From Ciceribacter sp. L1K22 (GTDB lineage Bacteria; Pseudomonadota; Alphaproteobacteria; Rhizobiales; Rhizobiaceae), in assembly GCF_017599385.1 (NCBI RefSeq), contig NZ_JAGFPK010000001.1:622177-686176 (forward strand): DNA of 64,000 bases, in the 5' to 3' direction. Shown piece by piece: positions 1-64,000 of the stretch. The position numbers and the translations under genes are program-made. The notes beneath the pieces are model-generated. The model made no database searches and had not been told where the DNA came from. It saw only the letters and a program-made list of their open reading frames with translations. Every line of letters starts with the position of its first letter. Positions within the stretch are counted from its first letter, which is position 1.

Positions 1-245
1 TTTCCGCCTAAGGCAGCGGCGAGTTTCTTCATGCTGACCTCGCGGTGGGAGGGCACGACAACGCAGACCGGCTTTCCGTCGAGTTCAGCCATCAGCGTCT
101 TCAAGACGCGATGCGGGGCCTCCCCGATCGCCTCGGCGGCCTGAAGTCCGATCCGCTCTGCCGTCGGATCATACTCGTAGACGTGCGTCGTAAACGCGAT
201 GCCGGCTTTCTCCAGAAACTGCGTCGCCCGCGTCGTCTTCGCCAT
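1..245 (-). CDS. ybaK: YbaK/EbsC family aminoacyl-tRNA deacylase (partial)
   Basis: Reads leftward from an ATG at 245 and runs off the window edge, so only the first 81 residues are visible. The N-terminus (MAKTTRATQFLEKAGI, then THVYEYDP) and the segment HRVLKTLMAELDGKPVCVVVP match YbaK-type Cys-tRNA(Pro) deacylases, which hydrolyse mischarged Cys-tRNA(Pro) in the cytoplasm. The lysine in RVLKTL aligns with the family's catalytic lysine. The gene begins 4 bases after the stop of the ArsC-like gene, so the two are probably cotranscribed. The missing C-terminus prevents a subgroup check against ProX or EbsC. Confidence 0.85.
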   Translation of the reverse strand, partial: MAKTTRATQFLEKAGIAFTTHVYEYDPTAERIGLQAAEAIGEAPHRVLKTLMAELDGKPVCVVVPSHREVSMKKLAAALGG

Positions 246-249
246 GGTG

Positions 250-600
250 TCAGCCCTGAAGCTCGGCTGCGTAGAGCTCGGGCTTGAAGCCGACCAGAAG
301 CCGACCCGCGCCTTTGAGGACAGGTCGCTTGATCATCGAAGGCTGGGTCAGCATCAGTTCGATGGCTTTGGCCTCGCTGATGTCGGCCCTTGCCTCTTCC
401 GGCAATTTGCGGAAGGTCGTGCCGGCACGATTGAGCAGGGCCTCCCAACCGACCTCCTTGACCCAGTTCTCAAGCTCGGACCGATCCAGACCGGCTGACT
501 TGTAGTCGTGGAAGGCGTGGGAGTGGCCATGGTCGTCCAGCCAGAGCCTTGCCTTCTTCATGGTGTCGCAGTTCTTGATCCCGTAGATTGTCAGCGTCAT
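250..600 (-). CDS. ArsC/Spx-family reductase-like protein (YffB type)
   Basis: 116 residues. It begins MTLTIYGIKNCDTMKKA and contains the stretches FHDYKSAGLD, GWEALLNRAGTTFRKL and MIKRPVL, which follow E. coli YffB closely over its full length. The family has a thioredoxin-like fold related to arsenate reductase. A single N-terminal cysteine (Cys11) is present without a CXXC partner, as in YffB; the physiological substrate of this subgroup is not established. The next gene (YbaK-like) starts 4 bases downstream, suggesting an operon. The ATG at 600 gives the usual family N-terminus, and upstream in-frame sequence is not conserved in style. Confidence 0.88.
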   Translation of the reverse strand: MTLTIYGIKNCDTMKKARLWLDDHGHSHAFHDYKSAGLDRSELENWVKEVGWEALLNRAGTTFRKLPEEARADISEAKAIELMLTQPSMIKRPVLKGAGRLLVGFKPELYAAELQG

Positions 601-811
601 GAAAACCCCGTTTTGCGATCTCCCTGACTTACCCACGGGTCGCCACATTCGCAAGCGGCTCCATGGCTGATCCGGTTGCTCTGCTGCCGTAGCGGTACTC
701 CGCCAACAGAATTTGGGATTTGTGTTCCTGCACGAATAATGCAGTCTGACGCTGGCTGGCGCGGCGCAAGTTTCGGCCCGGACATCAGGGGTTGGCGATG
801 AAGGCAGGTCT

Positions 812-2431
812 TTGAAGAAGTATCTGACACTCGTCCTGGTCATGACGGTGCTGGCGGCGGGAGCCGTGATGACCCTGCTTGCCTGGGACTCCGAGAGACG
901 CGCCACTCGCGCCGCCTTCGATGTGACGAGCGACGAATTCGTCCACCGTGTCGAAAGCCGGCTGCAGCAGCATATGGCGCTGATCACGGCGACCGGCGCG
1001 TTCCTCGAAGCATCGGGAAGCGCGACCACGAGGGCATCGTTCCAGACGTTTGTCCGTGGGCTGAGGCTTGAAACCGACTTCGAGGGTATCCGGGGGATAG
1101 GTATGGCACTTATGGCTCCGGCCTCTCCGGCCGGCGATTCGGCGATCGAGGCGCTTATCCAGCGGAGCCATGATCTTGATCGACCCGTGTGGCCGCAGAC
1201 CGACCAGTTGCAGCGCGCGGTCATCGTGTTGCTGGAGCCGCAGGACGATCGCAACCGCGTGGCTCTCGGCTTCGACATGTTCAGCGAGGGGCGGCGACGC
1301 GAGGCGATGCTGAAAGCGCTGCAAAGCGGCCACATCCGCGGCTCGGCGCCGGTGGAGCTGGTTCAGGAGTATACCAACGAGAAGCAGCTGGGCTTCCTGC
1401 TCTATTTTCCGGTCAACCGCGCCCTCAACTCGCCGGTGTGGCAGGACGAGCCTTCCGGAATGGGTGGTTCAGGCTTTGCCTACGCACCGTTCCGTGCCGG
1501 CGACTTCTTCCGCTCCGTGCTCAAGAGCTTTCCAGACGGCTTTATCGAGGTCGAGGTCAGCGACACGGCGGGCGACGTTGCGGAAGTCCTGTTCCGCACG
1601 CCGGGCTTTTCCGAGGGGATATCGGATGCGGTGATGACCCGTTACGTGGTCGCTGCCGGACGCGAATGGACCCTGAGCGTTTATCCCGGTCCATCCTATC
1701 TCGTCACTCCGCATGTCTACACTGCGCTGATTGCCTTCATATCGGTGTTGCTCACGGTAACGCTGGCGATGGCGATGCGCTGGCAGGCGCGGGCGATGGC
1801 GGCGGTGGAGGCGCTGAACGCCGTTTCGCAGCGGACCATCGGTGAAAAGGATCTGATGCTGCAGGAGATGAAGCATCGCATCAAGAACTCCATCACCCGC
1901 ATCCTCGCCATGGCGCGCCAGACAGCGGCGCACTCGGCGTCCCTGGAGGATTTCACGGCCTCGTTCTTCGCCCGCCTTCAGGCCATGGCCAATGCGCAGG
2001 AAATGCTCACCAGATCGCGCTGGCAGAGGGCCGATCTTCGCGCGCTTCTCGAAACCGAGTTGAAACAGGTCTTCGGAGAGCAGAACGCAGGCGCCTTGCT
2101 GGAAGGCCCTCCCGTGGAACTTACCGAAGCAGCGACCCAGGCGCTCGGACTGACGTTTCATGAACTGGCGACCAATGCCCTGAAATATGGGGACTACGAC
2201 ACCGGCGCCGGCACGTTGTCGGTCCGCTGGAGGATCGAGAGACACGACGATCGTTCGTGGCTGCGGCTCGATTGGCAAGAAGCGACCCGGATCGACACGA
2301 GCAAGATCACAAAGGCGGGCTTTGGCACGCGGCTGATCGACGCCAGTATCAGGCTCGAACTGGGCGGCGTGATAGAGCGTGATATTGCCGGTGACGGTCT
2401 TCGGATCCGCATCGAGATCCCGCTGACTTAA
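812..2431 (+). CDS. Membrane sensor kinase with CHASE domain, HWE family
   Basis: 539 residues. TM helix at about 5-25, extracytoplasmic CHASE-like region about 75-240, second TM about 302-322, then an HWE-type kinase core. The phospho-acceptor is His355 in EMKHRIKN. The N box HELATNALKYG is followed by LDWQEA, whose W-x-E is the HWE hallmark. It probably senses a small extracellular ligand and passes phosphate to a stand-alone receiver. No partner regulator is adjacent; PhyR, 1.4 kb downstream, is a plausible target because HWE kinases often feed it, but that is inference. The start is a TTG at 812 after AAGGCAGG; an ATG at 798 hits a stop after five codons, and the internal ATG at 842 would cut into the first TM helix. 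Confidence 0.85.
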   Translation: MKKYLTLVLVMTVLAAGAVMTLLAWDSERRATRAAFDVTSDEFVHRVESRLQQHMALITATGAFLEASGSATTRASFQTFVRGLRLETDFEGIRGIGMALMAPASPAGDSAIEALIQRSHDLDRPVWPQTDQLQRAVIVLLEPQDDRNRVALGFDMFSEGRRREAMLKALQSGHIRGSAPVELVQEYTNEKQLGFLLYFPVNRALNSPVWQDEPSGMGGSGFAYAPFRAGDFFRSVLKSFPDGFIEVEVSDTAGDVAEVLFRTPGFSEGISDAVMTRYVVAAGREWTLSVYPGPSYLVTPHVYTALIAFISVLLTVTLAMAMRWQARAMAAVEALNAVSQRTIGEKDLMLQEMKHRIKNSITRILAMARQTAAHSASLEDFTASFFARLQAMANAQEMLTRSRWQRADLRALLETELKQVFGEQNAGALLEGPPVELTEAATQALGLTFHELATNALKYGDYDTGAGTLSVRWRIERHDDRSWLRLDWQEATRIDTSKITKAGFGTRLIDASIRLELGGVIERDIAGDGLRIRIEIPLT

Positions 2432-2471
2432 AAAATCGCAGAATCCGCGATGCGAGTGGAACCAGAAGCCG

Positions 2472-2601
2472 ACCTCCACGTTTGAGAGGTGGCGAGTGTA
2501 CCCCGCCCAATCTACTCGCCCCGTCCTGCCTCAAGGCAGAAGGGGAGAGGTCGCACGCCCCCAGCGACCTCTCCCGCTCCGGCCTCGAAACACGCGAGGC
2601 C
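2472..2601. repeat. Tandem array of five short hairpins
   Basis: Between the HWE kinase and the DUF883 gene lie five inverted repeats in a row: arms 2472-2476/2486-2490, 2491-2496/2515-2520, 2526-2530/2535-2539, 2543-2554/2564-2575 (12 perfect pairs, 9-base loop) and 2581-2587/2595-2601 (7 perfect pairs). The array ends 3 bases before the -35 element of an EcfG-type promoter. The style resembles the mosaic palindromic elements of rhizobial intergenic regions (RIME type), but I cannot confirm family membership. It could also terminate or stabilise the kinase transcript. Confidence 0.55.
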
Positions 2602-2604
2602 TTA

Positions 2605-2629
2605 GGAACCTTAAGGGAGATGGCTCGTT
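2605..2629 (+). promoter_or_regulatory. EcfG-type stress promoter for the DUF883 operon
   Basis: GGAAC at 2605-2609, 16-base spacer, CGTT at 2626-2629: an exact match to the alphaproteobacterial ECF15/EcfG consensus. The predicted transcription start near 2636 leaves a leader of about 30 bases with a Shine-Dalgarno AAGGGAG at 2654-2660. Confidence 0.8.
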
Positions 2630-2666
2630 TAGGCAGTTATCTTCAGCATCTCAAAGGGAGTCTATG

Positions 2667-2990
2667 ATGGCCGTGGCAAAAGCAGAAAACGACATCGCGA
2701 ACGAAGCGCAGGATTTGGAGCGCGATGTCGATATCGCTACTTCGGACGTAGAGCAGCAGTTGTCCCGACTCCGCGAGGATGTGGCTGGGCTGGTTTCGGC
2801 CCTTGCTGCCTTCGGTGAGCAAAAGGCCGTCGATTATCGTCGAAAAGCTGGAGAACTGGCCGAAGACGCCAAGACTGAGCTTGCCGGCTGGGAAGGCGAT
2901 CTTGAGGAGCGCATCCGCAGCAAGCCGCTTCAATCCATCGCGATTGCCGCGGGAGCTGGTTTCCTTGCAGCGCTTCTGACGAGGCGCTGA
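2667..2990 (+). CDS. DUF883 (ElaB/YqjD-like) membrane-anchored protein
   Basis: 107 residues. An N-terminal charged, coiled-coil-like region (about 15-75, rich in Glu, Asp, Arg) is followed by a C-terminal hydrophobic anchor (SIAIAAGAGFLAALL) and a GG-less RR tail. This is the layout of the ElaB/YqjD/YgaM family, whose E. coli members are stress and stationary-phase proteins tied to the inner membrane and ribosomes. Two adjacent ATGs occur (2664 and 2667); the second has better spacing (6 bases) from AAGGGAG. The next gene begins 6 bases after the stop, so the pair forms an operon. The exact EcfG promoter upstream puts it in the general stress regulon. Confidence 0.82.
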   Translation: MAVAKAENDIANEAQDLERDVDIATSDVEQQLSRLREDVAGLVSALAAFGEQKAVDYRRKAGELAEDAKTELAGWEGDLEERIRSKPLQSIAIAAGAGFLAALLTRR

Positions 2991-2996
2991 GCGGCT

Positions 2997-3437
2997 ATGC
3001 TGTTCCTCGAAAATCTTCTTTTCGGAATTCGTGCTGACGCGGCGTACACAATTCGCCGGCTTAGGCGCACCATACTTTTCGGTGCGATCGCCGCCGTCTT
3101 TTTGCTGACGGCCTACGGGTTTGCGATCTTTGCTCTTGCTGTGGCTCTGGCGCGTGATTTTGGCGTTGTCGGCGCCGCTTTGGCCGTGTCCGGTGGCGCC
3201 ATGGCTTTGGGAGTGGCGATCATTGCCTATGTCTTGGTTGTGAACAGCTTCGAGCGACGCGCTCGTTTGCCAATGTCTGTGCGCCTCAAGATGGCAACGC
3301 AACAGGCGGGTATGGCTGCCGCAGGGACAGCATTGTCCGGTGGGGGGATGTTGGGGTCTCGACCGCTCGTTTCGCTGGCGACGGTGGCAGTTGTGGTTTT
3401 TGCCGGAACGCGGCTAGGACTGTGGTCGAAAAAATAG
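2997..3437 (+). CDS. Putative phage holin superfamily-like membrane protein
   Basis: 146 residues with at least two strong TM helices (about 26-52 and 56-82) and a weaker hydrophobic segment near the C-terminus (about 122-140). Small membrane proteins of this type commonly sit beside DUF883 genes and are annotated as phage-holin-family or DUF1469-like. No enzymatic motif is visible. The start is 6 bases after the DUF883 stop, which argues for cotranscription from the EcfG promoter at 2605. The role is unknown; envelope adaptation under stress is an inference from context only. Confidence 0.7.
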   Translation: MLFLENLLFGIRADAAYTIRRLRRTILFGAIAAVFLLTAYGFAIFALAVALARDFGVVGAALAVSGGAMALGVAIIAYVLVVNSFERRARLPMSVRLKMATQQAGMAAAGTALSGGGMLGSRPLVSLATVAVVVFAGTRLGLWSKK

Positions 3438-3449
3438 TACCGTCAGCCG

Positions 3450-3647
3450 TCAGGTTTCGCGCCGCGCAGCGGCGGCGCGTTCGGCAGCATCAAGTTTTTC
3501 CAGAAGATCCAGGAGCCTGTCAGGTGTGCCTTCTTCGACAATGTCGTCATAGAAGCTCTTGAGCTTCATTGAGATCATCTGGTCGACGGCGTCCTTTTTG
3601 CCGGGTGCGATAGGACCTTTGCCACCCGCCTTTTGCTCCTTTGTCAT
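3450..3647 (-). CDS. nepR: NepR-family anti-sigma factor, paralogue 1
   Basis: 65 residues. The core LKSFYDDIVEEGTPDRLLDLLEKL is the two-helix NepR signature that binds EcfG and is titrated by phosphorylated PhyR. The start at 3647 (ATG, purine-rich AGAGTTGGA upstream) is preferred to an in-frame ATG at 3692, because the EcfG promoter on this strand (3698-3722) predicts transcription from about 3691, too late to use 3692. It is divergent from phyR, the usual GSR arrangement, but it is not next to a sigma factor; that place is taken by a second NepR at 8042. The two paralogues differ outside the core, so they may differ in affinity for EcfG or PhyR. Confidence 0.9.
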   Translation of the reverse strand: MTKEQKAGGKGPIAPGKKDAVDQMISMKLKSFYDDIVEEGTPDRLLDLLEKLDAAERAAAARRET

Positions 3648-3697
3648 TCCAACTCTGCCTTGCCTGTTAGCCCTGGATATAGTGTAGGTCATGCGGT

Positions 3698-3722
3698 AAC
3701 GGGAGCGTTAAAAAAAAGTTCC
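3698..3722 (-). promoter_or_regulatory. EcfG-type promoter for nepR1
   Basis: Read on the minus strand: GGAAC (3722-3718), 16-base spacer, CGTT (3701-3698). The predicted transcription start near 3691 gives a leader of about 44 bases. Its -35 element forms an inverted repeat with the -35 of the phyR promoter (GTTCC, 7 bases, GGAAC; 3718-3734). Confidence 0.8.
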
Positions 3723-3729
3723 GGTGGAT

Positions 3730-3754
3730 GGAACTTTTTTTTCTCTGTAGCATT
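3730..3754 (+). promoter_or_regulatory. EcfG-type promoter for phyR
   Basis: GGAAC at 3730-3734, 16-base spacer, CATT at 3751-3754. The -10 differs from CGTT by one base, exactly as in the nepR2-ecfG promoter at 7965, which supports CATT as a used variant. The predicted start near 3761 leaves about 34 bases to the phyR ATG. Confidence 0.7.
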
Positions 3755-3794
3755 TGTAGGGCATCCATATCTCTGGGCGTTAGGAGAATACTCT

Positions 3795-4589
3795 ATGTCT
3801 TTGACCACCCGCGTCGCGGCTCACCTGCCGTATCTGCGTCGTTATGCTCGTGCTGTGACGGGTTCTCAAACTTCGGGGGATGCATACGTTGCCGCTTGCC
3901 TTGAGGCACTGATCGCGGATCTCTCGGTATTTCCGAACGCGTCCGATGATCGTATCTCTCTATACAAACTGTTTGTATCTATTTTTCAGTCGGCTGACGT
4001 CGAGGTCCGGCCGATCGAATCGCCGTTCGCTTGGGAGCAGCGTGCGGCTGCCAATCTCGCTCTTGTGCCAACTCAGGCGCGTCATGCGTTCCTTCTCGTT
4101 TCCGTCGAGGGATTTTCGCGAGAGGAAGCAGCAGAAGTCCTGAGTGTCTCTCCGCAGGAAATCGACAGCCTTCTGTCGGAAGCCTCCACGGAAATCTCCA
4201 GGCAGGTTGCCACGGACGTGATGATCATCGAGGACGAGCCGCTGATCGCTCTGGATATCGAGCAGATGGTCAGCGATCTCGGGCACAACGTCACGGGTAT
4301 CGCCCGCACGCACACGGAAGCGGTGGAACTCTTTTCTCGCACGAACCCCAAAATGGTTCTAGCCGATATTCAGCTGGCGGACGGCAGCTCCGGCATCGAC
4401 GCCATCAATGACATCTTGCGGGTATCTACCGTTCCTGTCATCTTCATTACGGCTTTCCCGGAACGACTTCTGACGGGCGAGCGACCGGAGCCGGCCTTCC
4501 TTGTGACCAAACCATTCAATCCGGACATGGTGAAGGCTTTGATCAGTCAGGCGCTTTTTTTCAATGATGGTGAGCGCAAGGCTGCCTAG
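3795..4589 (+). CDS. phyR: PhyR general stress response regulator
   Basis: 264 residues, normal for the family. Residues 1-135 are the sigma-factor-like domain (the sigma4-like part includes EGFSREEAAEVLSVSPQEI). Residues 141-255 are a receiver with the acidic pair Glu146/Asp147, phospho-acceptor Asp191 (VLADIQL), Thr219 (FITAF) and Lys239 (TKPF). On phosphorylation PhyR binds NepR through its sigma mimic and frees EcfG. The start ATG at 3795 follows TAGGAG at 3781-3786; longer in-frame translation would read through the promoter. An HWE kinase gene follows 92 bases downstream on the same strand, and nepR1 is divergent, so the partner-switch is complete at this locus together with nepR2-ecfG 3.5 kb away. 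Confidence 0.96.
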   Translation: MSLTTRVAAHLPYLRRYARAVTGSQTSGDAYVAACLEALIADLSVFPNASDDRISLYKLFVSIFQSADVEVRPIESPFAWEQRAAANLALVPTQARHAFLLVSVEGFSREEAAEVLSVSPQEIDSLLSEASTEISRQVATDVMIIEDEPLIALDIEQMVSDLGHNVTGIARTHTEAVELFSRTNPKMVLADIQLADGSSGIDAINDILRVSTVPVIFITAFPERLLTGERPEPAFLVTKPFNPDMVKALISQALFFNDGERKAA

Positions 4590-4616
4590 ATTCCCGCTGT
4601 AGCAGATCAATTTCGG

Positions 4617-4646
4617 CCGAACCGCAATGGCTTCTCCGCGGTTCGG
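4617..4646. repeat. Hairpin between phyR and the HWE kinase
   Basis: A perfect 9-base inverted repeat (arms 4617-4625 and 4638-4646, 12-base loop) lies 28 bases after the phyR stop. No T-run follows, so it is not a classic intrinsic terminator; partial attenuation or mRNA end protection would lower kinase expression relative to PhyR. Confidence 0.5.
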
Positions 4647-4681
4647 AAGGTCGCGCGATCTGTGAACGATGGAGCGAATGT

Positions 4682-5680
4682 GTGGTGCAACGGCTGAAAT
4701 GGCACAAGCAAGGCCTGGCCGACGATACTTTGCTTGAGTTCTTCATCTCGACCCTCGTCGAGATGAAGGCTTCGCTTATCCTCCAGGACACGGATCTCAA
4801 CTATCTGTGTGTTACGGGCCTACCGGAATACTGGACACTCATGCCCGACGATACGCCGAGTGACATATCGGTGTTCGGCGAGGAGCATGGCGTGAAGCTC
4901 GAGGATCTCAAGCGGTCATTGCTAACGACTGGAGAGCAGGCTGAACTCGAGCTGACCATGGCACCGGACATGGTCTTCCAGTTTCGCATCCATACGTTCA
5001 AAACGGCGGACCGCATATACATAGCCACTGTCGTGCTCGATCGAAGCGAGGACTTGCGTCGGGAGAAGCTCCTGCGGGCGCTCCTGCGCGAGGTGAGTCA
5101 TCGCTCAAAGAACCTTCTGGCGATCATTCAGAGCATCGCGGCGCAGACGGCCAGGTATTCCGACAGTCTATCCGGTTTTCTGGAGAAATTCCGCGGGCGG
5201 CTCCATTCCCTGTCGCAATCCCAGGACCTGATCACAGACTCAAGTTGGCGGGGCGCCTATTTCGTGGATCTTCTCCGCCATCAGACGGACAAGTATCTGG
5301 CCGACCAGACCGATATCATCGAGCTGTCCGGTGACGACACCTTGCTGTCGCCCAACGCGTCGCTGCATCTCGGACTCGCTCTCCACGAGCTGATCGTCAA
5401 CGCGGTCATTCACGGCGATATCGTTGGCAGTGGGAAGCGGATCAAGGTTGCGAGTCACAAGATCGACAGGAATGGTGTTCCTCATCTGAGGATCACGTGG
5501 CACGAACCGCGAAGCATCGGTCCCGAAATGGATCCGGATGGTAAACGCGCAATGTCCTTCGGCAGCACCGTGCTGGAGCGCGTTGTTCCCGCGTCCGTCA
5601 ACGGAACGGCCACCTATAGCATCGGTAAGAGCGCCGTCAGCTACGAGCTTGTCTTTCCGCTCGATGAGGCGGCCGAATAG
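4682..5680 (+). CDS. Soluble PAS-like HWE histidine kinase, probable PhyR kinase
   Basis: 332 residues, no TM segment. An N-terminal PAS-like region (about 20-120) precedes the kinase core: phospho-acceptor His140 in REVSHRSKN, N box LHELIVNAVIHG, and ITWHEPRS carrying the W-x-E of the HWE family. Kinases of the HWE/HisKA_2 class are the known phosphodonors of PhyR, and the gene follows phyR directly, so it is the best candidate for the local PhyR kinase; direct phosphotransfer is inferred. The start is GTG at 4682 or 4685, with GATGGAG at 4669-4675 as the ribosome site. The lack of membrane helices implies a cytoplasmic signal. Confidence 0.85.
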   Translation: MVQRLKWHKQGLADDTLLEFFISTLVEMKASLILQDTDLNYLCVTGLPEYWTLMPDDTPSDISVFGEEHGVKLEDLKRSLLTTGEQAELELTMAPDMVFQFRIHTFKTADRIYIATVVLDRSEDLRREKLLRALLREVSHRSKNLLAIIQSIAAQTARYSDSLSGFLEKFRGRLHSLSQSQDLITDSSWRGAYFVDLLRHQTDKYLADQTDIIELSGDDTLLSPNASLHLGLALHELIVNAVIHGDIVGSGKRIKVASHKIDRNGVPHLRITWHEPRSIGPEMDPDGKRAMSFGSTVLERVVPASVNGTATYSIGKSAVSYELVFPLDEAAE

Positions 5681-5694
5681 GCCGTTCAGCCTGG

Positions 5695-5719
5695 GGAACA
5701 ATTCTGATCGCTTGACGTT
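5695..5719 (+). promoter_or_regulatory. EcfG-type promoter for the AI-2E/metallopeptidase operon
   Basis: GGAAC at 5695-5699, 16-base spacer, CGTT at 5716-5719, an exact consensus match. The predicted transcription start near 5726 is about 18 bases before the ATG at 5744. Confidence 0.8.
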
Positions 5720-5743
5720 TTCTGGCAAACGCCGGGGCGGTCA

Positions 5744-6847
5744 ATGGATTTTCGCGCAAATATACAAGGCAGAGGCCCCGCGAGGCGGCTCGACTTGCAG
5801 AACACACTCGCTGTCGCCAGCCAGGTCGCTATGATCGCCCTGGCGCTCATGGCGTTTATTTACACGCTCGACTACGCAAAGGTTATCGTCGCACCCGTGT
5901 TCCTGGGGGTGGTGATTGGGCTCATGTTCTCGCCTGTCGCCACACGGCTGGAGCGGATCGGGCTTCCAAGCTGGTTGTCAGCCCTCATCATCATGGTTCT
6001 TTTCGTTCTGCTGGTGATTGCCGCGGCTGTCGCATTCTCTGTGCCTTTGTCGGCCTGGATCGAGCGCGCTCCGCAGATCTGGGAGGCGCTGAAACTGGAG
6101 ATCGCCAGTTGGCGGGATCTGTTTACATCCGTTGCCGCGTTTCGCCAGCAGTTGACGGAGATCGCCGGGCAGGCGGGCGCGATGACTGTCAACGTCGCTG
6201 ACGAGGGGGCGCTTGGCGGGATGGCGACACTGGCACCGGCCATCGTGGCCCAGACGCTCCTGTTTTTCGTGAGCCTCTACTTTTTCGTGGCGACCAGGCA
6301 GCAATTGCGCGTGGCCATCCTACGGCTCTGCATGACAAGGCGGGTGCGGCTTCGGACCGCCCGCTTCTTTCGTGAGGTCGAATACCTGATCGCCCGATAT
6401 CTGCTCACCATCACGGCCGTCAACATCGCCATGGGCGCTGCGGTGGCGGTGGCGCTCTGGTTGCTCGGCGTGCCGTCACCGCTTCTGTGGGGCAGCCTCG
6501 CCATCGTGCTGAACTACGTGATCTATGTCGGCCCCGCCATCATGGCTCTGATCCTCTTTGGTGTCAGCCTGGCGACAGGGGAGGGAGGACTGGGCGTTCT
6601 CCTGCCGTCGGCCGTCTATCTCTGTATCAACCTTGTCGAATCCGAGTTCGTGACAAATCAGGCCCTGGGCGTCACGATGACTATCAATCCCTTTGCGATT
6701 TTTCTCGCTTTGACGTTCTGGTTATGGCTCTGGGGGCCGATCGGAGGCTTCATCGCGGTGCCGTCGCTACTGATCCTTCAGGCGCTCGTGCGTACCCTTC
6801 TTCCACTTTCGAAAGGCCAACAGGCCAGGACCGGATTTGCCCAATGA
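5744..6847 (+). CDS. AI-2E (PerM/YdiK) family transporter
   Basis: 367 residues. Several TM helices (about 25-75, 80-105, 170-188, 220-270, 275-300, 320-350) surround the central soluble loop typical of the AI-2E/PerM family. The C-terminal half has the usual NPFAIFLALTFWLWLWGPIGG segment. Members export small molecules or act as Na+/H+ antiporters; few are proven AI-2 transporters, so the substrate is unknown. Its stop overlaps the start of the next gene (ATGA, 6844-6847), which implies translational coupling with a metallopeptidase. The exact EcfG promoter upstream makes it a likely GSR output. Confidence 0.88.
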   Translation: MDFRANIQGRGPARRLDLQNTLAVASQVAMIALALMAFIYTLDYAKVIVAPVFLGVVIGLMFSPVATRLERIGLPSWLSALIIMVLFVLLVIAAAVAFSVPLSAWIERAPQIWEALKLEIASWRDLFTSVAAFRQQLTEIAGQAGAMTVNVADEGALGGMATLAPAIVAQTLLFFVSLYFFVATRQQLRVAILRLCMTRRVRLRTARFFREVEYLIARYLLTITAVNIAMGAAVAVALWLLGVPSPLLWGSLAIVLNYVIYVGPAIMALILFGVSLATGEGGLGVLLPSAVYLCINLVESEFVTNQALGVTMTINPFAIFLALTFWLWLWGPIGGFIAVPSLLILQALVRTLLPLSKGQQARTGFAQ

Positions 6848-7923
6848 AACCCTACACCTGCTCAAACTGTGGCAATCTCGTCCATTTTGATAACGAGGTC
6901 TGCGTTCAATGCGGGCTGCGGTTGGGGTATCGCTGCTGGTCGGACGACATGGTCGCCCTCGATCCGGCAGGACAGGTCGCTGTCGACGGTCAGTCTACGG
7001 CGCAGTCCGCTTTTCTGTGTGAGAACGCAGCCCAGGGTGTCTGCAACTGGTTGGTGGAGGATGCAGGAGCCGCACGCCTTTGCCGCGCCTGCCGGCATAA
7101 TGTCGTTATTCCGGACTTGGCCGTTGAAGGCAATGTCGAACGATGGGCCCGCATGGAGCAGGCGAAACGTTACGTCATATACTCGCTCCGAAGATGGGAC
7201 TTGCCGCTGCCGGGACCGGACGACGCAGGCAACCGCCATCTGAGTTTTTCCTTCCTCGCCGACGTGCAAAACCTGGACGGCGGTGTGGAGCCGGTGATGA
7301 CGGGACATGATTCCGGTCACATCACCATCAATGTCGCGGAGGCGGATGACGCGGAGCGCGAGCGAATCCGCACCGAGATGAAAGAGCCTTACCGGACGCT
7401 GGTCGGGCATTTCCGTCATGAACTCGGACATTTCTATTGGGACGTTCTCGTCGACGACGGGGGACGGCTTGAGCAGTTCCGGTCGATCTTCGGTGACGAA
7501 CGACAGGACTATGGCCAAGCGCTAATGGCACACTATGAACATGGCGCGGCAGCCGATTGGCCGAACCGCTTTGTCAGCGCCTATGCCAGTGCCCATCCCT
7601 GGGAGGATTTTGCGGAGACATGGGCGCACTACATTCACATGACCGATGGACTGGAAACCGCCTTGTCCTTCGGACTTCGGCTGACAGTTGGCGCCTCGTT
7701 GTCACAGCCCCGCACCGATGGCAGCTTCGATCCCTACCGCGCCGCAAGCGCAGAAGATCTGACGCGCCGCTGGATCCCTGTCAGCATCGCGCTCAACAGC
7801 ATCAATCGGAGCATGGGCCAGCCGGATGTCTATCCCTTTGTTCTCTCCCCTCCGGTTATAGAGAAGCTGGAGTTCATCCATAGCCTCGTTCAACGGAATG
7901 GTCGTCCCGGTAGCGCGGCTTAA
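6844..7923 (+). CDS. Zinc-ribbon putative zinc metallopeptidase
   Basis: 359 residues. An N-terminal zinc ribbon has two CXXC pairs (CSNCG near residue 5 and CVQCG near 20); further Cys residues occur at about 33, 60, 68, 80 and 83. The catalytic HELGH, in HFRHELGHFYWD near residue 200, is a zincin HEXXH motif, with a downstream acidic segment WEDFAETWAHY that could give the third ligand. This matches the family annotated as putative zinc-binding metallopeptidase, common in proteobacteria and without a defined substrate. There is no signal peptide. Translation is coupled to the permease by an ATGA overlap, and the pair lies behind an EcfG promoter, so a stress role is likely. Confidence 0.82.
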   Translation: MKPYTCSNCGNLVHFDNEVCVQCGLRLGYRCWSDDMVALDPAGQVAVDGQSTAQSAFLCENAAQGVCNWLVEDAGAARLCRACRHNVVIPDLAVEGNVERWARMEQAKRYVIYSLRRWDLPLPGPDDAGNRHLSFSFLADVQNLDGGVEPVMTGHDSGHITINVAEADDAERERIRTEMKEPYRTLVGHFRHELGHFYWDVLVDDGGRLEQFRSIFGDERQDYGQALMAHYEHGAAADWPNRFVSAYASAHPWEDFAETWAHYIHMTDGLETALSFGLRLTVGASLSQPRTDGSFDPYRAASAEDLTRRWIPVSIALNSINRSMGQPDVYPFVLSPPVIEKLEFIHSLVQRNGRPGSAA

Positions 7924-7964
7924 GCGACTGAATTATGGTCTATCGAACAAAATGGCGCCTGTGT

Positions 7965-7989
7965 GGAACAAAAAGGCGCGAGTGGCATT
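7965..7989 (+). promoter_or_regulatory. EcfG-type promoter for nepR2-ecfG
   Basis: GGAAC at 7965-7969, 16-base spacer, CATT at 7986-7989. The predicted start near 7996 gives a leader of about 46 bases. This would make ecfG positively autoregulated, with its antagonist made from the same transcript. Confidence 0.72.
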
Positions 7990-8041
7990 CTAAGCACACG
8001 CACAACTCCAATATCCTCCCAATCAAAGTGACGGCTGGACA

Positions 8042-8254
8042 ATGAAGACACTTGAAACCCATCGTGCCGACGAGATCGCTTCGCGCAATCTCGACGCCAC
8101 GCCTGAAAGCAGTGACGCGATATCGCGCCGGCTGCGGCATTTTTACGACTCCGTGCAGGAAGAAACGATTCCCGACCGTTTTCTGCAACTGCTGGAAATG
8201 CTGGAAGAAGCAGAAGAGCGCCATGCAGCTCGCAACAATAGAGCAGAGGGCTGA
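8042..8254 (+). CDS. nepR: NepR-family anti-sigma factor, paralogue 2
   Basis: 70 residues. The core ISRRLRHFYDSVQEETIPDRFLQLLEML is the NepR signature, with a Glu/Arg-rich tail. It lies 5 bases upstream of ecfG, the classical anti-sigma/sigma pairing, and is therefore the primary candidate for direct EcfG control. It shares the FYD..EE..PDR.L.LLE pattern with NepR1 at 3450 but little else. The ATG at 8042 is the only reasonable start; the upstream ribosome site (GGCTGGAC) is weak, which would keep its synthesis low relative to transcription. Confidence 0.92.
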   Translation: MKTLETHRADEIASRNLDATPESSDAISRRLRHFYDSVQEETIPDRFLQLLEMLEEAEERHAARNNRAEG

Positions 8255-8259
8255 ACCAT

Positions 8260-8826
8260 ATGACCGTTGACGCGACTGCCGAAGACCGTGTCTTCAAGCG
8301 GGATTTGCTTGCGGCCCTCCCCGGTTTGCGAGCCTTTGCCGTATCCCTGAGCGGCAATCACGACAAAGCAGACGATCTGCTTCAGGACACAATCATGAAG
8401 GCGTGGGCGAAAAGGGACAGTTTCCAGCCGGGGACGAACCTGAAGGCATGGTTGTTTACGATTCTGCGCAACGAATTCTATAGCCAGATGCGCAAGCGCG
8501 GGCGTGAGGTTCAGGACAGCGACGGCTTCTTCTCCGAACGACTGGCGACACACCCGGGTCAGTACGGCGCGCTCGATCTGCAGGACTTCAAGAAGGCGCT
8601 CGAGCAATTGCCTGACGACCAGAGGGAGGCCATCATCCTCGTGGGCGCATCCGGATTTGCCTATGAGGAAGCTGCGGAGATTTGCGGCTGCGCGATCGGC
8701 ACGATCAAGAGCCGTGTGAACCGCGCAAGACGTCGCCTCCAGGAGTTGCTGCAGGTCTCCGGTGAATCGGAATACGGACCCGACAATCAATCGGCTGCGG
8801 TCACCAAGACCGCATTCGCAATCTAG
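8260..8826 (+). CDS. ecfG: ECF15 sigma factor EcfG, general stress response
   Basis: 188 residues. Region 2 includes DLLQDTIMKAWAKRDSFQPGTNLKAWLFTILRN, the typical EcfG sigma2 end. Region 4 includes LPDDQREAIILVGASGFAYEEAAEICGCAIGTIKSRVNRARRRLQ with its HTH. It directs RNA polymerase to GGAAC-N16/17-CGTT promoters, seven of which are visible in this window. NepR holds it inactive until PhyR is phosphorylated. GAGGG within the end of nepR2 serves as its ribosome site. The last codons and stop overlap the stop of the convergent receiver-like gene by 4 bases. Confidence 0.96.
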   Translation: MTVDATAEDRVFKRDLLAALPGLRAFAVSLSGNHDKADDLLQDTIMKAWAKRDSFQPGTNLKAWLFTILRNEFYSQMRKRGREVQDSDGFFSERLATHPGQYGALDLQDFKKALEQLPDDQREAIILVGASGFAYEEAAEICGCAIGTIKSRVNRARRRLQELLQVSGESEYGPDNQSAAVTKTAFAI

Positions 8827-9203
8827 CCGGTGTCCGAACGTCGCTGAAGGCGTTCAGCGGCGACGAAAAGCGCGTGGACGAGCCTCTCATCGAGGAAGGG
8901 CAGGTCGACCACCGGCCAACCACGGCAGCTGTCCAGCAAATACCCTTCGGGAGTAACGGTGGAGGCGAAGACGATCCCACGTCCCTTCGCCTCCGCCATT
9001 CTTGCGTGCTCAAGATTCTGGCGCGGGTTGCCCCCAAGGCGCGTTAGCGCCACATCGAAGGCCTCAGTCTCAAGTGCATCTTGCAGGTTCGCCGGGAGTA
9101 TGACAGCCTCCCATCCAGCGACGTCCATGATCGCACGCTGAAGATCGAGCGCGATGAAGTATTCCATTTCCAAGACCGCAACACGCAGTATCGGGGTGCT
9201 CAT
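8823..9203 (-). CDS. Receiver-like protein lacking the phospho-acceptor (pseudo-receiver)
   Basis: 126 residues. The pattern VAVLEMEYFIALDLQ matches the start of FixJ/PhyR-like receivers (usual form VxExxxxIALDL), but the second acidic residue is Met13. The phospho-acceptor position after FDVALT is Arg55 where Asp is expected, and the Lys-Pro switch position reads LPF (residues 101-103). The fold therefore looks retained while three catalytic positions are lost. It ends tail-to-tail with ecfG and is divergent from a Crp/Fnr gene, so context suggests a protein-interaction role in stress signalling; this is inference. The start at 9203 is the first ATG that gives a complete beta1. Confidence 0.75.
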   Translation of the reverse strand: MSTPILRVAVLEMEYFIALDLQRAIMDVAGWEAVILPANLQDALETEAFDVALTRLGGNPRQNLEHARMAEAKGRGIVFASTVTPEGYLLDSCRGWPVVDLPFLDERLVHALFVAAERLQRRSDTG

Positions 9204-9242
9204 GAATCGGTTCCTCGTTAAGAAACCACAAGGTGCCGAAAC

Positions 9243-9269
9243 GACATCGATGTCATTTAAAAATGACAT
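9243..9269. promoter_or_regulatory. Overlapping palindromes between pseudo-receiver and Crp/Fnr genes
   Basis: A perfect 12-base palindrome (9243-9254) overlaps a second one (9250-9269, 9-base arms around AA). Together they present three GACAT half-sites (9243-9247, 9250-9254 inverted, 9265-9269). The position between divergent genes suggests an operator, possibly for the Crp/Fnr protein itself. Confidence 0.45.
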
Positions 9270-9308
9270 AGTGGAGGCACCTAACGCCGTAGATGAGATG
9301 CATCCGTA

Positions 9309-10064
9309 ATGGCTCGGCAGGTTGTGCATCACGCAGCTCGGGTGCCGTGCCACGAATGTCCTCTGAGAGAGTGCAGTCCGTTTCGTGAGTTTACGGAGCC
9401 TGAACTCGACTTCATGGAGGGCTTCAAGAAGGGCGAACTGATTACCGACAGGGGTACGACGATCGTCGCGCAGGCCAGCCATGGCCCGCATTTTTACACA
9501 GTCCTTTCCGGCATGGCCTTTCGTTACAAGTTGCTCGAGGACGGCCGGCGCCAGATCCTGAACTACCTCTTTCCCGGCGACCTTATGGGACTGCAGTCGG
9601 CACTCCTGGACGAGATGCAGCATTCGGTCGAAGCGCTGACACCGATGAAGCTCTGCATCTTTGAAAAGGAAAAGATCGGCGAGCTCTATCGCAAGCATGC
9701 CGGTCTCGCCTACGACATCACGTGGATCGCGGCACAGGAGGAGCGGATACTCGACGAACATCTGCTGAGCGTCGGTCGCCGGTCGGCCATCGAGAGGGCG
9801 GCCTATCTTCTGGCATTCCTGTCCATGCGGGCCAAATCACTGCGGCGCCAGGCTGGCATCAATGGAGCACTCCCGATCACCCAGACGCACGTGGCCGACA
9901 CGCTGGGCCTTTCGATCGTCCACACCAACAAGACGCTGCGCAAGCTGCAGCAGCGCGGCATGGTGCGTTGGCTGGAGCGGGGCTGCGAGATCCTTGACGA
10001 AACCGGGCTGCAGGAACTGGCGGGTTGGGAAGCGTCCCCAGCGGGTCGCCGTCCGTTTATTTGA
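9309..10064 (+). CDS. Crp/Fnr family transcription regulator
   Basis: 251 residues. A cAMP-binding-like beta-barrel (about 35-150) is followed by a C-terminal winged HTH (ITQTHVADTLGLSIVHTNKTLRKL, about 190-213). The N-terminus has CHECPLREC (Cys14, Cys17, Cys22) and one further Cys in LCIFEK near 116, reminiscent of Fnr Fe-S ligands, but the spacing differs from E. coli Fnr and many rhizobial relatives with this motif have no shown cluster. The ligand is therefore unknown. The gene is divergent from the pseudo-receiver across overlapping palindromes. The ATG at 9309 has a poor ribosome site; no better in-frame start is visible. Confidence 0.85.
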   Translation: MARQVVHHAARVPCHECPLRECSPFREFTEPELDFMEGFKKGELITDRGTTIVAQASHGPHFYTVLSGMAFRYKLLEDGRRQILNYLFPGDLMGLQSALLDEMQHSVEALTPMKLCIFEKEKIGELYRKHAGLAYDITWIAAQEERILDEHLLSVGRRSAIERAAYLLAFLSMRAKSLRRQAGINGALPITQTHVADTLGLSIVHTNKTLRKLQQRGMVRWLERGCEILDETGLQELAGWEASPAGRRPFI

Positions 10065-10069
10065 GCAAT

Positions 10070-10095
10070 GGAACCTTCTGTATCATCCGGCCGTT
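10070..10095 (+). promoter_or_regulatory. EcfG-type promoter for csbD
   Basis: GGAAC at 10070-10074, 17-base spacer, CGTT at 10092-10095. The predicted start near 10102 leaves about 26 bases with AAGGAG at 10115-10120. CsbD genes are classical GSR targets. Confidence 0.82.
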
Positions 10096-10127
10096 GTCAG
10101 GGCGGTAGAAACAGAAGGAGACATCAC

Positions 10128-10328
10128 ATGAACTGGGATCAGATCGAAGGCAAATGGAAGCAGGTCAAGGGTGAGGCAAAGGCTCAGTGGGGCAAGCTCA
10201 CCGATGACGACCTCGACCAGATCAACGGCAACCGCGAAAAGCTTGCCGGCAAGCTGCAGGAGCAGTACGGCAAGGATAAAGAAACGGCCGAACGCGAGAT
10301 CGACGACTGGATGTCGAAGCGCCACTAA
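10128..10328 (+). CDS. CsbD family stress protein
   Basis: 66 residues, hydrophilic, starting MNWDQIEGKWKQVKGEAK and ending in a mixed-charge helix. This is the full CsbD/YjbJ-family layout. The family is strongly induced by stress across bacteria; its molecular role is unresolved. The ATG at 10128 has a near-perfect AAGGAG 7 bases upstream. It is preceded by an exact EcfG promoter and followed by a strong terminator, so it is a monocistronic GSR gene. Confidence 0.93.
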   Translation: MNWDQIEGKWKQVKGEAKAQWGKLTDDDLDQINGNREKLAGKLQEQYGKDKETAEREIDDWMSKRH

Positions 10329-10346
10329 TCTGCGCTCTAGAAAACA

Positions 10347-10380
10347 GAGCCGCTTCAGGTATGAAGCGGCTCTTTTCTTT
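10347..10380. terminator. Bidirectional intrinsic terminator between csbD and guaA
   Basis: A perfect 10-base stem (10347-10356 with 10363-10372), 6-base loop and T-rich tail on the plus strand (10373-10380). The minus strand reads a T-rich tail as well, so it can end both csbD and the convergent guaA transcript. Confidence 0.9.
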
Positions 10381-10383
10381 TGT

Positions 10384-11946
10384 TTATTCCCATTCGATCG
10401 TACCTGGTGGTTTCGACGTCACGTCGTAGACGACGCGGTTGATGCCGCGCACCTCGTTGATGATACGGGTCGCCGCACGACCGAGGAATTCCATGTCATA
10501 GTGATAGAAGTCGGCGGTCATGCCGTCGACAGAGGTGACGGCGCGAAGCGCACAGACGAACTCATATGTCCGGCCGTCTCCCATGACGCCGACGGTCTGG
10601 ACCGGCAGCAGAACGGCGAACGCCTGCCAGATCGCATCGTAAAGACCAGCCTTGCGAATCTCGTCGAGGTAGATGGCGTCGGCCTCGCGCAGGATGTCGA
10701 GCTTTTCGCGCGTCACGCCGCCAGGGCAGCGGATGGCAAGCCCCGGACCCGGGAAGGGGTGGCGGCCGATGAACGAGTCGGGCAGGCCGAGTTCCTTGCC
10801 GAGCACCCGCACTTCGTCCTTGAAGAGTTCGCGCAGAGGTTCGACGAGCTGCATGTTCATGCGCTCGGGCAGTCCGCCGACATTGTGGTGCGACTTGATC
10901 GTCACGGAAGGGCCGCCGGTGAAGGAGACGCTTTCGATGACGTCGGGGTAGAGCGTGCCCTGGCCGAGGAAATCGGCGCCGCCGAGTTTTTTGGCTTCTT
11001 CCTCGAAGGTCTCGATAAACAGACGCCCGATGATCTTGCGCTTGGTTTCCGGGTCGCTGACACCTTCCAGCTCGCCGACGAACCTGTCGACGGCGTCTAC
11101 ATGGATGAGGTGCAGGTTATAGTGTTCCTTGAACATGGCGACGACGTCCGCCGCCTCGTTCTTGCGCATAAGTCCATGGTCGACGAGGATGCAGGTCAAC
11201 TGGTCGCCCACGGCCTCGTGGATCAGGAGTGCGGCAACCGACGAGTCGACGCCGCCCGAAAGTGCGCAGATAACACGCTTGTCGCCGACCTGATCGCGGA
11301 TCGCTTGAACCGCCTTTGCGCGGTAGGCGGACATGGTCCAGTCGCCCTTGATGCCGGCAATCTTGTGCACGAAGTTTGCGATCAGCTTGGCGCCGTCAGG
11401 CGTGTGCACCACTTCCGGGTGGAACTGCACGGCGTAATATTTACGCTTCTCGTCGGCGATGAAGGCAAAGGGCGCGTTGGCCGAGGTCGCGACAACCTCG
11501 AAACCCGGCGGTATAGAGGTTACCCGGTCGCCGTGGCTCATCCAGACCTGGTGCCGGGAGCCGGCCGACCAGAGACCTTCGAACAGGGCGCAATCCTTGC
11601 CGATGTCGAGGAAAGCACGACCGAATTCGCGATGGTGGCCGCTTTCGACCTTGCCGCCGAGCTGCGCGCACATCGCCTGCTGGCCATAGCAGATGCCGAA
11701 CACCGGCACGCGGCTATCGAAGATCAGCTGCGTTATGCGTGGGCTGCCCTCGTCGAGCGTCGACGCCGGGCTGCCCGACAGGATGACGGCCTTCGGCTTC
11801 ATCCGCTTGAACGCGGTGTCGGCGGTCTGAAACGGGGCGATTTCGCAGTAGACGCCCGCCTCGCGCACACGGCGCGCGATCAGCTGGGTTACCTGGCTGC
11901 CGAAATCGACGATGAGGACACTGTCTGGATGTGCTGGCTGGGTCAT
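10384..11946 (-). CDS. guaA: GMP synthase (glutamine-hydrolysing)
   Basis: 520 residues, the normal bacterial length. An N-terminal class I glutamine amidotransferase domain ([11 protein letters not shown]; nucleophile Cys in GICYGQQ near residue 86) is followed by the ATP pyrophosphatase domain with the P-loop SGGVDSS near 230, and the C-terminal dimerisation domain ending GTIEWE. It converts XMP to GMP with glutamine and ATP in the cytoplasm. It is convergent with csbD and shares a terminator. The upstream neighbour on this strand ends 68 bases before the start, so guaA probably has its own promoter; none is obvious. Confidence 0.98.
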
Positions 11947-12014
11947 GGCGAGGCTTTAGTGAAAACCGATCCTTGTTTCAATCGAAGAATTGTCCCGATT
12001 GTCGGCCGCGCGGC

Positions 12015-12653
12015 CTACAGCCCGAATATGCCATCTTCAAGAGCTTCGAACAGGCTATCAAGAGCAAGAGCAAGCTTCTGATCGACGACATGGAGATATT
12101 GCCTCCAGTCATCGACATGCTTCAGGTCGTGGCGCCCGTCCGAGATACCTCTAAGGCCGATCAGAGGCAGATTGAAGGCATGACAGGCGCGCAGCACCGC
12201 AAATGTCTCCATGTCGACCATGTCCGCGTCGATCGCCTTGTAAGTCTCTCCAGATACTATATTGGCGCCTGTCGACAACGTCGCGGCGGGAAGCTTCGGA
12301 ATGCGCAGCGGCAGCTCGACAGATGCCGGCAGGTCGAGAAACGGGGTGTGACCCTTGGGAAAACCAAGCGGGGATGCGTCCATATCCCGGTATGAGACGG
12401 CGCTCACCTGGTACACTTCCGTCTGTTCGAGGATGCTGGAGCCTGCCGAACCCAGCGATACGACCAGATGAGGCGGTTCCTTTTGTGCATCCAGCGCGGC
12501 GAGCGCGCGCGTCAGTTTGACGGCCGCCTCGACCGGGCCGACGCCGGTCATCAGCGGATCGATCCGCGACTTGAGGAAAGGGCCGTACTCTGCTTCGACG
12601 GCCATAACGAAGAGGATATCCTTGCCGCCGACGGATTTGATTTCGAACGTCAT
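12015..12653 (-). CDS. 5'-methylthioadenosine/S-adenosylhomocysteine nucleosidase-like protein
   Basis: 212 residues of the PNP/UDP phosphorylase superfamily. The segments VVSLGSAGS, ANIVSGETYKAIDADMVDMETFAVLRACH and GLRGISDGRHDL correspond to the substrate-binding loop, the Met-Glu ribose-binding motif and the catalytic Asp region (usually SD). The likely reaction is hydrolysis of the N-glycosidic bond of MTA or SAH, recycling purine and methionine. The start overlaps the stop of the thioesterase gene (ATGA), so the two are translationally coupled. Substrate choice within the superfamily cannot be settled by eye. Confidence 0.82.
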   Translation of the reverse strand: MTFEIKSVGGKDILFVMAVEAEYGPFLKSRIDPLMTGVGPVEAAVKLTRALAALDAQKEPPHLVVSLGSAGSSILEQTEVYQVSAVSYRDMDASPLGFPKGHTPFLDLPASVELPLRIPKLPAATLSTGANIVSGETYKAIDADMVDMETFAVLRACHAFNLPLIGLRGISDGRHDLKHVDDWRQYLHVVDQKLALALDSLFEALEDGIFGL

Positions 12654-13099
12654 TCGCTGATCCCTTCGCGGCCTCGGATCACCATCAGCGTGCTCGTCAT
12701 CGAGGCGATCAGTTTTGCGGGGCCATCGCTGACGGCGTAGCCACGGCCGTCTGCGACGATGATTGTCGAGCCCGGCTTGGTGATCTCGCCGCGAAACAGG
12801 AACCGCTCGCCACGTCCTGGCGACATGAGATTGACCTTGAATTCGATGGTCAGGATCGAGGCTTCCGGTTCGATCAGTGTGTAGGCGGCATAGCTGCAGG
12901 CACTGTCGAGCGCGGCGGAAATCACGCCGGCGTGGAGAATGCCGTGTTGTTGGGTGAGCTTCATATCGAAAGGCAACTCGATTTCGACCACGCCCGGGGT
13001 CACACGTGTCAATTCCGCCCCGAGGGTGCGCATTGCGCCCTGACGCTCGAAGCTCCGGCTGATCCGCTCGTGGAAGTCGCCGTGGCCGTTGTCGATCAT
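12650..13099 (-). CDS. PaaI family thioesterase (hotdog fold)
   Basis: 149 residues. QHGILHAGVISAALDSACSYAA is the PaaI/HGG-type hotdog motif, with the central Asp on the long helix. Members hydrolyse acyl- or aryl-CoA thioesters; the substrate here is unknown. The start at 13099 has AAAGGGGCAG upstream; an in-frame ATG at 13132 lacks a ribosome site. The stop overlaps the start of the nucleosidase gene by 4 bases. Confidence 0.85.
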   Translation of the reverse strand: MIDNGHGDFHERISRSFERQGAMRTLGAELTRVTPGVVEIELPFDMKLTQQHGILHAGVISAALDSACSYAAYTLIEPEASILTIEFKVNLMSPGRGERFLFRGEITKPGSTIIVADGRGYAVSDGPAKLIASMTSTLMVIRGREGISE

Positions 13100-13166
13100 G
13101 ATCTGCCCCTTTCGCGGCCGCGAAATTGGCACGCTGCCGAGATGGCTGCAAGATGCGCGGAACCAA

Positions 13167-13619
13167 TCAGTTGAGGATCAGGATCGAAAGATTGAGAAGG
13201 GCCGCAAATCCGACCCAGGCGGCATAAGGCAGGAAGAGATAGGAGGCAGCACGGTCGATCCGCCGGGCAAGCACGATGAAAGCGATCACCGCCACCAACA
13301 TGGAAAGAACCACCACCAGGCCAAGTGCCGGGCTTTGCAGCCTGAAGAAGGCCGGAGACCAGAGAAGGTTGAGGACAAGCTGGCCAAACCACACCTGCAT
13401 CGCTGCGGAGGCCGGCGCTTTCAGCCATATCCGCGCACCGGCGATACCGATCATCACATAGAGCGCCGTCCACACAGGTCCGAACAGCCAGGCGGGCGGG
13501 TTGAAAAAGGGCTTCTCCAGCGTCGCGTACCAATCGCCGGGCGGATTGATCAGGCCGGAAAACATTCCCAGTCCGACGACGATTACGATGAAGGCGATAT
13601 AGGTCAGAATTGGTTTCAT
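13167..13619 (-). CDS. tspO: TspO/MBR family tryptophan-rich sensory protein
   Basis: 150 residues with five predicted TM helices. GLINPPGDWYATLEKPFFNPPAWLFGPVWTALYVMIG carries the family's aromatic and proline-rich signature; LVLNLLWSPAFF and YAAWVGFAALLN match the later helices. TspO binds porphyrins and modulates tetrapyrrole-linked gene expression in alphaproteobacteria; rhizobial TspO is known to link nutrient stress to gene regulation. It ends 67 bases before the thioesterase start, so it may share a transcript with the two genes downstream. Confidence 0.95.
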   Translation of the reverse strand: MKPILTYIAFIVIVVGLGMFSGLINPPGDWYATLEKPFFNPPAWLFGPVWTALYVMIGIAGARIWLKAPASAAMQVWFGQLVLNLLWSPAFFRLQSPALGLVVVLSMLVAVIAFIVLARRIDRAASYLFLPYAAWVGFAALLNLSILILN

Positions 13620-13655
13620 GGCGACGAGATAGGGCGTTGTACCTGATCTCCAAGG

Positions 13656-14747
13656 TCAAGCAGGCTGGGAAAGGCGTGCGATGTGCTGATCGAACGCGAC
13701 GGGGAGATGCACTGAGCCAAAATTACCGCGGTAGCTGGACACGACGAAATCGTGTCCGCCAGCGGCGATACCGGCCGCGTCGGGTAGACGCGTCCGTTCG
13801 ATGACCCGACCGCTCTTGGCATCAAGTGTCACCGCGAGCCCGCCCTTCGGCGAGGTTGCGCCCACAAGTCCACGCTGCCGGTTGACGGCTATAGCTCCGA
13901 CATAGTTGGCGAGGCCGGCGGTGATTTCATCCGGAAGATCGACGAACTGGAGATCTTCCCCTTTGGAAAAATGGCCGATGAGGGGCGGCAGGTCATTCCT
14001 TGGCCCTTCATATTGGCAGGCGAACCAGATGGCACCGTTTGCAGCCAGAGAGATATGGCGGGTGGAAAGCTGGCGCAGCCTGTCCGGAAGGGTATGCTTT
14101 TCGATCAGCCGCCCGTCGTTGGCGTCGATCAAGGCGAGCGATGGCTCCATCCGATCGAGATTGAGCTTTGTTCGGCCGAACTCCGGCCTGGTTTCGATCC
14201 CGCCATTCGCGGCAATCAACATGGTGCCGTCGTCACTCACGGAAAGATCGTGCGTTCCGATCCCGTAGGCGTCGAACTCTGCTATGCGTCGAAAGCCGTC
14301 ATCAGCGTCATAAACGCCGATGACGCCGCGATTGCCCTCGAAATCGTTCTCGCTGGCATAGAGACGGCGCCCATCCGGCGAAAAACAGCCATGGCCATAG
14401 AAGTGACGCCCATCGACGGATGTGAGGATGACGGGGTTTGTGCGCTCGTGGCTGTCAATGGCCATGGCAAACGTGCCGGGCCGACGCGCAAACGCGACGG
14501 TCATTCCAGTAGTCACGCTATAACAGAGGCCATGAACGCGACCGGGAAGGTCGATCTGTGCCACGAACGCGCCCTGCTCGCTCATAAGGGCAAGCCCGAA
14601 CGTGCCGTCGGGTGCGCGATATCCGGACGCGTAGACGGCGTCGCTGCGCTCCAGCGCGAAGGCACCCCGGGCGGACAGTGTTGAGGCGAAAGCAACACCC
14701 GCCGCTCTCATGAAGCTGCGCCGGTCGATCAAGGCTCCCCTCACCAT
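13656..14747 (-). CDS. DUF1513 beta-propeller-like exported protein
   Basis: 363 residues. It starts with a Tat-type signal (DRRSFMRAAGVAFASTLSARGAFA). The rest has repeated strand-turn units such as FSPDGRRLYASEND and LSVSDDGTMLIAANGG, as in WD/YVTN-like propellers. This is the DUF1513 family, found almost always as the last gene of the imelysin iron operon. No catalytic role is established. It starts 2 bases after the stop of the second imelysin, so it is clearly part of the four-gene operon 18709-13656. Confidence 0.85.
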   Translation of the reverse strand: MVRGALIDRRSFMRAAGVAFASTLSARGAFALERSDAVYASGYRAPDGTFGLALMSEQGAFVAQIDLPGRVHGLCYSVTTGMTVAFARRPGTFAMAIDSHERTNPVILTSVDGRHFYGHGCFSPDGRRLYASENDFEGNRGVIGVYDADDGFRRIAEFDAYGIGTHDLSVSDDGTMLIAANGGIETRPEFGRTKLNLDRMEPSLALIDANDGRLIEKHTLPDRLRQLSTRHISLAANGAIWFACQYEGPRNDLPPLIGHFSKGEDLQFVDLPDEITAGLANYVGAIAVNRQRGLVGATSPKGGLAVTLDAKSGRVIERTRLPDAAGIAAGGHDFVVSSYRGNFGSVHLPVAFDQHIARLSQPA

Positions 14748-14749
14748 CG

Positions 14750-15862
14750 TCAGTCTCCGTCAGAAAAGGAGAAGCCCGCTCCAAGGCCGATCGCGCCGCC
14801 ATAGCCATCGTTGAGACGGACGATGAGATCGCGACTGTTGAGCAGCAGAAAGTCGAGCTTGGCGCGCGGCTTTTCTGCCGAGACGGCCTGGTCGACGGCG
14901 GGATCGATATCCTGGCTGATGCGGATCAGGGATTTCAGCACGAAGTCGATCGAGGTGACGATCGACCGGACGCCGGGATCCAGCAAATCGGCCATTCCGG
15001 CACCTTTGAGCAGCATGTCCAGGCCCGTGAGGTTTTCCGAGATCGAGACGAATGTCAGGCCAGATCGCCAGTAGATCGCCTGTTTCGGAAAGGCGGCCGC
15101 ATCCGGGCCCCTGTAGAAGGTCTCCAGTCGCTGGTCCCGGATCGCTTCCGCGCCATGGACCAGAACGCCGAGCAGCCCGGTCACCGCTTCCCGTGCGTCC
15201 CGGTAGACCGGGTTATCAGGTCCGGGCGCTTTCCATGCTGCCGATACTCCCTGCGGATCGTCCCAGGCGGTCGTCAGCTCGGAGCCGAGGCGCACGAGAT
15301 TGCCGGCAATCGCCTTCCCGTAGCGGCAGCGATAGCTGTCGGGCGTCCCAGTCAGTTCCTCGTTGCCGGTGCCGTAAAGGATAAATTCGAGGGCGCCGAG
15401 GCCCTGCATGGCAACGCTCTTGTCTTTGAGCGTCTCGACCGAGGTCGTCGTCTCGTCATTCTTGGCAAGTGCTGCCTGCACCTGCTTGAGGCCGGTGCTT
15501 TTGCGGTCGGGGTAGAATAGGATGCGCTCGAAACGGTTTTGTTCGATCACGGGCCCGACACGCACGATCTCGATGCGCGACCAGGACCGGACGGTTTCCT
15601 CGAAGCCTTGCCGGGCCTTGCCGAGTGTTTCATCGTCGGGCGTGGCGCAAAGGGCGGCCATATCCGTCTCGAGGATCCGCGCCGACTCGAGGAAGGCGTG
15701 GTAGCCGGGCCTGATGAAGCCGTCGACCGCTTTCTCCATGACGCCAGGTACGGCCGTCTCGTCGAGCGAGGGGACAAAGGCATCTCCTTCCTGCGCTACG
15801 GCCGGAAGCGCCAGCAGGATACCGGCCAGCAGAGCAAAGGATCGTTTCGGAAAGGGCCACAT
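14750..15862 (-). CDS. Imelysin family protein, divergent copy
   Basis: 370 residues with a Sec signal peptide (about 1-23, ending AVAQ). It has the two-lobed imelysin/insulin-cleaving domain pattern. The family motif GxHxxE appears as GLGALEF, so the His is replaced by Gly while the Glu stays. Imelysins are periplasmic proteins tied to iron uptake; despite the name, proteolysis is not shown for this group. Its start overlaps the stop of the di-haem gene (TGATG), and DUF1513 follows, matching the known operon order. The missing His suggests it pairs with the canonical copy at 17432 rather than binding the metal the same way. Confidence 0.85.
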   Translation of the reverse strand: MWPFPKRSFALLAGILLALPAVAQEGDAFVPSLDETAVPGVMEKAVDGFIRPGYHAFLESARILETDMAALCATPDDETLGKARQGFEETVRSWSRIEIVRVGPVIEQNRFERILFYPDRKSTGLKQVQAALAKNDETTTSVETLKDKSVAMQGLGALEFILYGTGNEELTGTPDSYRCRYGKAIAGNLVRLGSELTTAWDDPQGVSAAWKAPGPDNPVYRDAREAVTGLLGVLVHGAEAIRDQRLETFYRGPDAAAFPKQAIYWRSGLTFVSISENLTGLDMLLKGAGMADLLDPGVRSIVTSIDFVLKSLIRISQDIDPAVDQAVSAEKPRAKLDFLLLNSRDLIVRLNDGYGGAIGLGAGFSFSDGD

Positions 15863-17385
15863 CAGAGGGACTCCAGAAATGAGATGAGGTTTGCACGCGT
15901 GCTGGTGTCCATAAGGGCGAAGGCATCGCGGGCAGCCTGGGCTTCCCCACCGTGCCAGAGGATGGCCTCTGCAAGGTTGCGGGCTCTGCCGTCATGCAGG
16001 AAGAACGTATGGCCATTGACCCGGTCGGTCAAACCGATGCCCCAGAGCGGCGGGGTGCGCCATTCGCGGCCGCTTGCATCCCCGACCTGCTGGCCGTCGG
16101 CGAGACCCTCGCCCATGTCGTGCAGCAGAAGATCGGTATAGGGCCAGATTAGTTGAAAGGCATGGGCCTTGTTGTCCGCCCGCCGGCTGGTGACATATTT
16201 GGGCGTGTGGCAGCTGATGCAGCCAGCCCTGTAAAAGGCGGCCTTCCCCGCCAGGACGCTGTCATTGTCGACATTGCGCCGGGCAGGAACGGCAAGGTTC
16301 TCGGAGTAGAACGTGACGAGGTCCAGAACGGGATCGGGAGCCTCGGTGTCTCCAAGGCGGGTTTGCACGCCGGTCGGCATCGCCAGGCACGCCGACTGCG
16401 CATCGGTGCAGTCGCCGAAGTGGCGGGGCGCATCGGGGCTCGATATGCCGATATCGCCGGCGAAGGCGCTGGCGCTCTGATCCCGAACGGATGCGTTCTG
16501 CGCCTTCCAGCCGAAGCGGCCGAGTTTGAGTTCGCCACTTCGATGATCGCGGGCCCGCGCGGCCCGCCCTGAGATGCCGTCTCCGTCCACGTCCTCCGGG
16601 TCGGCTTTGGCAAGGATGTCGCTCTCCGCGATCGCCTGCAGCAGTCCCATACCGATCATCGGATTGGCGATCCGGGGCGACAGCGTCGTTTCTTCGCCGA
16701 TTGGACCGTAGCCGAGGTTGGAGACACCATAGCTTGGCCTTCTGAGGGAGACGACCGAGCCATCGCCTAACGTTACGGCAACCTCCTCGTAGCGGATCGT
16801 CATCTCGCCTTCGGATGCAAGTCCGGGTACGGCCATATCCTGGAATTGGCTGCCATAGACCGCGTCCGGGAAGTTCACGACATCGAGATTGTCGAGCGCC
16901 TGTCGTTCCGCTTCGGTTCGCGCTGGACGGGCAAGACGCAGGAACATCGATGTGGCGTCGGCGCCACCTTCCGGTGGATGCCCGCGGCCGTCCTTCAAAT
17001 GGCAATTCTGGCAGGCCCGTGCATTGAACAACGGTCCGAGACCGTCTGAGGCCTGAGTGGAGGAGGGGGAGGAGACCCACAGCTTGCGAAAGAGCGCGTT
17101 GCCGAGCTTGAAAGTCTCTTCTTCCGCAAAGGTGATATTGGTCGAAAAGTGCGAAAACGCGTCGCTGCTCAGTGGATGCCGCGAGGTACCGGCACCGCCC
17201 TGCATGAGTTCGAAGGCTTCCGGTTTGCTGAAATCGGTGGTCGGCCGTGTTACGCGTTCGACGCGTGCTGCGTCCTTGGGCGTGAGATCGCTCCGGTGCT
17301 CCAGGGGCTCGGCCCCTATGGCTGAAGGAACGAAAAGCGATCCTGCTAGAAGCAACACAAGGCGGTGGCAGAGGATGCCGGTCAT
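15862..17385 (-). CDS. Di-haem oxidoreductase-like protein (DUF1111)
   Basis: 507 residues with an N-terminal signal peptide. Two CXXCH haem c sites are visible: CQNCH at residue 125 and CISCH near 389. The C-terminal motif RTPPLWGIGLTD and the late HDGRARNLAEAILWHGGEA are typical of DUF1111, distantly related to cytochrome c peroxidases and to thiol oxidoreductases. It likely carries out periplasmic electron transfer linked to iron handling, together with the two imelysins. The start at 17385 is followed by a clear signal; longer in-frame translation would add a Lys-rich tract that does not look like an export signal. Confidence 0.87.
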   Translation of the reverse strand: MTGILCHRLVLLLAGSLFVPSAIGAEPLEHRSDLTPKDAARVERVTRPTTDFSKPEAFELMQGGAGTSRHPLSSDAFSHFSTNITFAEEETFKLGNALFRKLWVSSPSSTQASDGLGPLFNARACQNCHLKDGRGHPPEGGADATSMFLRLARPARTEAERQALDNLDVVNFPDAVYGSQFQDMAVPGLASEGEMTIRYEEVAVTLGDGSVVSLRRPSYGVSNLGYGPIGEETTLSPRIANPMIGMGLLQAIAESDILAKADPEDVDGDGISGRAARARDHRSGELKLGRFGWKAQNASVRDQSASAFAGDIGISSPDAPRHFGDCTDAQSACLAMPTGVQTRLGDTEAPDPVLDLVTFYSENLAVPARRNVDNDSVLAGKAAFYRAGCISCHTPKYVTSRRADNKAHAFQLIWPYTDLLLHDMGEGLADGQQVGDASGREWRTPPLWGIGLTDRVNGHTFFLHDGRARNLAEAILWHGGEAQAARDAFALMDTSTRANLISFLESL

Positions 17386-17431
17386 GTGAAGTGTCGGGCT
17401 GCCGGATCGCACCGGCAGCCCGCCTTTTTTC

Positions 17432-18709
17432 TTATTGGAAGACCGCCTCAGGATTATCAAGGCTGTCGGAACCTTCAAGCTCGATCGTGCCAAGGTCCAG
17501 CGACGCAATGACGCGTTCGATGGTCTTGGTCTGGTCGATCAGGCCATCGATGGCTGCCTGAACGGTGGCGTTGCCTTCCGCATTGCCTTCGCCGATCATC
17601 TGGTCATAGGCCTCGACGGTCTCGGCACGATTTGCCATCGCGTTCATCGCGTCCAGGGTTTTCGTCAGCTTGGCCTTCATTTCCGTATCGAGGGCAGCAT
17701 CCTTTGCCGCGACAAGTTCGGAGAGCGACGGTCCGGTCATCTTCGAGCCGTCGGCGCGAACATATTCACCGATATAGGCCGACTGGATGCCGACGGCATC
17801 GTTAAGATGCGAGGCATGCGTGTTGTCGGAGAAGCAATCGTGCTCCTCTTCCGGATCGTGAAGCAGGACGCCGAGCTTCATGCGCTCGCCGGCGAGCTCG
17901 CCGTAGGAAAGCGAGCCCATGCCCGTAAGAATCGCGCTGATCCCGGCTTTCGGATCCTCCGTCACGGCCTTGGTCGCCTCACCTTCGGGCTGCCAGGCTG
18001 CGACCATTTCTTCCAGGTCGGAAACCAGAAGCTCCGAAGCGGCCTTCAGATAGGCGGCACGTCGATCGCAATTGCCACCAGTGCAATTGGTCGTGTCGAA
18101 ATCCGTGTAGGGTCTCGCGCCGGCGCCCGGGCCGGTACCGTTGAGATCCTGACCCCAGAGCAGAAATTCGATGGCGTGGTAGCCTGTGGCGACATTCGCC
18201 TCGATCTCACCGGCCTCGTGAAGCGTTTCGGAAAGCAATTCCGGAGTGATCTTCGAGGCATCGACGTCCTGGCCGTTGATCTTGATGGCCGGGTTGGCGA
18301 TCACATTCGCGACGTAGAGCGTGTTCTGGTCGCTCTCCGTTCCATAAGAAGCGTCGACGTAGTCGATCAGGCCTTCGTCGAGCGGCCAGGCGTTTACCTT
18401 GCCTTCCCAGTCGTCAACGATCGGGTTGCCGAAGCGATAGACTTCCGACTGCTGGTAAGGCACGCGGGCCGCGATCCAGGCAGCCTTCGCGGCCCCCAGC
18501 GTTTCAGCGCTCGGCGCGGCGATCAGGGCGTCGATGGCAGCATCGAGGGACTTGGCCGTGGCCAGGGAGTCCTCGTATTTCGCCTGCGCCATGGCGGCAT
18601 AATGCTTCACCACGGCATCGGGCGTCGTTTCGGCACGCGCCGGCGCGGCGAACACCACGGTCGCCGCGAGAAGCGCCAGGGTTGCGCGGACACTGCTTTT
18701 CCGGATCAT
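17432..18709 (-). CDS. Imelysin family iron-regulated protein, IrpA-like
   Basis: 425 residues with a Sec signal peptide ending AAPARAE. The canonical GxHxxE motif is intact as GYHAIEFLLWG (about 166-176), and the later segment HDCFSDNTHASH is typical of the IrpA branch. It is the first gene of the operon irpA / DUF1111 / imelysin 2 / DUF1513, a cassette associated with iron acquisition. A Shine-Dalgarno GAAGGAGAG precedes the ATG. Upstream on this strand TTGACA (18784-18779) is a possible -35 but the -10 is poor. No clear RirA, Fur or Irr box was found by eye. Confidence 0.9.
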   Translation of the reverse strand: MIRKSSVRATLALLAATVVFAAPARAETTPDAVVKHYAAMAQAKYEDSLATAKSLDAAIDALIAAPSAETLGAAKAAWIAARVPYQQSEVYRFGNPIVDDWEGKVNAWPLDEGLIDYVDASYGTESDQNTLYVANVIANPAIKINGQDVDASKITPELLSETLHEAGEIEANVATGYHAIEFLLWGQDLNGTGPGAGARPYTDFDTTNCTGGNCDRRAAYLKAASELLVSDLEEMVAAWQPEGEATKAVTEDPKAGISAILTGMGSLSYGELAGERMKLGVLLHDPEEEHDCFSDNTHASHLNDAVGIQSAYIGEYVRADGSKMTGPSLSELVAAKDAALDTEMKAKLTKTLDAMNAMANRAETVEAYDQMIGEGNAEGNATVQAAIDGLIDQTKTIERVIASLDLGTIELEGSDSLDNPEAVFQ

Positions 18710-18842
18710 GATCTCTCCTTCGACGCCGGAGCGTCACTGCGTTGAATGGCAGCCCTACTTGGAGCAAAAAGAAAGTAGTGTCAAATATTCCAGTATAGCG
18801 ACGTTTCGTATGGACTTCCGTCAAATTCGTCGACGGGATCGC

Positions 18843-20132
18843 CTAAGCCCGCCGGCGCATGCGGCAGAAGAAAAAGCCATCCGTGCCCGTTCGCGCGGGG
18901 GTAAGGGTCAGGCAACCATCCTTGCTGGAATAGGGTTGGCGCGCGGTCGGCCCGAAAAGCTTACCCCAGCTTTCTTCGGCGGAGACGATTTCGAAGTCGC
19001 TGTTTCGAGTACAGAATTCGCGAACCTGTTGTCCGTTTTCCTCCGGTAGGACGGAACAGGTGACGTAGATCAGGTCACCACCTGGTCGGACATACCTGGA
19101 TGCTTCCGCAAGCGCTTCGGCCTGCTGGCCGGTTCGCTCCTGCAGATTGCGGGCAGTCAGCCGCCACTTGGTATCGGGCCGGCGGCGCCAGGTACCCGTT
19201 CCCGTGCAGGGAGCGTCGACAAGGACCTTGTCTAGGCGTCCTTCAAGCGGCGCCAAAGCCTTGACCTTGTCGTGAACCTGCACGTTGTGCGTTCCGGCGC
19301 GCTTGAGACGTTCGATGATCGGAGCAAGCCGCTTGCTGTCCGCGTCGAAGGCGTGCACCTGCCCCTTGTTTTCCATCGCGGCGGCCATTGCCAGCGTCTT
19401 TCCGCCGCCGCCGGCGCAAAAGTCGAGAACTTTCTCGCCCGGGGTCACGCAGGTGAGGTCTGCCACAATCTGCGAGCCCTCGTCCTGAACTTCGAACCAG
19501 CCCTTCTGGAAGGAGAGTTCAGCGGTAACGTTAGGGAGGCGGGAAGGACCTTCTCCAGCCGGTATGCGCATGCCGAAACGCGCGATCGGCGCCGGTTGGG
19601 CGCCCGTGTCATGGAGCGCCTTCAAGACCTTGTCCCGGCCTGCCTTCAGCGTGTTGACACGAAGGTCGAGCGTCGGGCGTGTGGCAAGGGCCTGAGCCTC
19701 GGAAAGCCAGTCGCTTCCGAACTCCGCCTGGAACGACGGCAGAAGCCATTCAGGGATATCCGCCTGGATATGCGGTGCCGCTTCGCCGAGTGTGCGCTGG
19801 AAGAAGGCTCCACCGGTGAGCGCCAAGGGCATGGCCGGCGCGTAGTTGTCGCCTTCCAGCGCCGCGGCGAGCGTATCGTAGGAATAACCCCATTGGCGGA
19901 TGAGAACGGCATAGCCCAGTGCGAGAGGACTGTCGTCATCCATAAGCCAGGCATGGGACAGTTTCATGCGAAGGGCATCGTAGACGATGTTGCCGATGGC
20001 GGCCCGATCGCCGGAACCCGCGAAGCGGTGCGACAGGCCCCAGTCCTTCAGGGCATCGGCGACAGGGCGCCTGCGGGCTTCGATATCGCCCAGGACTTCG
20101 ATTGCTCCGGCCAGTCGTCCGCCCAGTCGCAT
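18843..20132 (-). CDS. RsmB-like 16S rRNA (cytosine-C5) methyltransferase
   Basis: 429 residues. An N-terminal NusB-like region (about 1-140) leads into a SAM-dependent methyltransferase with VLDFCAGGGGKTLAMA (SAM site). The two catalytic cysteines are in VDAPCTGTGTWRRRPD and YVTCSVLPEEN. It methylates a cytosine of 16S rRNA, probably the RsmB/Fmu position. The N-terminus (MRLGGRLAGAIEVL) is typical of rhizobial copies. No operon partner overlaps it; the RlpA-like gene lies upstream on the same strand with a terminator-like hairpin between. Confidence 0.92.
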   Translation of the reverse strand: MRLGGRLAGAIEVLGDIEARRRPVADALKDWGLSHRFAGSGDRAAIGNIVYDALRMKLSHAWLMDDDSPLALGYAVLIRQWGYSYDTLAAALEGDNYAPAMPLALTGGAFFQRTLGEAAPHIQADIPEWLLPSFQAEFGSDWLSEAQALATRPTLDLRVNTLKAGRDKVLKALHDTGAQPAPIARFGMRIPAGEGPSRLPNVTAELSFQKGWFEVQDEGSQIVADLTCVTPGEKVLDFCAGGGGKTLAMAAAMENKGQVHAFDADSKRLAPIIERLKRAGTHNVQVHDKVKALAPLEGRLDKVLVDAPCTGTGTWRRRPDTKWRLTARNLQERTGQQAEALAEASRYVRPGGDLIYVTCSVLPEENGQQVREFCTRNSDFEIVSAEESWGKLFGPTARQPYSSKDGCLTLTPARTGTDGFFFCRMRRRA

Positions 20133-20170
20133 GGATCACGCACTCCTTGTCAAAGCTCGCGTCCTAAAGC

Positions 20171-20200
20171 CGAAAAGGCTCCATAGCAAGGGAGCCTTCA
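20171..20200 (-). terminator. Probable terminator after the RlpA-like gene
   Basis: An 8-base perfect stem (20175-20182 with 20191-20198). Read on the minus strand it is followed by TTTT only when the last paired bases are counted, so it is a weak intrinsic terminator, 11 bases after the RlpA-like stop. Confidence 0.5.
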
Positions 20201-20208
20201 GTAGAGCC

Positions 20209-20586
20209 TCAGCCGAGGATTTCGTAGCAGACCTTAGCATGACCCGAACGGACCATGCCGATATTCTGCGCGGCCGCCTTCGAGAGGTCCAGAACGCGGC
20301 CGCGGATGAACGGGCCACGGTCGTTGATGCGAACCACCACGCTTCGTCCGTTATTCTGGTTGGTAACCTTCACCTTCGTCCCGAAGCGCAGGGTCTTGTG
20401 GGCCGCTGTCATGAGCGCCGGGTTCATACGTTCACCCGAAGCAGTCTTCGAGTGAAGGGCATACCAGGAAGCACCGCCACAGGACGTTGCTGCCGATGCA
20501 CTGTGGCTGATGCCTGCGGAAGCCAAGACAATCGTCACAGCGGTCAACATGAATTTCCGGATATTCGCCAATTCGTCTTCCTTCAT
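20209..20586 (-). CDS. RlpA-like double-psi beta-barrel protein
   Basis: 125 residues. A signal peptide (about 10-33, ending SASA) precedes one double-psi barrel domain with [33 protein letters not shown] and [20 protein letters not shown], the septal ring RlpA signature including the catalytic-type Asp of NDRGPF. No SPOR domain is present. RlpA of pseudomonads is a lytic transglycosylase acting on glycan strands without stem peptides; short rhizobial forms may have the same or a binding role. The ATG at 20586 has GCAAGGATG context. The long upstream gap is rich in palindromes. Confidence 0.88.
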
Positions 20587-20660
20587 CCTTGCGAGGAGCT
20601 TAATTTTGCAAGGTTCGGCTTGAATCGGTCGAAAAGTGGCAAAAACGTGCTAAGTGCGAT

Positions 20661-20804
20661 CACGACATATTACAGGATGTAACATTCGTGATAATCGCGG
20701 GTGTGACTCGGAATGTCCGAATGAACAATATGTCGGACAAAAGAGCTGAAATTTCAGGCAGAAAACCGCAACTGAAATTAGGTTTCAGCGAACAGTGCCT
20801 GTTC
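20661..20804. repeat. Cluster of five palindromes upstream of the RlpA-like gene
   Basis: (1) 20661-20690: inner TTACA/TGTAA (20670-20674, 20678-20682) and outer CACGA/TCGTG arms. (2) TGTCCGA 20714-20720 with TCGGACA 20733-20739. (3) CTGAAATTTCAG 20746-20757. (4) CTGAAA 20772-20777 with TTTCAG 20783-20788. (5) GAACAG 20790-20795 with CTGTTC 20799-20804. (3) and (4) repeat the same half-site. Confidence 0.5.
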
Positions 20805-20873
20805 ACGAAAAAAATCGCGCCGATTTTGAAGGTTTATCAAAAAAGGCGGTGAAACGACCCTGAATAAGAGGAA

Positions 20874-20940
20874 AATCTTCCTCCGCATCCTTCCGGGTGG
20901 CGAGGGGGACGGGCCGTTAGGTTGGATGCGAAGGAAGATT
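20874..20940 (-). terminator. Long hairpin after the SDR gene, possible terminator
   Basis: Arms 20874-20890 and 20924-20940 are complementary at 16 of 17 positions, around a 33-base GC-rich loop. On the minus strand it begins 6 bases after the SDR stop and is followed by a TTTTCCTC run. The long arm and loop are unusual for an intrinsic terminator and could be a palindromic repeat element. Confidence 0.5.
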
Positions 20941-20946
20941 TCAGGC

Positions 20947-21837
20947 TTAAAACGCGGTCTGCTGCGGTTTGTTCCAATTTTTTTTCGCCCACATGTCCGC
21001 GAGCGATTGCCGGTAGTTCGGGTGAGTGAACTTGAAGCCCATAGCTTTCAGCCGGGCGTTCGAGACCCGCTTGTTTTCGCCATAGAAAGATCGCGCCATT
21101 GGGCTGAGCTCGGCGCTTTCGAAGTCCTGCTCCGGAGGAGGCTCGATGCCCATCAGCCGCGCAGCTTCGGCAACCACATCCTGCGGGGGCGCGGGTTCGT
21201 CATCGGTGACATTGATGATGCCGTCGTAAAGCCGCTGCGCGAGAAAAGCCGTCGCGGTCGCGATGTCTTCCACGCGGATTCTGTTGAAGACCTGATCCTT
21301 CTTGACCAGACGACGGGCGGTGCCGTTGGCAAGGTTCACGAAGCCGTTTCGGCCGGGCCCGTAAATGCCCGACAATCGCAGGACCGACAGCGGAATCCTC
21401 TGCCCTGCGGCCAGCGTTTGCCAGGCCTGCTCAGCCTCGACGCGCTCGACCGAGCGATCCGACACAGGTCGGCAGGCCGTGTCCTCGTCGACCCAGGCGC
21501 CTTTATGGTCGCCGTAAACGCCCACGGTCGAAAGATAGGCGATCCATTGGAGGCGGGGCAGAAATCTCTTCGGCTCGTTGTCAAAAAGGCGGATAAGCGG
21601 GTCGCCGTCCCTACCGGGTGCGATCGACTGCACGAGATGCGTCACGTCCTTCATGTGCTCAAGCAAATGATCGCCGATCATCGCACCGTCAAAAACAACC
21701 GGACTTATCCCGGCTTCGGTCAGCTGTCCGAACCGGCTCGCTGACCGCGTGGTACCGACGACCGGAATACCTTGCGCTGCAAACAGCGCGCCGATTGCGG
21801 TGCCGGAATAGCCCGCGCCAAAGATAGCCACCTTCAT
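20947..21837 (-). CDS. NAD(P)-dependent epimerase/dehydratase family protein
   Basis: 296 residues, extended SDR type. The N-terminus [16 protein letters not shown] is a Rossmann dinucleotide site. [18 protein letters not shown] holds the Ser/Tyr region (Ser of YLST, Tyr of VYG), and [12 protein letters not shown] follows the pattern of YeeZ-like SDR proteins. The substrate is unknown. The start at 21837 overlaps the stop of queG (ATGA), replacing a longer reading frame that would start inside queG. It is the last gene of a GST-queG-SDR operon. Confidence 0.85.
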
Positions 21838-22994
21838 GTTCTGTGTTCCTCTGTAGTCCACTCGTCCCTCACCATCCCATCTTCGTCCTCGCCCCGGCTT
21901 TGTCTAAGATCGTCCCACTCGGACGCTGGCAACAAACATCGCAAGGCCCAGACGGCTGCCCCACGCACCAGAGGCGAAGCATCGTCGAGCAGCGCCAGGC
22001 AGGCAGGTGCGAACGCACTTTGTCCTGAGTTGCCGGCGGCGATCAGAACGTTCCGGATGAAGCGGTCGCGCCCGATACGCTTGACGGGCGAGCCGGAGAA
22101 GAAACTCCGGAACGCTTTATCGTCAAGCGTGAGAAGGAAAGCGATATCCGGCGCCTCCAGATCGGGTCGAGCCCGCAGTTTCAATTCCCGTGCGGCCTGG
22201 GCGAATTTGTTCCACGGACAGGCCGCCAGACAGTCGTCGCAGCCGTAGATCCGGTTGCCAAGATGCGGGCGGAGTGCCTTGTCGATCGGACCCTTGTGTT
22301 CGATCGTCAGATAGGAAATGCAGCGCGTGGCGTCGATCTGGTAGGGGGCGGGAAACGCATCCGTGGGGCAGGCATCGAGGCAGGCCCGGCAGGAGCCGCA
22401 ATGATCAACCTCCGGCTTGTCGAAAACGAGGTCCGCGGTGGTGAAAAGGCTGCCCAGGAAGAGCCAGGATCCAAACTCGCGACTCAGGAGATTGGTGTGT
22501 TTGCCCTGCCAGCCGATCCCCGCCGCCGCCGCGAGCGGCTTTTCCATCACCGGCGCCGTGTCGACGAAAACCTTCACGTCGGCACCGGTTCGCGCAGCAA
22601 AACGGGTCGCGATTTCCTTGAGCTTTCCCTTGATCACATCATGGTAGTCGCGATTGCGGGCATAGACGGAAATGGCCGCCTTTTCCGGATGCTCCTGCAG
22701 CGCCCTGGGATCGTTGTCCGGGCCATAGTTCATCCCGAAGAGCACAATGGAACGGACATCCGGCCAAAGCACCCGCGGATCGGCACGTCGTTCCCGCGTT
22801 TCGTCCATCCAGGTCATGGTGCCATGGCGGCCCGCCTCGAGAAATGCCTGAAGATGGGCCGGTGCATCTGGAATGCTGTCCGGGTGGGTAATCCGGCAGA
22901 TGTCGAAGCCTGCCGCGGTCGCCTCGCTTTTCATGAGCGAGGTCAGGCGGTCACGAGTGGTGTCGCTCGCCTCGGACGGGGGCAATGGCGACAT
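21834..22994 (-). CDS. queG: Epoxyqueuosine reductase QueG
   Basis: 386 residues. Two 4Fe-4S sites are visible: [16 protein letters not shown] and [14 protein letters not shown]. The N-terminal cobalamin-binding portion has [20 protein letters not shown] and [16 protein letters not shown], standard for QueG. It reduces epoxyqueuosine to queuosine in tRNA in the cytoplasm. The start at 22994 has GGAGGGGGAC just upstream; an earlier in-frame start would overlap the GST gene. A C-terminal region after the second cluster resembles HEAT-like repeats, usual for the family. Confidence 0.95.
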
Positions 22995-23005
22995 GTCCCC
23001 CTCCG

Positions 23006-23698
23006 TTAGAAGTCCAGATCCGCGTAATGGGATACCGGGGTCAGGCCGCGGATGCGTTCGGTCAACAGCGGGCGGAAGGACGGTCGCGACTTGAGGCGCT
23101 GGTACCAGTCCTTTGCCACGGGCGCCTCGGTCCACTCAATTTCCCCGAGATAATCGAGGACGGAGACGGAAGCGCCGGCTGCGAGATCGGCGTAGCTCAG
23201 CCGGTCGCCGGCGAGCCACGGCCGGGAGCCCGCGAGCCACGAGAGATATTTCAGGTGCTGGCGGATATTGCCGCGCGCCGTCCTCAGGACCTTGGAATCG
23301 GGCGCTCCTCCCCCGAGTGTCGGTGGCATCTGGAGCTTGTGGACCCGCTCGCGCACAAGAGGCCGGGTCACGTCCTGCTCCATCTTGTGCAGGAACCATT
23401 CCGTCAGTCTCCGGATTTCGGCACGTTGGAAAGGGTCTTCGGCGAACAGGCGACGGTCCCGCTTGAGAACGCCGTGGGTTTCGTCAATGAATTCGGAGAT
23501 GACGAAGGCACCTGCAAGCACCCTCATGCTGTCGTCAACATACACAGGTAATGTGCCGGCGGGATTAAGCGACAGGAATTCCCGCCTCATTTCCCAGGTT
23601 TGCTCTTCCACGAGCTCGGCTTGAAAGCCGTATTCCGAGAGGACGAGCCGAATGAACCGTGACGCCGCGGACATCGGGTGGTGATACAAGGTGGGCAT
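23006..23698 (-). CDS. Glutathione S-transferase family protein
   Basis: 230 residues. The thioredoxin-like N-domain begins [23 protein letters not shown], and [12 protein letters not shown] includes the cis-Pro of the glutathione site. The C-terminal helical domain has [25 protein letters not shown] (the N-capping D motif). The substrate is unknown. The start at 23698 gives the normal family N-terminus but has no strong ribosome site; an in-frame ATG at 23728 is a possible alternative. The gene is followed after 11 bases by queG. Confidence 0.88.
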
Positions 23699-23857
23699 GA
23701 CAACTCGAATTCGATCTTCTTTTGCCATCAACAGGCGTTACTGTCGCGGCGCCGCTGGCAATCGTTGCGGCATCCAAGCTATAGGTGCTCCTACCTCCCA
23801 ATACAAGCGAATCGCGCCCTCCCGGCGGTTCGTACCCCAGCCCAAAGAGGAAGAAAC

Positions 23858-24664
23858 ATGGAAGACCAGTCGATTGTCAGTGCGCTGATTCTTGGCCTGA
23901 TCGAAGGCTTGACCGAGTTCATACCGGTCTCATCGACGGCCCACGTGTTGCTCGCCGGTCACTTCTTGGGCTTTGAGTCGCCCGGGAATACCTTTGCGGT
24001 CCTGATCCAGCTCGGTGCGATCCTGGCGATCCTCACGGTCTACACGGCAAAACTCCTGCAAGTCGCGTTGTCTTTGCCAACAGACCCGAAGAGCCGTCGC
24101 TTCGTGCTGTCGGTACTGGTCGGCTTTTTGCCCGCAGCGGTGATCGGCGCTCTGGCGCACGGCTTCATCAAGTCCGTGCTCTTCGAGACGCCGATGCTGA
24201 TCTGCGTCGTCCTGATCCTCGGTGGTCTGGTCCTGCTCTGGATTGACAGAGTGAAACTGGAGCCGAAATACACCGACGCGATGGATTATCCGCTGTCGCT
24301 TGCCTTCAAGATCGGCCTTTGCCAGTGCGTCGCGATGATCCCGGGAACGTCCCGTTCTGGAGCAACCATCGTCGGTGCGCTTCTGCTCGGAGCGGACAAG
24401 CGGTCAGCCGCCGAGTTCTCATTTTTTCTGGCCATGCCGACCATGGCAGGCGCCTTTGCGCTCGACCTCTACAAGAACCGGTCGGCTCTGACCTTCGACG
24501 ACGGCGCAATCATTGCCATCGGCTTTGTCGCAGCCTTCGTTTCCGCGCTTCTCGTCGTTCGTTCACTCCTGAACTTCGTCTCGAAACGCGGATACGCACC
24601 ATTTGCGTGGTGGCGAATTGCTGTTGGTTTTGTTGGGCTAATCGCCCTGCTGGCGGGACTTTAA
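23858..24664 (+). CDS. uppP: Undecaprenyl-diphosphate phosphatase UppP/BacA
   Basis: 268 residues, strongly hydrophobic with about eight TM helices. [14 protein letters not shown] and [10 protein letters not shown] are the two conserved BacA motifs; the Glu and the Ser/Arg residues form the active site. It recycles undecaprenyl diphosphate to the monophosphate carrier for peptidoglycan and lipid-linked glycans at the inner membrane. The ATG at 23858 follows AAAGAGGAAG. It is divergent from the GST-queG operon. Confidence 0.96.
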
Positions 24665-24682
24665 TCCCGCCTTCCCCAGCGC

Positions 24683-24838
24683 TCAATTGGCCGGCGCAAT
24701 GGATGCGGTCGAGCAGGGATCTACCCCGTAGGCGGGAGCGCAGCCCTTTTTGGCGGCGACTGTCGTCGGCGCCACGAAGGACCCTGCGATGATGACCAGA
24801 GCCGCACACGCAAAAAAGAGTGCGATTGACTTGCCCAT
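24683..24838 (-). CDS. Small secreted protein, unknown function
   Basis: 51 residues. A clear signal peptide (MGKSIALFFACAALVIIAG, cleavage near TVAA) precedes a mature part of about 22 residues with two cysteines (GCAPAYGVDPC) that could form one disulfide. I do not recognise the family. The start at 24838 follows GAGGG by 9 bases; a longer frame upstream lacks a ribosome site. An exact EcfG promoter on this strand lies about 160 bases upstream (24998-25023), so it may be a GSR-induced envelope peptide. The leader of about 150 bases is long and could hide another feature. Confidence 0.65.
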   Translation of the reverse strand: MGKSIALFFACAALVIIAGSFVAPTTVAAKKGCAPAYGVDPCSTASIAPAN

Positions 24839-24997
24839 GTGCGATTGACCCTCAAGTTCTGATGAAGGCCCGATCGACAGGAGTGCCGATGGCCCGATTG
24901 TGTCGCGCTGTTTACGCATTGCTAACGAAAACATCAATAGCGTTTCTTGTTGAATCCGGCGTTAACGCAGCGCTGTATGCGGCTGCGTCTTTCCTGC

Positions 24998-25023
24998 AAC
25001 GCAATACCCGTTGAGAAGGTTCC
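24998..25023 (-). promoter_or_regulatory. EcfG-type promoter upstream of the 51-residue secreted protein
   Basis: Minus strand: GGAAC (25023-25019), 17-base spacer, CGTT (25001-24998). It lies between the stop of the NDUFA9-like gene (25033) and the small protein. The predicted start near 24991 gives a leader of about 153 bases. Confidence 0.65.
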
Positions 25024-25032
25024 GACAGGCGG

Positions 25033-26010
25033 TCAGGCGGCCTTCCCGGAGCCGGTATATTGGCCGTGGGGGCGATACTGCACGAGGTAGGATGGCAGTA
25101 TGGAAGCCAGCATTGTCGGCTGGATGCCGATGCCCTGCAGCGTCCTTCCTTCCTTGACCGCAGCCTCTGATACGACGTTGTCGCTCTTCAGAAGAGTAAC
25201 CTGATCGCTTGTCAGAGGCGGATCGACGAATGGCACGAGGGAGGCAACGCTGCCAATCAACGAGGCGACGCCGAACGGCAGCGGCAACAGCGGTTTGCGC
25301 CGGTTGGTGGTTTCGAGCATCATCTCGAGACACTGCTTGAAGGTCAGAACTTCGCGCCCGCCCAGCTCGTAAATGCCCGGCGCCACGAGACCGTCAACGG
25401 ACCGTGCGACGGCTTCCGCGACATCTTCGACGAAGACCGGCTGGAATTTCGTCTTGCCGCCGCCGACGAGCGGCAAGAAGGGCGCTATGCGTGCCATGGC
25501 CGCAAACTTATTGAAGAAGCCGTCTTCTGGTCCGAAGATGATCGACGGCCGCAGGATGATGGCATCCGGTTTCGTCGCCAGGATAGCGTCCTCTGCCCGA
25601 CCTTTGCTGGCCGCATAAAGGGATTGCGACTTTGCGTTTGCGCCAATGGCGGACACATGGGTGAGGCTGGCGCCGGCGGTTCGTGCGGCTTCCGCCACGG
25701 CCCGTGCACCGAAATCCTGTACCGCGTCAAAACGGTTGCGACCGCTCTCGAACAGAATGCCGACGCAGTTGACCACATGATCCGCGCCACGCACGGCGGC
25801 ATCGATAGACGACCGGTAGCGGAGATTGGCCTGGACGAAGGAAATCTGGCCTACGTTTCCAAGCGGCTGCAGAAAGCCGGCAAGGTCCGGTCGGCGCACC
25901 GCCACCCGGATCCGGTACCCGCGCTTTGCCAGAGCCCGGACCACATGACGCCCGACGAAGCCCGACCCGCCGAAAACAGTGACGAGCGGCGGAAGATTGG
26001 ACAAGGTCAT
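25033..26010 (-). CDS. NDUFA9-like NAD(P)H-binding protein
   Basis: 325 residues, atypical SDR. VTVFGGSGFVGRHVVRALAKRG is the NAD(P) site; VSAIGANAKSQSLYAASKGRAED and ILRPSIIFGPEDGFFN match the complex I NDUFA9 subunit family of alphaproteobacteria and mitochondria. Bacterial members are often not stable complex I subunits and may act on quinone or lipid substrates. The ATG at 26010 starts a normal N-terminus. It sits between a DUF1330 gene upstream and the EcfG-controlled small gene downstream. Confidence 0.88.
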   Translation of the reverse strand: MTLSNLPPLVTVFGGSGFVGRHVVRALAKRGYRIRVAVRRPDLAGFLQPLGNVGQISFVQANLRYRSSIDAAVRGADHVVNCVGILFESGRNRFDAVQDFGARAVAEAARTAGASLTHVSAIGANAKSQSLYAASKGRAEDAILATKPDAIILRPSIIFGPEDGFFNKFAAMARIAPFLPLVGGGKTKFQPVFVEDVAEAVARSVDGLVAPGIYELGGREVLTFKQCLEMMLETTNRRKPLLPLPFGVASLIGSVASLVPFVDPPLTSDQVTLLKSDNVVSEAAVKEGRTLQGIGIQPTMLASILPSYLVQYRPHGQYTGSGKAA

Positions 26011-26111
26011 GGCAAGATCCCCGGTGTTGGAAGGCAGGAAGGCTCTACTCGCCGCTTCTTAGCCGAATCCCGGATCGAGGTGAAGCGGAAAGGCGGCGTA
26101 GCGACGCTTTG

Positions 26112-26399
26112 TCAGACGCCCTCGACGACCAGGATCTCGCCATCGGCAACCTCCTGCCGGATCTTGGCGGCGATTTGATATTCAGGCGAGTTGTAGCAGT
26201 CGACCGCAGCCTGAAGCGACGGAAATTCAACGACGACATTGCGCGCCCTGGCTGGCCCTTCAAGGACTTCGACCTTGCCGCCCCGCGCTAGAAAGTTCGC
26301 GCCATATTTTTCGAAGGCTGGCTTGGCCGCAGCAACGTAGTCCTTGTAGCGCTCGGTGTCGCGGACATCGACTCGCGCAATCCAGTAACCCTTGGCCAT
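26112..26399 (-). CDS. DUF1330 family protein
   Basis: 95 residues: MAKGYWIARVDVRD, then YVAAAKPAFEKYGANFLARGG and EFPSLQAAVDCYNSPEYQ, the full DUF1330 ferredoxin-like dimeric barrel pattern. No function is established for the family. The start at 26399 has GAGAGGACGAC upstream. It precedes the NDUFA9-like gene by about 100 bases; a shared transcript is possible. Confidence 0.9.
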   Translation of the reverse strand: MAKGYWIARVDVRDTERYKDYVAAAKPAFEKYGANFLARGGKVEVLEGPARARNVVVEFPSLQAAVDCYNSPEYQIAAKIRQEVADGEILVVEGV

Positions 26400-26518
26400 G
26401 TCGTCCTCTCCGTTTTTATGGTCGACGCGGTTTTGGGATAAATCACCTGTGCGGTCAAGATCGTTCATCCCGGAGTTAGATTTGAACCGATAGACTGCGA
26501 ATCAGATCGATTGCGTCC

Positions 26519-27589
26519 ATGGAGAACCCGTTGAAAACCCTGACCGCACCCTCCACCCTTCCTCTGATGCTGTTGGCATGCGCAGCGGCGATCGCATCCT
26601 ATGTCGGCTTCCCGACCGATGCGAAAGCCGAGGCTTGCGACGCGGCTTTTTACGACAAGCTGCGCAGCCCGCCGAAGGGCAAGGATGACCGTGTCGTCGT
26701 CAAGTGCGACATCAAGCTGAAACCCGAGGATGTCATCACGCGTAAGCTGGTTTTCGCGGGCGAGGCAGCGTCGGGACTGACGCTCGATTGCCGCGGCGCG
26801 ACGCTCGGCAGTACCAAGCTCAAATATGGGGGCAGCGCCCCCACGCTCCTTGTGAGGTCGCAAAAGCTGAAGGATGGCTCCGGCTGGAGTGTTCCTCGCG
26901 ACATAACCATCAGGAACTGCAAGATTATCGGGAATGTCCGTCTAACCGGTCTCGGGCCGAACGGCGAAGCGGAGGAAGTCCGGAAATCGTCTCTCAAACG
27001 AAACCATACGGCAAACGCCCAGTCGAACGCGCCGACTGGCATAGTTCTGGACAGGATCACGCTGACTTCGACCGGAGGGATTCCGCTTTATTTCGGGCCG
27101 GGTGTCACGCGTTCCTCGGTCCTCGATTCGACATTCCGCGGCAAATCCTCGAAGACCGCCATCTACCTTGACGCCGAGTCTGCCGAAAACGTCATCTCTG
27201 GCAATCGTTTCGCAATGAAAGTCGGCCGGGAGATGATCGCGATCGACGGCTCGGCACGAAATGTGATTTCTGGAAATACCTTTGAAAACCCTGAAAAGGG
27301 TGGCGTGTTCGTCTATCGCAACTGCGGTGAAGGCGGAACCATCCGCCACCAGGAGCCGCGCAACAATCGCATTGTCGACAACCGTTTCATCTACAAGTCC
27401 AGCATTATTGCCTACCCGGCGATCTGGTTGAACCAGCGCGATGTCGGCAAATGGTATTGCGAACCCAATCCGAAATACCCCTTCGGCAGCAGCCTGGATC
27501 CGCGAGACCGGGCGATCGACAATGTGGTCGGCGGTAACAGTTTCGAGGGCGCCCTGTCGCCGATGGTGGTGAATACAGAGCGGAAATGA
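26519..27589 (+). CDS. Exported right-handed parallel beta-helix protein
   Basis: 356 residues. A long hydrophobic N-terminal segment (about 12-30) with a cleavage region near DAKAEA suggests export. The body has repeated beta-helix turns: TIRNCKIIGNV, VLDSTFRGKS, ENVISGNRFAM, RNVISGNTFEN and NRIVDNRFIY. Such folds occur in carbohydrate lyases and surface adhesins; no catalytic triad can be assigned by eye. Four or more cysteines suggest disulfides in the periplasm. It is convergent with pyrF and stands alone. The GC-rich neighbours do not suggest transfer. Confidence 0.75.
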   Translation: MENPLKTLTAPSTLPLMLLACAAAIASYVGFPTDAKAEACDAAFYDKLRSPPKGKDDRVVVKCDIKLKPEDVITRKLVFAGEAASGLTLDCRGATLGSTKLKYGGSAPTLLVRSQKLKDGSGWSVPRDITIRNCKIIGNVRLTGLGPNGEAEEVRKSSLKRNHTANAQSNAPTGIVLDRITLTSTGGIPLYFGPGVTRSSVLDSTFRGKSSKTAIYLDAESAENVISGNRFAMKVGREMIAIDGSARNVISGNTFENPEKGGVFVYRNCGEGGTIRHQEPRNNRIVDNRFIYKSSIIAYPAIWLNQRDVGKWYCEPNPKYPFGSSLDPRDRAIDNVVGGNSFEGALSPMVVNTERK

Positions 27590-27614
27590 ACGGGTGAAAC
27601 GGTGCAAGCCGGTG

Positions 27615-28307
27615 CTAGAGAACCTCCGCCATTTCGGCAAGAATATCGAGTGCGGCTTGTTTCGGATCGGCGGCTTTGACGATCGGACGGGCCACCACCA
27701 AGTGGCTCGATCCCGAACGCAGGGCTTCGGAAGGGGTCATAACGCGTTTCTGGTCGCCTTTCTCGGCTCCGGCCGGCCGGATGCCGGGCGTTACCACCGC
27801 GAGATCCGGACCGATAATGCGACGCACGGCCGAAACCTCTTCCGCGGAGCACACGATCCCGCCCATGCCGGCAGCCAATGCCTGTTCGGCCCGCCGTAGA
27901 ACCAGCGTGTGCGGATCGTATTCATAACCGGCGTCCAAGAGGTCCTGCTCGTCCATCGACGTCAGCACGGTAACCCCTAGCAGGCAGAGGCCGGAACCTT
28001 CCGCCGCCGATACCGCCGCTTTCATGGCTTTCGGATAGGCATGCAGGGTCAGCATGGTCATGCCCATTTTGACGATGTTCTCGACGGCTGACGCGACCGT
28101 ATTGTCGATGTCCAGGAGTTTCATGTCGAGAAACACCTGCTTGCCGTCCCGCGCGAGATCACGGGCAAATTCAAGGCCGCCCGCGAACGCTAGCTGGTAA
28201 CCGATCTTGTAGAAGCCCACCGCGTTTCCGAGTGTGGATACGATCGCCTCGGCTTCGCCGACAGTCGGCAGGTCGAGCCCGACGATCAGTCTGTTCTTTG
28301 CGGCCAT
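27615..28307 (-). CDS. pyrF: Orotidine 5'-phosphate decarboxylase
   Basis: 230 residues, TIM barrel. [23 protein letters not shown] (catalytic Asp-x-Lys-x-x-Asp) and VVTPGIRP with VVARPI match class I PyrF. It makes UMP from OMP, the last step of de novo pyrimidine synthesis. The start at 28307 follows GGGAGAACGACAA and lies 22 bases inside the 3' end of the histidine-phosphatase-like gene, so the two are coupled. Confidence 0.96.
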
Positions 28308-28894
28308 TTGTCGTTCTCCCGCCAGTTCTCGATGGGGGTCCAGTCGCACGAGAGGGAACGGTCCGCAAGGGAAAATGCGAAGAGATTGCCGCCGCCCCCA
28401 GGTTGATCGTGAGCACGGGAAATCGGAACGCCGGCCAGGTGGCATTTCAACAGTGTGCCGACCGCGCCATGGCCAACGAAGGCAATCGGGTGAGAGGCAT
28501 CGTGGTTGTCGAGGACGGACATGACCTCGCGGACGATACGGCTCTGCGCATCGGCGGCGCGTTCCCAGCCGTGGAAGCTCTTGTCAGGATTGGCAAAGAA
28601 CCAGTCGGCGGCCTCCTCGAATTCCGACGGCGCTAGAAAGCCGGTCGCCGACCGATCATTCTCATGCATTGCTTCCACGATCTCGACGTTGATGCCGGTC
28701 ACCGACGCCAGGATCTCCGCCGTCTCGATCGCCTTGGTTTCCGCGCTGGACACAATACGACGCAATCGGCCCACCCACGGACGGTCCTTGATGGTGTTCG
28801 CGCGCGCCACGCCAACCTCGGAAAGGCCCCATAGCGGGACCGGCACGGTCGGATCAATCCGGACCTGTGGATGGGTGATGTAGAGGGCAACCAT
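28286..28894 (-). CDS. Histidine phosphatase superfamily-like protein with altered RHG motif
   Basis: 202 residues. The fold pattern is that of phosphoglycerate-mutase-like proteins: [12 protein letters not shown] and [12 protein letters not shown] correspond to the second and late conserved blocks. The first block, normally RHGET, reads THPQV; the His is kept, but the Arg is Thr and the Gly is Pro. In the second block the usual Arg is Lys. A standard phosphatase pocket is therefore unlikely. It overlaps pyrF by 22 bases and follows pmtA closely, so it belongs to a pmtA-hisP-pyrF transcript. Confidence 0.78.
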
Positions 28895-28903
28895 CGGAAA
28901 ACC

Positions 28904-29497
28904 TTAGCCGCGACGGTAAATCCACAACTGGGCGGGCGGGATATTGCGCACGATAAAGTCGAAGTGCTGGATGTGGTAGCTGCCGGGCTTCGCCACCACG
29001 GGCGACACCGGACCATAGGTAATCTGCACGACCGGTCGTCCGGCCGGGATACGGTCTAGAAGCGACTCGAGCAACTCGACCCTCCGCGGCATCGGAAAGC
29101 TGAGAAGCGGCACGGCCGAAATGACGCTGTCGAACATCTGATCGTGACGCGTCCCCAGCGTCTTCTCGAGATCGAAAGCATCGCCGTGAATGAAGTTGAC
29201 GCCCGGGTAGCTATCGACGAGATGCTGGTAGAAGTCGGCCGAATATTCGATCGATACGAGGTTCTCCGGCTTGATACCTTTGGCGAGAATCGCCTTCGTT
29301 ATCACGCCCGTACCGGGACCGAGTTCAAGAACGGGAAGACCCGAACGGGTGTCGATCACGCTCGCCATCTTCCGGGCGGTGACAGAAGAAGTCGGAACAA
29401 TCGCGCCAACTTGCTTGGGCCCCTGCATCATGCCCTTGAAGAAACGGATTTCCTCATCGAACTTTTTTTCGAACCGTTCCTTCAGGCGAAGCGCCAT
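28904..29497 (-). CDS. pmtA: Phospholipid N-methyltransferase PmtA (rhizobial type)
   Basis: 197 residues. It begins MALRLKERFEKKFDEEIRFFKG, the amphipathic membrane-binding N-terminus, followed by GAIVPTS and the SAM site VLELGPGTGVITKAIL. The late motif ISAVPLLSFP is typical of PmtA from Agrobacterium and Sinorhizobium. It methylates phosphatidylethanolamine to phosphatidylcholine. Two genes follow on the same strand with a 9-base gap. dnaN lies 111 bases upstream. Confidence 0.92.
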   Translation of the reverse strand: MALRLKERFEKKFDEEIRFFKGMMQGPKQVGAIVPTSSVTARKMASVIDTRSGLPVLELGPGTGVITKAILAKGIKPENLVSIEYSADFYQHLVDSYPGVNFIHGDAFDLEKTLGTRHDQMFDSVISAVPLLSFPMPRRVELLESLLDRIPAGRPVVQITYGPVSPVVAKPGSYHIQHFDFIVRNIPPAQLWIYRRG

Positions 29498-29608
29498 TGC
29501 TCTCTCCCTACCTTGACCAGCGGTTCATCCGCATAAGGCAATGTTGGCCTTGTTTGTCGCAAAAACAAGACCAAATGGCGCTGGGCGACAACTTTATGCC
29601 AGCATTAG

Positions 29609-30727
29609 CTACACGCGCATCGGCATCAGCACGTAAAGCGCGTCGTCGCCGGCGGTGTCGCGGATCAGGGTCGGCGAGCCGGCGTCCGCAAGCATGAAGA
29701 TCGCGTCGTCTCCCGAAAGCTGGGCGGTAATGTCGAGCAGATACTTGGCGTTGAAGCCGATTTCCATCGCGTCGCTCTCGTACCCCACGGCAACTTCTTC
29801 GGTCGCGCTTCCGGAGTCAGGGTTATTGACGGTTAGGATAAGGTGTCCGTCGCTGAGAGCCAGCTTCACCGCGCGACCGCGCTCGGAAGAAATGGTCGAC
29901 ACGCGATCGACGGCCTGGGCAAAGGTCTGGCAATCGACGCGCATTTCCTTGTCATTGGCGGTGGGTATCACCCGCTGGTAGTCCGGGAACGTGCCATCGA
30001 TCAGCTTCGAGGTGATCACCACCGAACCGATGGTGAAGCGGATCTTTGCGTCCGAGAGTTCGATGGTGATGACCAGATCCGGGTTGTCGATGAGCTTCTG
30101 CAGTTCGCCCACCGTCTTGCGTGGGATGATGATCCCCGGCATTCCTTCGGACCCGGATGGGGCCTCGACATCGGCACGCGCGAGACGGTGGCCGTCGGTC
30201 GCGACGGCGCGCAGCTTCAGCGCATTCTGGCTTTCAATCGTGTGTAGGAAGATACCATTGAGATAGTACCGCGTTTCCTCGGTCGAGATCGCGAACTGCG
30301 TGCGGTCGATCAGCATCTTGAGATCGCTGGCTTTCAGCTTGAAGGAGTGGCTGAAGCTGCCGGCAGTCAGATCCGGGAAATCGGCTTCCGGCAGGCACTG
30401 CAGCGAAAACTTGGATCGTCCGGATGCGACCGTCATGGATGACCCGTCCGGATTGGTCGACAGCAGGACTTCCGATCCATCCGAAAGCTTGCGCACGATT
30501 TCGTAGAGAAGATGCGCCGGTACGGTCGTTGCGCCAGCCTGTTCGACCATGGCCGGCGTCGCCTCGGTGATTTCGAGGTCGAGGTCCGTTGCCTTCATGT
30601 CAAGCTGCGCACCTTCTGCCCGAAGCAACACGTTCGACAGGATCGGGATGGTGTTGCGGCGCTCGACCACCCGATGCACGTGATTGAGCGACTTGAGAAG
30701 ATTGGACCGTTCAAGAGTAATACGCAT
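29609..30727 (-). CDS. dnaN: DNA polymerase III beta subunit (sliding clamp)
   Basis: 372 residues, the usual length. MRITLERSNLLKSLNHVHRVVERRNTIPIL, FKLKASDLKMLIDRTQFAIS, YYLNGIFLH, RAVATDGHRLA and the C-terminal LMPMRV are all standard DnaN segments. The ring clamp tethers polymerase III and binds many partners. The start at 30727 replaces a longer frame with no DnaN-like N-terminus. dnaN is not beside dnaA here (33 kb apart), as is common in rhizobia. Confidence 0.97.
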   Translation of the reverse strand: MRITLERSNLLKSLNHVHRVVERRNTIPILSNVLLRAEGAQLDMKATDLDLEITEATPAMVEQAGATTVPAHLLYEIVRKLSDGSEVLLSTNPDGSSMTVASGRSKFSLQCLPEADFPDLTAGSFSHSFKLKASDLKMLIDRTQFAISTEETRYYLNGIFLHTIESQNALKLRAVATDGHRLARADVEAPSGSEGMPGIIIPRKTVGELQKLIDNPDLVITIELSDAKIRFTIGSVVITSKLIDGTFPDYQRVIPTANDKEMRVDCQTFAQAVDRVSTISSERGRAVKLALSDGHLILTVNNPDSGSATEEVAVGYESDAMEIGFNAKYLLDITAQLSGDDAIFMLADAGSPTLIRDTAGDDALYVLMPMRV

Positions 30728-30925
30728 GAATGCTACCGCTTTCGACCTGAGCGGACCCACGGACGCGGGGCCTCGAATATTGCTGCCGGCCCATCCCGGC
30801 CGGACGATGTGGACGGGCAAAATGCCAGCAATTCCCTGAGAATTGCAAGGGCCTCGCTTTAGCCGCATGCCTGATACAGACAATTCTCCCGCCTATGCAC
30901 AGAGGATGGCGGCCTTGCGTCGCGC

Positions 30926-31900
30926 ATGACCCTCCAGCATAAAGGACTGAAGCTGCCCGGGACGATTGAAGTGAGTGTAACAGAAGACAAAGACGAGCGG
31001 CCCGCCGCTGCCCGGACTTATCGGGTAAACGACGTGGCCGTGGCCGCGCGCCCGATAGAAACAGCCCTTTATCTGGTGGCGACGCCGATCGGGAACCTCG
31101 GCGATATCACGCTGCGCGCATTGGAAACTCTGGCCGCAGCCGATGTGCTCGCCTGCGAGGATACGCGCGTCACGAGGGTTCTGCTCGATCGCTACGGCAT
31201 CGCAACCCGGCCTTATGCCTACCACGAACACAATGCGGACGAGGTCGGCCCGAGGTTGATCGAGGCGCTCGCCGCTGGCAAATCCGTGGCGCTCGTGTCC
31301 GACGCCGGCACGCCGCTGGTGTCTGATCCCGGCTACAGGCTGGGACAGCTCGCAATCGAAGCCGGATACCGCGTCGTGCCAATACCCGGCGCGTCGGCGC
31401 CGCTCGCCGCGCTCGTCGGCTCCGGCCTCTCGAATGATACGTTCCTGTTCGCCGGCTTCCTCCCGACCAAGGACAAGGCGAAGCGCGATCGCCTTGAGGA
31501 ATTGCGGCAGGTGCCCGGCACCCTGATCTTCTTCGAATCGCCCCATCGTATCGGCGCGACGCTGTCGGCAGCCGCTGATGTGCTGGGGGGAAGACGCCGC
31601 GCTGCCGTGTGCCGCGAACTGACGAAGACGTTCGAAGAGTTTCGGCGCGATACTCTTGCACAATTGGCGATGGATTATGCGGACAGGACGGTCAAGGGCG
31701 AGATTGTCCTGGTGATCGCTCCGCCGGATCCGCCACTGCCACCCGGCGAAAAGGACGTCGACGAACTGCTTCGTCGTCTTTCGTCCGACCTGTCGGTCGG
31801 AAAGGCGGCCTCCGAGGCTGCCCGACAGACCGGGCTGCCGCGGCGGGACCTTTATCAGCGGCTGATCGAGCTGAAGGACGATCATGCAGGCGGTCGATAA
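30926..31900 (+). CDS. rsmI: 16S rRNA (cytidine-2'-O)-methyltransferase RsmI
   Basis: 324 residues. LYLVATPIGNLGDITLRALETL, EDTRVTRVLLDRYGI, SDAGTPLVSDPGYRL and the central FFESPHRI give a clear RsmI. It 2'-O-methylates C1402 of 16S rRNA. The start is uncertain: the ATG at 30926 has no ribosome site, and family members usually begin nearer to the segment RTYRVNDVAVAARP, so a GTG around 30971-30977 is possible. The end overlaps yraN by 17 bases. It is divergent from dnaN. Confidence 0.93.
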   Translation: MTLQHKGLKLPGTIEVSVTEDKDERPAAARTYRVNDVAVAARPIETALYLVATPIGNLGDITLRALETLAAADVLACEDTRVTRVLLDRYGIATRPYAYHEHNADEVGPRLIEALAAGKSVALVSDAGTPLVSDPGYRLGQLAIEAGYRVVPIPGASAPLAALVGSGLSNDTFLFAGFLPTKDKAKRDRLEELRQVPGTLIFFESPHRIGATLSAAADVLGGRRRAAVCRELTKTFEEFRRDTLAQLAMDYADRTVKGEIVLVIAPPDPPLPPGEKDVDELLRRLSSDLSVGKAASEAARQTGLPRRDLYQRLIELKDDHAGGR

Positions 31901-32252
31901 CGGCGGACGGCGACGACGGGCAGAGCGGTGGGGCCACCTCGCCGAGTGGCTCGGAGCGCTTTTCCTGTTGTCGCGGGGCTACCGCATCCTGGCGCTGCGC
32001 TACAAGACGGGCCTTGGAGAAATCGATCTCGTGGTTCGCAAGGGCAATGTGATCGCCTTCGTCGAGGTGAAATCCCGTCGAACCCTGCAGGCCGCTGTGG
32101 ATGCCGTGAACGAACCGACGAAGCGGCGGATCCGCGCTGCGAGTGACCTCTGGATCAGCCGGCGCCGCGACGCCCATCTCCTCGCACGCCGCTATGACAT
32201 TCTGGCGATCAGGGCGTGGAGGCTGCCTGTTCACTTCAAGGATGCATTTTGA
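31884..32252 (+). CDS. YraN family (UPF0102) predicted endonuclease-like protein
   Basis: 122 residues. GEIDLVVRKGNVIAFVEVKSR is the PD-(D/E)XK nuclease-like signature of UPF0102, usually found directly after rsmI, as here. A processing role at replication or repair intermediates is suspected from fold, not proven. The ATG overlaps the rsmI end by 17 bases, so translation is coupled. Confidence 0.92.
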   Translation: MQAVDNGGRRRRAERWGHLAEWLGALFLLSRGYRILALRYKTGLGEIDLVVRKGNVIAFVEVKSRRTLQAAVDAVNEPTKRRIRAASDLWISRRRDAHLLARRYDILAIRAWRLPVHFKDAF

Positions 32253-32283
32253 CTCGGCACCGCCGTTCCGGCCGCGGCCGGGA

Positions 32284-32323
32284 ATGTAATTTTTCTGTCA
32301 CGAAAGTGTAATTCGGCCGTCAC
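32284..32323 (+). promoter_or_regulatory. Tandem Pho box upstream of ugpB
   Basis: Four 7-base units spaced exactly 11 bases apart: ATGTAAT (32284), CTGTCAC (32295), GTGTAAT (32306) and CCGTCAC (32317). This is the PhoB binding layout (consensus unit CTGTCAT, 4-base spacers), here as two adjoining boxes. It implies induction under phosphate limitation, as known for rhizobial ugp genes. Confidence 0.85.
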
Positions 32324-32375
32324 GCGACATGGCTATTGCCTCCGTGCCCCAACACTGGCGGAGAGGATTTTTCCC

Positions 32376-33674
32376 ATGTTCAAGACTTTTTCCATGGCCG
32401 CGCTGGCCCTGTCCATGACCGCATCGACCACGCTTGCCGCGACCAACATCACCTGGTGGCACGGCATGGGTGGCCGTAACGGCGAAGTCATCAACGAAGT
32501 TTCCCAGAAGTTCAACGAATCGCAGAGCGAATGCGTTCTGACCCCGGTTTCCAAGGGCACTTACGAAGAAGCCCTGTCTGCCGGCATCGCCGCCTTCCGG
32601 TCGGGCGAACAGCCCAACATCCTGCAGGTGTTCGACGCCGGCGCGGCGACGATCATCAATGCCAAGGGCGCGACCATCCCTGCCGAGGACCTGATCAAGA
32701 ACGCCGGGTTCGAATTCGATCGCGAAGCCTTCATCGAGGGCGTTCGCTATTTCTATGCTGATTCCGAGGGCAAGTTCGTCGGCATGCCGTTCAACTCGTC
32801 GGCGCCGATCATGTACATCAACACCGAAGCCCTTCAGAAGGCCGGTGTCGAGGCTCCCAAGACCTGGGAAGAGTTTGAAGCGATCGCGCCCAAGCTCAAG
32901 GAAGCCGGCTACACCCCCCTGGTTCAGGCCCAGCTGACCTGGCAGTTCACCGAGAACTTCTTCTCCCGTCATAACCTGCAGTTCGCCTCGAACAACAACG
33001 GCTATGACAGCGTCGTCGATACGACCATCAACGTCACCGACCCGAACCACGTCATGATGTACGAAAAGCTGAAGGAGTGGTACGACGCCGGCTACTTCGG
33101 TTACTATGGTGCTGGCTGGAGCGACAACCAGAAGCCGTTCGAGGAAGGCAAGGTCGCCCTCTGGATCGGTTCGTCCGGCTCGTTCGGTGGTCTCCAGAAG
33201 ACCGCGACGATGCCCTTCTCGGCAACCTTCCTGCCCTACTGGAAGTCGGTTCATCCGGAAGGCGTCCATACCTTCATCGGCGGCGCTGCCCTCTTCGCGA
33301 TGGCCGGCAAGTCTGAAGCCGAGAACACCTGCACGGCGTCCTTCTTCCAGTTCCTGACCTCGCCGGAACTGCAGAAGTTCTACCACCAGGCCACCGGTTA
33401 TGTCGCCATCACCAAGGCTGCCTATGAGCTTGCCAAGTCCGAAGGCTACTACGAGAAGACCCCGGTTGCCGAGGTTGGCATCCAGCAGCTTTCGCTGCCG
33501 GGCGCCGAGTGGGATAAGGGCTACCGTATGGGCTTCTACCCGCAGATCCGTTCGGTGATGGAGCGCGAATACAACCGCATCTTCGCCGGCGAGACCACGC
33601 CGAAGGAAGCCATGGAAACCATCAAGAAGGAAGCCGACGAGCTGCTCGCCCGCTTCGCCAAGACCGCCGGCTGA
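32376..33674 (+). CDS. ugpB: sn-Glycerol-3-phosphate ABC transporter, periplasmic binding protein
   Basis: 432 residues with a signal peptide (about 1-21, ending TLAA). ITWWHGMGGRNGE, SAGIAAFRSGEQPNILQVFDAG, GMPFNSSAPIMYIN and HQATGYVAITKAAYELAKSEGYYEK track E. coli UgpB along its length. It binds sn-glycerol-3-phosphate and glycerophosphodiesters in the periplasm. It has a Shine-Dalgarno GGAGAGGA and is the first gene of ugpBAEC behind a tandem Pho box. A strong hairpin follows the stop. Confidence 0.95.
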   Translation: MFKTFSMAALALSMTASTTLAATNITWWHGMGGRNGEVINEVSQKFNESQSECVLTPVSKGTYEEALSAGIAAFRSGEQPNILQVFDAGAATIINAKGATIPAEDLIKNAGFEFDREAFIEGVRYFYADSEGKFVGMPFNSSAPIMYINTEALQKAGVEAPKTWEEFEAIAPKLKEAGYTPLVQAQLTWQFTENFFSRHNLQFASNNNGYDSVVDTTINVTDPNHVMMYEKLKEWYDAGYFGYYGAGWSDNQKPFEEGKVALWIGSSGSFGGLQKTATMPFSATFLPYWKSVHPEGVHTFIGGAALFAMAGKSEAENTCTASFFQFLTSPELQKFYHQATGYVAITKAAYELAKSEGYYEKTPVAEVGIQQLSLPGAEWDKGYRMGFYPQIRSVMEREYNRIFAGETTPKEAMETIKKEADELLARFAKTAG

Positions 33675-33699
33675 TATCAGTCGCCTGTCCAGTCCTGAA

Positions 33700-33723
33700 T
33701 CCCGGGGGCGAAAGCTCCCGGGA
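33700..33723 (+). other. Hairpin between ugpB and ugpA
   Basis: A 10-base stem (33700-33709 with 33714-33723, one G-T pair) is closed by a GAAA tetraloop. No long T-run follows, only CTTTCCTT. Such hairpins after binding-protein genes protect the upstream mRNA or reduce read-through, giving more binding protein than permease. Confidence 0.75.
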
Positions 33724-33743
33724 CTTTCCTTGAGGGGTGTCCG

Positions 33744-34625
33744 ATGAAGCGTGTCCAGTTCGACTCGCGCTATCTTCCGTACCTGTTCCTGCTGCCCCAG
33801 TTCGCGATCATCTCGATCTTCTTCTACTGGCCGTCGGTTCAGGCGATCCAATCGTCCTTCTACATCGAAGACCCTTTCGGCTTCGGCTCGAGCTTTGTTG
33901 GCCTGAGCAACTACATGGATGCGTTCGCGTCCGCCGAATATCGACGGATCGCGCTTTTCACGATCGCCTATAGCGTGATCGTCACGATTCTCGTGCTGTC
34001 TGTCGGCCTCCTTCTTGCGCTCAAGGCGGATGCGGTGATCCGCGGTCAATCGACCTACAAGACGCTTCTGATCGTCGTTTACGCCATCGCCCCGCCGGTC
34101 GCCGGTCTGATCGGCATGATGTTCTTTGACCAGCATATCGGACCATTCGTGAAGTTCGTGGCGCTGTTCGGCTGGGACATGAAGATCGGCCTGAACTATT
34201 TCGACACCGCCTTCGCCATGGTGATGATCGCGGTCTGGAACCAGATTCCCTACAACTTCATCTTCTTCCTGTCGGGGCTCCAGGGCATACCCGCTTCCGT
34301 CCGCGAGGCAGCCGCGATCGACTGCAGATCCGGCACGCGCCGGTTCTGGACGATCATTTTCCCGCTGCTGATGCCGACGGCCTTCTTCCTTCTGGTCATC
34401 AACATGACCTATTCGCTGTTCGACACTTTCGGCGTCATCGATGTCATCGTGAAGGACAAGCCGGCCAACAATCCGATCACGCTCGTCTACAAGGTCTACA
34501 CCGACGGCTTCCGTGGCAACGATCTGGGCTCGTCCTCCGCCCAGTCGGTCATCCTGATGATTGTCGTTCTCGTGCTCACCATGATCCAGTTCCGCTTCAT
34601 CGAGCGGCGCGTCCACTACGGTTGA
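33744..34625 (+). CDS. ugpA: sn-Glycerol-3-phosphate ABC transporter permease UgpA
   Basis: 293 residues, six TM helices. LPYLFLLPQFAIISIFFYWP is the typical N-terminus. The cytoplasmic EAA loop (VREAAAIDCRSGTRRFWTI) contacts the ATPase. It forms the membrane channel with UgpE. The ATG at 33744 follows GAGGGG. The gene ends 7 bases before the ugpE start region. Confidence 0.95.
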   Translation: MKRVQFDSRYLPYLFLLPQFAIISIFFYWPSVQAIQSSFYIEDPFGFGSSFVGLSNYMDAFASAEYRRIALFTIAYSVIVTILVLSVGLLLALKADAVIRGQSTYKTLLIVVYAIAPPVAGLIGMMFFDQHIGPFVKFVALFGWDMKIGLNYFDTAFAMVMIAVWNQIPYNFIFFLSGLQGIPASVREAAAIDCRSGTRRFWTIIFPLLMPTAFFLLVINMTYSLFDTFGVIDVIVKDKPANNPITLVYKVYTDGFRGNDLGSSSAQSVILMIVVLVLTMIQFRFIERRVHYG

Positions 34626-34635
34626 GGGGCCGGTG

Positions 34636-35478
34636 ATGTATCGTACAAAGTTTTTCGACCACCTGATCCTCATCGCCGGAGTCGTTCTGATGCTCGGGCC
34701 GATCGTGGTCGCCTTCATGACCTCCACCCACACCGCCGCCGAAATCCACACGAAGGGTCTGATGCTGACGCCGGGCGACAACCTGACGGAGACCTACGGA
34801 AAGGTTCTCTTCAGCAGTGGCGGCTTTACGGGCCAAGTGACCGGCCTGACGATGGCAGCCAATTCGCTCATCCTCGGTTTGGGCTTTGCAGTCGGCAAGA
34901 TCGTGCTTTCGATGCTTGCGGCCTACGCCATAGTCTACTTTCGCTTTCGTTTCGCAACGCTGGCGTTCTGGCTGATCTTCACGACTCTGCTTCTGCCATT
35001 GGAGGTCCGGATCATGCCGACCTACAAGGTGATGAGCGACCTTGGCCTGCTCAACAGCTATACCGGCCTGATCCTCCCTTTGCTCGCGTCGGCGACGGGC
35101 ACCTTCTTCTTCCGGCAGTTCTTCAAGTCCGTGCCGGAGGAACTTCTGGAGGCTGCCCGCATCGATGGCGCGGGGCCGTTCAAGTTCCTGATCGACGTGC
35201 TGGTGCCGCTGTCGCGGACAATGATCGCGGCCGTTTTCATCATCATGTTCGTCTATGGCTGGAACCAGTATCTCTGGCCGATGCTGATGACCACGGACGA
35301 GAGCTTCTACACCCTCATGCGCGGCATCAAGCAGATCCTGCAGGTCTGGGTCGGTTCTCAAATCCCCGATTACAACGAGGCCTTCGCCATGGCTGTGCTC
35401 GCAATGCTGCCGCCGATCGTGGTGGTGGTGGTGTTCCAGAGCTGGTTCATCAAGGGCCTCACAGAAAGCGATAAATAG
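34636..35478 (+). CDS. ugpE: sn-Glycerol-3-phosphate ABC transporter permease UgpE
   Basis: 280 residues, six TM helices. [37 protein letters not shown] and the EAA loop [21 protein letters not shown] are standard UgpE. GAGGGG at 34624-34629 is 6 bases from the ATG at 34636; a GTG at 34633 just before it is less well spaced. ugpC follows after 14 bases. Confidence 0.95.
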
Positions 35479-35492
35479 GAAAGGGCGCTCCC

Positions 35493-36611
35493 ATGGCTTC
35501 CATAGACATCTCCAAGGTCTCGAAGGTCTATGACGGCGGCGTTCGCGCCGTGAAGGACATCGACATCTCGATCGCCGACGGCGAATTCATCGTGCTTGTG
35601 GGCCCATCCGGCTGCGGCAAGTCTACGCTGCTGCGCATGGTCGCGGGTCTAGAGAGCATCAGCGAGGGCACGGTCAGCATCGGCGATCGCGTCGTCAATC
35701 GCATCGACCCGGCAGATCGCGATATCGCCATGGTCTTCCAGAACTATGCGCTTTATCCGCACATGAGCGTTTACGACAATCTTGCCTACGGGCTGAAAAA
35801 CCGGAAAACGCCGAAGAGCGAAATCCACGCACGCGTACAAGAGGCCGCGAAGATGCTGGAGATCGAGAAATATCTCGATCGTAAGCCGCGTGCGTTGTCG
35901 GGCGGTCAGCGGCAGCGGGTCGCAATGGGCCGTGCAATCGTCCGAAAGCCGGCCGTTTTCCTCTTCGACGAGCCGCTGTCGAACCTTGATGCGAAGCTGC
36001 GCGTCACGATGCGCGGCGAAATCCGCAAGCTCCAGCGCCGGCTCGGCACCACCGCGATCTATGTCACGCATGATCAGCTGGAGGCCATGACGCTTGCCGA
36101 CCGGCTTGTGGTTTTGAACGGCGGACAGATCGAACAGATCGGCACGCCTCTCCAGGTCTATCATCGTCCGGCCTCGACCTTTGTGGCCGGCTTCATTGGC
36201 TCTCCGGCAATGAACCTGCTCAACGGACATGCGCACGGCTCGACAGTCTCGGTCGATGGGGTGGAACTCTCGCTTCCGGGACTTGAGGGATTGGAAGGTG
36301 AGGTGACCGTCGGCATTCGCGCGGAAGACCTGATGATCGATGCGGCTCCGGGCAATATCATGTTGCCGCTTGAGGTCGATCTGGTGGAGGAACTGGGTGC
36401 CAGTCGCCTTGTTCACGGCCTCCTGGGTGGCCAACCGCTCGCTGCGGTGCTGCCGATAGATGCCGAGATCACGGGGCGCATGGGGCTCGCTGTCGACCCG
36501 GCGCGCCTGCACTTCTTCGGCAAGGACGGTCGTCGCATCGATCGTGGCGACGCCAGCGTCGATATGAGCCGCGCCGTTCGCTCCACGCAACCGCTGATGC
36601 CAGCGCTCTAG
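35493..36611 (+). CDS. ugpC: sn-Glycerol-3-phosphate ABC transporter ATP-binding protein UgpC
   Basis: 372 residues. Walker [11 protein letters not shown]-loop [20 protein letters not shown], signature LSGGQRQR and Walker [14 protein letters not shown] are in the normal order within 1-240. The C-terminal TOBE/MalK-like regulatory domain (about 240-360) is present. It energises uptake through UgpA/UgpE. No ugpQ phosphodiesterase follows; the downstream gene is a cupin with its own spacing of 109 bases. Confidence 0.95.
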
Positions 36612-36720
36612 GTCAGCTCCGTCTGACGGCCCGGATCGTTAAAATCCTACAGAAGGCATCGAGCCTTCCTTCACTCCTTTCGTGATAGTTTTTCACGGTT
36701 GAGCCAAGAGGGGAGAAACG

Positions 36721-37221
36721 ATGGCTGTAAAGCTTTTGCTGGCGGGTATGGCAGGGGTGATGGCGGCAGGTTACGGTCGCATGCCGGTTGGCGGATCACC
36801 ACCGTTGGTCACCGCGAATAGTCACGAGATGCATCTTGAGCCTGATCCGATCAATCCCGACTGGATCATTCGGGGAACGCCGGTCGCTCGTATGTCGCGA
36901 CATTCCGAGAGCGAGGACAAGGCTGGCTGGACGGCGCTTTGGGATTGCACCGCAGGCGAGTTTCGCTGGTATTTCGGTTGGGACGAGACGGTTGTCATCC
37001 AGGAAGGCGAAGTTCTTGTCACAGCGGAAGACGGCACCCAGCGCCTCCTGCGTGCCGGCGACATAGCCTATTTCCGCGGCCGGACATGGGCCACCTGGCG
37101 TATCGATAACTACGTGCGGAAGGTTGCCTTCCTGCGGCGACCAATGCCGGCGGCCATAGCCGCGCTCTTCCGTCTCCGCGACGCCCTGCGCTCTGGTGGC
37201 CCTGCCACAATCGGTGGCTGA
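36721..37221 (+). CDS. Cupin domain protein (DUF861 type)
   Basis: 166 residues. A short hydrophobic N-terminal stretch (about 3-17) precedes a single cupin barrel: GEFRWYFGWDETVVIQEGEVLV, then GDIAYFRGRTWATWRID. This matches the cupin_3/DUF861 family. The metal-binding His pattern is not complete, so it may not be an enzyme. The stretch between ugpC and this gene (36612-36720) contains a small 6-base hairpin and no clear promoter. The role is unknown. Confidence 0.75.
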   Translation: MAVKLLLAGMAGVMAAGYGRMPVGGSPPLVTANSHEMHLEPDPINPDWIIRGTPVARMSRHSESEDKAGWTALWDCTAGEFRWYFGWDETVVIQEGEVLVTAEDGTQRLLRAGDIAYFRGRTWATWRIDNYVRKVAFLRRPMPAAIAALFRLRDALRSGGPATIGG

Positions 37222-37318
37222 GGCGCTTCGGCAACGGCCTGGCGAAAGAACGGCCGCTGCCGTTGCCATCACACGGAAGCCATCCTAAATCAGGGTGGCT
37301 TTCAACGAGGGGCGGCGC

Positions 37319-38278
37319 ATGGCCAAGATCAAAAACGTGGCGGTCCAGATGGACCATGTCTCCGGCATCAATATAGCGGGGGATTCCACCTTCGCCATGA
37401 GCCTTGAGGCTCAGGCTCGCGGCTACCGGCTGTTTCATTACACGCCGGATCGCCTGTCGATGCGCGATGGCAAGGTGTACGCCACCGCCGAGCCCATGGA
37501 GTTGCAGGACGAGAAGGGCAATCATTTTACTCTGGGTGAGCCTGAACGAGTCGATCTTTCGACCATGGACGTCGTCCTGCTCCGCCAAGACCCGCCCTTC
37601 GACATGGCCTACATTACCTCCACTCATATGCTGGAACGCCTTCAACCGAAGACGCTGGTTGTCAACGATCCTGCATGGGTGCGGAATTCTCCGGAGAAAA
37701 TCTTCGTCACCGAGTTTGCTGACCTCATGCCGGCAACGCTGATTACCCGTGATCCAGCAGAGATCGCGCGCTTCCGCCAGGAGATGGGCGACATCATCTT
37801 GAAGCCGCTCTACGGCAATGGCGGTGCGGGTGTGTTCCACTCGACACGGGATGACCGCAACTTTTCATCCCTGATGGAAATGTTCCACCAGATGTTCCGC
37901 GAGCCCTTTATCGCTCAGGCTTATCTGCCTGCGGTGCGCAAGGGGGACAAGCGCATTATCCTTGTGGACGGGGAGCCGGTCGGAGCGATCAATCGCGTTC
38001 CTGCCGAACATGATAGCCGATCGAATATGCATGTTGGTGGCAGGGCGGAGGCCACAGAGCTAACGGCGCGGGAAAAGGAAATCTGCAGCCGCATTGGCCC
38101 GGCGCTTCGCGAGCGAGGCTTCCTTCTGGTCGGTATCGACGTCATTGGCGACTATATGACCGAGATCAATGTGACGTCCCCCACTGGAATTCGTGAGGTG
38201 AAGAAGTTCGGTGGGGCGGATATCGCAGCGCTTCTTTGGGATGCCATCGATCGCAGGCACAATCGTCCGCCCGCATAA
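37319..38278 (+). CDS. gshB: Glutathione synthetase
   Basis: 319 residues, ATP-grasp enzyme. [58 protein letters not shown] and [14 protein letters not shown] match bacterial GshB throughout. It joins gamma-glutamylcysteine and glycine. The ATG at 37319 follows GAGGGGCGG; a GTG at 37295 would give a non-family extension. It is a single gene between the cupin and comM. Confidence 0.96.
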
Positions 38279-38438
38279 CCTGATCCGCTTTCGTTCTGCA
38301 TTTACAACCGGTTGCAACCGGGCGGCGATTTTCTCGCGCTTTGTTCGCTGAATGTTCTTGTCTGTCGGCGAGAGTCGTGCCAATCTCTCATTGCACGCGA
38401 TGGATGTAGGGTGCGTGCGGGGACCGAGGGGGCAGGCG

Positions 38439-39971
38439 ATGGTAGCTCGTGTCAGCACGGTGGCGTTTCAGGGCATTGAAGGCGTTCCGGTGGAAGTCCA
38501 GGTGATGGTGGCGCCGGGAAAGATCAACATGCATATCGTCGGGCTTCCCGATAAGGCGGTGGCCGAAAGCCGCGAGCGTGTGCAGGCGGCCCTGCACGCC
38601 TCGGGACTTGCTTTGCCCGCCAAAAAAGTGACGATCAATCTGGCGCCGGCAGACCTCCCGAAAGAGGGATCCCATTTCGATCTGCCGATCGCGCTAGGAT
38701 TGATGGCGGCTCTTGGTGCGATCCCGGCGGACGCTCTGGGCGGCTATGTCGTCATCGGTGAGCTCAACCTTGATGGCACGATAGCCCCCGTTGCAGGTGC
38801 ATTGCCGGCGGCGATCGCCGCCAACGCCATGGACAAAGGTCTGATCTGCCCGGCCGAAAGCGGACCCGAGGCAGCCTGGGCCGGTTCTGACATCGACATT
38901 CTCGCACCGCGCAGCCTGATTGGCCTTGCCAACCATTTTCGTGGAACACAGGTTCTGTCGCGACCGGAGCCGGCGGTAAGGACCAGCCCCGCCAACTTGC
39001 CTGACCTCGCTGACATCAAGGGTCAGGAAAGCGCAAAGCGCGCTCTGGAAGTCGCGGCGGCCGGAGGACATAACCTTTTGATGGTGGGACCGCCAGGTTC
39101 GGGGAAATCCATGTTGGCGGCGCGCCTGCCATCGATCCTCCCGCCGCTGTCGCCCGCGGAGCTGCTCGAGGTATCGATGGTGCACTCGATCGCCGGGCAG
39201 TTGTCGGGCGGCAAGCTTTCTGACCGAAGACCCTTCAGGACGCCGCACCATTCCGCCACCATGGCGGCGCTTGTCGGCGGCGGCCTACGGGCAAAGCCGG
39301 GCGAGGCATCGCTGGCCCATCACGGCATTCTTTTCCTCGACGAGTTTCCGGAATTCACGCCGCAAGTGCTGGACGCGCTTCGACAGCCCCTGGAGACCGG
39401 CGAATGCGTGATCGCCAGAGCCAATCACCGCGTCAGCTATCCGGCGGGATTCCAGTTGGTGGCAGCCATGAACCCCTGCCGATGCGGCATGGCTGGCGAA
39501 CCTGGCCATACCTGCGCTAGGGGACCTCGCTGTCAGTCGGACTATCAGGCGCGCATCTCCGGACCGTTGATGGACCGCATCGACATCCGCATCGACGTGC
39601 CGGCCGTCTCGGCCGCCGATCTCATCAGGCCGAAGCCGGCGGAGCCGAGCGCCGACGTCGCACGTCGGGTGGCCACGGCGCGTGAGCGTCAACGCGAGCG
39701 GTATTCCGTCGCCGGTGCCTCCACCGTGCTTGTCAATGCAAAGGCGTCTACCGCGCAGATTGAGAAGCTGGCGGAAATTGACACGGGAGGTCTTCAGTTA
39801 TTGAGGGATGCGGCCGAGAAATTCCAGTTCTCCGCACGCGGGTATCATCGGGTGCTGAAAGTGGCGCGAACGCTCGCGGATCTGGACGGCTCGGATAAGC
39901 TGGGGCGGATTCATCTGGCCGAGGCGATTTCCTATCGTATCCCGGCCGAAAGGCTCGTCGCCGCAGCCTGA
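38439..39971 (+). CDS. comM: YifB/ComM family Mg chelatase-like AAA ATPase
   Basis: 510 residues. MVARVSTVAFQGIEGVPVEVQVMVAPG and IVGLPDKAVAESRERV form the N-terminal domain. LLMVGPPGSGKSMLAARLPSILPPLS is Walker A; FLDEFPEF is Walker B. A cysteine-containing loop (NPCRCG with CARGPRCQSDYQ) and the Mg-chelatase-like C-terminus are normal for ComM. The family is a helicase promoting branch migration during integration of transforming DNA. The start at 38439 has a GAGGGGGCAGG ribosome site; longer in-frame ATGs do not match the family. Confidence 0.93.
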   Translation: MVARVSTVAFQGIEGVPVEVQVMVAPGKINMHIVGLPDKAVAESRERVQAALHASGLALPAKKVTINLAPADLPKEGSHFDLPIALGLMAALGAIPADALGGYVVIGELNLDGTIAPVAGALPAAIAANAMDKGLICPAESGPEAAWAGSDIDILAPRSLIGLANHFRGTQVLSRPEPAVRTSPANLPDLADIKGQESAKRALEVAAAGGHNLLMVGPPGSGKSMLAARLPSILPPLSPAELLEVSMVHSIAGQLSGGKLSDRRPFRTPHHSATMAALVGGGLRAKPGEASLAHHGILFLDEFPEFTPQVLDALRQPLETGECVIARANHRVSYPAGFQLVAAMNPCRCGMAGEPGHTCARGPRCQSDYQARISGPLMDRIDIRIDVPAVSAADLIRPKPAEPSADVARRVATARERQRERYSVAGASTVLVNAKASTAQIEKLAEIDTGGLQLLRDAAEKFQFSARGYHRVLKVARTLADLDGSDKLGRIHLAEAISYRIPAERLVAAA

Positions 39972-40000
39972 CGTGAGTACATTTCGTCCCGCGCCGATCT

Positions 40001-41044
40001 TCAACTGGCTTTGTCGGTGCCCAGCATGTCGAGCGGCAGTGTCAGGCGAACGGTGACGCCACTGGGCGGGAAAGCGATTTCTGTCCGTCCCCGAACGCCC
40101 GCGACAACCCGTTGAATGAGAGTGGAGCCGAAACCACCTGTTCCAGATTGCGGCGCGATCGGCACGGGTCCGCCTGTCTCCAACCACTCGATGACAAGCT
40201 GACCCGTCTGGTCATCGGAGGCATCGAGCACATGCCACTTCAGGGCGAGATGGCCGTCGTTAACGCTGAGCGCGCCATACTTCGCGGCGTTCGTTCCCAA
40301 TTCGTGCAGGATCAGACTCAGGATGACAACGGTCTGGCCGCCGACCGGGACCCTTGGACCGGAAGCGGAAAAACGCGACGTACCGACCACCGCAAACGGC
40401 TCCAGCGCCTGGAAGATAACGCTCTGCAACGAGGCATCCTCGCCTTCGCGAAGGCCGCGCAGCAGGAGGTTCGACCGCCCTAGCGCGTTCAGGCGCTCGC
40501 GCAGGCGCGCCGCCAGTTCCTCGGCGCTCGATGCGTGTTTAAGCGACAGGCTGATGATCGCGTTGATGGTGGCGAAGATGTTCTTGAGCCGGTGATCGAG
40601 CTCCTGCGCCATCACCTCCTGGCGGTCGGCGAGCCGCTGGATCTCCTCCCGCGCATCGATTTCGACACGATAGGCGCGCATCACCAGATAGATCAGGGTC
40701 AGATCGGTGACGATGACGAAAAGATAGAGCCCCATTGCAAGAAGTGTACCGGCTGATACGTCGAAGCGACCGGGACTTATGAAGAAATACCAGGCCGATA
40801 TCCCGGAGAGGACCGCCACCAGCAGTCCCTGGCGAACGCCGAATACGAACCCGCAGATAACGACGGCGGGAAAGAACGTGAGGAAAGGAAAGCCGACGGG
40901 TAGGACCGGGTCGAACCAGTGTCGCACGGCGAGGGCAATACCGAAAACCACGAGGCTCGCGACGTATGTCAGGATCGTGCCGGTTTTCGACAACCGGTTC
41001 TGAACGGAGGCAAAGGCCGGCAAGGAATAGAGAAAAGCGCGCAT
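40001..41044 (-). CDS. Membrane HWE histidine kinase, orphan (DUF4118-like)
   Basis: 347 residues. Four hydrophobic segments (about 22-41, 54-70, 72-90, 103-123), as in DUF4118 sensors, are followed by an HWE core: His151 in QELDHRLKN, N box LHELGTNAAKYGALS and VIEWLETGG with W-x-E. The glycine box is GTGGFGSTLIQR. No receiver gene is near, so it probably phosphorylates a free receiver elsewhere, possibly PhyR. The ATG at 41044 has GAGG 5 bases upstream and is preferred to a TTG at 41065. Confidence 0.85.
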   Translation of the reverse strand: MRAFLYSLPAFASVQNRLSKTGTILTYVASLVVFGIALAVRHWFDPVLPVGFPFLTFFPAVVICGFVFGVRQGLLVAVLSGISAWYFFISPGRFDVSAGTLLAMGLYLFVIVTDLTLIYLVMRAYRVEIDAREEIQRLADRQEVMAQELDHRLKNIFATINAIISLSLKHASSAEELAARLRERLNALGRSNLLLRGLREGEDASLQSVIFQALEPFAVVGTSRFSASGPRVPVGGQTVVILSLILHELGTNAAKYGALSVNDGHLALKWHVLDASDDQTGQLVIEWLETGGPVPIAPQSGTGGFGSTLIQRVVAGVRGRTEIAFPPSGVTVRLTLPLDMLGTDKAS

Positions 41045-41157
41045 GGCCTCGGAGATACGTATCAACTATCGAAGAACAGTGTAATTACCCGACACCCCCT
41101 TGAACCGCAATGCACTGCCGAAAGGGCGGGAAACAGGTTCCCGCCCCTTGCCGCTTG

Positions 41158-42126
41158 TCAGTCGCCGAGGCCTGCGAACAGTGCCGTGGACAGGTAACGT
41201 TCAGCGAAGGAGGGAATGATGACCACGATCGACTTGCCGGCGTTCTCCTCCCGCTGCCCAACCCGGATCGCCGCAGTCAGCGCTGCTCCCGATGAAATGC
41301 CGACCGGAACACCTTCAAGGCGGGCGACCAGTCTCGCGGCTTCGAACGCCTCGTCATTCGTGACGGTGACGACCTCGTCATAGACTTTGGTGTCGAGAAT
41401 GGCGGGCGCGAAACCTGCGCCGATACCCTGGATCTTGTGCGGCCCCGGATTGCCGCCGGACAACACCGCACTGTCTGCCGGCTCAACGGCAACGACCTTG
41501 ATGGACGGCTTCCTGGCCTTTAGAACCTGGCCTGTACCGGTAATCGTTCCACCTGTCCCGATACCGGAGACCAGAATGTCGATCGCGCCGTCCGTGTCGT
41601 TCCAGATCTCTTCCGCGGTCGTCTTGCGGTGGATCTCAGGGTTGGCCGGGTTCTCGAACTGTTGCGGGATAACGGCGTCCGGTGTGGTCTCGGCCAGTTC
41701 CTGAGCCTTGGCGATCGCTCCCTTCATGCCCTTCGGCCCTTCGGTCAGAACCAGTTCCGCGCCGAGCAGCGCGAGCATCTTGCGACGTTCCATCGACATC
41801 GTCTCCGGCATCGTCAGGATCAGTCGATATCCCTTGGCCGCTGCAGCGAAGGCAAGCGCGATGCCCGTATTGCCGGAGGTCGGTTCGATAAGCGTCGTCT
41901 TGCCGGGCGATATCTTGCCCTGCGCCTCCAGGCTCTCCAGCATCGCGACCCCGATCCGGTCCTTCACCGAGGCGATCGGGTTGAAGAATTCCAGCTTTGC
42001 CAGCAGGTGGGCCTTGACGCCCTTCTCCCGCGCAAGCTTGTCCAACCTGACAATCGGTGTGTCGCCGATCGTTTCGGTGATCGAGGAATAAATCCTGCCC
42101 CTGCCGGGCTTTCTGGCTTCGCTCAT
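41158..42126 (-). CDS. cysK: Cysteine synthase A (O-acetylserine sulfhydrylase)
   Basis: 322 residues, PLP fold type II. The catalytic Lys is in [21 protein letters not shown] binds substrate and [13 protein letters not shown] holds the PLP phosphate. It forms cysteine from O-acetylserine and sulfide. The start at 42126 follows AGGGAGAAACATC. It is preceded by a LysE-type exporter on the same strand; LysE-family proteins can export cysteine derivatives, so a functional link is possible. Confidence 0.95.
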
Positions 42127-42229
42127 GATGTTTCTCCCTGTCTGCCGTTTCGAGAGAACATAGGTGTAAACGGCGATTGTCGCCAGAACTCTGGTACCAG
42201 CCTTCAAGAGTAGGACGGAAAATGTTTGC

Positions 42230-42847
42230 TCAGGCAGCCTTTGCCGCGATGTAGGCTGCTGTCCCCGCAAGAATGCCCGCGGCTGATCGGTTCAGCGCCT
42301 GGAGTGCCGAAGGTCGTTTCAGCAACCCGCGAGCCTGAGCAGCGAGCAGAATATAGGGAAGCAAAACGGACATCAGGACGATGAAGGTTAGTCCGACGAG
42401 CATGACGCAATCCGCGGGCCCGATCGCTTCCAACGGCAAGAGCGTCGGCACGAGCGCGACGTAGAACAACATGGTTTTCGGGTTGCCGAGGGTTACCAGG
42501 AGCCCGGACAGAAAGGACATCCAAGGGTTCGTCGCGCGTTCCGCCTTGATATCCTGCGGCAAAAGGCCGGCGGTCCAGAGCTTCCATGCGATATAGACGA
42601 GGTAGAGAACGCCAAGAAATTTGATGATGACGAAGGGGAGTACGAACGTCTTCGCGACAAGGGCAAGCCCCAGGATTACGGCGGTGAGGTAGATCAGGTC
42701 GCCGAGAATGAGGCCCAAGCCCATGAAGAAGGTAGGCCGAAAGCCTGAACCAAGCGCGCGTGCCACGATCGCGGTCATCCCGGGTCCCGGGATGGCTGCC
42801 GCGATGAACAATGCCCCGCAATAGGCGACAATCGTGGTCAACGTCAT
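42230..42847 (-). CDS. LysE family amino-acid exporter, copy 1
   Basis: 205 residues, six TM helices. [18 protein letters not shown] and [17 protein letters not shown] are RhtB/LysE hallmarks. It likely effluxes an amino acid or derivative at the inner membrane. It lies upstream of cysK on the same strand (103-base gap) and is divergent from a second LysE gene; the two share the 127-base region 42848-42974. Confidence 0.9.
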
Positions 42848-42974
42848 GGTGATGCTCCTCTCTCACGGCGTTCCTAAAACGCCTTACGGAAACTTGCAAC
42901 GGTGACAACTTCGCCCGTTGCGGGGGAGAGAGCAAACGCCGTCTATTCGGCCGACGCTCCTATCGGGTCTTTAC

Positions 42975-43607
42975 ATGCCAAGTTTTCCGACTTTTCTCGC
43001 CTTCGGCCTCATCTGTCTCGGCATGGTGCTGACACCGGGGCCCAACATGATCTATCTGGTCTCTCGTTCGATTTGTCAGGGATCGCTGGCAGGGCTTATC
43101 TCGCTTGGGGGCGTGGCGCTCGGCTTTGTCGTCTACATGCTGTCATCGGCGGTCGGGATCACCGTTCTCCTGCTCGCGGTACCGCTTGCCTTCGAAGCGC
43201 TGAAGATCGCGGGTGCGCTCTACCTGGGTTGGCTGGCGTGGCAGGTTTTGAAGCCTGGCGGACGCTCGCCCTTTCAGGTGCGGGACTTACGAAAGGACCC
43301 GCCGCGCCGCTTGTTCGTCATGGGTCTGGTTACCAGCCTGCTGAACCCGAAGGTGGCAGTTCTTTATCTGTCCTTGCTGCCGCAGTTCCTCGATCCGTCG
43401 CGCGGTAGCGTCTTCCTGCAGTCCATCGTGCTAGGCTTCACCCAGATCACCATCAGCGTGTCCGTGAATGCCACCATTGCCGCCATGGCCGGAAGGATCG
43501 CGATTTTCCTCGCGCGGCATCTGTTCTGGATCGTGATCCAGCGATGGTTGATGGGCACGGTTCTCGCTGGTCTTGCCTTGCGGATGGCGCTGGAGGTTCG
43601 GCGCTAA
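42975..43607 (+). CDS. LysE family amino-acid exporter, copy 2
   Basis: 210 residues, six TM helices. MVLTPGPNMIYLVSRSI, LLNPKVAVLYLSLLPQFLD and ALYLGWLAWQVL are the family signature. It is clearly related to the divergent LysE gene but not a recent duplicate. The ATG at 42975 begins a normal N-terminus; upstream in-frame sequence overlaps the probable promoter. It is convergent with dut, with only 11 bases between the stops. Confidence 0.9.
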   Translation: MPSFPTFLAFGLICLGMVLTPGPNMIYLVSRSICQGSLAGLISLGGVALGFVVYMLSSAVGITVLLLAVPLAFEALKIAGALYLGWLAWQVLKPGGRSPFQVRDLRKDPPRRLFVMGLVTSLLNPKVAVLYLSLLPQFLDPSRGSVFLQSIVLGFTQITISVSVNATIAAMAGRIAIFLARHLFWIVIQRWLMGTVLAGLALRMALEVRR

Positions 43608-43618
43608 GGCAGTTTTCT

Positions 43619-44092
43619 TCAGGCTGTGCCGGTTGAGCCAAAGCCGCCTGCGCCTCGCACAGTCTCGGTCGCCGAAGTAACCTCGCTGACGGCCGCCTGA
43701 ACGACAGGCGCGATCACCATCTGGGCAATCCGCATGCCTCTGATGACAGTGAAGTCCTCGTCTCCGAGGTTCACCAGCAGAACCTTTACTTCCCCACGAT
43801 AGTCGCTGTCGATCGTACCCGGCGTGTTGAGACAGGTTATGCCGTTCTTGAAGGCGAGGCCCGAGCGCGGCCTGATCTGTATCTCATAACCCGCCGGTAT
43901 CTCGAAGACGAAGCCACTCGGCACCAGGGCGCGCTTGCCAGGAGCGATCACCAACGGCTCTCCGTCCGGCACCGCGGCGCGAACGTCCATGCCGGCAGCG
44001 CCCGCTGTTTCGTAAGACGGAAGATCCAGTCCCGCGCCGTGGGGCAGCCGGACGAGTTTCAGGGTGGGGCGAACGTCATGTTGAATGCTCAT
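43619..44092 (-). CDS. dut: dUTP diphosphatase
   Basis: 157 residues, trimeric dUTPase. All five motifs are present: [32 protein letters not shown] (catalytic Asp), RIAQMVI and the C-terminal [10 protein letters not shown]. It hydrolyses dUTP to dUMP. It stands alone here; it is 9 kb from coaBC, with which it is often linked in rhizobia. It is divergent from prfC. Confidence 0.97.
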
Positions 44093-44176
44093 GATGCCAT
44101 GTTCCCGGTCGGGTTCGTCGAGGTCAATTGCAATAAGACCGTTTAGTCGCTAGATAGCCGGCAACTCACAGGATTC

Positions 44177-45766
44177 ATGCACATGGCCGAAACGCTCGCA
44201 GAGGCGGTCTCCCGCCGCCGCACCTTTGCTATTATCGCGCACCCGGATGCCGGTAAGACGACGCTCACCGAAAAGCTGTTGCTGTTCGGCGGCGCCATCC
44301 AGCTCGCCGGCGAAGTGAAGGCCAAGAAGGATCGTATCCAGACCCGGTCCGACTGGATGAAGATCGAGCGCGAGCGCGGCATTTCTGTCGTCACCTCGGT
44401 CATGACGTTCGAGTATGACGGAAACGTCTTCAACATCCTCGACACCCCCGGGCACGAGGACTTCGCCGACGACACCTATCGCACGCTCACGGCGGTGGAT
44501 GCGGCCGTCATGGTCATCGATGCCGCAAAGGGTATCGAGCCCCGGACTCTGAAGTTGTTCGAAGTCTGCCGCATGCGCGATATCCCGATCATCACCTTCG
44601 TCAACAAGATGGACCGCGAGAGCCGTGATCCCTTCGAGATCCTGGACGAGGTCGAGGAAAAGCTGGCGCTCGATACCGCGCCGATCACATGGCCGGTTGG
44701 CCGCTCCAAGACCTTCTGCGGCTCCTATCATCTGGCGAACAATACCTTCCGCGGCAACGATGCCCAGGTCGAGCCGCTGCCGGTCAACGGTCCGCAGAGC
44801 GTTGCTGACAATCTGCCGGAGAACGAGCGCCAAGCGTTCATCGACGAGCTTGAACTCGCCCGAGAAGCCTGCCGCCCGTTCGATCGCCAGAGCTTTCTCG
44901 AAGGGCACATGACGCCGGTGTTCTTCGGATCGGCCTTGCGCAATTTCGGCGTTCGCGACCTGATCAACGCGCTGGGGGACTTCGCGCCTCCGCCGCGCGA
45001 CCAGGTGGCAGATATCCGCAAGGTCCATGCGAACGAAGACAAGATGACGGCCTTCGTCTTCAAGATCCAGGCGAACATGGACCCCAACCACCGTGACCGC
45101 ATCGCCTTCGCCCGCATCTGCTCGGGCAAGCTTGAGCGGGGCATGAAGGCGCGACTGTCGCGCACCGGAAAACAACTCGGCCTGACGGCGCCACAGTTCT
45201 TCTTCGCCTCGCAGCGACAGCTAGCGGACACGGCCTATGCCGGCGACGTCGTCGGCATTCCGAACCACGGAACGCTCAGGATCGGCGATACGCTGACCGA
45301 GGGCGAGCCGCTGGTCTTCCAGGGCGTACCCAACTTCGCGCCGGAAATCCTCCGTCGCGTGCGCCTTGAAGACGCGATGAAGGCGAAGAAGCTGAAGGAA
45401 GCGCTGCAGCAGATGGCGGAGGAGGGCGTCGTTCAGCTCTTCTCTCCCGAGGACGGCTCGCCAGCCATCGTCGGTGTGGTCGGAGCGCTGCAGCTCGACG
45501 TTCTGAAGGAGCGTCTGTCGGCCGAATACGGCCTGCCGGTGTCCTTCGAAATCGCCCGCTTTTCGGTGTGCCGCTGGATTTCGGCGGAACAGCCGGCAGA
45601 GCTTGAGAAGTTCATCACCCAGCGTCGTGGTGATATCTGCCGCGACCTCGATGGCGATCCCGTCTTCATGGCGCAGGATACCTTCTCGCTCCGCTACGAG
45701 GCCGAGCGCTATCCGGCGATCAAGATGGTCGCCATCAAGGAGTATCAGGTCGCGAAAGCGGCCTGA
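44177..45766 (+). CDS. prfC: Peptide chain release factor 3
   Basis: 529 residues, translational GTPase. G1 AHPDAGKTTLTEKLL, switch region RGISVVTSVMTFEY, G3 DTPGHEDF and G4 NKMD are in order, followed by RF3-specific segments (GTLRIGDTLTEGEPLVFQGVPNFAPE). It recycles RF1/RF2 at termination. Two ATGs (44177 and 44183) are possible starts. Confidence 0.96.
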   Translation: MHMAETLAEAVSRRRTFAIIAHPDAGKTTLTEKLLLFGGAIQLAGEVKAKKDRIQTRSDWMKIERERGISVVTSVMTFEYDGNVFNILDTPGHEDFADDTYRTLTAVDAAVMVIDAAKGIEPRTLKLFEVCRMRDIPIITFVNKMDRESRDPFEILDEVEEKLALDTAPITWPVGRSKTFCGSYHLANNTFRGNDAQVEPLPVNGPQSVADNLPENERQAFIDELELAREACRPFDRQSFLEGHMTPVFFGSALRNFGVRDLINALGDFAPPPRDQVADIRKVHANEDKMTAFVFKIQANMDPNHRDRIAFARICSGKLERGMKARLSRTGKQLGLTAPQFFFASQRQLADTAYAGDVVGIPNHGTLRIGDTLTEGEPLVFQGVPNFAPEILRRVRLEDAMKAKKLKEALQQMAEEGVVQLFSPEDGSPAIVGVVGALQLDVLKERLSAEYGLPVSFEIARFSVCRWISAEQPAELEKFITQRRGDICRDLDGDPVFMAQDTFSLRYEAERYPAIKMVAIKEYQVAKAA

Positions 45767-45769
45767 TGC

Positions 45770-46438
45770 TCAAGCGCGTCGTGCAGGCCGCAACATACCG
45801 TCTGCATCTATATCGACAGTAAGTTCCTCGTAGCTCGCAATCGTCGGATGACGGGTCGCTAGTGCATGGCTGTGGGTTGCAGTCACCACCATGACGTCAG
45901 CGCCGGCTGCCTCGCCGGCAAGAACGCCGGCCATTACGTCCTCGAACACCAGGCATTGTGCGGGCTCGGCACCGATGCGGCTCGCGCCGAGCCGGTAACC
46001 GGCCGGATCGGGCTTGCCGAGCGTGACATCCTCGGCCGTGACGATCACCGACGGTTGCGGAAGACCGGCGGCTTCGATACGGGCCCGGGCCAGCGCGATC
46101 GGCGCCGAGGTGACGATCGACCAGCGATCACGGGGCAGGGCATTCAGGAAATCGATCGCACCGGGTAGCGGCACGACACCTTCGACGTCCTCGATCTCTT
46201 CGCGTTCGATGACTAGGGCTTCTGCCTCAGCGTCGATCCCGGTGAGGCCGACGCCGCGGATCGTGTCGATGCCACGTTTGCCATGCATGGTCGGTAGGAA
46301 AGCCTCCACGTCGAGCCCGTGCCGTATCGCCCACCGGCTCCAGACCCGTTCCGCAGCGGCAATGGAGTTGAGCAGTGTCCCGTCCATGTCGAAAAGGAAA
46401 CCGGCATAGCTCCGGCTGAAGACGGTCTGGTCGGTCAT
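45770..46438 (-). CDS. HAD family phosphatase
   Basis: 222 residues. Motif I is DMDGTLLNS, motif II the Ser/Thr in IVTSAP, motif III the Lys in GKPDPAGYRL and motif IV VFEDVMAGVLAG. The cap between I and II is helical, as in beta-phosphoglucomutase/sugar phosphatases. The substrate is unknown. It ends 3 bases after the convergent prfC stop, so the transcripts overlap. Confidence 0.88.
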   Translation of the reverse strand: MTDQTVFSRSYAGFLFDMDGTLLNSIAAAERVWSRWAIRHGLDVEAFLPTMHGKRGIDTIRGVGLTGIDAEAEALVIEREEIEDVEGVVPLPGAIDFLNALPRDRWSIVTSAPIALARARIEAAGLPQPSVIVTAEDVTLGKPDPAGYRLGASRIGAEPAQCLVFEDVMAGVLAGEAAGADVMVVTATHSHALATRHPTIASYEELTVDIDADGMLRPARRA

Positions 46439-46531
46439 GGAGTGATCCTTGCGGTAGGAGAGGCAGGTTCGGAACTAACCCGGTTTCGATGCGCGCGGCA
46501 ACGTGTTCGCGCTAGCAACCGCAACGGGACC

Positions 46532-47473
46532 TTAGCCAAAATTGACGGCGGTCGTGTTTGCTCCACAAACGAGAACGGCAAGTTTTTCGCCCGGTTCGGG
46601 CACGTATCGTCCGGAGAGAAGCGCCGCGAATGCCGTGGCCCCGCCGGGCTCTGTCGCGATTCTCGCATGATCCCACAGAGCCTTCTGTGCGCCGACGATT
46701 GCCTCGTCAGGCACGAGCACGGATTGGGCGACGTGCGCCCGCGCGATCGGAAACATCAGTTTGCCGATCTGTCTCGGCGCCAGCGAATCGGCTGCGACGC
46801 CGCCAGCCGGCGCATCGACCGGTTTGCCGGCCGCAAGCGCATGATTGAGCGTTGGTGCCATCTCGGGCTCCACCGCAATGATGCGCACACGATCCTCGAA
46901 CCATGCCGCGAGACCGCCGATCAGGCCGCCACCGCCGACAGCCACGAGAAGCGTGGTCATTTCCGGAATGTCATCCTCGATCTCTCCGCCAAGCGTTCCC
47001 TGGCCCAGCAGCGTTTCCACCTGGTCATAGGCGTGGATAGGAAGGGCGCCGGTCCGGGCCACGAACTCCTCGCTGGCCGCCAATGCATCGGCATAGAGAT
47101 CCCCGCCGACAACGAGGTCCGCCCCGTAACTACGAATGCGGTCCGTCTTCGCCTTGGTGCTGATGGTTGGAACGAAGATCGTCGCCTTTATGCCGAGTTT
47201 CTGCGCGGCGTAGGCGACAGCGGCGCCATGATTGCCGCCCGAGGCCGCAACGACGCCCGCCTTCGGAATTTCCCGCGTCAGAAGGCTCGCGAAGGCTCCG
47301 CGCGCCTTGAAGGAACCGGAATGCTGCAGGTATTCCAGCTTCAGGTCGATCGGACCGCCATCGAGACCAAAGTCCTGCGCGCCGACGGAAAGAACGGGGG
47401 TATGGCGCACGTAGGTCCGGATGACACTCGAAACTTGTTCTATGCGCTCACGCGTGACTGGGCCGATGGACAC
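46532..47473 (-). CDS. Threonine/serine dehydratase-like PLP enzyme
   Basis: 313 residues, PLP fold type II. Catalytic Lys in SGSFKARGA, substrate loop SGGNHGAAVAY, PLP phosphate loop VGGGGLIGG. It lacks the C-terminal ACT domain of IlvA, so it is a catabolic or racemase-like member. The start is a GTG at 47473 with GGGAGG 10 bases upstream; there is no in-frame ATG at a suitable place. It is divergent from arsR across 52 bases, so the ArsR protein may control it. Confidence 0.85.
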   Translation of the reverse strand: MSIGPVTRERIEQVSSVIRTYVRHTPVLSVGAQDFGLDGGPIDLKLEYLQHSGSFKARGAFASLLTREIPKAGVVAASGGNHGAAVAYAAQKLGIKATIFVPTISTKAKTDRIRSYGADLVVGGDLYADALAASEEFVARTGALPIHAYDQVETLLGQGTLGGEIEDDIPEMTTLLVAVGGGGLIGGLAAWFEDRVRIIAVEPEMAPTLNHALAAGKPVDAPAGGVAADSLAPRQIGKLMFPIARAHVAQSVLVPDEAIVGAQKALWDHARIATEPGGATAFAALLSGRYVPEPGEKLAVLVCGANTTAVNFG

Positions 47474-47491
47474 TAACGGTACCTCCCTGGA

Positions 47492-47525
47492 TTGACAATT
47501 CTTCGTTACTTCGCAAAATAACGAA
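47492..47525 (+). promoter_or_regulatory. arsR promoter with overlapping operator
   Basis: TTGACA at 47492-47497, 17-base spacer, AAAATA at 47515-47520. An inverted repeat TTCGTTA (47502-47508) / TAACGAA (47519-47525) spans the spacer and -10 and ends at the base before the arsR ATG. This is a likely ArsR operator, also within reach of the divergent dehydratase promoter. Confidence 0.65.
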
Positions 47526-47828
47526 ATGCAAGACGTGGACCTGTACAAAGCGCTCGCCAACGAAAAGCGATTGGCCATTCTCGAATGGCTCAAGTCGCCG
47601 TCCACGCATTTTCCACCGCAGGCGGATGGCGATTTCGGTAGCGATGGCGTCTGTGCCGTTTTCATTGCGCAGAAGCTGGGCATATCCCAGGCCACCTTGT
47701 CGGAACATATGCGCGTTCTGGTCGGTGCCGGGCTGGTTCGACCGAAGAAGATCAAGCAATGGATTTTCTATCGCCGCGATGAGGATCGCATCGCCAGATT
47801 GAAGGCGGAAAACCTCTCCCTGCTTTGA
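47526..47828 (+). CDS. ArsR family transcription regulator, probably leaderless
   Basis: 100 residues, winged HTH: LYKALANEKRLAILEWL, then IAQKLGISQATLSEHMRVLVGAGLVRP as recognition region. The metal-site ELCVCDL motif is absent; one Cys is present near residue 43. The ligand is unknown and may not be a metal. The ATG at 47526 has no Shine-Dalgarno, and the promoter predicts transcription beginning at or next to the ATG, so the mRNA may be leaderless. Confidence 0.85.
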   Translation: MQDVDLYKALANEKRLAILEWLKSPSTHFPPQADGDFGSDGVCAVFIAQKLGISQATLSEHMRVLVGAGLVRPKKIKQWIFYRRDEDRIARLKAENLSLL

Positions 47829-47911
47829 CGGACGCTCCCACCGAAGAGAGCCCGCGTGGAATTTTCACGTGACAGGCCGGCGAAAGCCTGCCAATCATAA
47901 CCCCGCTTGAG

Positions 47912-47990
47912 AGACAGGGGCGCTCGTGGTCACACGGGCTGAGATGTACCCTTTGAACCTGAACCAGATAATGCTGGCGGAGGGAGTCGC
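47912..47990 (+). ncRNA. TPP riboswitch (THI element)
   Basis: The conserved core is intact: CTGAGA at 47939-47944, ACCCTTTGAACCTGA at 47948-47962, GATAATGCTGGCGGAGGGA ending near 47985, with the GGGG-GC strand of P1/P2 near 47917. It binds thiamine pyrophosphate and controls the thiM operon 74 bases downstream. Confidence 0.95.
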
Positions 47991-48038
47991 TCGGAGCCGA
48001 CGCCCGTGTCCCAGCGATAGTCGTCAGCTCCTGTCGAT

Positions 48039-48059
48039 TTGCCCGCCACGAAAGGGCAA
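48039..48059 (+). promoter_or_regulatory. Hairpin covering the thiM ribosome site
   Basis: TTGCCC (48039-48044) pairs with GGGCAA (48054-48059), and the latter lies inside the Shine-Dalgarno AAAGGGCAA just before the thiM ATG at 48064. It fits a riboswitch expression platform acting on translation initiation. Confidence 0.6.
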
Positions 48060-48063
48060 TGAG

Positions 48064-48861
48064 ATGACTTCCAGCACTCCCGGTAAACACTTGGCGTCCA
48101 TGCGCGATGCTGCGCCGCTCGTCCAGTGCATCACCAATTATGTCGCCATGAATGTCGCCGCCAACGTTTTGTTAGCGGCAGGAGCGTCGCCCGCCATGGT
48201 GCATAGCGTCGAGGAGGCCGGCGAATTCGCCGCATTTGCCGGCGCTCTGACGATCAACATGGGCACGGTGTCCCCGGATTGGGCGGACGGGATGAAATCT
48301 GCCGCCGACAGTGCTGCTGCCGCCGGACGGCCCTGGGTGCTCGATCCGGTGGCCCACATGGCGACATCCTATCGCCGCAAGGTCGTTACCGAGCTGCTGG
48401 ATCTGCGGCCGACGGTCATTCGTGGCAACGCCTCCGAAATTTTGGCGCTCGGCGGTGGTAACAGCAGCGCTAGAGGCGTCGATGCAGGGGATGCCGTTGC
48501 GGCAGCCGAGGATGTCGCAAGGCAACTTGCGCTTTCACGGCAATGCATCGTCGCGGTGACCGGACGAACAGATTTCGTGACCGATGGCACGCGAACGGCC
48601 CATATCGACGGCGGCTCGGTCTGGATGCCAAGGGTCACGGCGCTCGGTTGCTCGCTTACCTGCCTGGTCGGTGCTTATGCCGCGGTCGAACCGGACGCCT
48701 TCACCGCCACTACGGCAGCGCTCGCGCATTTCGCAGTCGCTGGCGAGCTCGCGGAACGCGATGTATGCGGCCCCGGAAGCTTCGCGGTCGCTTTCCTCGA
48801 CGTGCTCGCAAGCGTGGACGGGAGGGCCCTTGATGAGAAGGCGCGGGTACGCCTGTCATGA
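48064..48861 (+). CDS. thiM: Hydroxyethylthiazole kinase
   Basis: 265 residues, ribokinase-like fold. PLVQCITNYVAMNVAANVLLAAGASPAM, LTINMGTVSPDW, WVLDPVAHMATSYRR and the catalytic region VTALGCSLTCLVGAY match ThiM; the last has a Cys typical of the family. It phosphorylates the thiazole moiety for thiamine salvage. The stop overlaps thiE (ATGA), so translation is coupled. It is controlled by the upstream TPP riboswitch. Confidence 0.95.
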   Translation: MTSSTPGKHLASMRDAAPLVQCITNYVAMNVAANVLLAAGASPAMVHSVEEAGEFAAFAGALTINMGTVSPDWADGMKSAADSAAAAGRPWVLDPVAHMATSYRRKVVTELLDLRPTVIRGNASEILALGGGNSSARGVDAGDAVAAAEDVARQLALSRQCIVAVTGRTDFVTDGTRTAHIDGGSVWMPRVTALGCSLTCLVGAYAAVEPDAFTATTAALAHFAVAGELAERDVCGPGSFAVAFLDVLASVDGRALDEKARVRLS

Positions 48862-49493
48862 GGACGTTTGATCTTTCGCTCTATCTCGTGCTGGACCCCG
48901 TTCTGTGTGCCGGCATCGGCATGGTCGAGACTGCCCGCCTTGCGGTTGCCGGAGGTGTCACGATGGTACAGCTCCGCAACAAGCATGCCTCAACGGATGA
49001 TCTGGTCGAAACCGGGCTTGCTCTGAAGGCGATCCTTGCGGGTACGGGTGTCCCAATCATCGTCAACGACGATGTGGAGGCGGCGATCATCATGGGCGCC
49101 GCGGGAATTCACGTCGGCCAGGGCGATGCGCCTGTCGCCGAGGTGCGAGAAAGAATCGGCCACGAAATGATCCTGGGTCTTTCGATCGGCTCGATCAGTG
49201 AAGCCGCCCGGATCGATACGGCTGTCGTCGACTACGTCGGCGTCGGCCCCGTCTTCCCGACAGCCACCAAACCCGGCCATCCTCCCGCGATCGGTTTTGC
49301 GGGACTTGCCGATGTGGCGTCTGCGAGCCCGGTGCCATCCGTGGCGATCGGCGGTCTCAAGAAGGCACACGTGGCCGATTGCAGGAGATCGGGCGCCTCA
49401 GGCGTTGCAGTGGTTTCGGCCATCTGCGGCCAGGTGGACCCCTCAGCGGCCGCCGCCGAGCTGGTGTCAGCGTGGAAGGGGGTTGGCGCATGA
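48858..49493 (+). CDS. thiE: Thiamine-phosphate synthase
   Basis: 211 residues, TIM barrel. [49 protein letters not shown] and SVAIGGL are ThiE landmarks. It couples HMP-PP and thiazole phosphate to thiamine monophosphate. The normal QLR-K and GPV-PT-TK motifs are kept. The stop overlaps the thiD start (ATGA). Confidence 0.95.
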
Positions 49494-50299
49494 TCCGGAA
49501 TGTCCTGTCCATTGCGGGCTCCGATCCGTCCGGCGGTGCCGGAATCCAGGCCGATCTCAAGAGCTTTTCGGCCCGGGGCGTATACGGCATGGCCGCCATC
49601 ACCGCGCTGACGGCGCAGAACACTCGAGGCGTGTCGGCCTTTGTGCCGGTCGAGGCCGACTTCCTCGCCGAGCAGATCCGCATGGTTTTCGCCGATGTCC
49701 GCGTGGACGCGGTGAAGATCGGCATGATCGCGACAGCCGCCAATGCCATCGCAGTGGCGGAAGTCCTGCGGGCTCACACACGTGTTCCGATCATCCTCGA
49801 TCCGGTCATGGTGGCAAAGGGAGGGGCATCGCTTCTGGATGCCGATGCCGTGGACGCCGTACGCCAGCATCTCTTACCGCTTGCGACCGTAATCACGCCC
49901 AATCTACCGGAGTCAGCAGTGCTTTTGGGGATGGAAGAAGCCTCCGACAGAGCCACAATGGCGGATCAGGCACGCCGACTGATGGCCTTGGGGCCGCAAG
50001 CCGTTCTCCTCAAAGGGGGACATCTTGGCGGCGATGAAAGCCCGGATGTCCTCATCGGCCCTTCCGGGACGGAGTGGTTCGAAGGGCCGAGAGTCGAGAC
50101 CGAGAGTACCCATGGTACCGGTTGCTCGCTGTCGAGCGCGATCACGGCCGAACTTGCCAAGGGTTTGTCCCCGCGAACCGCCGTGCGTGTCGCCAAGGAT
50201 TGGCTGACCGGCGCGATCGAGGAAGCCGAGACCTTGGCGGTCGGCTCCGGACACGGCCCGGTTCATCATTTTCACCATCTCTGGAAGGGAGGATTCTGA
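49490..50299 (+). CDS. thiD: Hydroxymethylpyrimidine kinase/phosphomethylpyrimidine kinase
   Basis: 269 residues. [41 protein letters not shown] and the anion-hole/catalytic [11 protein letters not shown] are typical of ThiD. It makes HMP-PP for thiamine synthesis. The start at 49490 overlaps the thiE stop; the stop overlaps the next start by one base (TGATG). Confidence 0.95.
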
Positions 50300-51063
50300 T
50301 GGCTCTGCCATTGAAGGAACAGGTCATCATTGTGACAGGCGCGGGGCGAGGTCTGGGCGCCGCGATAGCCACAGCCTTCGCCCGCGAAGGTGCACGCGTT
50401 GCGATCAATTATCGCGAAAGTCGGGAAAAGGCGGAAGCGCTGGCGAAAACGCTCGGCCCAACAACGGCGGCGTTCAAGGCCGATGTCCGCGATCCGCGCG
50501 AGGTCACGGCCATGGTGCGTGCGGTCACGGAACACTTCGGAGCGCCTACCACCGTGATCCACAATGCGCTGGCTGATTTCGTCTTCAACGGTGACGCCCG
50601 GACGAAGCTGTCGGATTTGACGTGGCAGGACATCTCGGTGCAGGCCGAGACCGGCGTCGGCGGCGCGCTCAACCTGATCCGCGAAATCCGGCCCGCCATG
50701 GCCGAAGCTGGCTTTGGGCGACTGATCCTGATCGGGACCAACCTCTTCCAGAACCCGGTCGTGCCTTACCATGACTACACGGCCGCGAAGGCGGCACTGC
50801 TGTCGTTGACGAGGACGGCCGCTGCTGAACTCGGCCCCTTGGGCGTGACCGTAAACATGGTGTCCGGCGGCCTGTTGCGGGTCACGGACGCAAGCGCGGC
50901 GACGCCCGATGCCGTCTTCGACCTCATCGCCGGCAGCACCCCGTTGAGACAGGTGACCACACCCGAGGAGTTGGCGGACGCCGTTCTCTTCTTCGCGAGT
51001 CCCTGGGCGCGGGCGGTTACCGGACAGAACCTCATCGTCGATGGAGGCCTTGTATTCGGATGA
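50299..51063 (+). CDS. SDR family oxidoreductase in the thi operon
   Basis: 254 residues, classical SDR, FabG-like. Cofactor loop TGAGRGLGAAIA near residue 13, the usual NAG-like position reads HNALADF, active Ser/Tyr/Lys region ILIGTNLFQNPVVPYHDYTAAKAALL (Tyr-x-x-x-Lys intact; the usual Ser may be the Thr of GTN). It is translationally coupled to thiD by TGATG, so it belongs to the TPP-controlled transcript, although no thiamine role is known for this family. Confidence 0.87.
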   Translation: MALPLKEQVIIVTGAGRGLGAAIATAFAREGARVAINYRESREKAEALAKTLGPTTAAFKADVRDPREVTAMVRAVTEHFGAPTTVIHNALADFVFNGDARTKLSDLTWQDISVQAETGVGGALNLIREIRPAMAEAGFGRLILIGTNLFQNPVVPYHDYTAAKAALLSLTRTAAAELGPLGVTVNMVSGGLLRVTDASAATPDAVFDLIAGSTPLRQVTTPEELADAVLFFASPWARAVTGQNLIVDGGLVFG

Positions 51064-51078
51064 TCACCCGCACCAAGC

Positions 51079-51990
51079 TCAGTGCTCGGCCTTGATGAAG
51101 GTGCCGTTCTGCAGTTCCCGCATCGCCTGCATCAGTTCCTCGCGCGTGTTCATCACGATCGGACCGTGCCAGGCGACGGGTTCGCGGATCGGCTTACCCG
51201 AGACCAGCAGGAAACGGATGCCTTCGTCCCCGGCCTGCACCGTAATTTCGTCTCCCGTGTCGAAGACGACCAGCGTGCGGTTTCCGGACAGGTCGCGGAT
51301 GTTCAATTCCTCGCCCTGAAACTCCTTTTCGACCCTGACACCGAAGGGACGGGAGGCGTCGCGGAAGCTGCCCGATCCGGCAAAGATATAAGCAAAGGCC
51401 TGGCGGTAGGTATCGACCGGGAAGCGTTTGCGCTTGCCGGCCGGAACGGAGATGTCGAGATAGACGGGTTCTGCGGCAATGCCGTCGACAGGGCCGGCCT
51501 TGCCCCAGAATTCGCCCGATATCACCCGCACCACCGTGCCGTCGTCATCGACCACGACCGGAATGTCGGCCGATTTGATGTCCTGGTACCGGGGAGCCGT
51601 CATCTTCAGGGACGAGGGCAGGTTTGCCCAGAGCTGGAAGCCGTGCATGCGTCCGGCGAAGTCGCCCTTCGGCATTTCCTGGTGCATGATTCCGCTGCCG
51701 GCCGTCATCCACTGGATGTCCCCGGCGCCGAGGCTACCATGATTGCCGAGGCTGTCGCCGTGTTCAACGGTGCCTGCAAGAACATATGTGATCGTCTCGA
51801 TGCCGCGATGCGGATGCCAGGGGAAACCGCGCAGATAATCTGACGGATTATCGTTGCGGAAATCGTCCATCATCAGAAAGGGGTCTGTCATCGACGGATC
51901 GCCGAAGCCGAACACCCGGTTCAGTTTTACGCCCGCGCCCTCGATGGCTGGAGTGGCGCGACTTTCATGCTTCACAGGACGAATGGACAT
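51079..51990 (-). CDS. Pirin family protein
   Basis: 303 residues, two cupin domains. FPWHPHRGIETITYVLAG has the metal-binding His residues of the N-terminal cupin, and MTAGSGIMHQEMP the third His and Glu. Bacterial pirins can be quercetinase-like or act on protein partners. The start at 51990 has AAGG just upstream; an earlier in-frame ATG would add a non-family extension. It is convergent with the thi operon with 15 bases between the stops. Confidence 0.9.
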   Translation of the reverse strand: MSIRPVKHESRATPAIEGAGVKLNRVFGFGDPSMTDPFLMMDDFRNDNPSDYLRGFPWHPHRGIETITYVLAGTVEHGDSLGNHGSLGAGDIQWMTAGSGIMHQEMPKGDFAGRMHGFQLWANLPSSLKMTAPRYQDIKSADIPVVVDDDGTVVRVISGEFWGKAGPVDGIAAEPVYLDISVPAGKRKRFPVDTYRQAFAYIFAGSGSFRDASRPFGVRVEKEFQGEELNIRDLSGNRTLVVFDTGDEITVQAGDEGIRFLLVSGKPIREPVAWHGPIVMNTREELMQAMRELQNGTFIKAEH

Positions 51991-52225
51991 AGCCTTGGAT
52001 CTCTTTCTGCTCGGCGTTGCGTTGAGCCGCAATATAGCCGCCGTCGGACGCATTGCGTAGATTTGCAGCCGGAACGGACCGTTCACAAAAGCGCCATTTG
52101 AAACGGAACGACCTTGGTTTGCCCGAAGCAAGGCCACAAAACGGGCGCGGTTAAGATTTTGTTAGGCGAACAGGCAAACACTGAACATAATCGCCGCAGA
52201 TGCGGTAGCCGGAGTAGAACGCAAC

Positions 52226-53029
52226 ATGTGCCGTTGGGCAGCCTATCGTGGCGAACCGCTTTTTCTGGAAGAACTGGTCATTTCGCCGGCTCACTCGCTG
52301 ATCGAGCAGTCGCATTGTGCCACAAAGGCGAAGACCGCCACCAATGCGGATGGTTTCGGGATCGCATGGTACGGCGACCGGCCTGAACCCGGTCGCTTCC
52401 GCGATGTTCTCCCCGCGTGGTCCGACTGCAATCTGAAGAGCCTGGCACGCAACGTTCGCTCTCCCCTGTTCCTGGCTCATGTCCGGGCCGCGACTCATGG
52501 TTCCACCCGCCGCGACAACTGTCACCCCTTCGTCAACGGCCACTGGTCCTTCATGCACAATGGCCAGATCGAGCACTTCGAGAAACTTCGTCGGCCGATG
52601 GAAGCCATGCTCGACGACGAGCATTTTCATGCACGGCACGGAACGACCGATTCCGAATTGCTCTTCCTGTTGGCCCTGCAACTGGGCCTTCGGGAACGAC
52701 CGCTCGAAGCGATGGCCGAGGCGGTCGGCTTTGTCGAGCAACTGAGTACCAGGCTGGTGGGAGCCGCGTTCGTGAAGCTGACGGCGGCATTCTCTGATGG
52801 CGAGAGCCTTTATGCGGTGCGCTATGCAAGCGACGGACAGGCCCCGACGCTGTTTGCAGCGCCCATGGGCGGAAAAGGCGGGTATTGCCTCGTTTCCGAA
52901 CCGCTGAATGACGAAAAGGACACCTGGGTCGAAATCCCTTCAGGCAGTGCCGTCATCGTGGGAAAGGGCGGGCTGGATGCGGCGGCGTTCGCCCCGCGTA
53001 TCGAACGCTTCTCCGAAGCTGCCGAATGA
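52226..53029 (+). CDS. Class II glutamine amidotransferase (YafJ/EgtC-like)
   Basis: 267 residues. The N-terminal nucleophile Cys2 follows Met1 (MCRWAAYRGEP); NADGFGIAWYG, LAHVRAATHGS and HPFVNGHWSFMHNGQIE complete the Ntn-hydrolase glutaminase domain. No synthase domain is present. Family members include EgtC (ergothioneine) and YafJ; without other egt genes nearby the substrate is unknown. Confidence 0.88.
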   Translation: MCRWAAYRGEPLFLEELVISPAHSLIEQSHCATKAKTATNADGFGIAWYGDRPEPGRFRDVLPAWSDCNLKSLARNVRSPLFLAHVRAATHGSTRRDNCHPFVNGHWSFMHNGQIEHFEKLRRPMEAMLDDEHFHARHGTTDSELLFLLALQLGLRERPLEAMAEAVGFVEQLSTRLVGAAFVKLTAAFSDGESLYAVRYASDGQAPTLFAAPMGGKGGYCLVSEPLNDEKDTWVEIPSGSAVIVGKGGLDAAAFAPRIERFSEAAE

Positions 53030-53062
53030 TCTGGCAGCGACGCGAGCGATCCCCTGCTCTCG

Positions 53063-54274
53063 TCAACCCTCTCGCAGCATCTCCGACATAAGAGAGGCCA
53101 GTCGCTCCGCGACCTCATCCTTGGAGAGGTCCGGCCAGTCCGAAACCTGCAATTTATCGATGATTTTCACTCGGTTGCGTGTGCCCCCCATGATGCCGGT
53201 CTCCGGCGACACATCGTTGGCGACGATCACGTCCGCGCCTTTCTTCTCGAGTTTGGTGCGACCATTGGCGACCACATCCTGGGTCTCGGCGGCGAAACCA
53301 ACCACGATGGTCGGTCGCTGTCGGTGATGTCCCACGGTCTTCAGAATATCAGGGTTCTCGGCGAGCTGCAGCGGGGCAGGAGCCTCGCCCGGCTTTTTCT
53401 TGATTTTCTGGTCGGCCGAAGCTGCGACACGCCAGTCGGCGACGGCCGCGACCATCACGGCGATATCAGCCGGCAGCGTCGAGAGGACCGCATCCAACAT
53501 CTCCTCCGCCCGCTCGACATGGAGTGTCTTCACTCCGATGGGATCGGGAATAGAGACCGGACCTGACACCAATGTAACCTCTGCTCCAAGGCGGGCGAGG
53601 GCGGCCGCGATCGCATGGCCCTGCCGCCCCGACGAGCGGTTAGCGATGTAGCGGACGGGATCGATGGGTTCGTGTGTCGGGCCTGACGTTACGATCGCCT
53701 TGCGGCCCTTGAGAGGCTTTGGAGCTTCGTCAAGCAGCGCTTCAATCGCCGCGACGATCTCCAGGGGTTCGCACATGCGTCCCGCACCTGCTTCGCCGCT
53801 CTCCGCCATCTCGCCCTTAGCCGGACCGATGAAATGGATGCCGTCGCGGCGCAGGGTTTCGGCATTGCGCTGCGTCGCCGCGTGCTGCCACATCTTCGGA
53901 TTCATCGCTGGCGCGATCAGTACGGGACGGTCAGTCGCAAGCAGAACGGTCGAGGCGAGATCGTCTGCAAGTCCGTTCGCCATCTTGGCCGTCAGATCGG
54001 CCGTCGCCGGCGCCACGACGATAAGATCGCAGTCGCGCGCGAGCCTTATATGGCCGACATCCTGTTCGTCTTCGCGTGAAAAAAGGTCGACATAGACGTG
54101 GTCGGCTGCAAGAGCTCCCACGGCAAGCGGCGTGACGAATTTTTGCGCCGCCGCGGTCATCACCGGCCGTACTGCCGCGCCGCGCTCCCGAAGTCGGCGG
54201 ATCAGGTCAAGGCTCTTGTATGCAGCAATCCCGCCCGCAATGATCAATAGAATGCGTTTGTTTTTAAGTGTCAT
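53063..54274 (-). CDS. coaBC: Phosphopantothenoylcysteine decarboxylase/synthase
   Basis: 403 residues, bifunctional. The N-terminal flavin decarboxylase (CoaC, about 1-185) has IAGGIAAYKSLDLIRRL, APAMNPKMW and a Cys in GRMCEP. The C-terminal synthase (CoaB) has VTSGPTHEPIDPVRYIANRSSG and the substrate loop AAVADWR. It carries out two steps of coenzyme A synthesis. It is usually close to ubiB and dut in rhizobia; here a three-gene signalling cassette separates it from ubiB. Confidence 0.96.
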   Translation of the reverse strand: MTLKNKRILLIIAGGIAAYKSLDLIRRLRERGAAVRPVMTAAAQKFVTPLAVGALAADHVYVDLFSREDEQDVGHIRLARDCDLIVVAPATADLTAKMANGLADDLASTVLLATDRPVLIAPAMNPKMWQHAATQRNAETLRRDGIHFIGPAKGEMAESGEAGAGRMCEPLEIVAAIEALLDEAPKPLKGRKAIVTSGPTHEPIDPVRYIANRSSGRQGHAIAAALARLGAEVTLVSGPVSIPDPIGVKTLHVERAEEMLDAVLSTLPADIAVMVAAVADWRVAASADQKIKKKPGEAPAPLQLAENPDILKTVGHHRQRPTIVVGFAAETQDVVANGRTKLEKKGADVIVANDVSPETGIMGGTRNRVKIIDKLQVSDWPDLSKDEVAERLASLMSEMLREG

Positions 54275-54416
54275 ACGCTACATCCGGAACTTGCTCGTGC
54301 CGAACCTATGCCAAAATCCCCCGAATGGGAAAGGACCAATGCCGACCGTAGGTTAAACAGATTTCTACGGGGCAATCGGCGCACATTCGCAGTCCGCGGA
54401 ATCGCCGCTGCCTGCC

Positions 54417-55469
54417 TCACTCCACCGCATCCGCCATCACGCTGATCTTCAGCGGAACCTCGGCGATGGTCCCGCCGCTTTTTTCGACATATTGAATGCC
54501 CGCGCCGAGGCTCGCAGCCATAGACTTGACGATCCGGCTACCCAGTCCCGTACCTGTCGGCGCGCTGTTCGGGACGATACCGATCCCATCGTCCTCGACG
54601 CGCAGCAACGCATCATTCTCCCCCGTCCGCCTAAGGCTCACGCGGATTTCGCCTTGTTGTCCGTCCGGATAGGCGTATTTGAACGCGTTTGTCGCCAGTT
54701 CGGTCACCACCATTCCGACGGTAACGGCACGATCGGCCGAAAGAACGATCGGGTCGGCGGAAAACACCAGTTGGATGCGGTGATCAGAACGCTGCATGGT
54801 TTCGGCGATCTGGGATGTCAGCCCCCGGAGGTAGCGGTCCATCTCAACTCTGCTGACATCATCGGAGGTGTAGAGACTGCGATGCATGCCGGCGATGGCG
54901 GTAATCCGTGCTTGAGTCTCGGCCAGTTCTGCCTTGACTTCCTCGCTTGGGGAGTTGGCGATCTGCAGCCTCAAGAGACTAGCGACGAGTGCAAGCGAGT
55001 TTGCCACGCGATGATTGACCTCGGCCAGAAGAGCCTCTGCTCGTTCTTTCGCCTGTCGTATCTCTTCGTCTGCCCGCTCTTTTTCGGCACGAAGACGTGC
55101 GTTGGCGACCGTTTGCTCGATCGCGCTTGAAAGCAGGTGCAGGAAATCGTCGCTGACGCTCTTTATAACGTAGTCGGCGGCTCCTGCCTTCATCGCATTG
55201 ATGGCAATGCTCGCCTCGTTAGACCCAGTGACATACACGACCGGCGTCGTAACGCCGCCAGTCCGCAGATGATCGAGGATCTCATGCCCGGTTGTGTTAC
55301 GGAGATAGTGATCGAGGACAATGGCGTCGAAGGCATGTTCGGATAGGTGTCGCATCGCCGTGTCGAGGTCTTCGGCGTGCAGAACCACGTGACCGAGACG
55401 ACCGAGCGACTTTTGAACGAGTCGCACGAAAGCCGCATCATCATCAAGATACAGGATGCGAACGCTCAT
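54417..55469 (-). CDS. Hybrid receiver-HisKA_2 kinase
   Basis: 350 residues. N-terminal receiver (about 1-122) with Asp9-11, phospho-acceptor Asp53 (IVLDHYL) and a Lys in YVIKS. A coiled coil about 120-148 leads to a HisKA_2 kinase with His153 (EVNHRVANSLALVASLLRLQ) and N box ELATNAFKYAYPDG. The W-x-E of HWE is absent, so it is HisKA_2 proper. It is the last gene of a kinase-receiver-hybrid set and probably takes phosphate from the CHASE3 kinase through the stand-alone receiver. Confidence 0.88.
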   Translation of the reverse strand: MSVRILYLDDDAAFVRLVQKSLGRLGHVVLHAEDLDTAMRHLSEHAFDAIVLDHYLRNTTGHEILDHLRTGGVTTPVVYVTGSNEASIAINAMKAGAADYVIKSVSDDFLHLLSSAIEQTVANARLRAEKERADEEIRQAKERAEALLAEVNHRVANSLALVASLLRLQIANSPSEEVKAELAETQARITAIAGMHRSLYTSDDVSRVEMDRYLRGLTSQIAETMQRSDHRIQLVFSADPIVLSADRAVTVGMVVTELATNAFKYAYPDGQQGEIRVSLRRTGENDALLRVEDDGIGIVPNSAPTGTGLGSRIVKSMAASLGAGIQYVEKSGGTIAEVPLKISVMADAVE

Positions 55470-55484
55470 CGGGCGCTGCCACTG

Positions 55485-55922
55485 TCAGGGCACTTGCATG
55501 ACGGAGAAGAACAATCCGAGTTGCCGGATCGCGTTTGCAAAGTTGTCGTAGTCGACGGGCTTGGTGATGTAGACATTGGCCCCCAGGTCATAGCAGCGCT
55601 GTATCTCGCGTTCATCGTCCGTGGTGGTCAAGATCACGACAGGGAGGCGGCGCGTGTGCGGGTTGGATTTGATCTTGTCGAGGATATCGGTGCCGGACAT
55701 ATCCGGCAAGTTGAGATCGAGCAAGATCAGCAAATAGCGGTCCTTGGACACCTCGCCACTACGGTCTTGGCCGAGGATGAAATCCAGAGCGGTCGTTCCG
55801 TCGGTAAACGGCACGATTTCGTTATTGACGCCGGCTCGACGCACGTTCTTTTCGATCAGACGGGCGTGACCCTCATCGTCCTCGACCATCACGATGGTGA
55901 CTTCCTTACCTGCGGCTTTCAT
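55485..55922 (-). CDS. Stand-alone response regulator (Rcp1-like)
   Basis: 145 residues, a receiver with no output domain. Acidic residues Glu14/Asp15/Asp16, phospho-acceptor Asp69 (LLDLNLPDMSG), Thr in ILTTTDD and Lys in TKPVDYDN. It resembles Rcp1-type regulators that pair with phytochrome-like kinases. It lies 3 bases after the CHASE3 kinase and 15 bases before the hybrid kinase, so it is likely the shuttle between the two. Confidence 0.92.
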   Translation of the reverse strand: MKAAGKEVTIVMVEDDEGHARLIEKNVRRAGVNNEIVPFTDGTTALDFILGQDRSGEVSKDRYLLILLDLNLPDMSGTDILDKIKSNPHTRRLPVVILTTTDDEREIQRCYDLGANVYITKPVDYDNFANAIRQLGLFFSVMQVP

Positions 55923-55925
55923 ATC

Positions 55926-57413
55926 TCAACTCCGTACTACGCGTGTCAGGTCCGATGGCAGTCGCAAAACGAACGTCGAGCCCTTCCCCAGCTGGGACCG
56001 AACGGTTATTTCGCCGCCCAGGTTCCGCACCAGAGACTGAACGTGCGCAAGTCCTATACCCTCACCGGCCTGGTTCTGGTGTCCGGATCGGCGGAACAGC
56101 TCAAATATGCGCTCGTGGTCTTCGTCTGCAATGCCACGACCGTTGTCTTCAACCTCGATGCGCGTCAGGGTCCGGATATCCGGCATGACCCGCACGGTGA
56201 GACTGAGCGGCCGATCGGCTTGCTTATACTTCACAGCGTTGTCGAAAAGGTTACCAAGGATCTGTTCCAGTGAAAATCGATCGGTCACGATGTTCGGCAC
56301 ACGAACATCCAGCTCGACTTTGCCGCCCGCTTCGCTGACTTGGTGGTGCACGCTTGCTGAGGTGGCTTCGAGAAGAGCCTTGAGATCGATCCTCTCCGGC
56401 TTCAGCGGCCGGCGTCCGTCGCGGGAAATCTTCAGGATGGCGTTGATCAGGCCGTCCATCTTTTTCGTGGATGAGCGGATGAAATCGATGGCCTCGGGCA
56501 GATCTTCCGATGCCGCTAACCGCGCTTCGCGCACCTCATCCTCGGACGGGGCCTTGTCATCGGCAAGCACATAGGCCTGCAGAGACCTCAGGGAATTCTC
56601 CAACTCGGCAGTGAAACCCATGACGTTGACGAGCGGCGCCCGCAGATCGTGGGTGACTATATAGGCGAAACGCTGGATTTCCTGGTTCGCACGGATGAGG
56701 TCCTCTGTCCGCTCGTTGACCCGCTCCTCTAGGTTCTCGTTGAGATATTCGACCTCCCGGCGTGCCTTGGACAGGGCTTGGACGTGTTGCGTTATGATGG
56801 TAATCGCGCCGCCCATCACCAGTAAGATGGCTGCTGCTCCACCGATTGTGAAATAACGTAACTGCTCGTTGGCCGCCGTTTGTGCCTCGACACCGGCCTG
56901 GAAATTGGCGTCCGACTGTTCCTTGAACATATCCAGGATGATGCGTATTCTATCCATTAATTCCCGACCTAGTTCGGTTTGCACTCTGGCAACCGCTCCA
57001 GCCTGGTTGCCGGCGCTGGCAAGAGTGATGGTCTCCTCCATTTCGGATAGCTTCGTCTCGATCGACTGGCCCAATTCGGCGAGCTTTTTAGCTTTGGCGG
57101 GTCTGTCCGCCACGAGCGCCTGAACCTCGGCCCATTCGCTACGGATTTGCTCCAAAGCCTGATTATAGGGTTCGAGAAAGCTCTCATCCAGCGTCAGGAT
57201 GTAGCCGCGCTGGCCGGTTTCGGCGTCGGTAAGTGTTTGCAACAGGTTGGCGCTCGCCCGACGGATGTCGCGTTCGCGGATGATGGCATCGAACGTGCCC
57301 TGGGTCCGCTCAACCAGCCAGAGCGACGACAGGACAAGAGCCACAAGAATGGCCGTTCCTATCGCCAGCATCAGAAGCGTCGCGCGCGCAAAGCTGGCAT
57401 TCGTGGCGGACAT
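55926..57413 (-). CDS. CHASE3-domain sensor histidine kinase
   Basis: 495 residues. TM1 about 11-33, CHASE3 sensor about 35-170 (DAETGQRGYILTLDESFLEPY is its signature), TM2 about 187-208, a coiled coil, then HisKA with His255 (VTHDLRAPLVNVMGF) and HATPase with DNAVKY, DNGRGIAD and GEGIGLAHV. The kinase core resembles phytochrome-associated kinases. Of two close ATGs (57419 and 57413), the second has AGGAG at a suitable distance. First gene of the cassette; no DNA-binding output is encoded. Confidence 0.9.
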   Translation of the reverse strand: MSATNASFARATLLMLAIGTAILVALVLSSLWLVERTQGTFDAIIRERDIRRASANLLQTLTDAETGQRGYILTLDESFLEPYNQALEQIRSEWAEVQALVADRPAKAKKLAELGQSIETKLSEMEETITLASAGNQAGAVARVQTELGRELMDRIRIILDMFKEQSDANFQAGVEAQTAANEQLRYFTIGGAAAILLVMGGAITIITQHVQALSKARREVEYLNENLEERVNERTEDLIRANQEIQRFAYIVTHDLRAPLVNVMGFTAELENSLRSLQAYVLADDKAPSEDEVREARLAASEDLPEAIDFIRSSTKKMDGLINAILKISRDGRRPLKPERIDLKALLEATSASVHHQVSEAGGKVELDVRVPNIVTDRFSLEQILGNLFDNAVKYKQADRPLSLTVRVMPDIRTLTRIEVEDNGRGIADEDHERIFELFRRSGHQNQAGEGIGLAHVQSLVRNLGGEITVRSQLGKGSTFVLRLPSDLTRVVRS

Positions 57414-57519
57414 GGGCATCTCCTGGAGAGCGTGGGCAGAACTGGACGTGCAGGGATGGGCGCTCGGTGCGATGACCATCGTTCCTCTCTACAAGCGGTA
57501 GAAAGAAACAATGATGAGA

Positions 57520-59094
57520 TCAACCCATCTGGATCGCGATTGCGACGAGAGCGGCAGCAATTATCCAGAGGGCAAGCCGACCCCATCTGGTATGGCGCGC
57601 CTCCGCTTTGCCGATCGCTTCAGCGGTTTCCGGGTCGAAACGAAGACCATTCTCGCTCATGTGCATGAGTTCCGAGTGCAGCTTCTCTGTCTTCGTGGCG
57701 ATTTCGGGCAAGGCTTCCGCCAGCCGCACCGCCGCCTTCACGCCGTCCTTGAGATCGGTCGCTATCCGCCTTGGCCCGAGATTGTCGCGGATCCATTTTG
57801 ACACGACCGGATCGGCTGCCTTCCACATGTTGAAGCGAGGATTGAGAATCCGCGCCACGCCTTCGACAACGACCATCGTTTTCTGCAGCATCACCAGTTC
57901 CGGGCGGGTTTCCATCTCGAAAAGCTCGGTGACCTCGAAAAGAAGCGTCAGCAGACGCCCCATCGAAATCGTTTCCGCCGGTTGACCGTGGATAGGCTCG
58001 CCGATCGCCCGGATCGCCTGCGCGAAACTGGCGACATTGTGATGCGAGGGGACGTAACCCGCCTCGAAATGCACCTCGGCGACGCGCACATAGTCGCGTG
58101 TGATGAACCCGTAGAGGATTTCGGCCAGGAACCGGCGCTCCTTTTTACCGAGCCGGCCGGAAATGCCCATGTCGACCGCAACGATCATTCCCGTCGGATC
58201 GACGAAAAGGTTCCCCGGATGCATGTCCGCGTGAAAGAACCCGTCACGGAGGGTATGGCGCAAGAACGACTGTATCAACGTATCTGCCAGGGCATCGAGA
58301 TCATGGCCGGCAGCCTTCAAGGCCTCGACGTTCGACATTTTAATGCCGTCGATCCATTCCATCGTGACGACGTCGCGTCCGGTGCGCTCCCAATCGACCG
58401 CCGGAACCCGAAAACCAGGATCGTCCTTAGTGTTCTCGGCGATTTCCGAAAGGGCAGCAGCCTCCAGCCGCAGATCCATCTCAACCTTGGTCGTCTGTTC
58501 GAGCGCGCGCGTCACCTCGACCGGTCTCAGCCGTCGGGTATGCGGCAGGAAACGCTCCTGCAGCCGGGCGACCAGATACATGGCTTCCAGATCGGCGGAA
58601 AAACGTCGGCGAACACCTGGTCGGATCACCTTGACGGCGACCTTCCGCGGGCCGTCGGCAGTGATAACCTCACCAGGATGGACCTGCGCTATGGATGCCG
58701 CCGCGATCGGAGGATCAAGCCGGGTAAAGAGTTCCTCTACCGGACGGCCGAGAGATCCCTCGATGGCCGCTCTCGATGCCTCGATCGGAAAGAACTCCAT
58801 CCGATCCTGGAGGCCGGCAAGATCCTCTGCCAAGTCAGCGCCGACAACATCGGGACGTGTCGCAAGGAACTGTCCGATCTTGACGTAGGAAGGGCCGAGC
58901 CGCGCCACGGCCTTCGCCAGGCGATCGGATCGTTGCTGCGACTTGCTGCGGCGTCGCGCGAGGAGGCTGGCCGCCGATTTGCCGAACGCCACCATTGGCG
59001 GCAGGCCCTCCGCCGGCAGCGACTCGATGACACCTTCGCGCATCAAGACCCAGCCGACCCGCGCGAGACGGAAATATGCTCCGAGTGTGCTCAT
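57520..59094 (-). CDS. ubiB: UbiB family ubiquinone biosynthesis kinase-like protein
   Basis: 524 residues. YVKIGQFLATRPDVVG holds the KxGQ motif, AAASIAQVHPGEV the Ala-rich loop, VAVKVIRPGV the ATP-site Lys, HADMHPGNLFV and AVDMGISGRL the catalytic-like segments. A C-terminal hydrophobic segment (WIIAAALVAIAI) anchors it. UbiB supports ubiquinone synthesis as an atypical ATPase. It follows ubiE by 5 bases (same strand), a usual ubiE-ubiB pairing. Confidence 0.96.
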   Translation of the reverse strand: MSTLGAYFRLARVGWVLMREGVIESLPAEGLPPMVAFGKSAASLLARRRSKSQQRSDRLAKAVARLGPSYVKIGQFLATRPDVVGADLAEDLAGLQDRMEFFPIEASRAAIEGSLGRPVEELFTRLDPPIAAASIAQVHPGEVITADGPRKVAVKVIRPGVRRRFSADLEAMYLVARLQERFLPHTRRLRPVEVTRALEQTTKVEMDLRLEAAALSEIAENTKDDPGFRVPAVDWERTGRDVVTMEWIDGIKMSNVEALKAAGHDLDALADTLIQSFLRHTLRDGFFHADMHPGNLFVDPTGMIVAVDMGISGRLGKKERRFLAEILYGFITRDYVRVAEVHFEAGYVPSHHNVASFAQAIRAIGEPIHGQPAETISMGRLLTLLFEVTELFEMETRPELVMLQKTMVVVEGVARILNPRFNMWKAADPVVSKWIRDNLGPRRIATDLKDGVKAAVRLAEALPEIATKTEKLHSELMHMSENGLRFDPETAEAIGKAEARHTRWGRLALWIIAAALVAIAIQMG

Positions 59095-59099
59095 CTAGC

Positions 59100-59876
59100 T
59101 CAGAGTTTCCAGCCGGAGTGCAGGCAGGCAATGCCACCGGAATAATTGGTGAAGGTGACACGCGAGAAGCCGGCAGCCGAGATCATCGCCGCGAAATCCC
59201 GCTGGTTCGGAAACTTTCGGATCGACTCGACGAGATACTGGTAGGGTTCGGCATCGCCCGTGATCATCTTCCCGAAGCGCGGTATCGCCTTGAATGACCA
59301 TTCGTCATAGAAACGGTCCAGCAAGGGCATCTCCACGTCCGAGAACTCAAGAACGAGAAGGCGTCCGCCGCGCTTCAGAACCCGGTAGGCTTCCTTTAGC
59401 GCCACATCGATATGGGGTACGTTCCGGATGCCGAAGGCGATCGTGTAGGAGTCGAAACTACCACTTTCGAACGGGAGCTCTTCCGCATTCGCTTCAACGA
59501 AGGTGAGATTTTCGGAAAGCCCCCTTTTGGCGGCACGCTCCGACCCGACCTCCAGCATGGAGCCGTTGATATCGAGAACAGTGGCCTGCGCCTGACGGTC
59601 AGACGCTTCCACGATCCGAAATGCGATGTCGCCAGTCCCGCCGGCAACGTCTAGAACGCGAAAGTCGGGGCTCTTGCGGGGATGGAGCGCAGCAACCATC
59701 GCATCCTTCCAAAGCCGATGAAGTCCGGCCGACATTACATCATTCATAATGTCGTACCGTTTTGCGACCTTGTGGAAGACTTCGTTGACCAGCCCCTGCT
59801 TCTCGGTCTCGGGGACTTCGCGAAAGCCGTAGGACGTTTCCATGCCGCCCTCGGACGAAATACGGCTTTTGGTCAT
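59100..59876 (-). CDS. ubiE: Ubiquinone/menaquinone C-methyltransferase UbiE
   Basis: 258 residues. [31 protein letters not shown] is the start of the family core; [16 protein letters not shown] binds [23 protein letters not shown] is motif III. It C-methylates the quinone ring. The start at 59876 has AAGGAG at 9 bases and gives the 258-residue length normal for rhizobia; in-frame ATGs further upstream (59897, 59954) are less likely. It is divergent from mutM. Confidence 0.96.
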
Positions 59877-60024
59877 CCGGTCGTGCTCCTTACTCATACG
59901 GGTCCGAAGACCATAGCGAAATTGTCTTTCGCGGGCTATCTCTGCACGCGACATGCGCCTGCGGCCACTTGGCGCTGTTCTATAGCCGAGCGCCGGTCGC
60001 GTTTAAACAGAAAGATGGGATGCC

Positions 60025-60906
60025 ATGCCCGAATTGCCAGAGGTGGAAACGGTGAGACGGGGTCTTGCGCCGTCGATGGAGGGGAGCGTGCTGTCTCGGC
60101 TCGAGCTACGCCGACCGGATCTACGATTTCCCTTTCCTGGACACTTTGCCGAGCGTGTCGCCGGACGGCAGATCCTGGGGCTCGGTCGCCGGGCGAAGTA
60201 TCTGCTGATCGATCTCGACGGCGGCTTGACGATCATCGCTCACCTGGGAATGTCCGGCTCCTTCCGCGTAGAGGAGGCTGATGCACCAGGAAATTTCCAT
60301 TATGCCCGAGCCAAGGATGAGAAGCATGATCACGTGATCTTCCATCTCGCCACTTCTGGCGGCCCGGTGAAGATCATCTATAACGATCCCCGTCGTTTTG
60401 GCTTCATGGACGTTGTTGAGCGCACGGCGATCGATGATTGGCCAGCTTTTCGTGGCCTGGGCCCAGAGCCAACCGGCAACACACTCGATGCGCGATATCT
60501 GGCGGCCCGTTTCGCGGGTAAGCAACAGCCGCTGAAACAGGCGCTCCTCGACCAGCGCGTCGTGGCCGGCCTTGGCAATATTTACGTCTGTGAGGCGCTT
60601 TGGCTTTCCGGCCTCTCGCCCGAGCGCCGGGCGGCAACACTCGTGACCGCCACCGGAAGGCCGACGGCGGCACTGGGCCGTCTGGTTGACTCTATCAGGA
60701 CGGTGATTGCCGATGCCATCGCGGCGGGTGGGTCATCGCTCCGCGACCACATCCGGACCGATGGATCGCTGGGTTATTTTCAGCATAGCTTCAAGGTCTA
60801 TGACCAGGAAGACAAAGCTTGCCAGTCCCCGGGCTGCAACGGTACCGTTCACCGTATCGTGCAGGCCGGGCGATCTACCTTTTTTTGCCCGCGCTGCCAG
60901 AAATGA
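60025..60906 (+). CDS. mutM: Formamidopyrimidine-DNA glycosylase
   Basis: 293 residues. The catalytic N-terminus [10 protein letters not shown] (Pro2, Glu3, Glu6) is intact. [17 protein letters not shown] and the C-terminal zinc finger (four Cys: CQSPGC and CPRC) complete the enzyme. It removes 8-oxoguanine and FaPy bases. It lies just upstream of the enoyl-CoA hydratase gene with a 31-base gap. Confidence 0.96.
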
Positions 60907-60937
60907 AACCGCTGTCAACGGTTAGGGAATGAGACAA

Positions 60938-61711
60938 ATGAGCTATGAAACCCTTCTCGTCGAGATGCGCGGACAGATCGCGCTCGTGACGCTCAACCGC
61001 CCGCAGGCGTTGAACGCGCTCAATTCGACGGTCATGGAGGAACTGGTTGCGGCCCTGGAGACATTTCAGAACGATGCCGAGGTCGGAGCGGTCGTCCTCA
61101 CCGGCTCGGAAAAGGCGTTCGCCGCCGGCGCTGACATCAAGGAAATGCAATCCCTCGAGTTTGTGGATGCGTATCTCGGCGATTTCATTGCAGGCTGGGA
61201 TGGTGTCGCGACCTTCCGCAAGCCACTGGTAGCGGCCGTCTCTGGCTTCGCCCTGGGTGGTGGATGCGAGCTCGCGATGATGTGCGATTTCATCATCGCC
61301 GCGGAAAACGCGAAATTCGGCCAGCCTGAAATCACGCTGGGGGTCATCCCCGGCATGGGTGGAACCCAGAGGCTTGTGCGCGCAGTTGGCAAGGCAAAGG
61401 CGATGGATATGTGCCTGACTGGGCGCATGATGGACGCCGCTGAAGCTGAACGTTCGGGCCTCGTTGCCCGCGTGGTTTCCTATGACCGACTTCTGGATGA
61501 GGCCGTCGAGGCCGCGGTCAAGATAGCCTCCTTCTCGAGGCCTGCGGTGGCCATGGCGAAGGAGAGCGTGAACCGTGCCTTCGAACAGACGCTGACGGAG
61601 GGCCTGCGTTTCGAGCGCCGGTTGTTTCATTCCCTCTTCGCGACCGAGGACCAGAAGGAAGGGATGGCTGCCTTTGTCGAAAAGCGGAAGGCGCTGTTCA
61701 AGCATCGCTAG
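60938..61711 (+). CDS. Enoyl-CoA hydratase
   Basis: 257 residues, crotonase fold. [25 protein letters not shown] (oxyanion region), [15 protein letters not shown] and the catalytic Glu in [17 protein letters not shown] (Glu of PEI) plus the second Glu region are typical of FadB-like short-chain hydratases. It hydrates 2-enoyl-CoA in beta-oxidation. The second ATG (60938) has GGGA at a proper distance, unlike the first (60929). Confidence 0.93.
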
Positions 61712-61770
61712 CGTTTCGGCGCGTAGAGTCAAATGACTCGCTTTCCGGGTGGTTTCGTCGAAATTGCGCG

Positions 61771-61799
61771 TTGACGGATGATCGCTTTCCCGCTATACG
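61771..61799 (+). promoter_or_regulatory. Sigma-70-type promoter for rpsT
   Basis: TTGACG at 61771-61776, 17-base spacer, TATACG at 61794-61799. The predicted start near 61806 gives a leader of about 117 bases, long enough for S20 autoregulation. Confidence 0.6.
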
Positions 61800-61922
61800 G
61801 CCGCCCACGACACGGAAAACCTTCCGGTTCTTCCGCGATTGCTCCCCAATGCTGGCTTGACCGTCTGTTGCGGCCCGACGCGGCGATATGGGAGTTTGGT
61901 TTGAATTCGAAGAGAGGCATCC

Positions 61923-62189
61923 ATGGCCAATACAACTTCGGCTAAGAAGGCGACCCGCAAGATCGCACGCCGCACCGACATCAACAAGGCACGTCGCTCG
62001 CGCGTTCGTACCTTTATCCGCAAGGTCGAGGAAGCTCTGGCCGCAGGTGATCCGGCGGTTGCCAAGGAAGCCCTTCGTGCGGCGCAGCCGGAGTTGCAGC
62101 GCGCAGCCTCCAAGGGTGTCGTTCACGCCAACACTGCGTCGCGGAAGATTTCGCGTTTGGCGCAGCGTGTGAAGGCCCTGTCTGCCTGA
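61923..62189 (+). CDS. rpsT: 30S ribosomal protein S20
   Basis: 88 residues. [31 protein letters not shown] is the Lys/Arg-rich S20 start, and [22 protein letters not shown] the end. It binds 16S rRNA early in 30S assembly. It has a Shine-Dalgarno AGAGAGG, its own promoter (61771) and a terminator (62220). It sits directly before dnaA, as in many rhizobia. Confidence 0.97.
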
Positions 62190-62219
62190 TTTAAGACATT
62201 TTTCTGCCGCATTTAAAGT

Positions 62220-62244
62220 GCCCGGTCATTTGATCGGGCTTTTT
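62220..62244 (+). terminator. Intrinsic terminator of rpsT
   Basis: An 8-base stem (62220-62227 with 62232-62239, one G-T pair), ATTT loop and TTTTT at 62240-62244. Confidence 0.9.
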
Positions 62245-62394
62245 GCGTTGTGTCGTTCATGTCTTCCCTGGGCCGGCGAGGACGTAACATTTAAATGACG
62301 GCCGCGTGACAGAAATTATCGTTTAATTACAATAATTTGTTAGAGGTTCATTCGTGTTCTTGAACCTCACTTTACGGCAAGCTGCCCCGTTTTT

Positions 62395-62520
62395 GAGTCA
62401 AGCGAATTTTTATTTTTCTGGCCCTACGTCCGCTCGTCATCACCTGAAATTTGAATCTCCTTGATTCCAAAGAGAATATTTTTCGAGGAATTGTGACATT
62501 GAAAAAGACGCCTCGGAGTC
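62395..62520. promoter_or_regulatory. Cluster of four GANTC (CcrM) sites upstream of dnaA
   Basis: GAGTC 62395-62399, GAATC 62453-62457, GATTC 62463-62467 and GAGTC 62516-62520, four sites in 126 bases. GANTC is the CcrM methylation site of alphaproteobacteria, and methylation state affects dnaA transcription in Caulobacter. Relevance here is inferred. Confidence 0.5.
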
Positions 62521-62564
62521 AATGGGCAGGTCTTAATTTGACGTAAAAATTCGCGGTTGATCTT

Positions 62565-62697
62565 GGTCTGTGATCCTGCCTTAATACCTCTCGGCAGACG
62601 GCGAAAATTGGTCGGATGGGCGTGAGGGCTTAAGCCCCTTTTCACCCGCTTCCGGTTGATGTTGTCTGTGGACGAGGCGTTTCCGCCTCGTTTTTTC
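62565..62697 (+). ncRNA. Candidate small RNA upstream of dnaA
   Basis: It ends at a strong terminator (62672-62696) that serves no visible gene, 450 bases after the rpsT terminator. Internal pairing includes CTGCC/GGCAG near 62576-62595 and a longer stem around 62618-62645 closed by GGGC-TTAA-GCCC. The 5' end is not defined; a weak TTGACG lies near 62537. It could instead be part of the dnaA leader. Confidence 0.4.
62672..62696 (+). terminator. Intrinsic terminator of unknown transcript
   Basis: An 8-base perfect stem (62672-62679 with 62684-62691), TTTC loop and six T at 62691-62696. Confidence 0.88.
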
Positions 62698-62883
62698 AAA
62701 CAGTCGCGACGTGGCGCCGAAACTTTCCCTGTTTCGGAGCGTGGGTCGTTTTGTCCGTTGTTCGTGGAAGACGGGAACGAATTCGGATGGAGAGAGAGGC
62801 ATACGGAAGGGGTTGATCGTTCATGACGAGGATGGGCGATCATAAGGCGGGGACAGGGTTGGCTCAGGCGATCGATGTTAGTC

Positions 62884-62924
62884 GATGCCGGTTGATCCTT
62901 AATGTGGCGGCGACAGCCGGCATC
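62884..62924 (+). other. Leader hairpin before dnaA
   Basis: Arms 62884-62893 and 62915-62924 are complementary at 9 of 10 positions (one wobble), around a 21-base loop, ending about 12 bases before the Shine-Dalgarno AAGGCGG. It may modulate dnaA translation. Confidence 0.45.
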
Positions 62925-62949
62925 TGAAAATGAAAAGGCGGCAAATAAT

Positions 62950-64000
62950 ATGCAAATGAATTCATCGATAGCCGGCGCACCGGATCATGACGGTGCTCGC
63001 CAGACGACTGTGGCCGTTTGCAGCGAAACGGCGGAGGGTAATCCCGAAATGAAGCATGATGCACTGTTCGAGCGTTTCAGCGCGCGGCTGAAGGCTCAGG
63101 TCGGCCCGGATGTGTTTGCGAGCTGGTTCGGACGCCTCAAGCTTCATTCTGTATCAAAGAGTGTCGTACGCCTTAGCGTGCCGACAACCTTTCTGAAGTC
63201 GTGGATCAACAACCGCTATCTTGATCTCATTACCTCGCTGCTCCAGGCGGAAGATCCGGGCATCCTGAAGGCCGAAATTGTCGTGCGAAGCGCAAGCAGG
63301 AGCGTCAAGCCGGCAACAGAGGGCCGCCTGCAGGTAAACGAGCCACAGAACGTCCAGCCGCGCCGACAGGGTCTTCAGACCGTCGGTCAGGCTGCTCCGA
63401 CGCCCCAGTCCGCCCAGCCGGCACGGGTTGCAGCCGGCAGCCCCTTCTTCGGCTCGCCGCTCGATAGCCGCTTCACGTTCGACAGCTTTGTCGAGGGCGC
63501 TTCCAACCGCGTCGCGCTGGCTGCCGCCAAGACGATCGCGGAAGCCGGTGCGGGTGCCGTGCGCTTCAATCCGCTGTTCATCCATTCCTCGGTCGGGCTC
63601 GGCAAGACGCACCTTCTCCAGGCAATCGCAAACGCCGCAGTTCAGAGCCCGAGGGCTCCGCGTGTGGTCTATCTCACGGCGGAATATTTCATGTGGCGCT
63701 TTGCCACCGCGATCCGCGACAACGACGCCTTGACGCTGAAGGAGTCTCTTCGCAACATCGATCTCCTCGTTATCGACGACATGCAGTTTCTGCAGGGCAA
63801 GATGATCCAGCATGAATTCTGCCATCTGCTGAACATGCTGCTCGACAGTGCCAAGCAGGTTGTGGTGGCCGCGGACCGCGCGCCGTGGGAGCTGGAGTCG
63901 CTCGATCCGCGCGTCCGTTCGCGCCTTCAAGGCGGTGTTGCCATCGAGATGGAAGCACCAGATTTCGAGATGCGCCTCGAGATGCTGAAGAACAAACTTG
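62950..64000 (+). CDS. dnaA: Chromosomal replication initiator DnaA (partial)
   Basis: The first 350 residues are visible and the frame stays open to the window end. Domain I begins at [27 protein letters not shown] (about 34-60), followed by [15 protein letters not shown] Gln/Pro-rich linker (about 118-160) leads to the AAA+ domain: [15 protein letters not shown], Walker [13 protein letters not shown], Walker [14 protein letters not shown] and sensor [10 protein letters not shown]. The first Gly of the Walker A loop is Ser. It initiates replication by opening oriC. The ATG at 62950 (MQMNSSIAG) follows AAGGCGG; starting at Met34 would give a shorter but complete domain I. No dnaN follows upstream; it lies at 29.6 kb. 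Confidence 0.95.

Follow-up and report, generated by a model that had tools for sequence, protein, structure and literature searches.

SdrG of Sphingomonas, MrrA of Caulobacter and Sma0114 of S. meliloti – receivers of the FATGUY type – each consist of a single receiver domain, and SdrG and MrrA are part of the alphaproteobacterial general stress response (GSR). These latter two are described in PMC5898713 and PMC5964349 as carrying phosphate between HWE/HisKA2 kinases, PhyT/PhyK, and on to PhyR, and FATGUY receivers such as MrrA are called promiscuous for kinases in PMC5964349. According to PMC5898713, an sdrG mutant is rescued by the wild type only and not by D56E, with D56A as the negative control. 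Because SdrG requires its Asp, a copy without the phospho-site cannot do the relay job.

Receivers lacking catalytic residues have also been described. A 2025 review, PMC12632262, gives substitution of DD2 by Asn and of D by Glu as the general trend among pseudo-receivers, and calls the on/off switching of the bacterial ones a mystery. Arg at the Asp position is recorded in 63 aspartate-less receivers in PMC4395418. Among the titles and abstract openings listed in a search of the open-access literature there was no pseudo-receiver beside ecfG, and none on NepR with a pseudoreceiver.

Here, we describe a pseudo-receiver gene convergent with ecfG in Ciceribacter sp. L1K22. The window is the whole stretch of DNA analysed, 64,000 nt long (GCF_017599385.1, contig NZ_JAGFPK010000001.1, 622,177-686,176); 'the genus' is that of the window genome, and 63 of its genomes were compared. 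The metal site has been lost in all scoreable genus copies, the linkage to ecfG is also conserved, and the window protein has further lost the phospho-Asp and the Lys. We tentatively favor a role in which the protein docks without phosphate on the HWE kinase or kinases of the GSR and thereby lowers or adjusts the phosphorylation of PhyR and the activity of EcfG, a reading to which we give somewhat less than even confidence.

The convergent gene, its locus and its receiver ancestry

A sequence-only reading of this DNA had proposed a receiver-like frame, tail-to-tail with ecfG in a GSR locus, and its account of the gene and neighborhood agrees with ours (Table 1). The ecfG stop lies at 8824-8826 and the two frames overlap by 4 bp, at 8823-8826; NepR, the sigma factor and the HWE kinase are recognized by Pfam, and PhyR by its sequence together with PF00072. 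G+C by codon position in the pseudo-receiver gene (0.71/0.43/0.69) is similar to that of ecfG and phyR. The PhyR receiver keeps ED, D, T and K. The GSR locus also contains a lineage-specific addition, the HWE kinase at 812-2431, which has matches at E<=1e-50 in 2/63 genus genomes, the window genome among them.

Table 1. Features of the GSR locus in the window
Feature	Position	Strand	Remarks
Other HWE kinase, long N-terminal part	812..2431	+	PF07536 match
phyR	3795..4589	+	Named by reading its sequence; PF00072 match at the same place
HWE histidine kinase (locus kinase)	4682..5680	+	PF07536, 1.5e-24
nepR anti-sigma factor	8042..8254	+	PF18557, E 1.1e-14
ecfG sigma factor	8260..8826	+	Pfam sigma70 r2, r4; present in 63/63 genus genomes
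Pseudo-receiver ORF	8823..9203	-	126 aa, ATG start, TAG stop; E12 M13 / R55 / S81 / L101
Helix 1 stretch EYFIALDLQRAI, residues 14-25	9129..9164	-	Conserved, possible docking signature
Ribosome-binding-like site GAGGAAC	9210..9216	-	Directly 5' of the ATG at 9203 (read from sequence)
Crp/Fnr-type regulator	9309..10064	+	PF00027, PF13545; divergent from the pseudo-receiver

Searches with the pseudo-receiver protein alone returned nothing in Pfam up to E = 10, the protein itself as the sole match at E<=10 in its own genome, and one unrelated PDB sequence (E = 0.55). A profile (A1) of 28 syntenic homologues, the window protein included and drawn from 60 altered rows, found 2lpm, which we take to be Sma0114, first among PDB sequences (1.9e-15), with PhyR (4qic, 6.6e-8) and SdrG (5ieb, 2.2e-7) both within the top 11. 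It also aligned with a profile (A2) of the canonical family, made from 18 of 20 canonical rows, with a probability of 99.7, so that the protein is, as the earlier reading had it, a receiver relative. PF00072 was matched at E<=0.1 by 16/28 members of A1 (best 3.3e-4), and the window protein alone was unmatched. In these comparisons receiver homology is clear at the profile level and invisible from the single sequence. AlphaFold2 run from the single sequence only gave a model with pLDDT 60.4 (35-43 for the remaining four), and Foldseek with this model found nothing in the PDB at E<=0.001 (best E 0.17) and no receiver among the best 50 of 580 matches, the top ones being mostly peroxiredoxins; with such a pLDDT and no significant match the model is uninformative, and is no evidence against a receiver fold.

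Whole-genome searches with the window protein gave matches in 52/151 family genomes (E<=0.01), and 53/63 genus genomes were matched at E<=0.001. Using a 42-protein profile, which includes 16 genus copies and is therefore not independent of the genus count, the gene was found in 57/63 genus genomes, just downstream of ecfG and on the opposite strand; in the other six (G170, G163, G186, G203, G174 and G209) nothing significant was found in the ecfG-flanking stretch examined. The family search yielded 58 places, of which the 30 scoring best against the window protein were taken as loci, 28 of them from other genera. L016 and L029, which are not syntenic, were dropped before the first alignment, L031 was left out, and L081 is cut off by the end of its contig. 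Three further copies, with fnr adjacent and ecfG not found in the stretch, stand outside the 23 tabulated from other genera; two of them (L018 and L027) look canonical and the third (L022) is altered (Q12, K13).

Nearly all relatives in the fetched loci are single-domain receivers convergent to ecfG, and a crp/fnr gene was detected behind the receiver in 55/63 genus stretches and 21/23 of the tabulated others. In the genome of the sister copy (L046 in G202), crp/fnr was not detected in the stretch fetched beside the pseudo-receiver. The arrangement is not universal, since S. meliloti carries a PAS-domain protein gene downstream of its ecfG homologue, and Pseudochrobactrum a PAS sensor kinase gene downstream of ecfG, in the receiver's stead. 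Plasmids gave no match to the protein. A DNA-pattern scan for close orthologues gave one locus, in a betaproteobacterial MAG, which was set aside with 35 residues matched. On the best reading, the gene probably stems from a single-domain receiver of the FATGUY type, in the copy linked to ecfG, and has become a pseudo-receiver.

Loss of phosphotransfer residues and constraint on the coding sequence

Three of the five key phosphotransfer residues are gone from the window protein: as first reported from the sequence, the alignment places M13 at the second acidic position, R55 at the phospho-Asp and L101 at the Lys, with E12 and S81 (the Thr/Ser position) kept. The Mg-binding Asp, phospho-Asp and Lys being absent, the protein should neither take nor give phosphate. 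Among the 23 other-genus copies, chosen as top-scoring matches to the window protein and no random sample, 20 have all five residues (E-D, D, T/S, K) together with a FATGUY-like PF(V/I)FA(T/S)G stretch; Asp55 is kept by 21 and Asp13 by 20. Within the genus Asp13 is found in 0/56 scoreable copies (N 33, K 13, S 7, T 2, M 1), position 55 is D in 46, E in 8 and R, G or A in one each (n=57), and position 101 is K in 55, L in 1 and I in 1 (n=57). Asp55 and Lys101 are both lost, within the genus, only in the window protein and the G202 copy, and one copy from another genus (L012) is nearly as altered (N13, E55, I101).

The genus copies follow the trend from DD2 to Asn and from D to Glu reported for pseudo-receivers. 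Glu occupies the phospho-site in 10/80 tabulated syntenic receivers, on several separate branches of the tree (L039, L040, L051, L052, L054, L098, L077 and L107 in the genus, L012 and L023 outside it). Substitution of this Asp by Glu can mimic phosphorylation in some receivers. Conservation of the Arg, which had been suggested as a check, was not borne out: position 55 is Gly in the sister and Asp, Glu or Ala in others, so Arg55 itself is probably not a functional feature. The concern that orthologues would keep the Asp and this copy alone be decaying holds in its first part, for Asp55 is present in most copies inside and outside the genus, and is weakened in its second by the absence of Asp13 from all scoreable genus copies and by the coding constraint on the dead pair.

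Another altered receiver was seen elsewhere in the window genome (L120:9056-9616 (+), contig C1 near 3379271). It carries the helix-1 signature defined below, has Glu at the phospho-Asp position (VAVIEASV) and keeps E-D and K; a further ecfG-like gene (C1:3376847-3377308) is situated ~2 kb away. The two genes would make up another locus of the GSR type in which the receiver is altered.

The receiver tree has few columns and long branches and was drawn from the midpoint. In it the pair formed by the window protein and its G202 sister (97/90) adjoins the canonical clade and L023, and does not group with the other genus copies (94/83). The fewest changes on this tree are one for Asp13, eight for position 55 (D/E/other) and two for Lys101; because the dead pair is placed beside the canonical clade, neither the count for Asp13 nor the sequence in which the residues were lost is certain. 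Asp13 may have disappeared before the genus arose, or on more than one occasion.

The main rival of the docking reading is decay, in which a relay receiver that became redundant beside other FATGUY receivers is perhaps still expressed and has little function left; we regard this as rather unlikely. It would account for very fast divergence, the receivers of the window genome and G202 being 35% identical and their ecfG products 90%, for the gene not being found near ecfG in 6/63 genus genomes, and for a graded series from copies lacking Asp13 to those lacking Asp55 and Lys101 too, if the losses came in that order. Canonical or near-canonical FATGUY-type receivers are also encoded elsewhere in the genome (in the hybrid kinase L111 and as the single-domain L112 and L113). 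However, the G202 receiver is equally dead and both sisters have intact ORFs, with a plausible start and ribosome-binding site in the window. The pair differs at 48%, 33% and 69% of first, second and third codon positions, with 40/123 differences at second against 85/123 at third positions (Fisher 1.4e-8); NG86 gives dN 0.63 and dS 2.35, a dS near saturation that makes the ratio rough. By this measure the dead pair shows coding constraint, averaged over both lineages. In a neutral simulation of substitutions, with no indels in the model, the frame stayed open in ~6% of runs at 0.58 changes/site and in 2% at 1.15, which is suggestive, and not decisive, against decay, and helix 1 is preserved between the sisters.

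Conservation of helix 1 and the putative kinase partner

Between the window protein and its sister, 10/12 residues are identical at positions 14-25 and 32/114 elsewhere (Fisher 2.8e-4, for a region picked post hoc). Sliding identity peaks at residues 13-24 (10/12) and next at ~97-111 (7/12 per sliding segment), and these two peaks fall on helix 1 and the beta5-alpha5 loop, which together make up the face of a receiver that docks on kinase dimerization helices. Measured against the commonest residue in the genus or in other genera, helix 1 of the window protein scores 4/13 each, no better than several other regions; its concentration of identity is, on these alignments, confined to the comparison of the two sisters and to a short signature. 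Helix 1 holds core residues too, and part of its conservation may thus be structural.

The signature, [FLM][IVL]A[LMIV][DEL] after the acidic pair, is present in PhyR, L111, L112, L113, L116, L117 and the window protein. In its strict or a looser form it is found in 0/49 other PF00072 receivers of the window genome (53 matches minus PhyR, L111, L112 and L113, checked as 30 + 19). It was defined after viewing the sequences, and generic receivers were compared within the window genome; as L111-L117 were picked out by their resemblance to a canonical relative, the sharing among them is partly selection, and the 0/49 is the informative side. In the syntenic family the strict form occurs in 52/57 genus copies (one miss being a truncated row) and 21/23 others, and the looser form in 56/57 and 23/23. 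The genome has eight HWE kinase matches; L111 shares its open frame with one, and the single-domain L112 and L113 each have such a match no more than 1 kb away.

The earlier suggestion of a phosphorylation-independent modulator of PhyR, NepR or the kinase stands as a natural hypothesis for a site-less receiver relative in a syntenic GSR locus, and among the three candidates the kinase is favored, owing to the conservation retained in helix 1 and, more weakly, in the beta5-alpha5 loop. Direct action on PhyR or NepR, for example through a receiver heterodimer in which PhyR is kept in a closed or an open state, we consider quite unlikely. The gene shares their locus, and heterodimers of receivers and pseudo-receivers are listed as a possibility in PMC12632262; against this, conservation among the genus copies is lowest in alpha4 (0.28), where the sisters have 1/8 residues in common. 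Receivers ordinarily dimerize and pass on their output through a face that includes alpha4.

A further alternative is that the protein no longer belongs to the stress pathway and instead responds to a ligand or works with some other protein, for which the divergently encoded Crp/Fnr regulator is one candidate. An fnr gene is a frequent neighbor, as noted above, and the intergenic region shared with crp/fnr contains a perfect palindrome (TGTCATTTAAAAATGACA, 9251-9268). We think this very unlikely, as the G202 sister keeps its receiver though fnr is undetected in its fetched stretch, helix 1 retains the signature of PhyR and FATGUY receivers, and the exact palindrome was not found in any locus from another genome among 122 loci, for which reason no reading was built on it. 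The exact pattern GGAAC-N15-18-CGTT, which we take to be that of EcfG-type promoters, is absent upstream of the pseudo-receiver. Across the window this pattern occurs nine times (2458, 2605, 3698, 5695, 10070, 10772, 20951, 24998 and 56001) against 2.5 expected, a number reached by 0/100 shuffles; the occurrence at 10070 is just upstream of a small ORF, presumably CsbD-like.

Under the docking reading, an ancestral FATGUY-type receiver would have taken phosphate from HWE/HisKA2 kinases and handed it toward PhyR. The window copy, stripped of the residues for phosphotransfer, would have retained the kinase-docking surface of helix 1 and part of that of the beta5-alpha5 loop. It could then occupy the HWE kinase(s) or phosphotransferases, where it would compete with PhyR and the other FATGUY receivers, so that PhyR phosphorylation and EcfG activity would be damped or tuned, at a dose set by expression of the pseudo-receiver. 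Such competition is proposed for other pseudo-receivers in PMC12632262. The putative sign is that of a brake, and an adaptor that stabilizes one kinase state would also fit these observations.

The locus kinase at 4682-5680 is the nearest and likeliest candidate partner. It matches at E<=1e-50 in 61/63 genus genomes, lies <=6 kb from ecfG in 57, and does not track the pseudo-receiver gene, being still present in 5/6 genomes without it. Co-occurrence was tried as a guide to the partner and rejected, the locus kinase being too common (61/63) to discriminate; for L112 (39/63 at E<=1e-15) many matches are hybrid kinases of ~850 aa, and nothing was drawn from them. Counting against docking are the 35% receiver identity, the apparent losses in 6/63 genomes, the comparison with consensus residues and the lack of an EcfG-type promoter upstream; fast change, the six apparent losses and the absent promoter pattern are compatible with weak importance.

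Comparison with known receivers and pseudo-receivers

A broader proposal would be that the relay receiver beside ecfG was converted across the entire genus: the Mg site would have gone throughout and the phospho-Asp been replaced in several branches (by Glu, Ala, Gly or Arg), with the docking helix kept, leaving a protein that modulates the HWE stress kinases without phosphate and serves the GSR, according to its dose, as a decoy or brake; in this full form we find it doubtful. Copies at this locus form a natural gradation: those of sister genera are canonical and FATGUY-like, others lack Asp13, and some are fully dead. The pathway around them has known partners, and the idea of a binding competitor for kinases would become directly testable in it.

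The window protein resembles SdrG, MrrA and Sma0114 in being a single receiver domain and in its profile ancestry, and the helix-1 signature is found in the FATGUY-type receivers of its own genome. It differs from them in lacking the phospho-Asp, the Mg-binding Asp and the Lys, and in having GIVFASTV at beta4 in place of the motif PFxFATG(G/Y) given in PMC5964349. Whereas sdrG of S. melonis is described in PMC5898713 as lying elsewhere in the genome, the window gene is convergent with ecfG. The PhyR receiver encoded in the same window has a like helix-1 signature, but PhyR keeps its catalytic residues and a sigma-like part. With the pseudo-receivers and aspartate-less receivers FrzS, CmrT and WhiI it has the loss of DD2, D and K in common; unlike them, it is a stand-alone protein with no output domain and no PF00072 match, encoded in a partner-switch sigma-factor locus.
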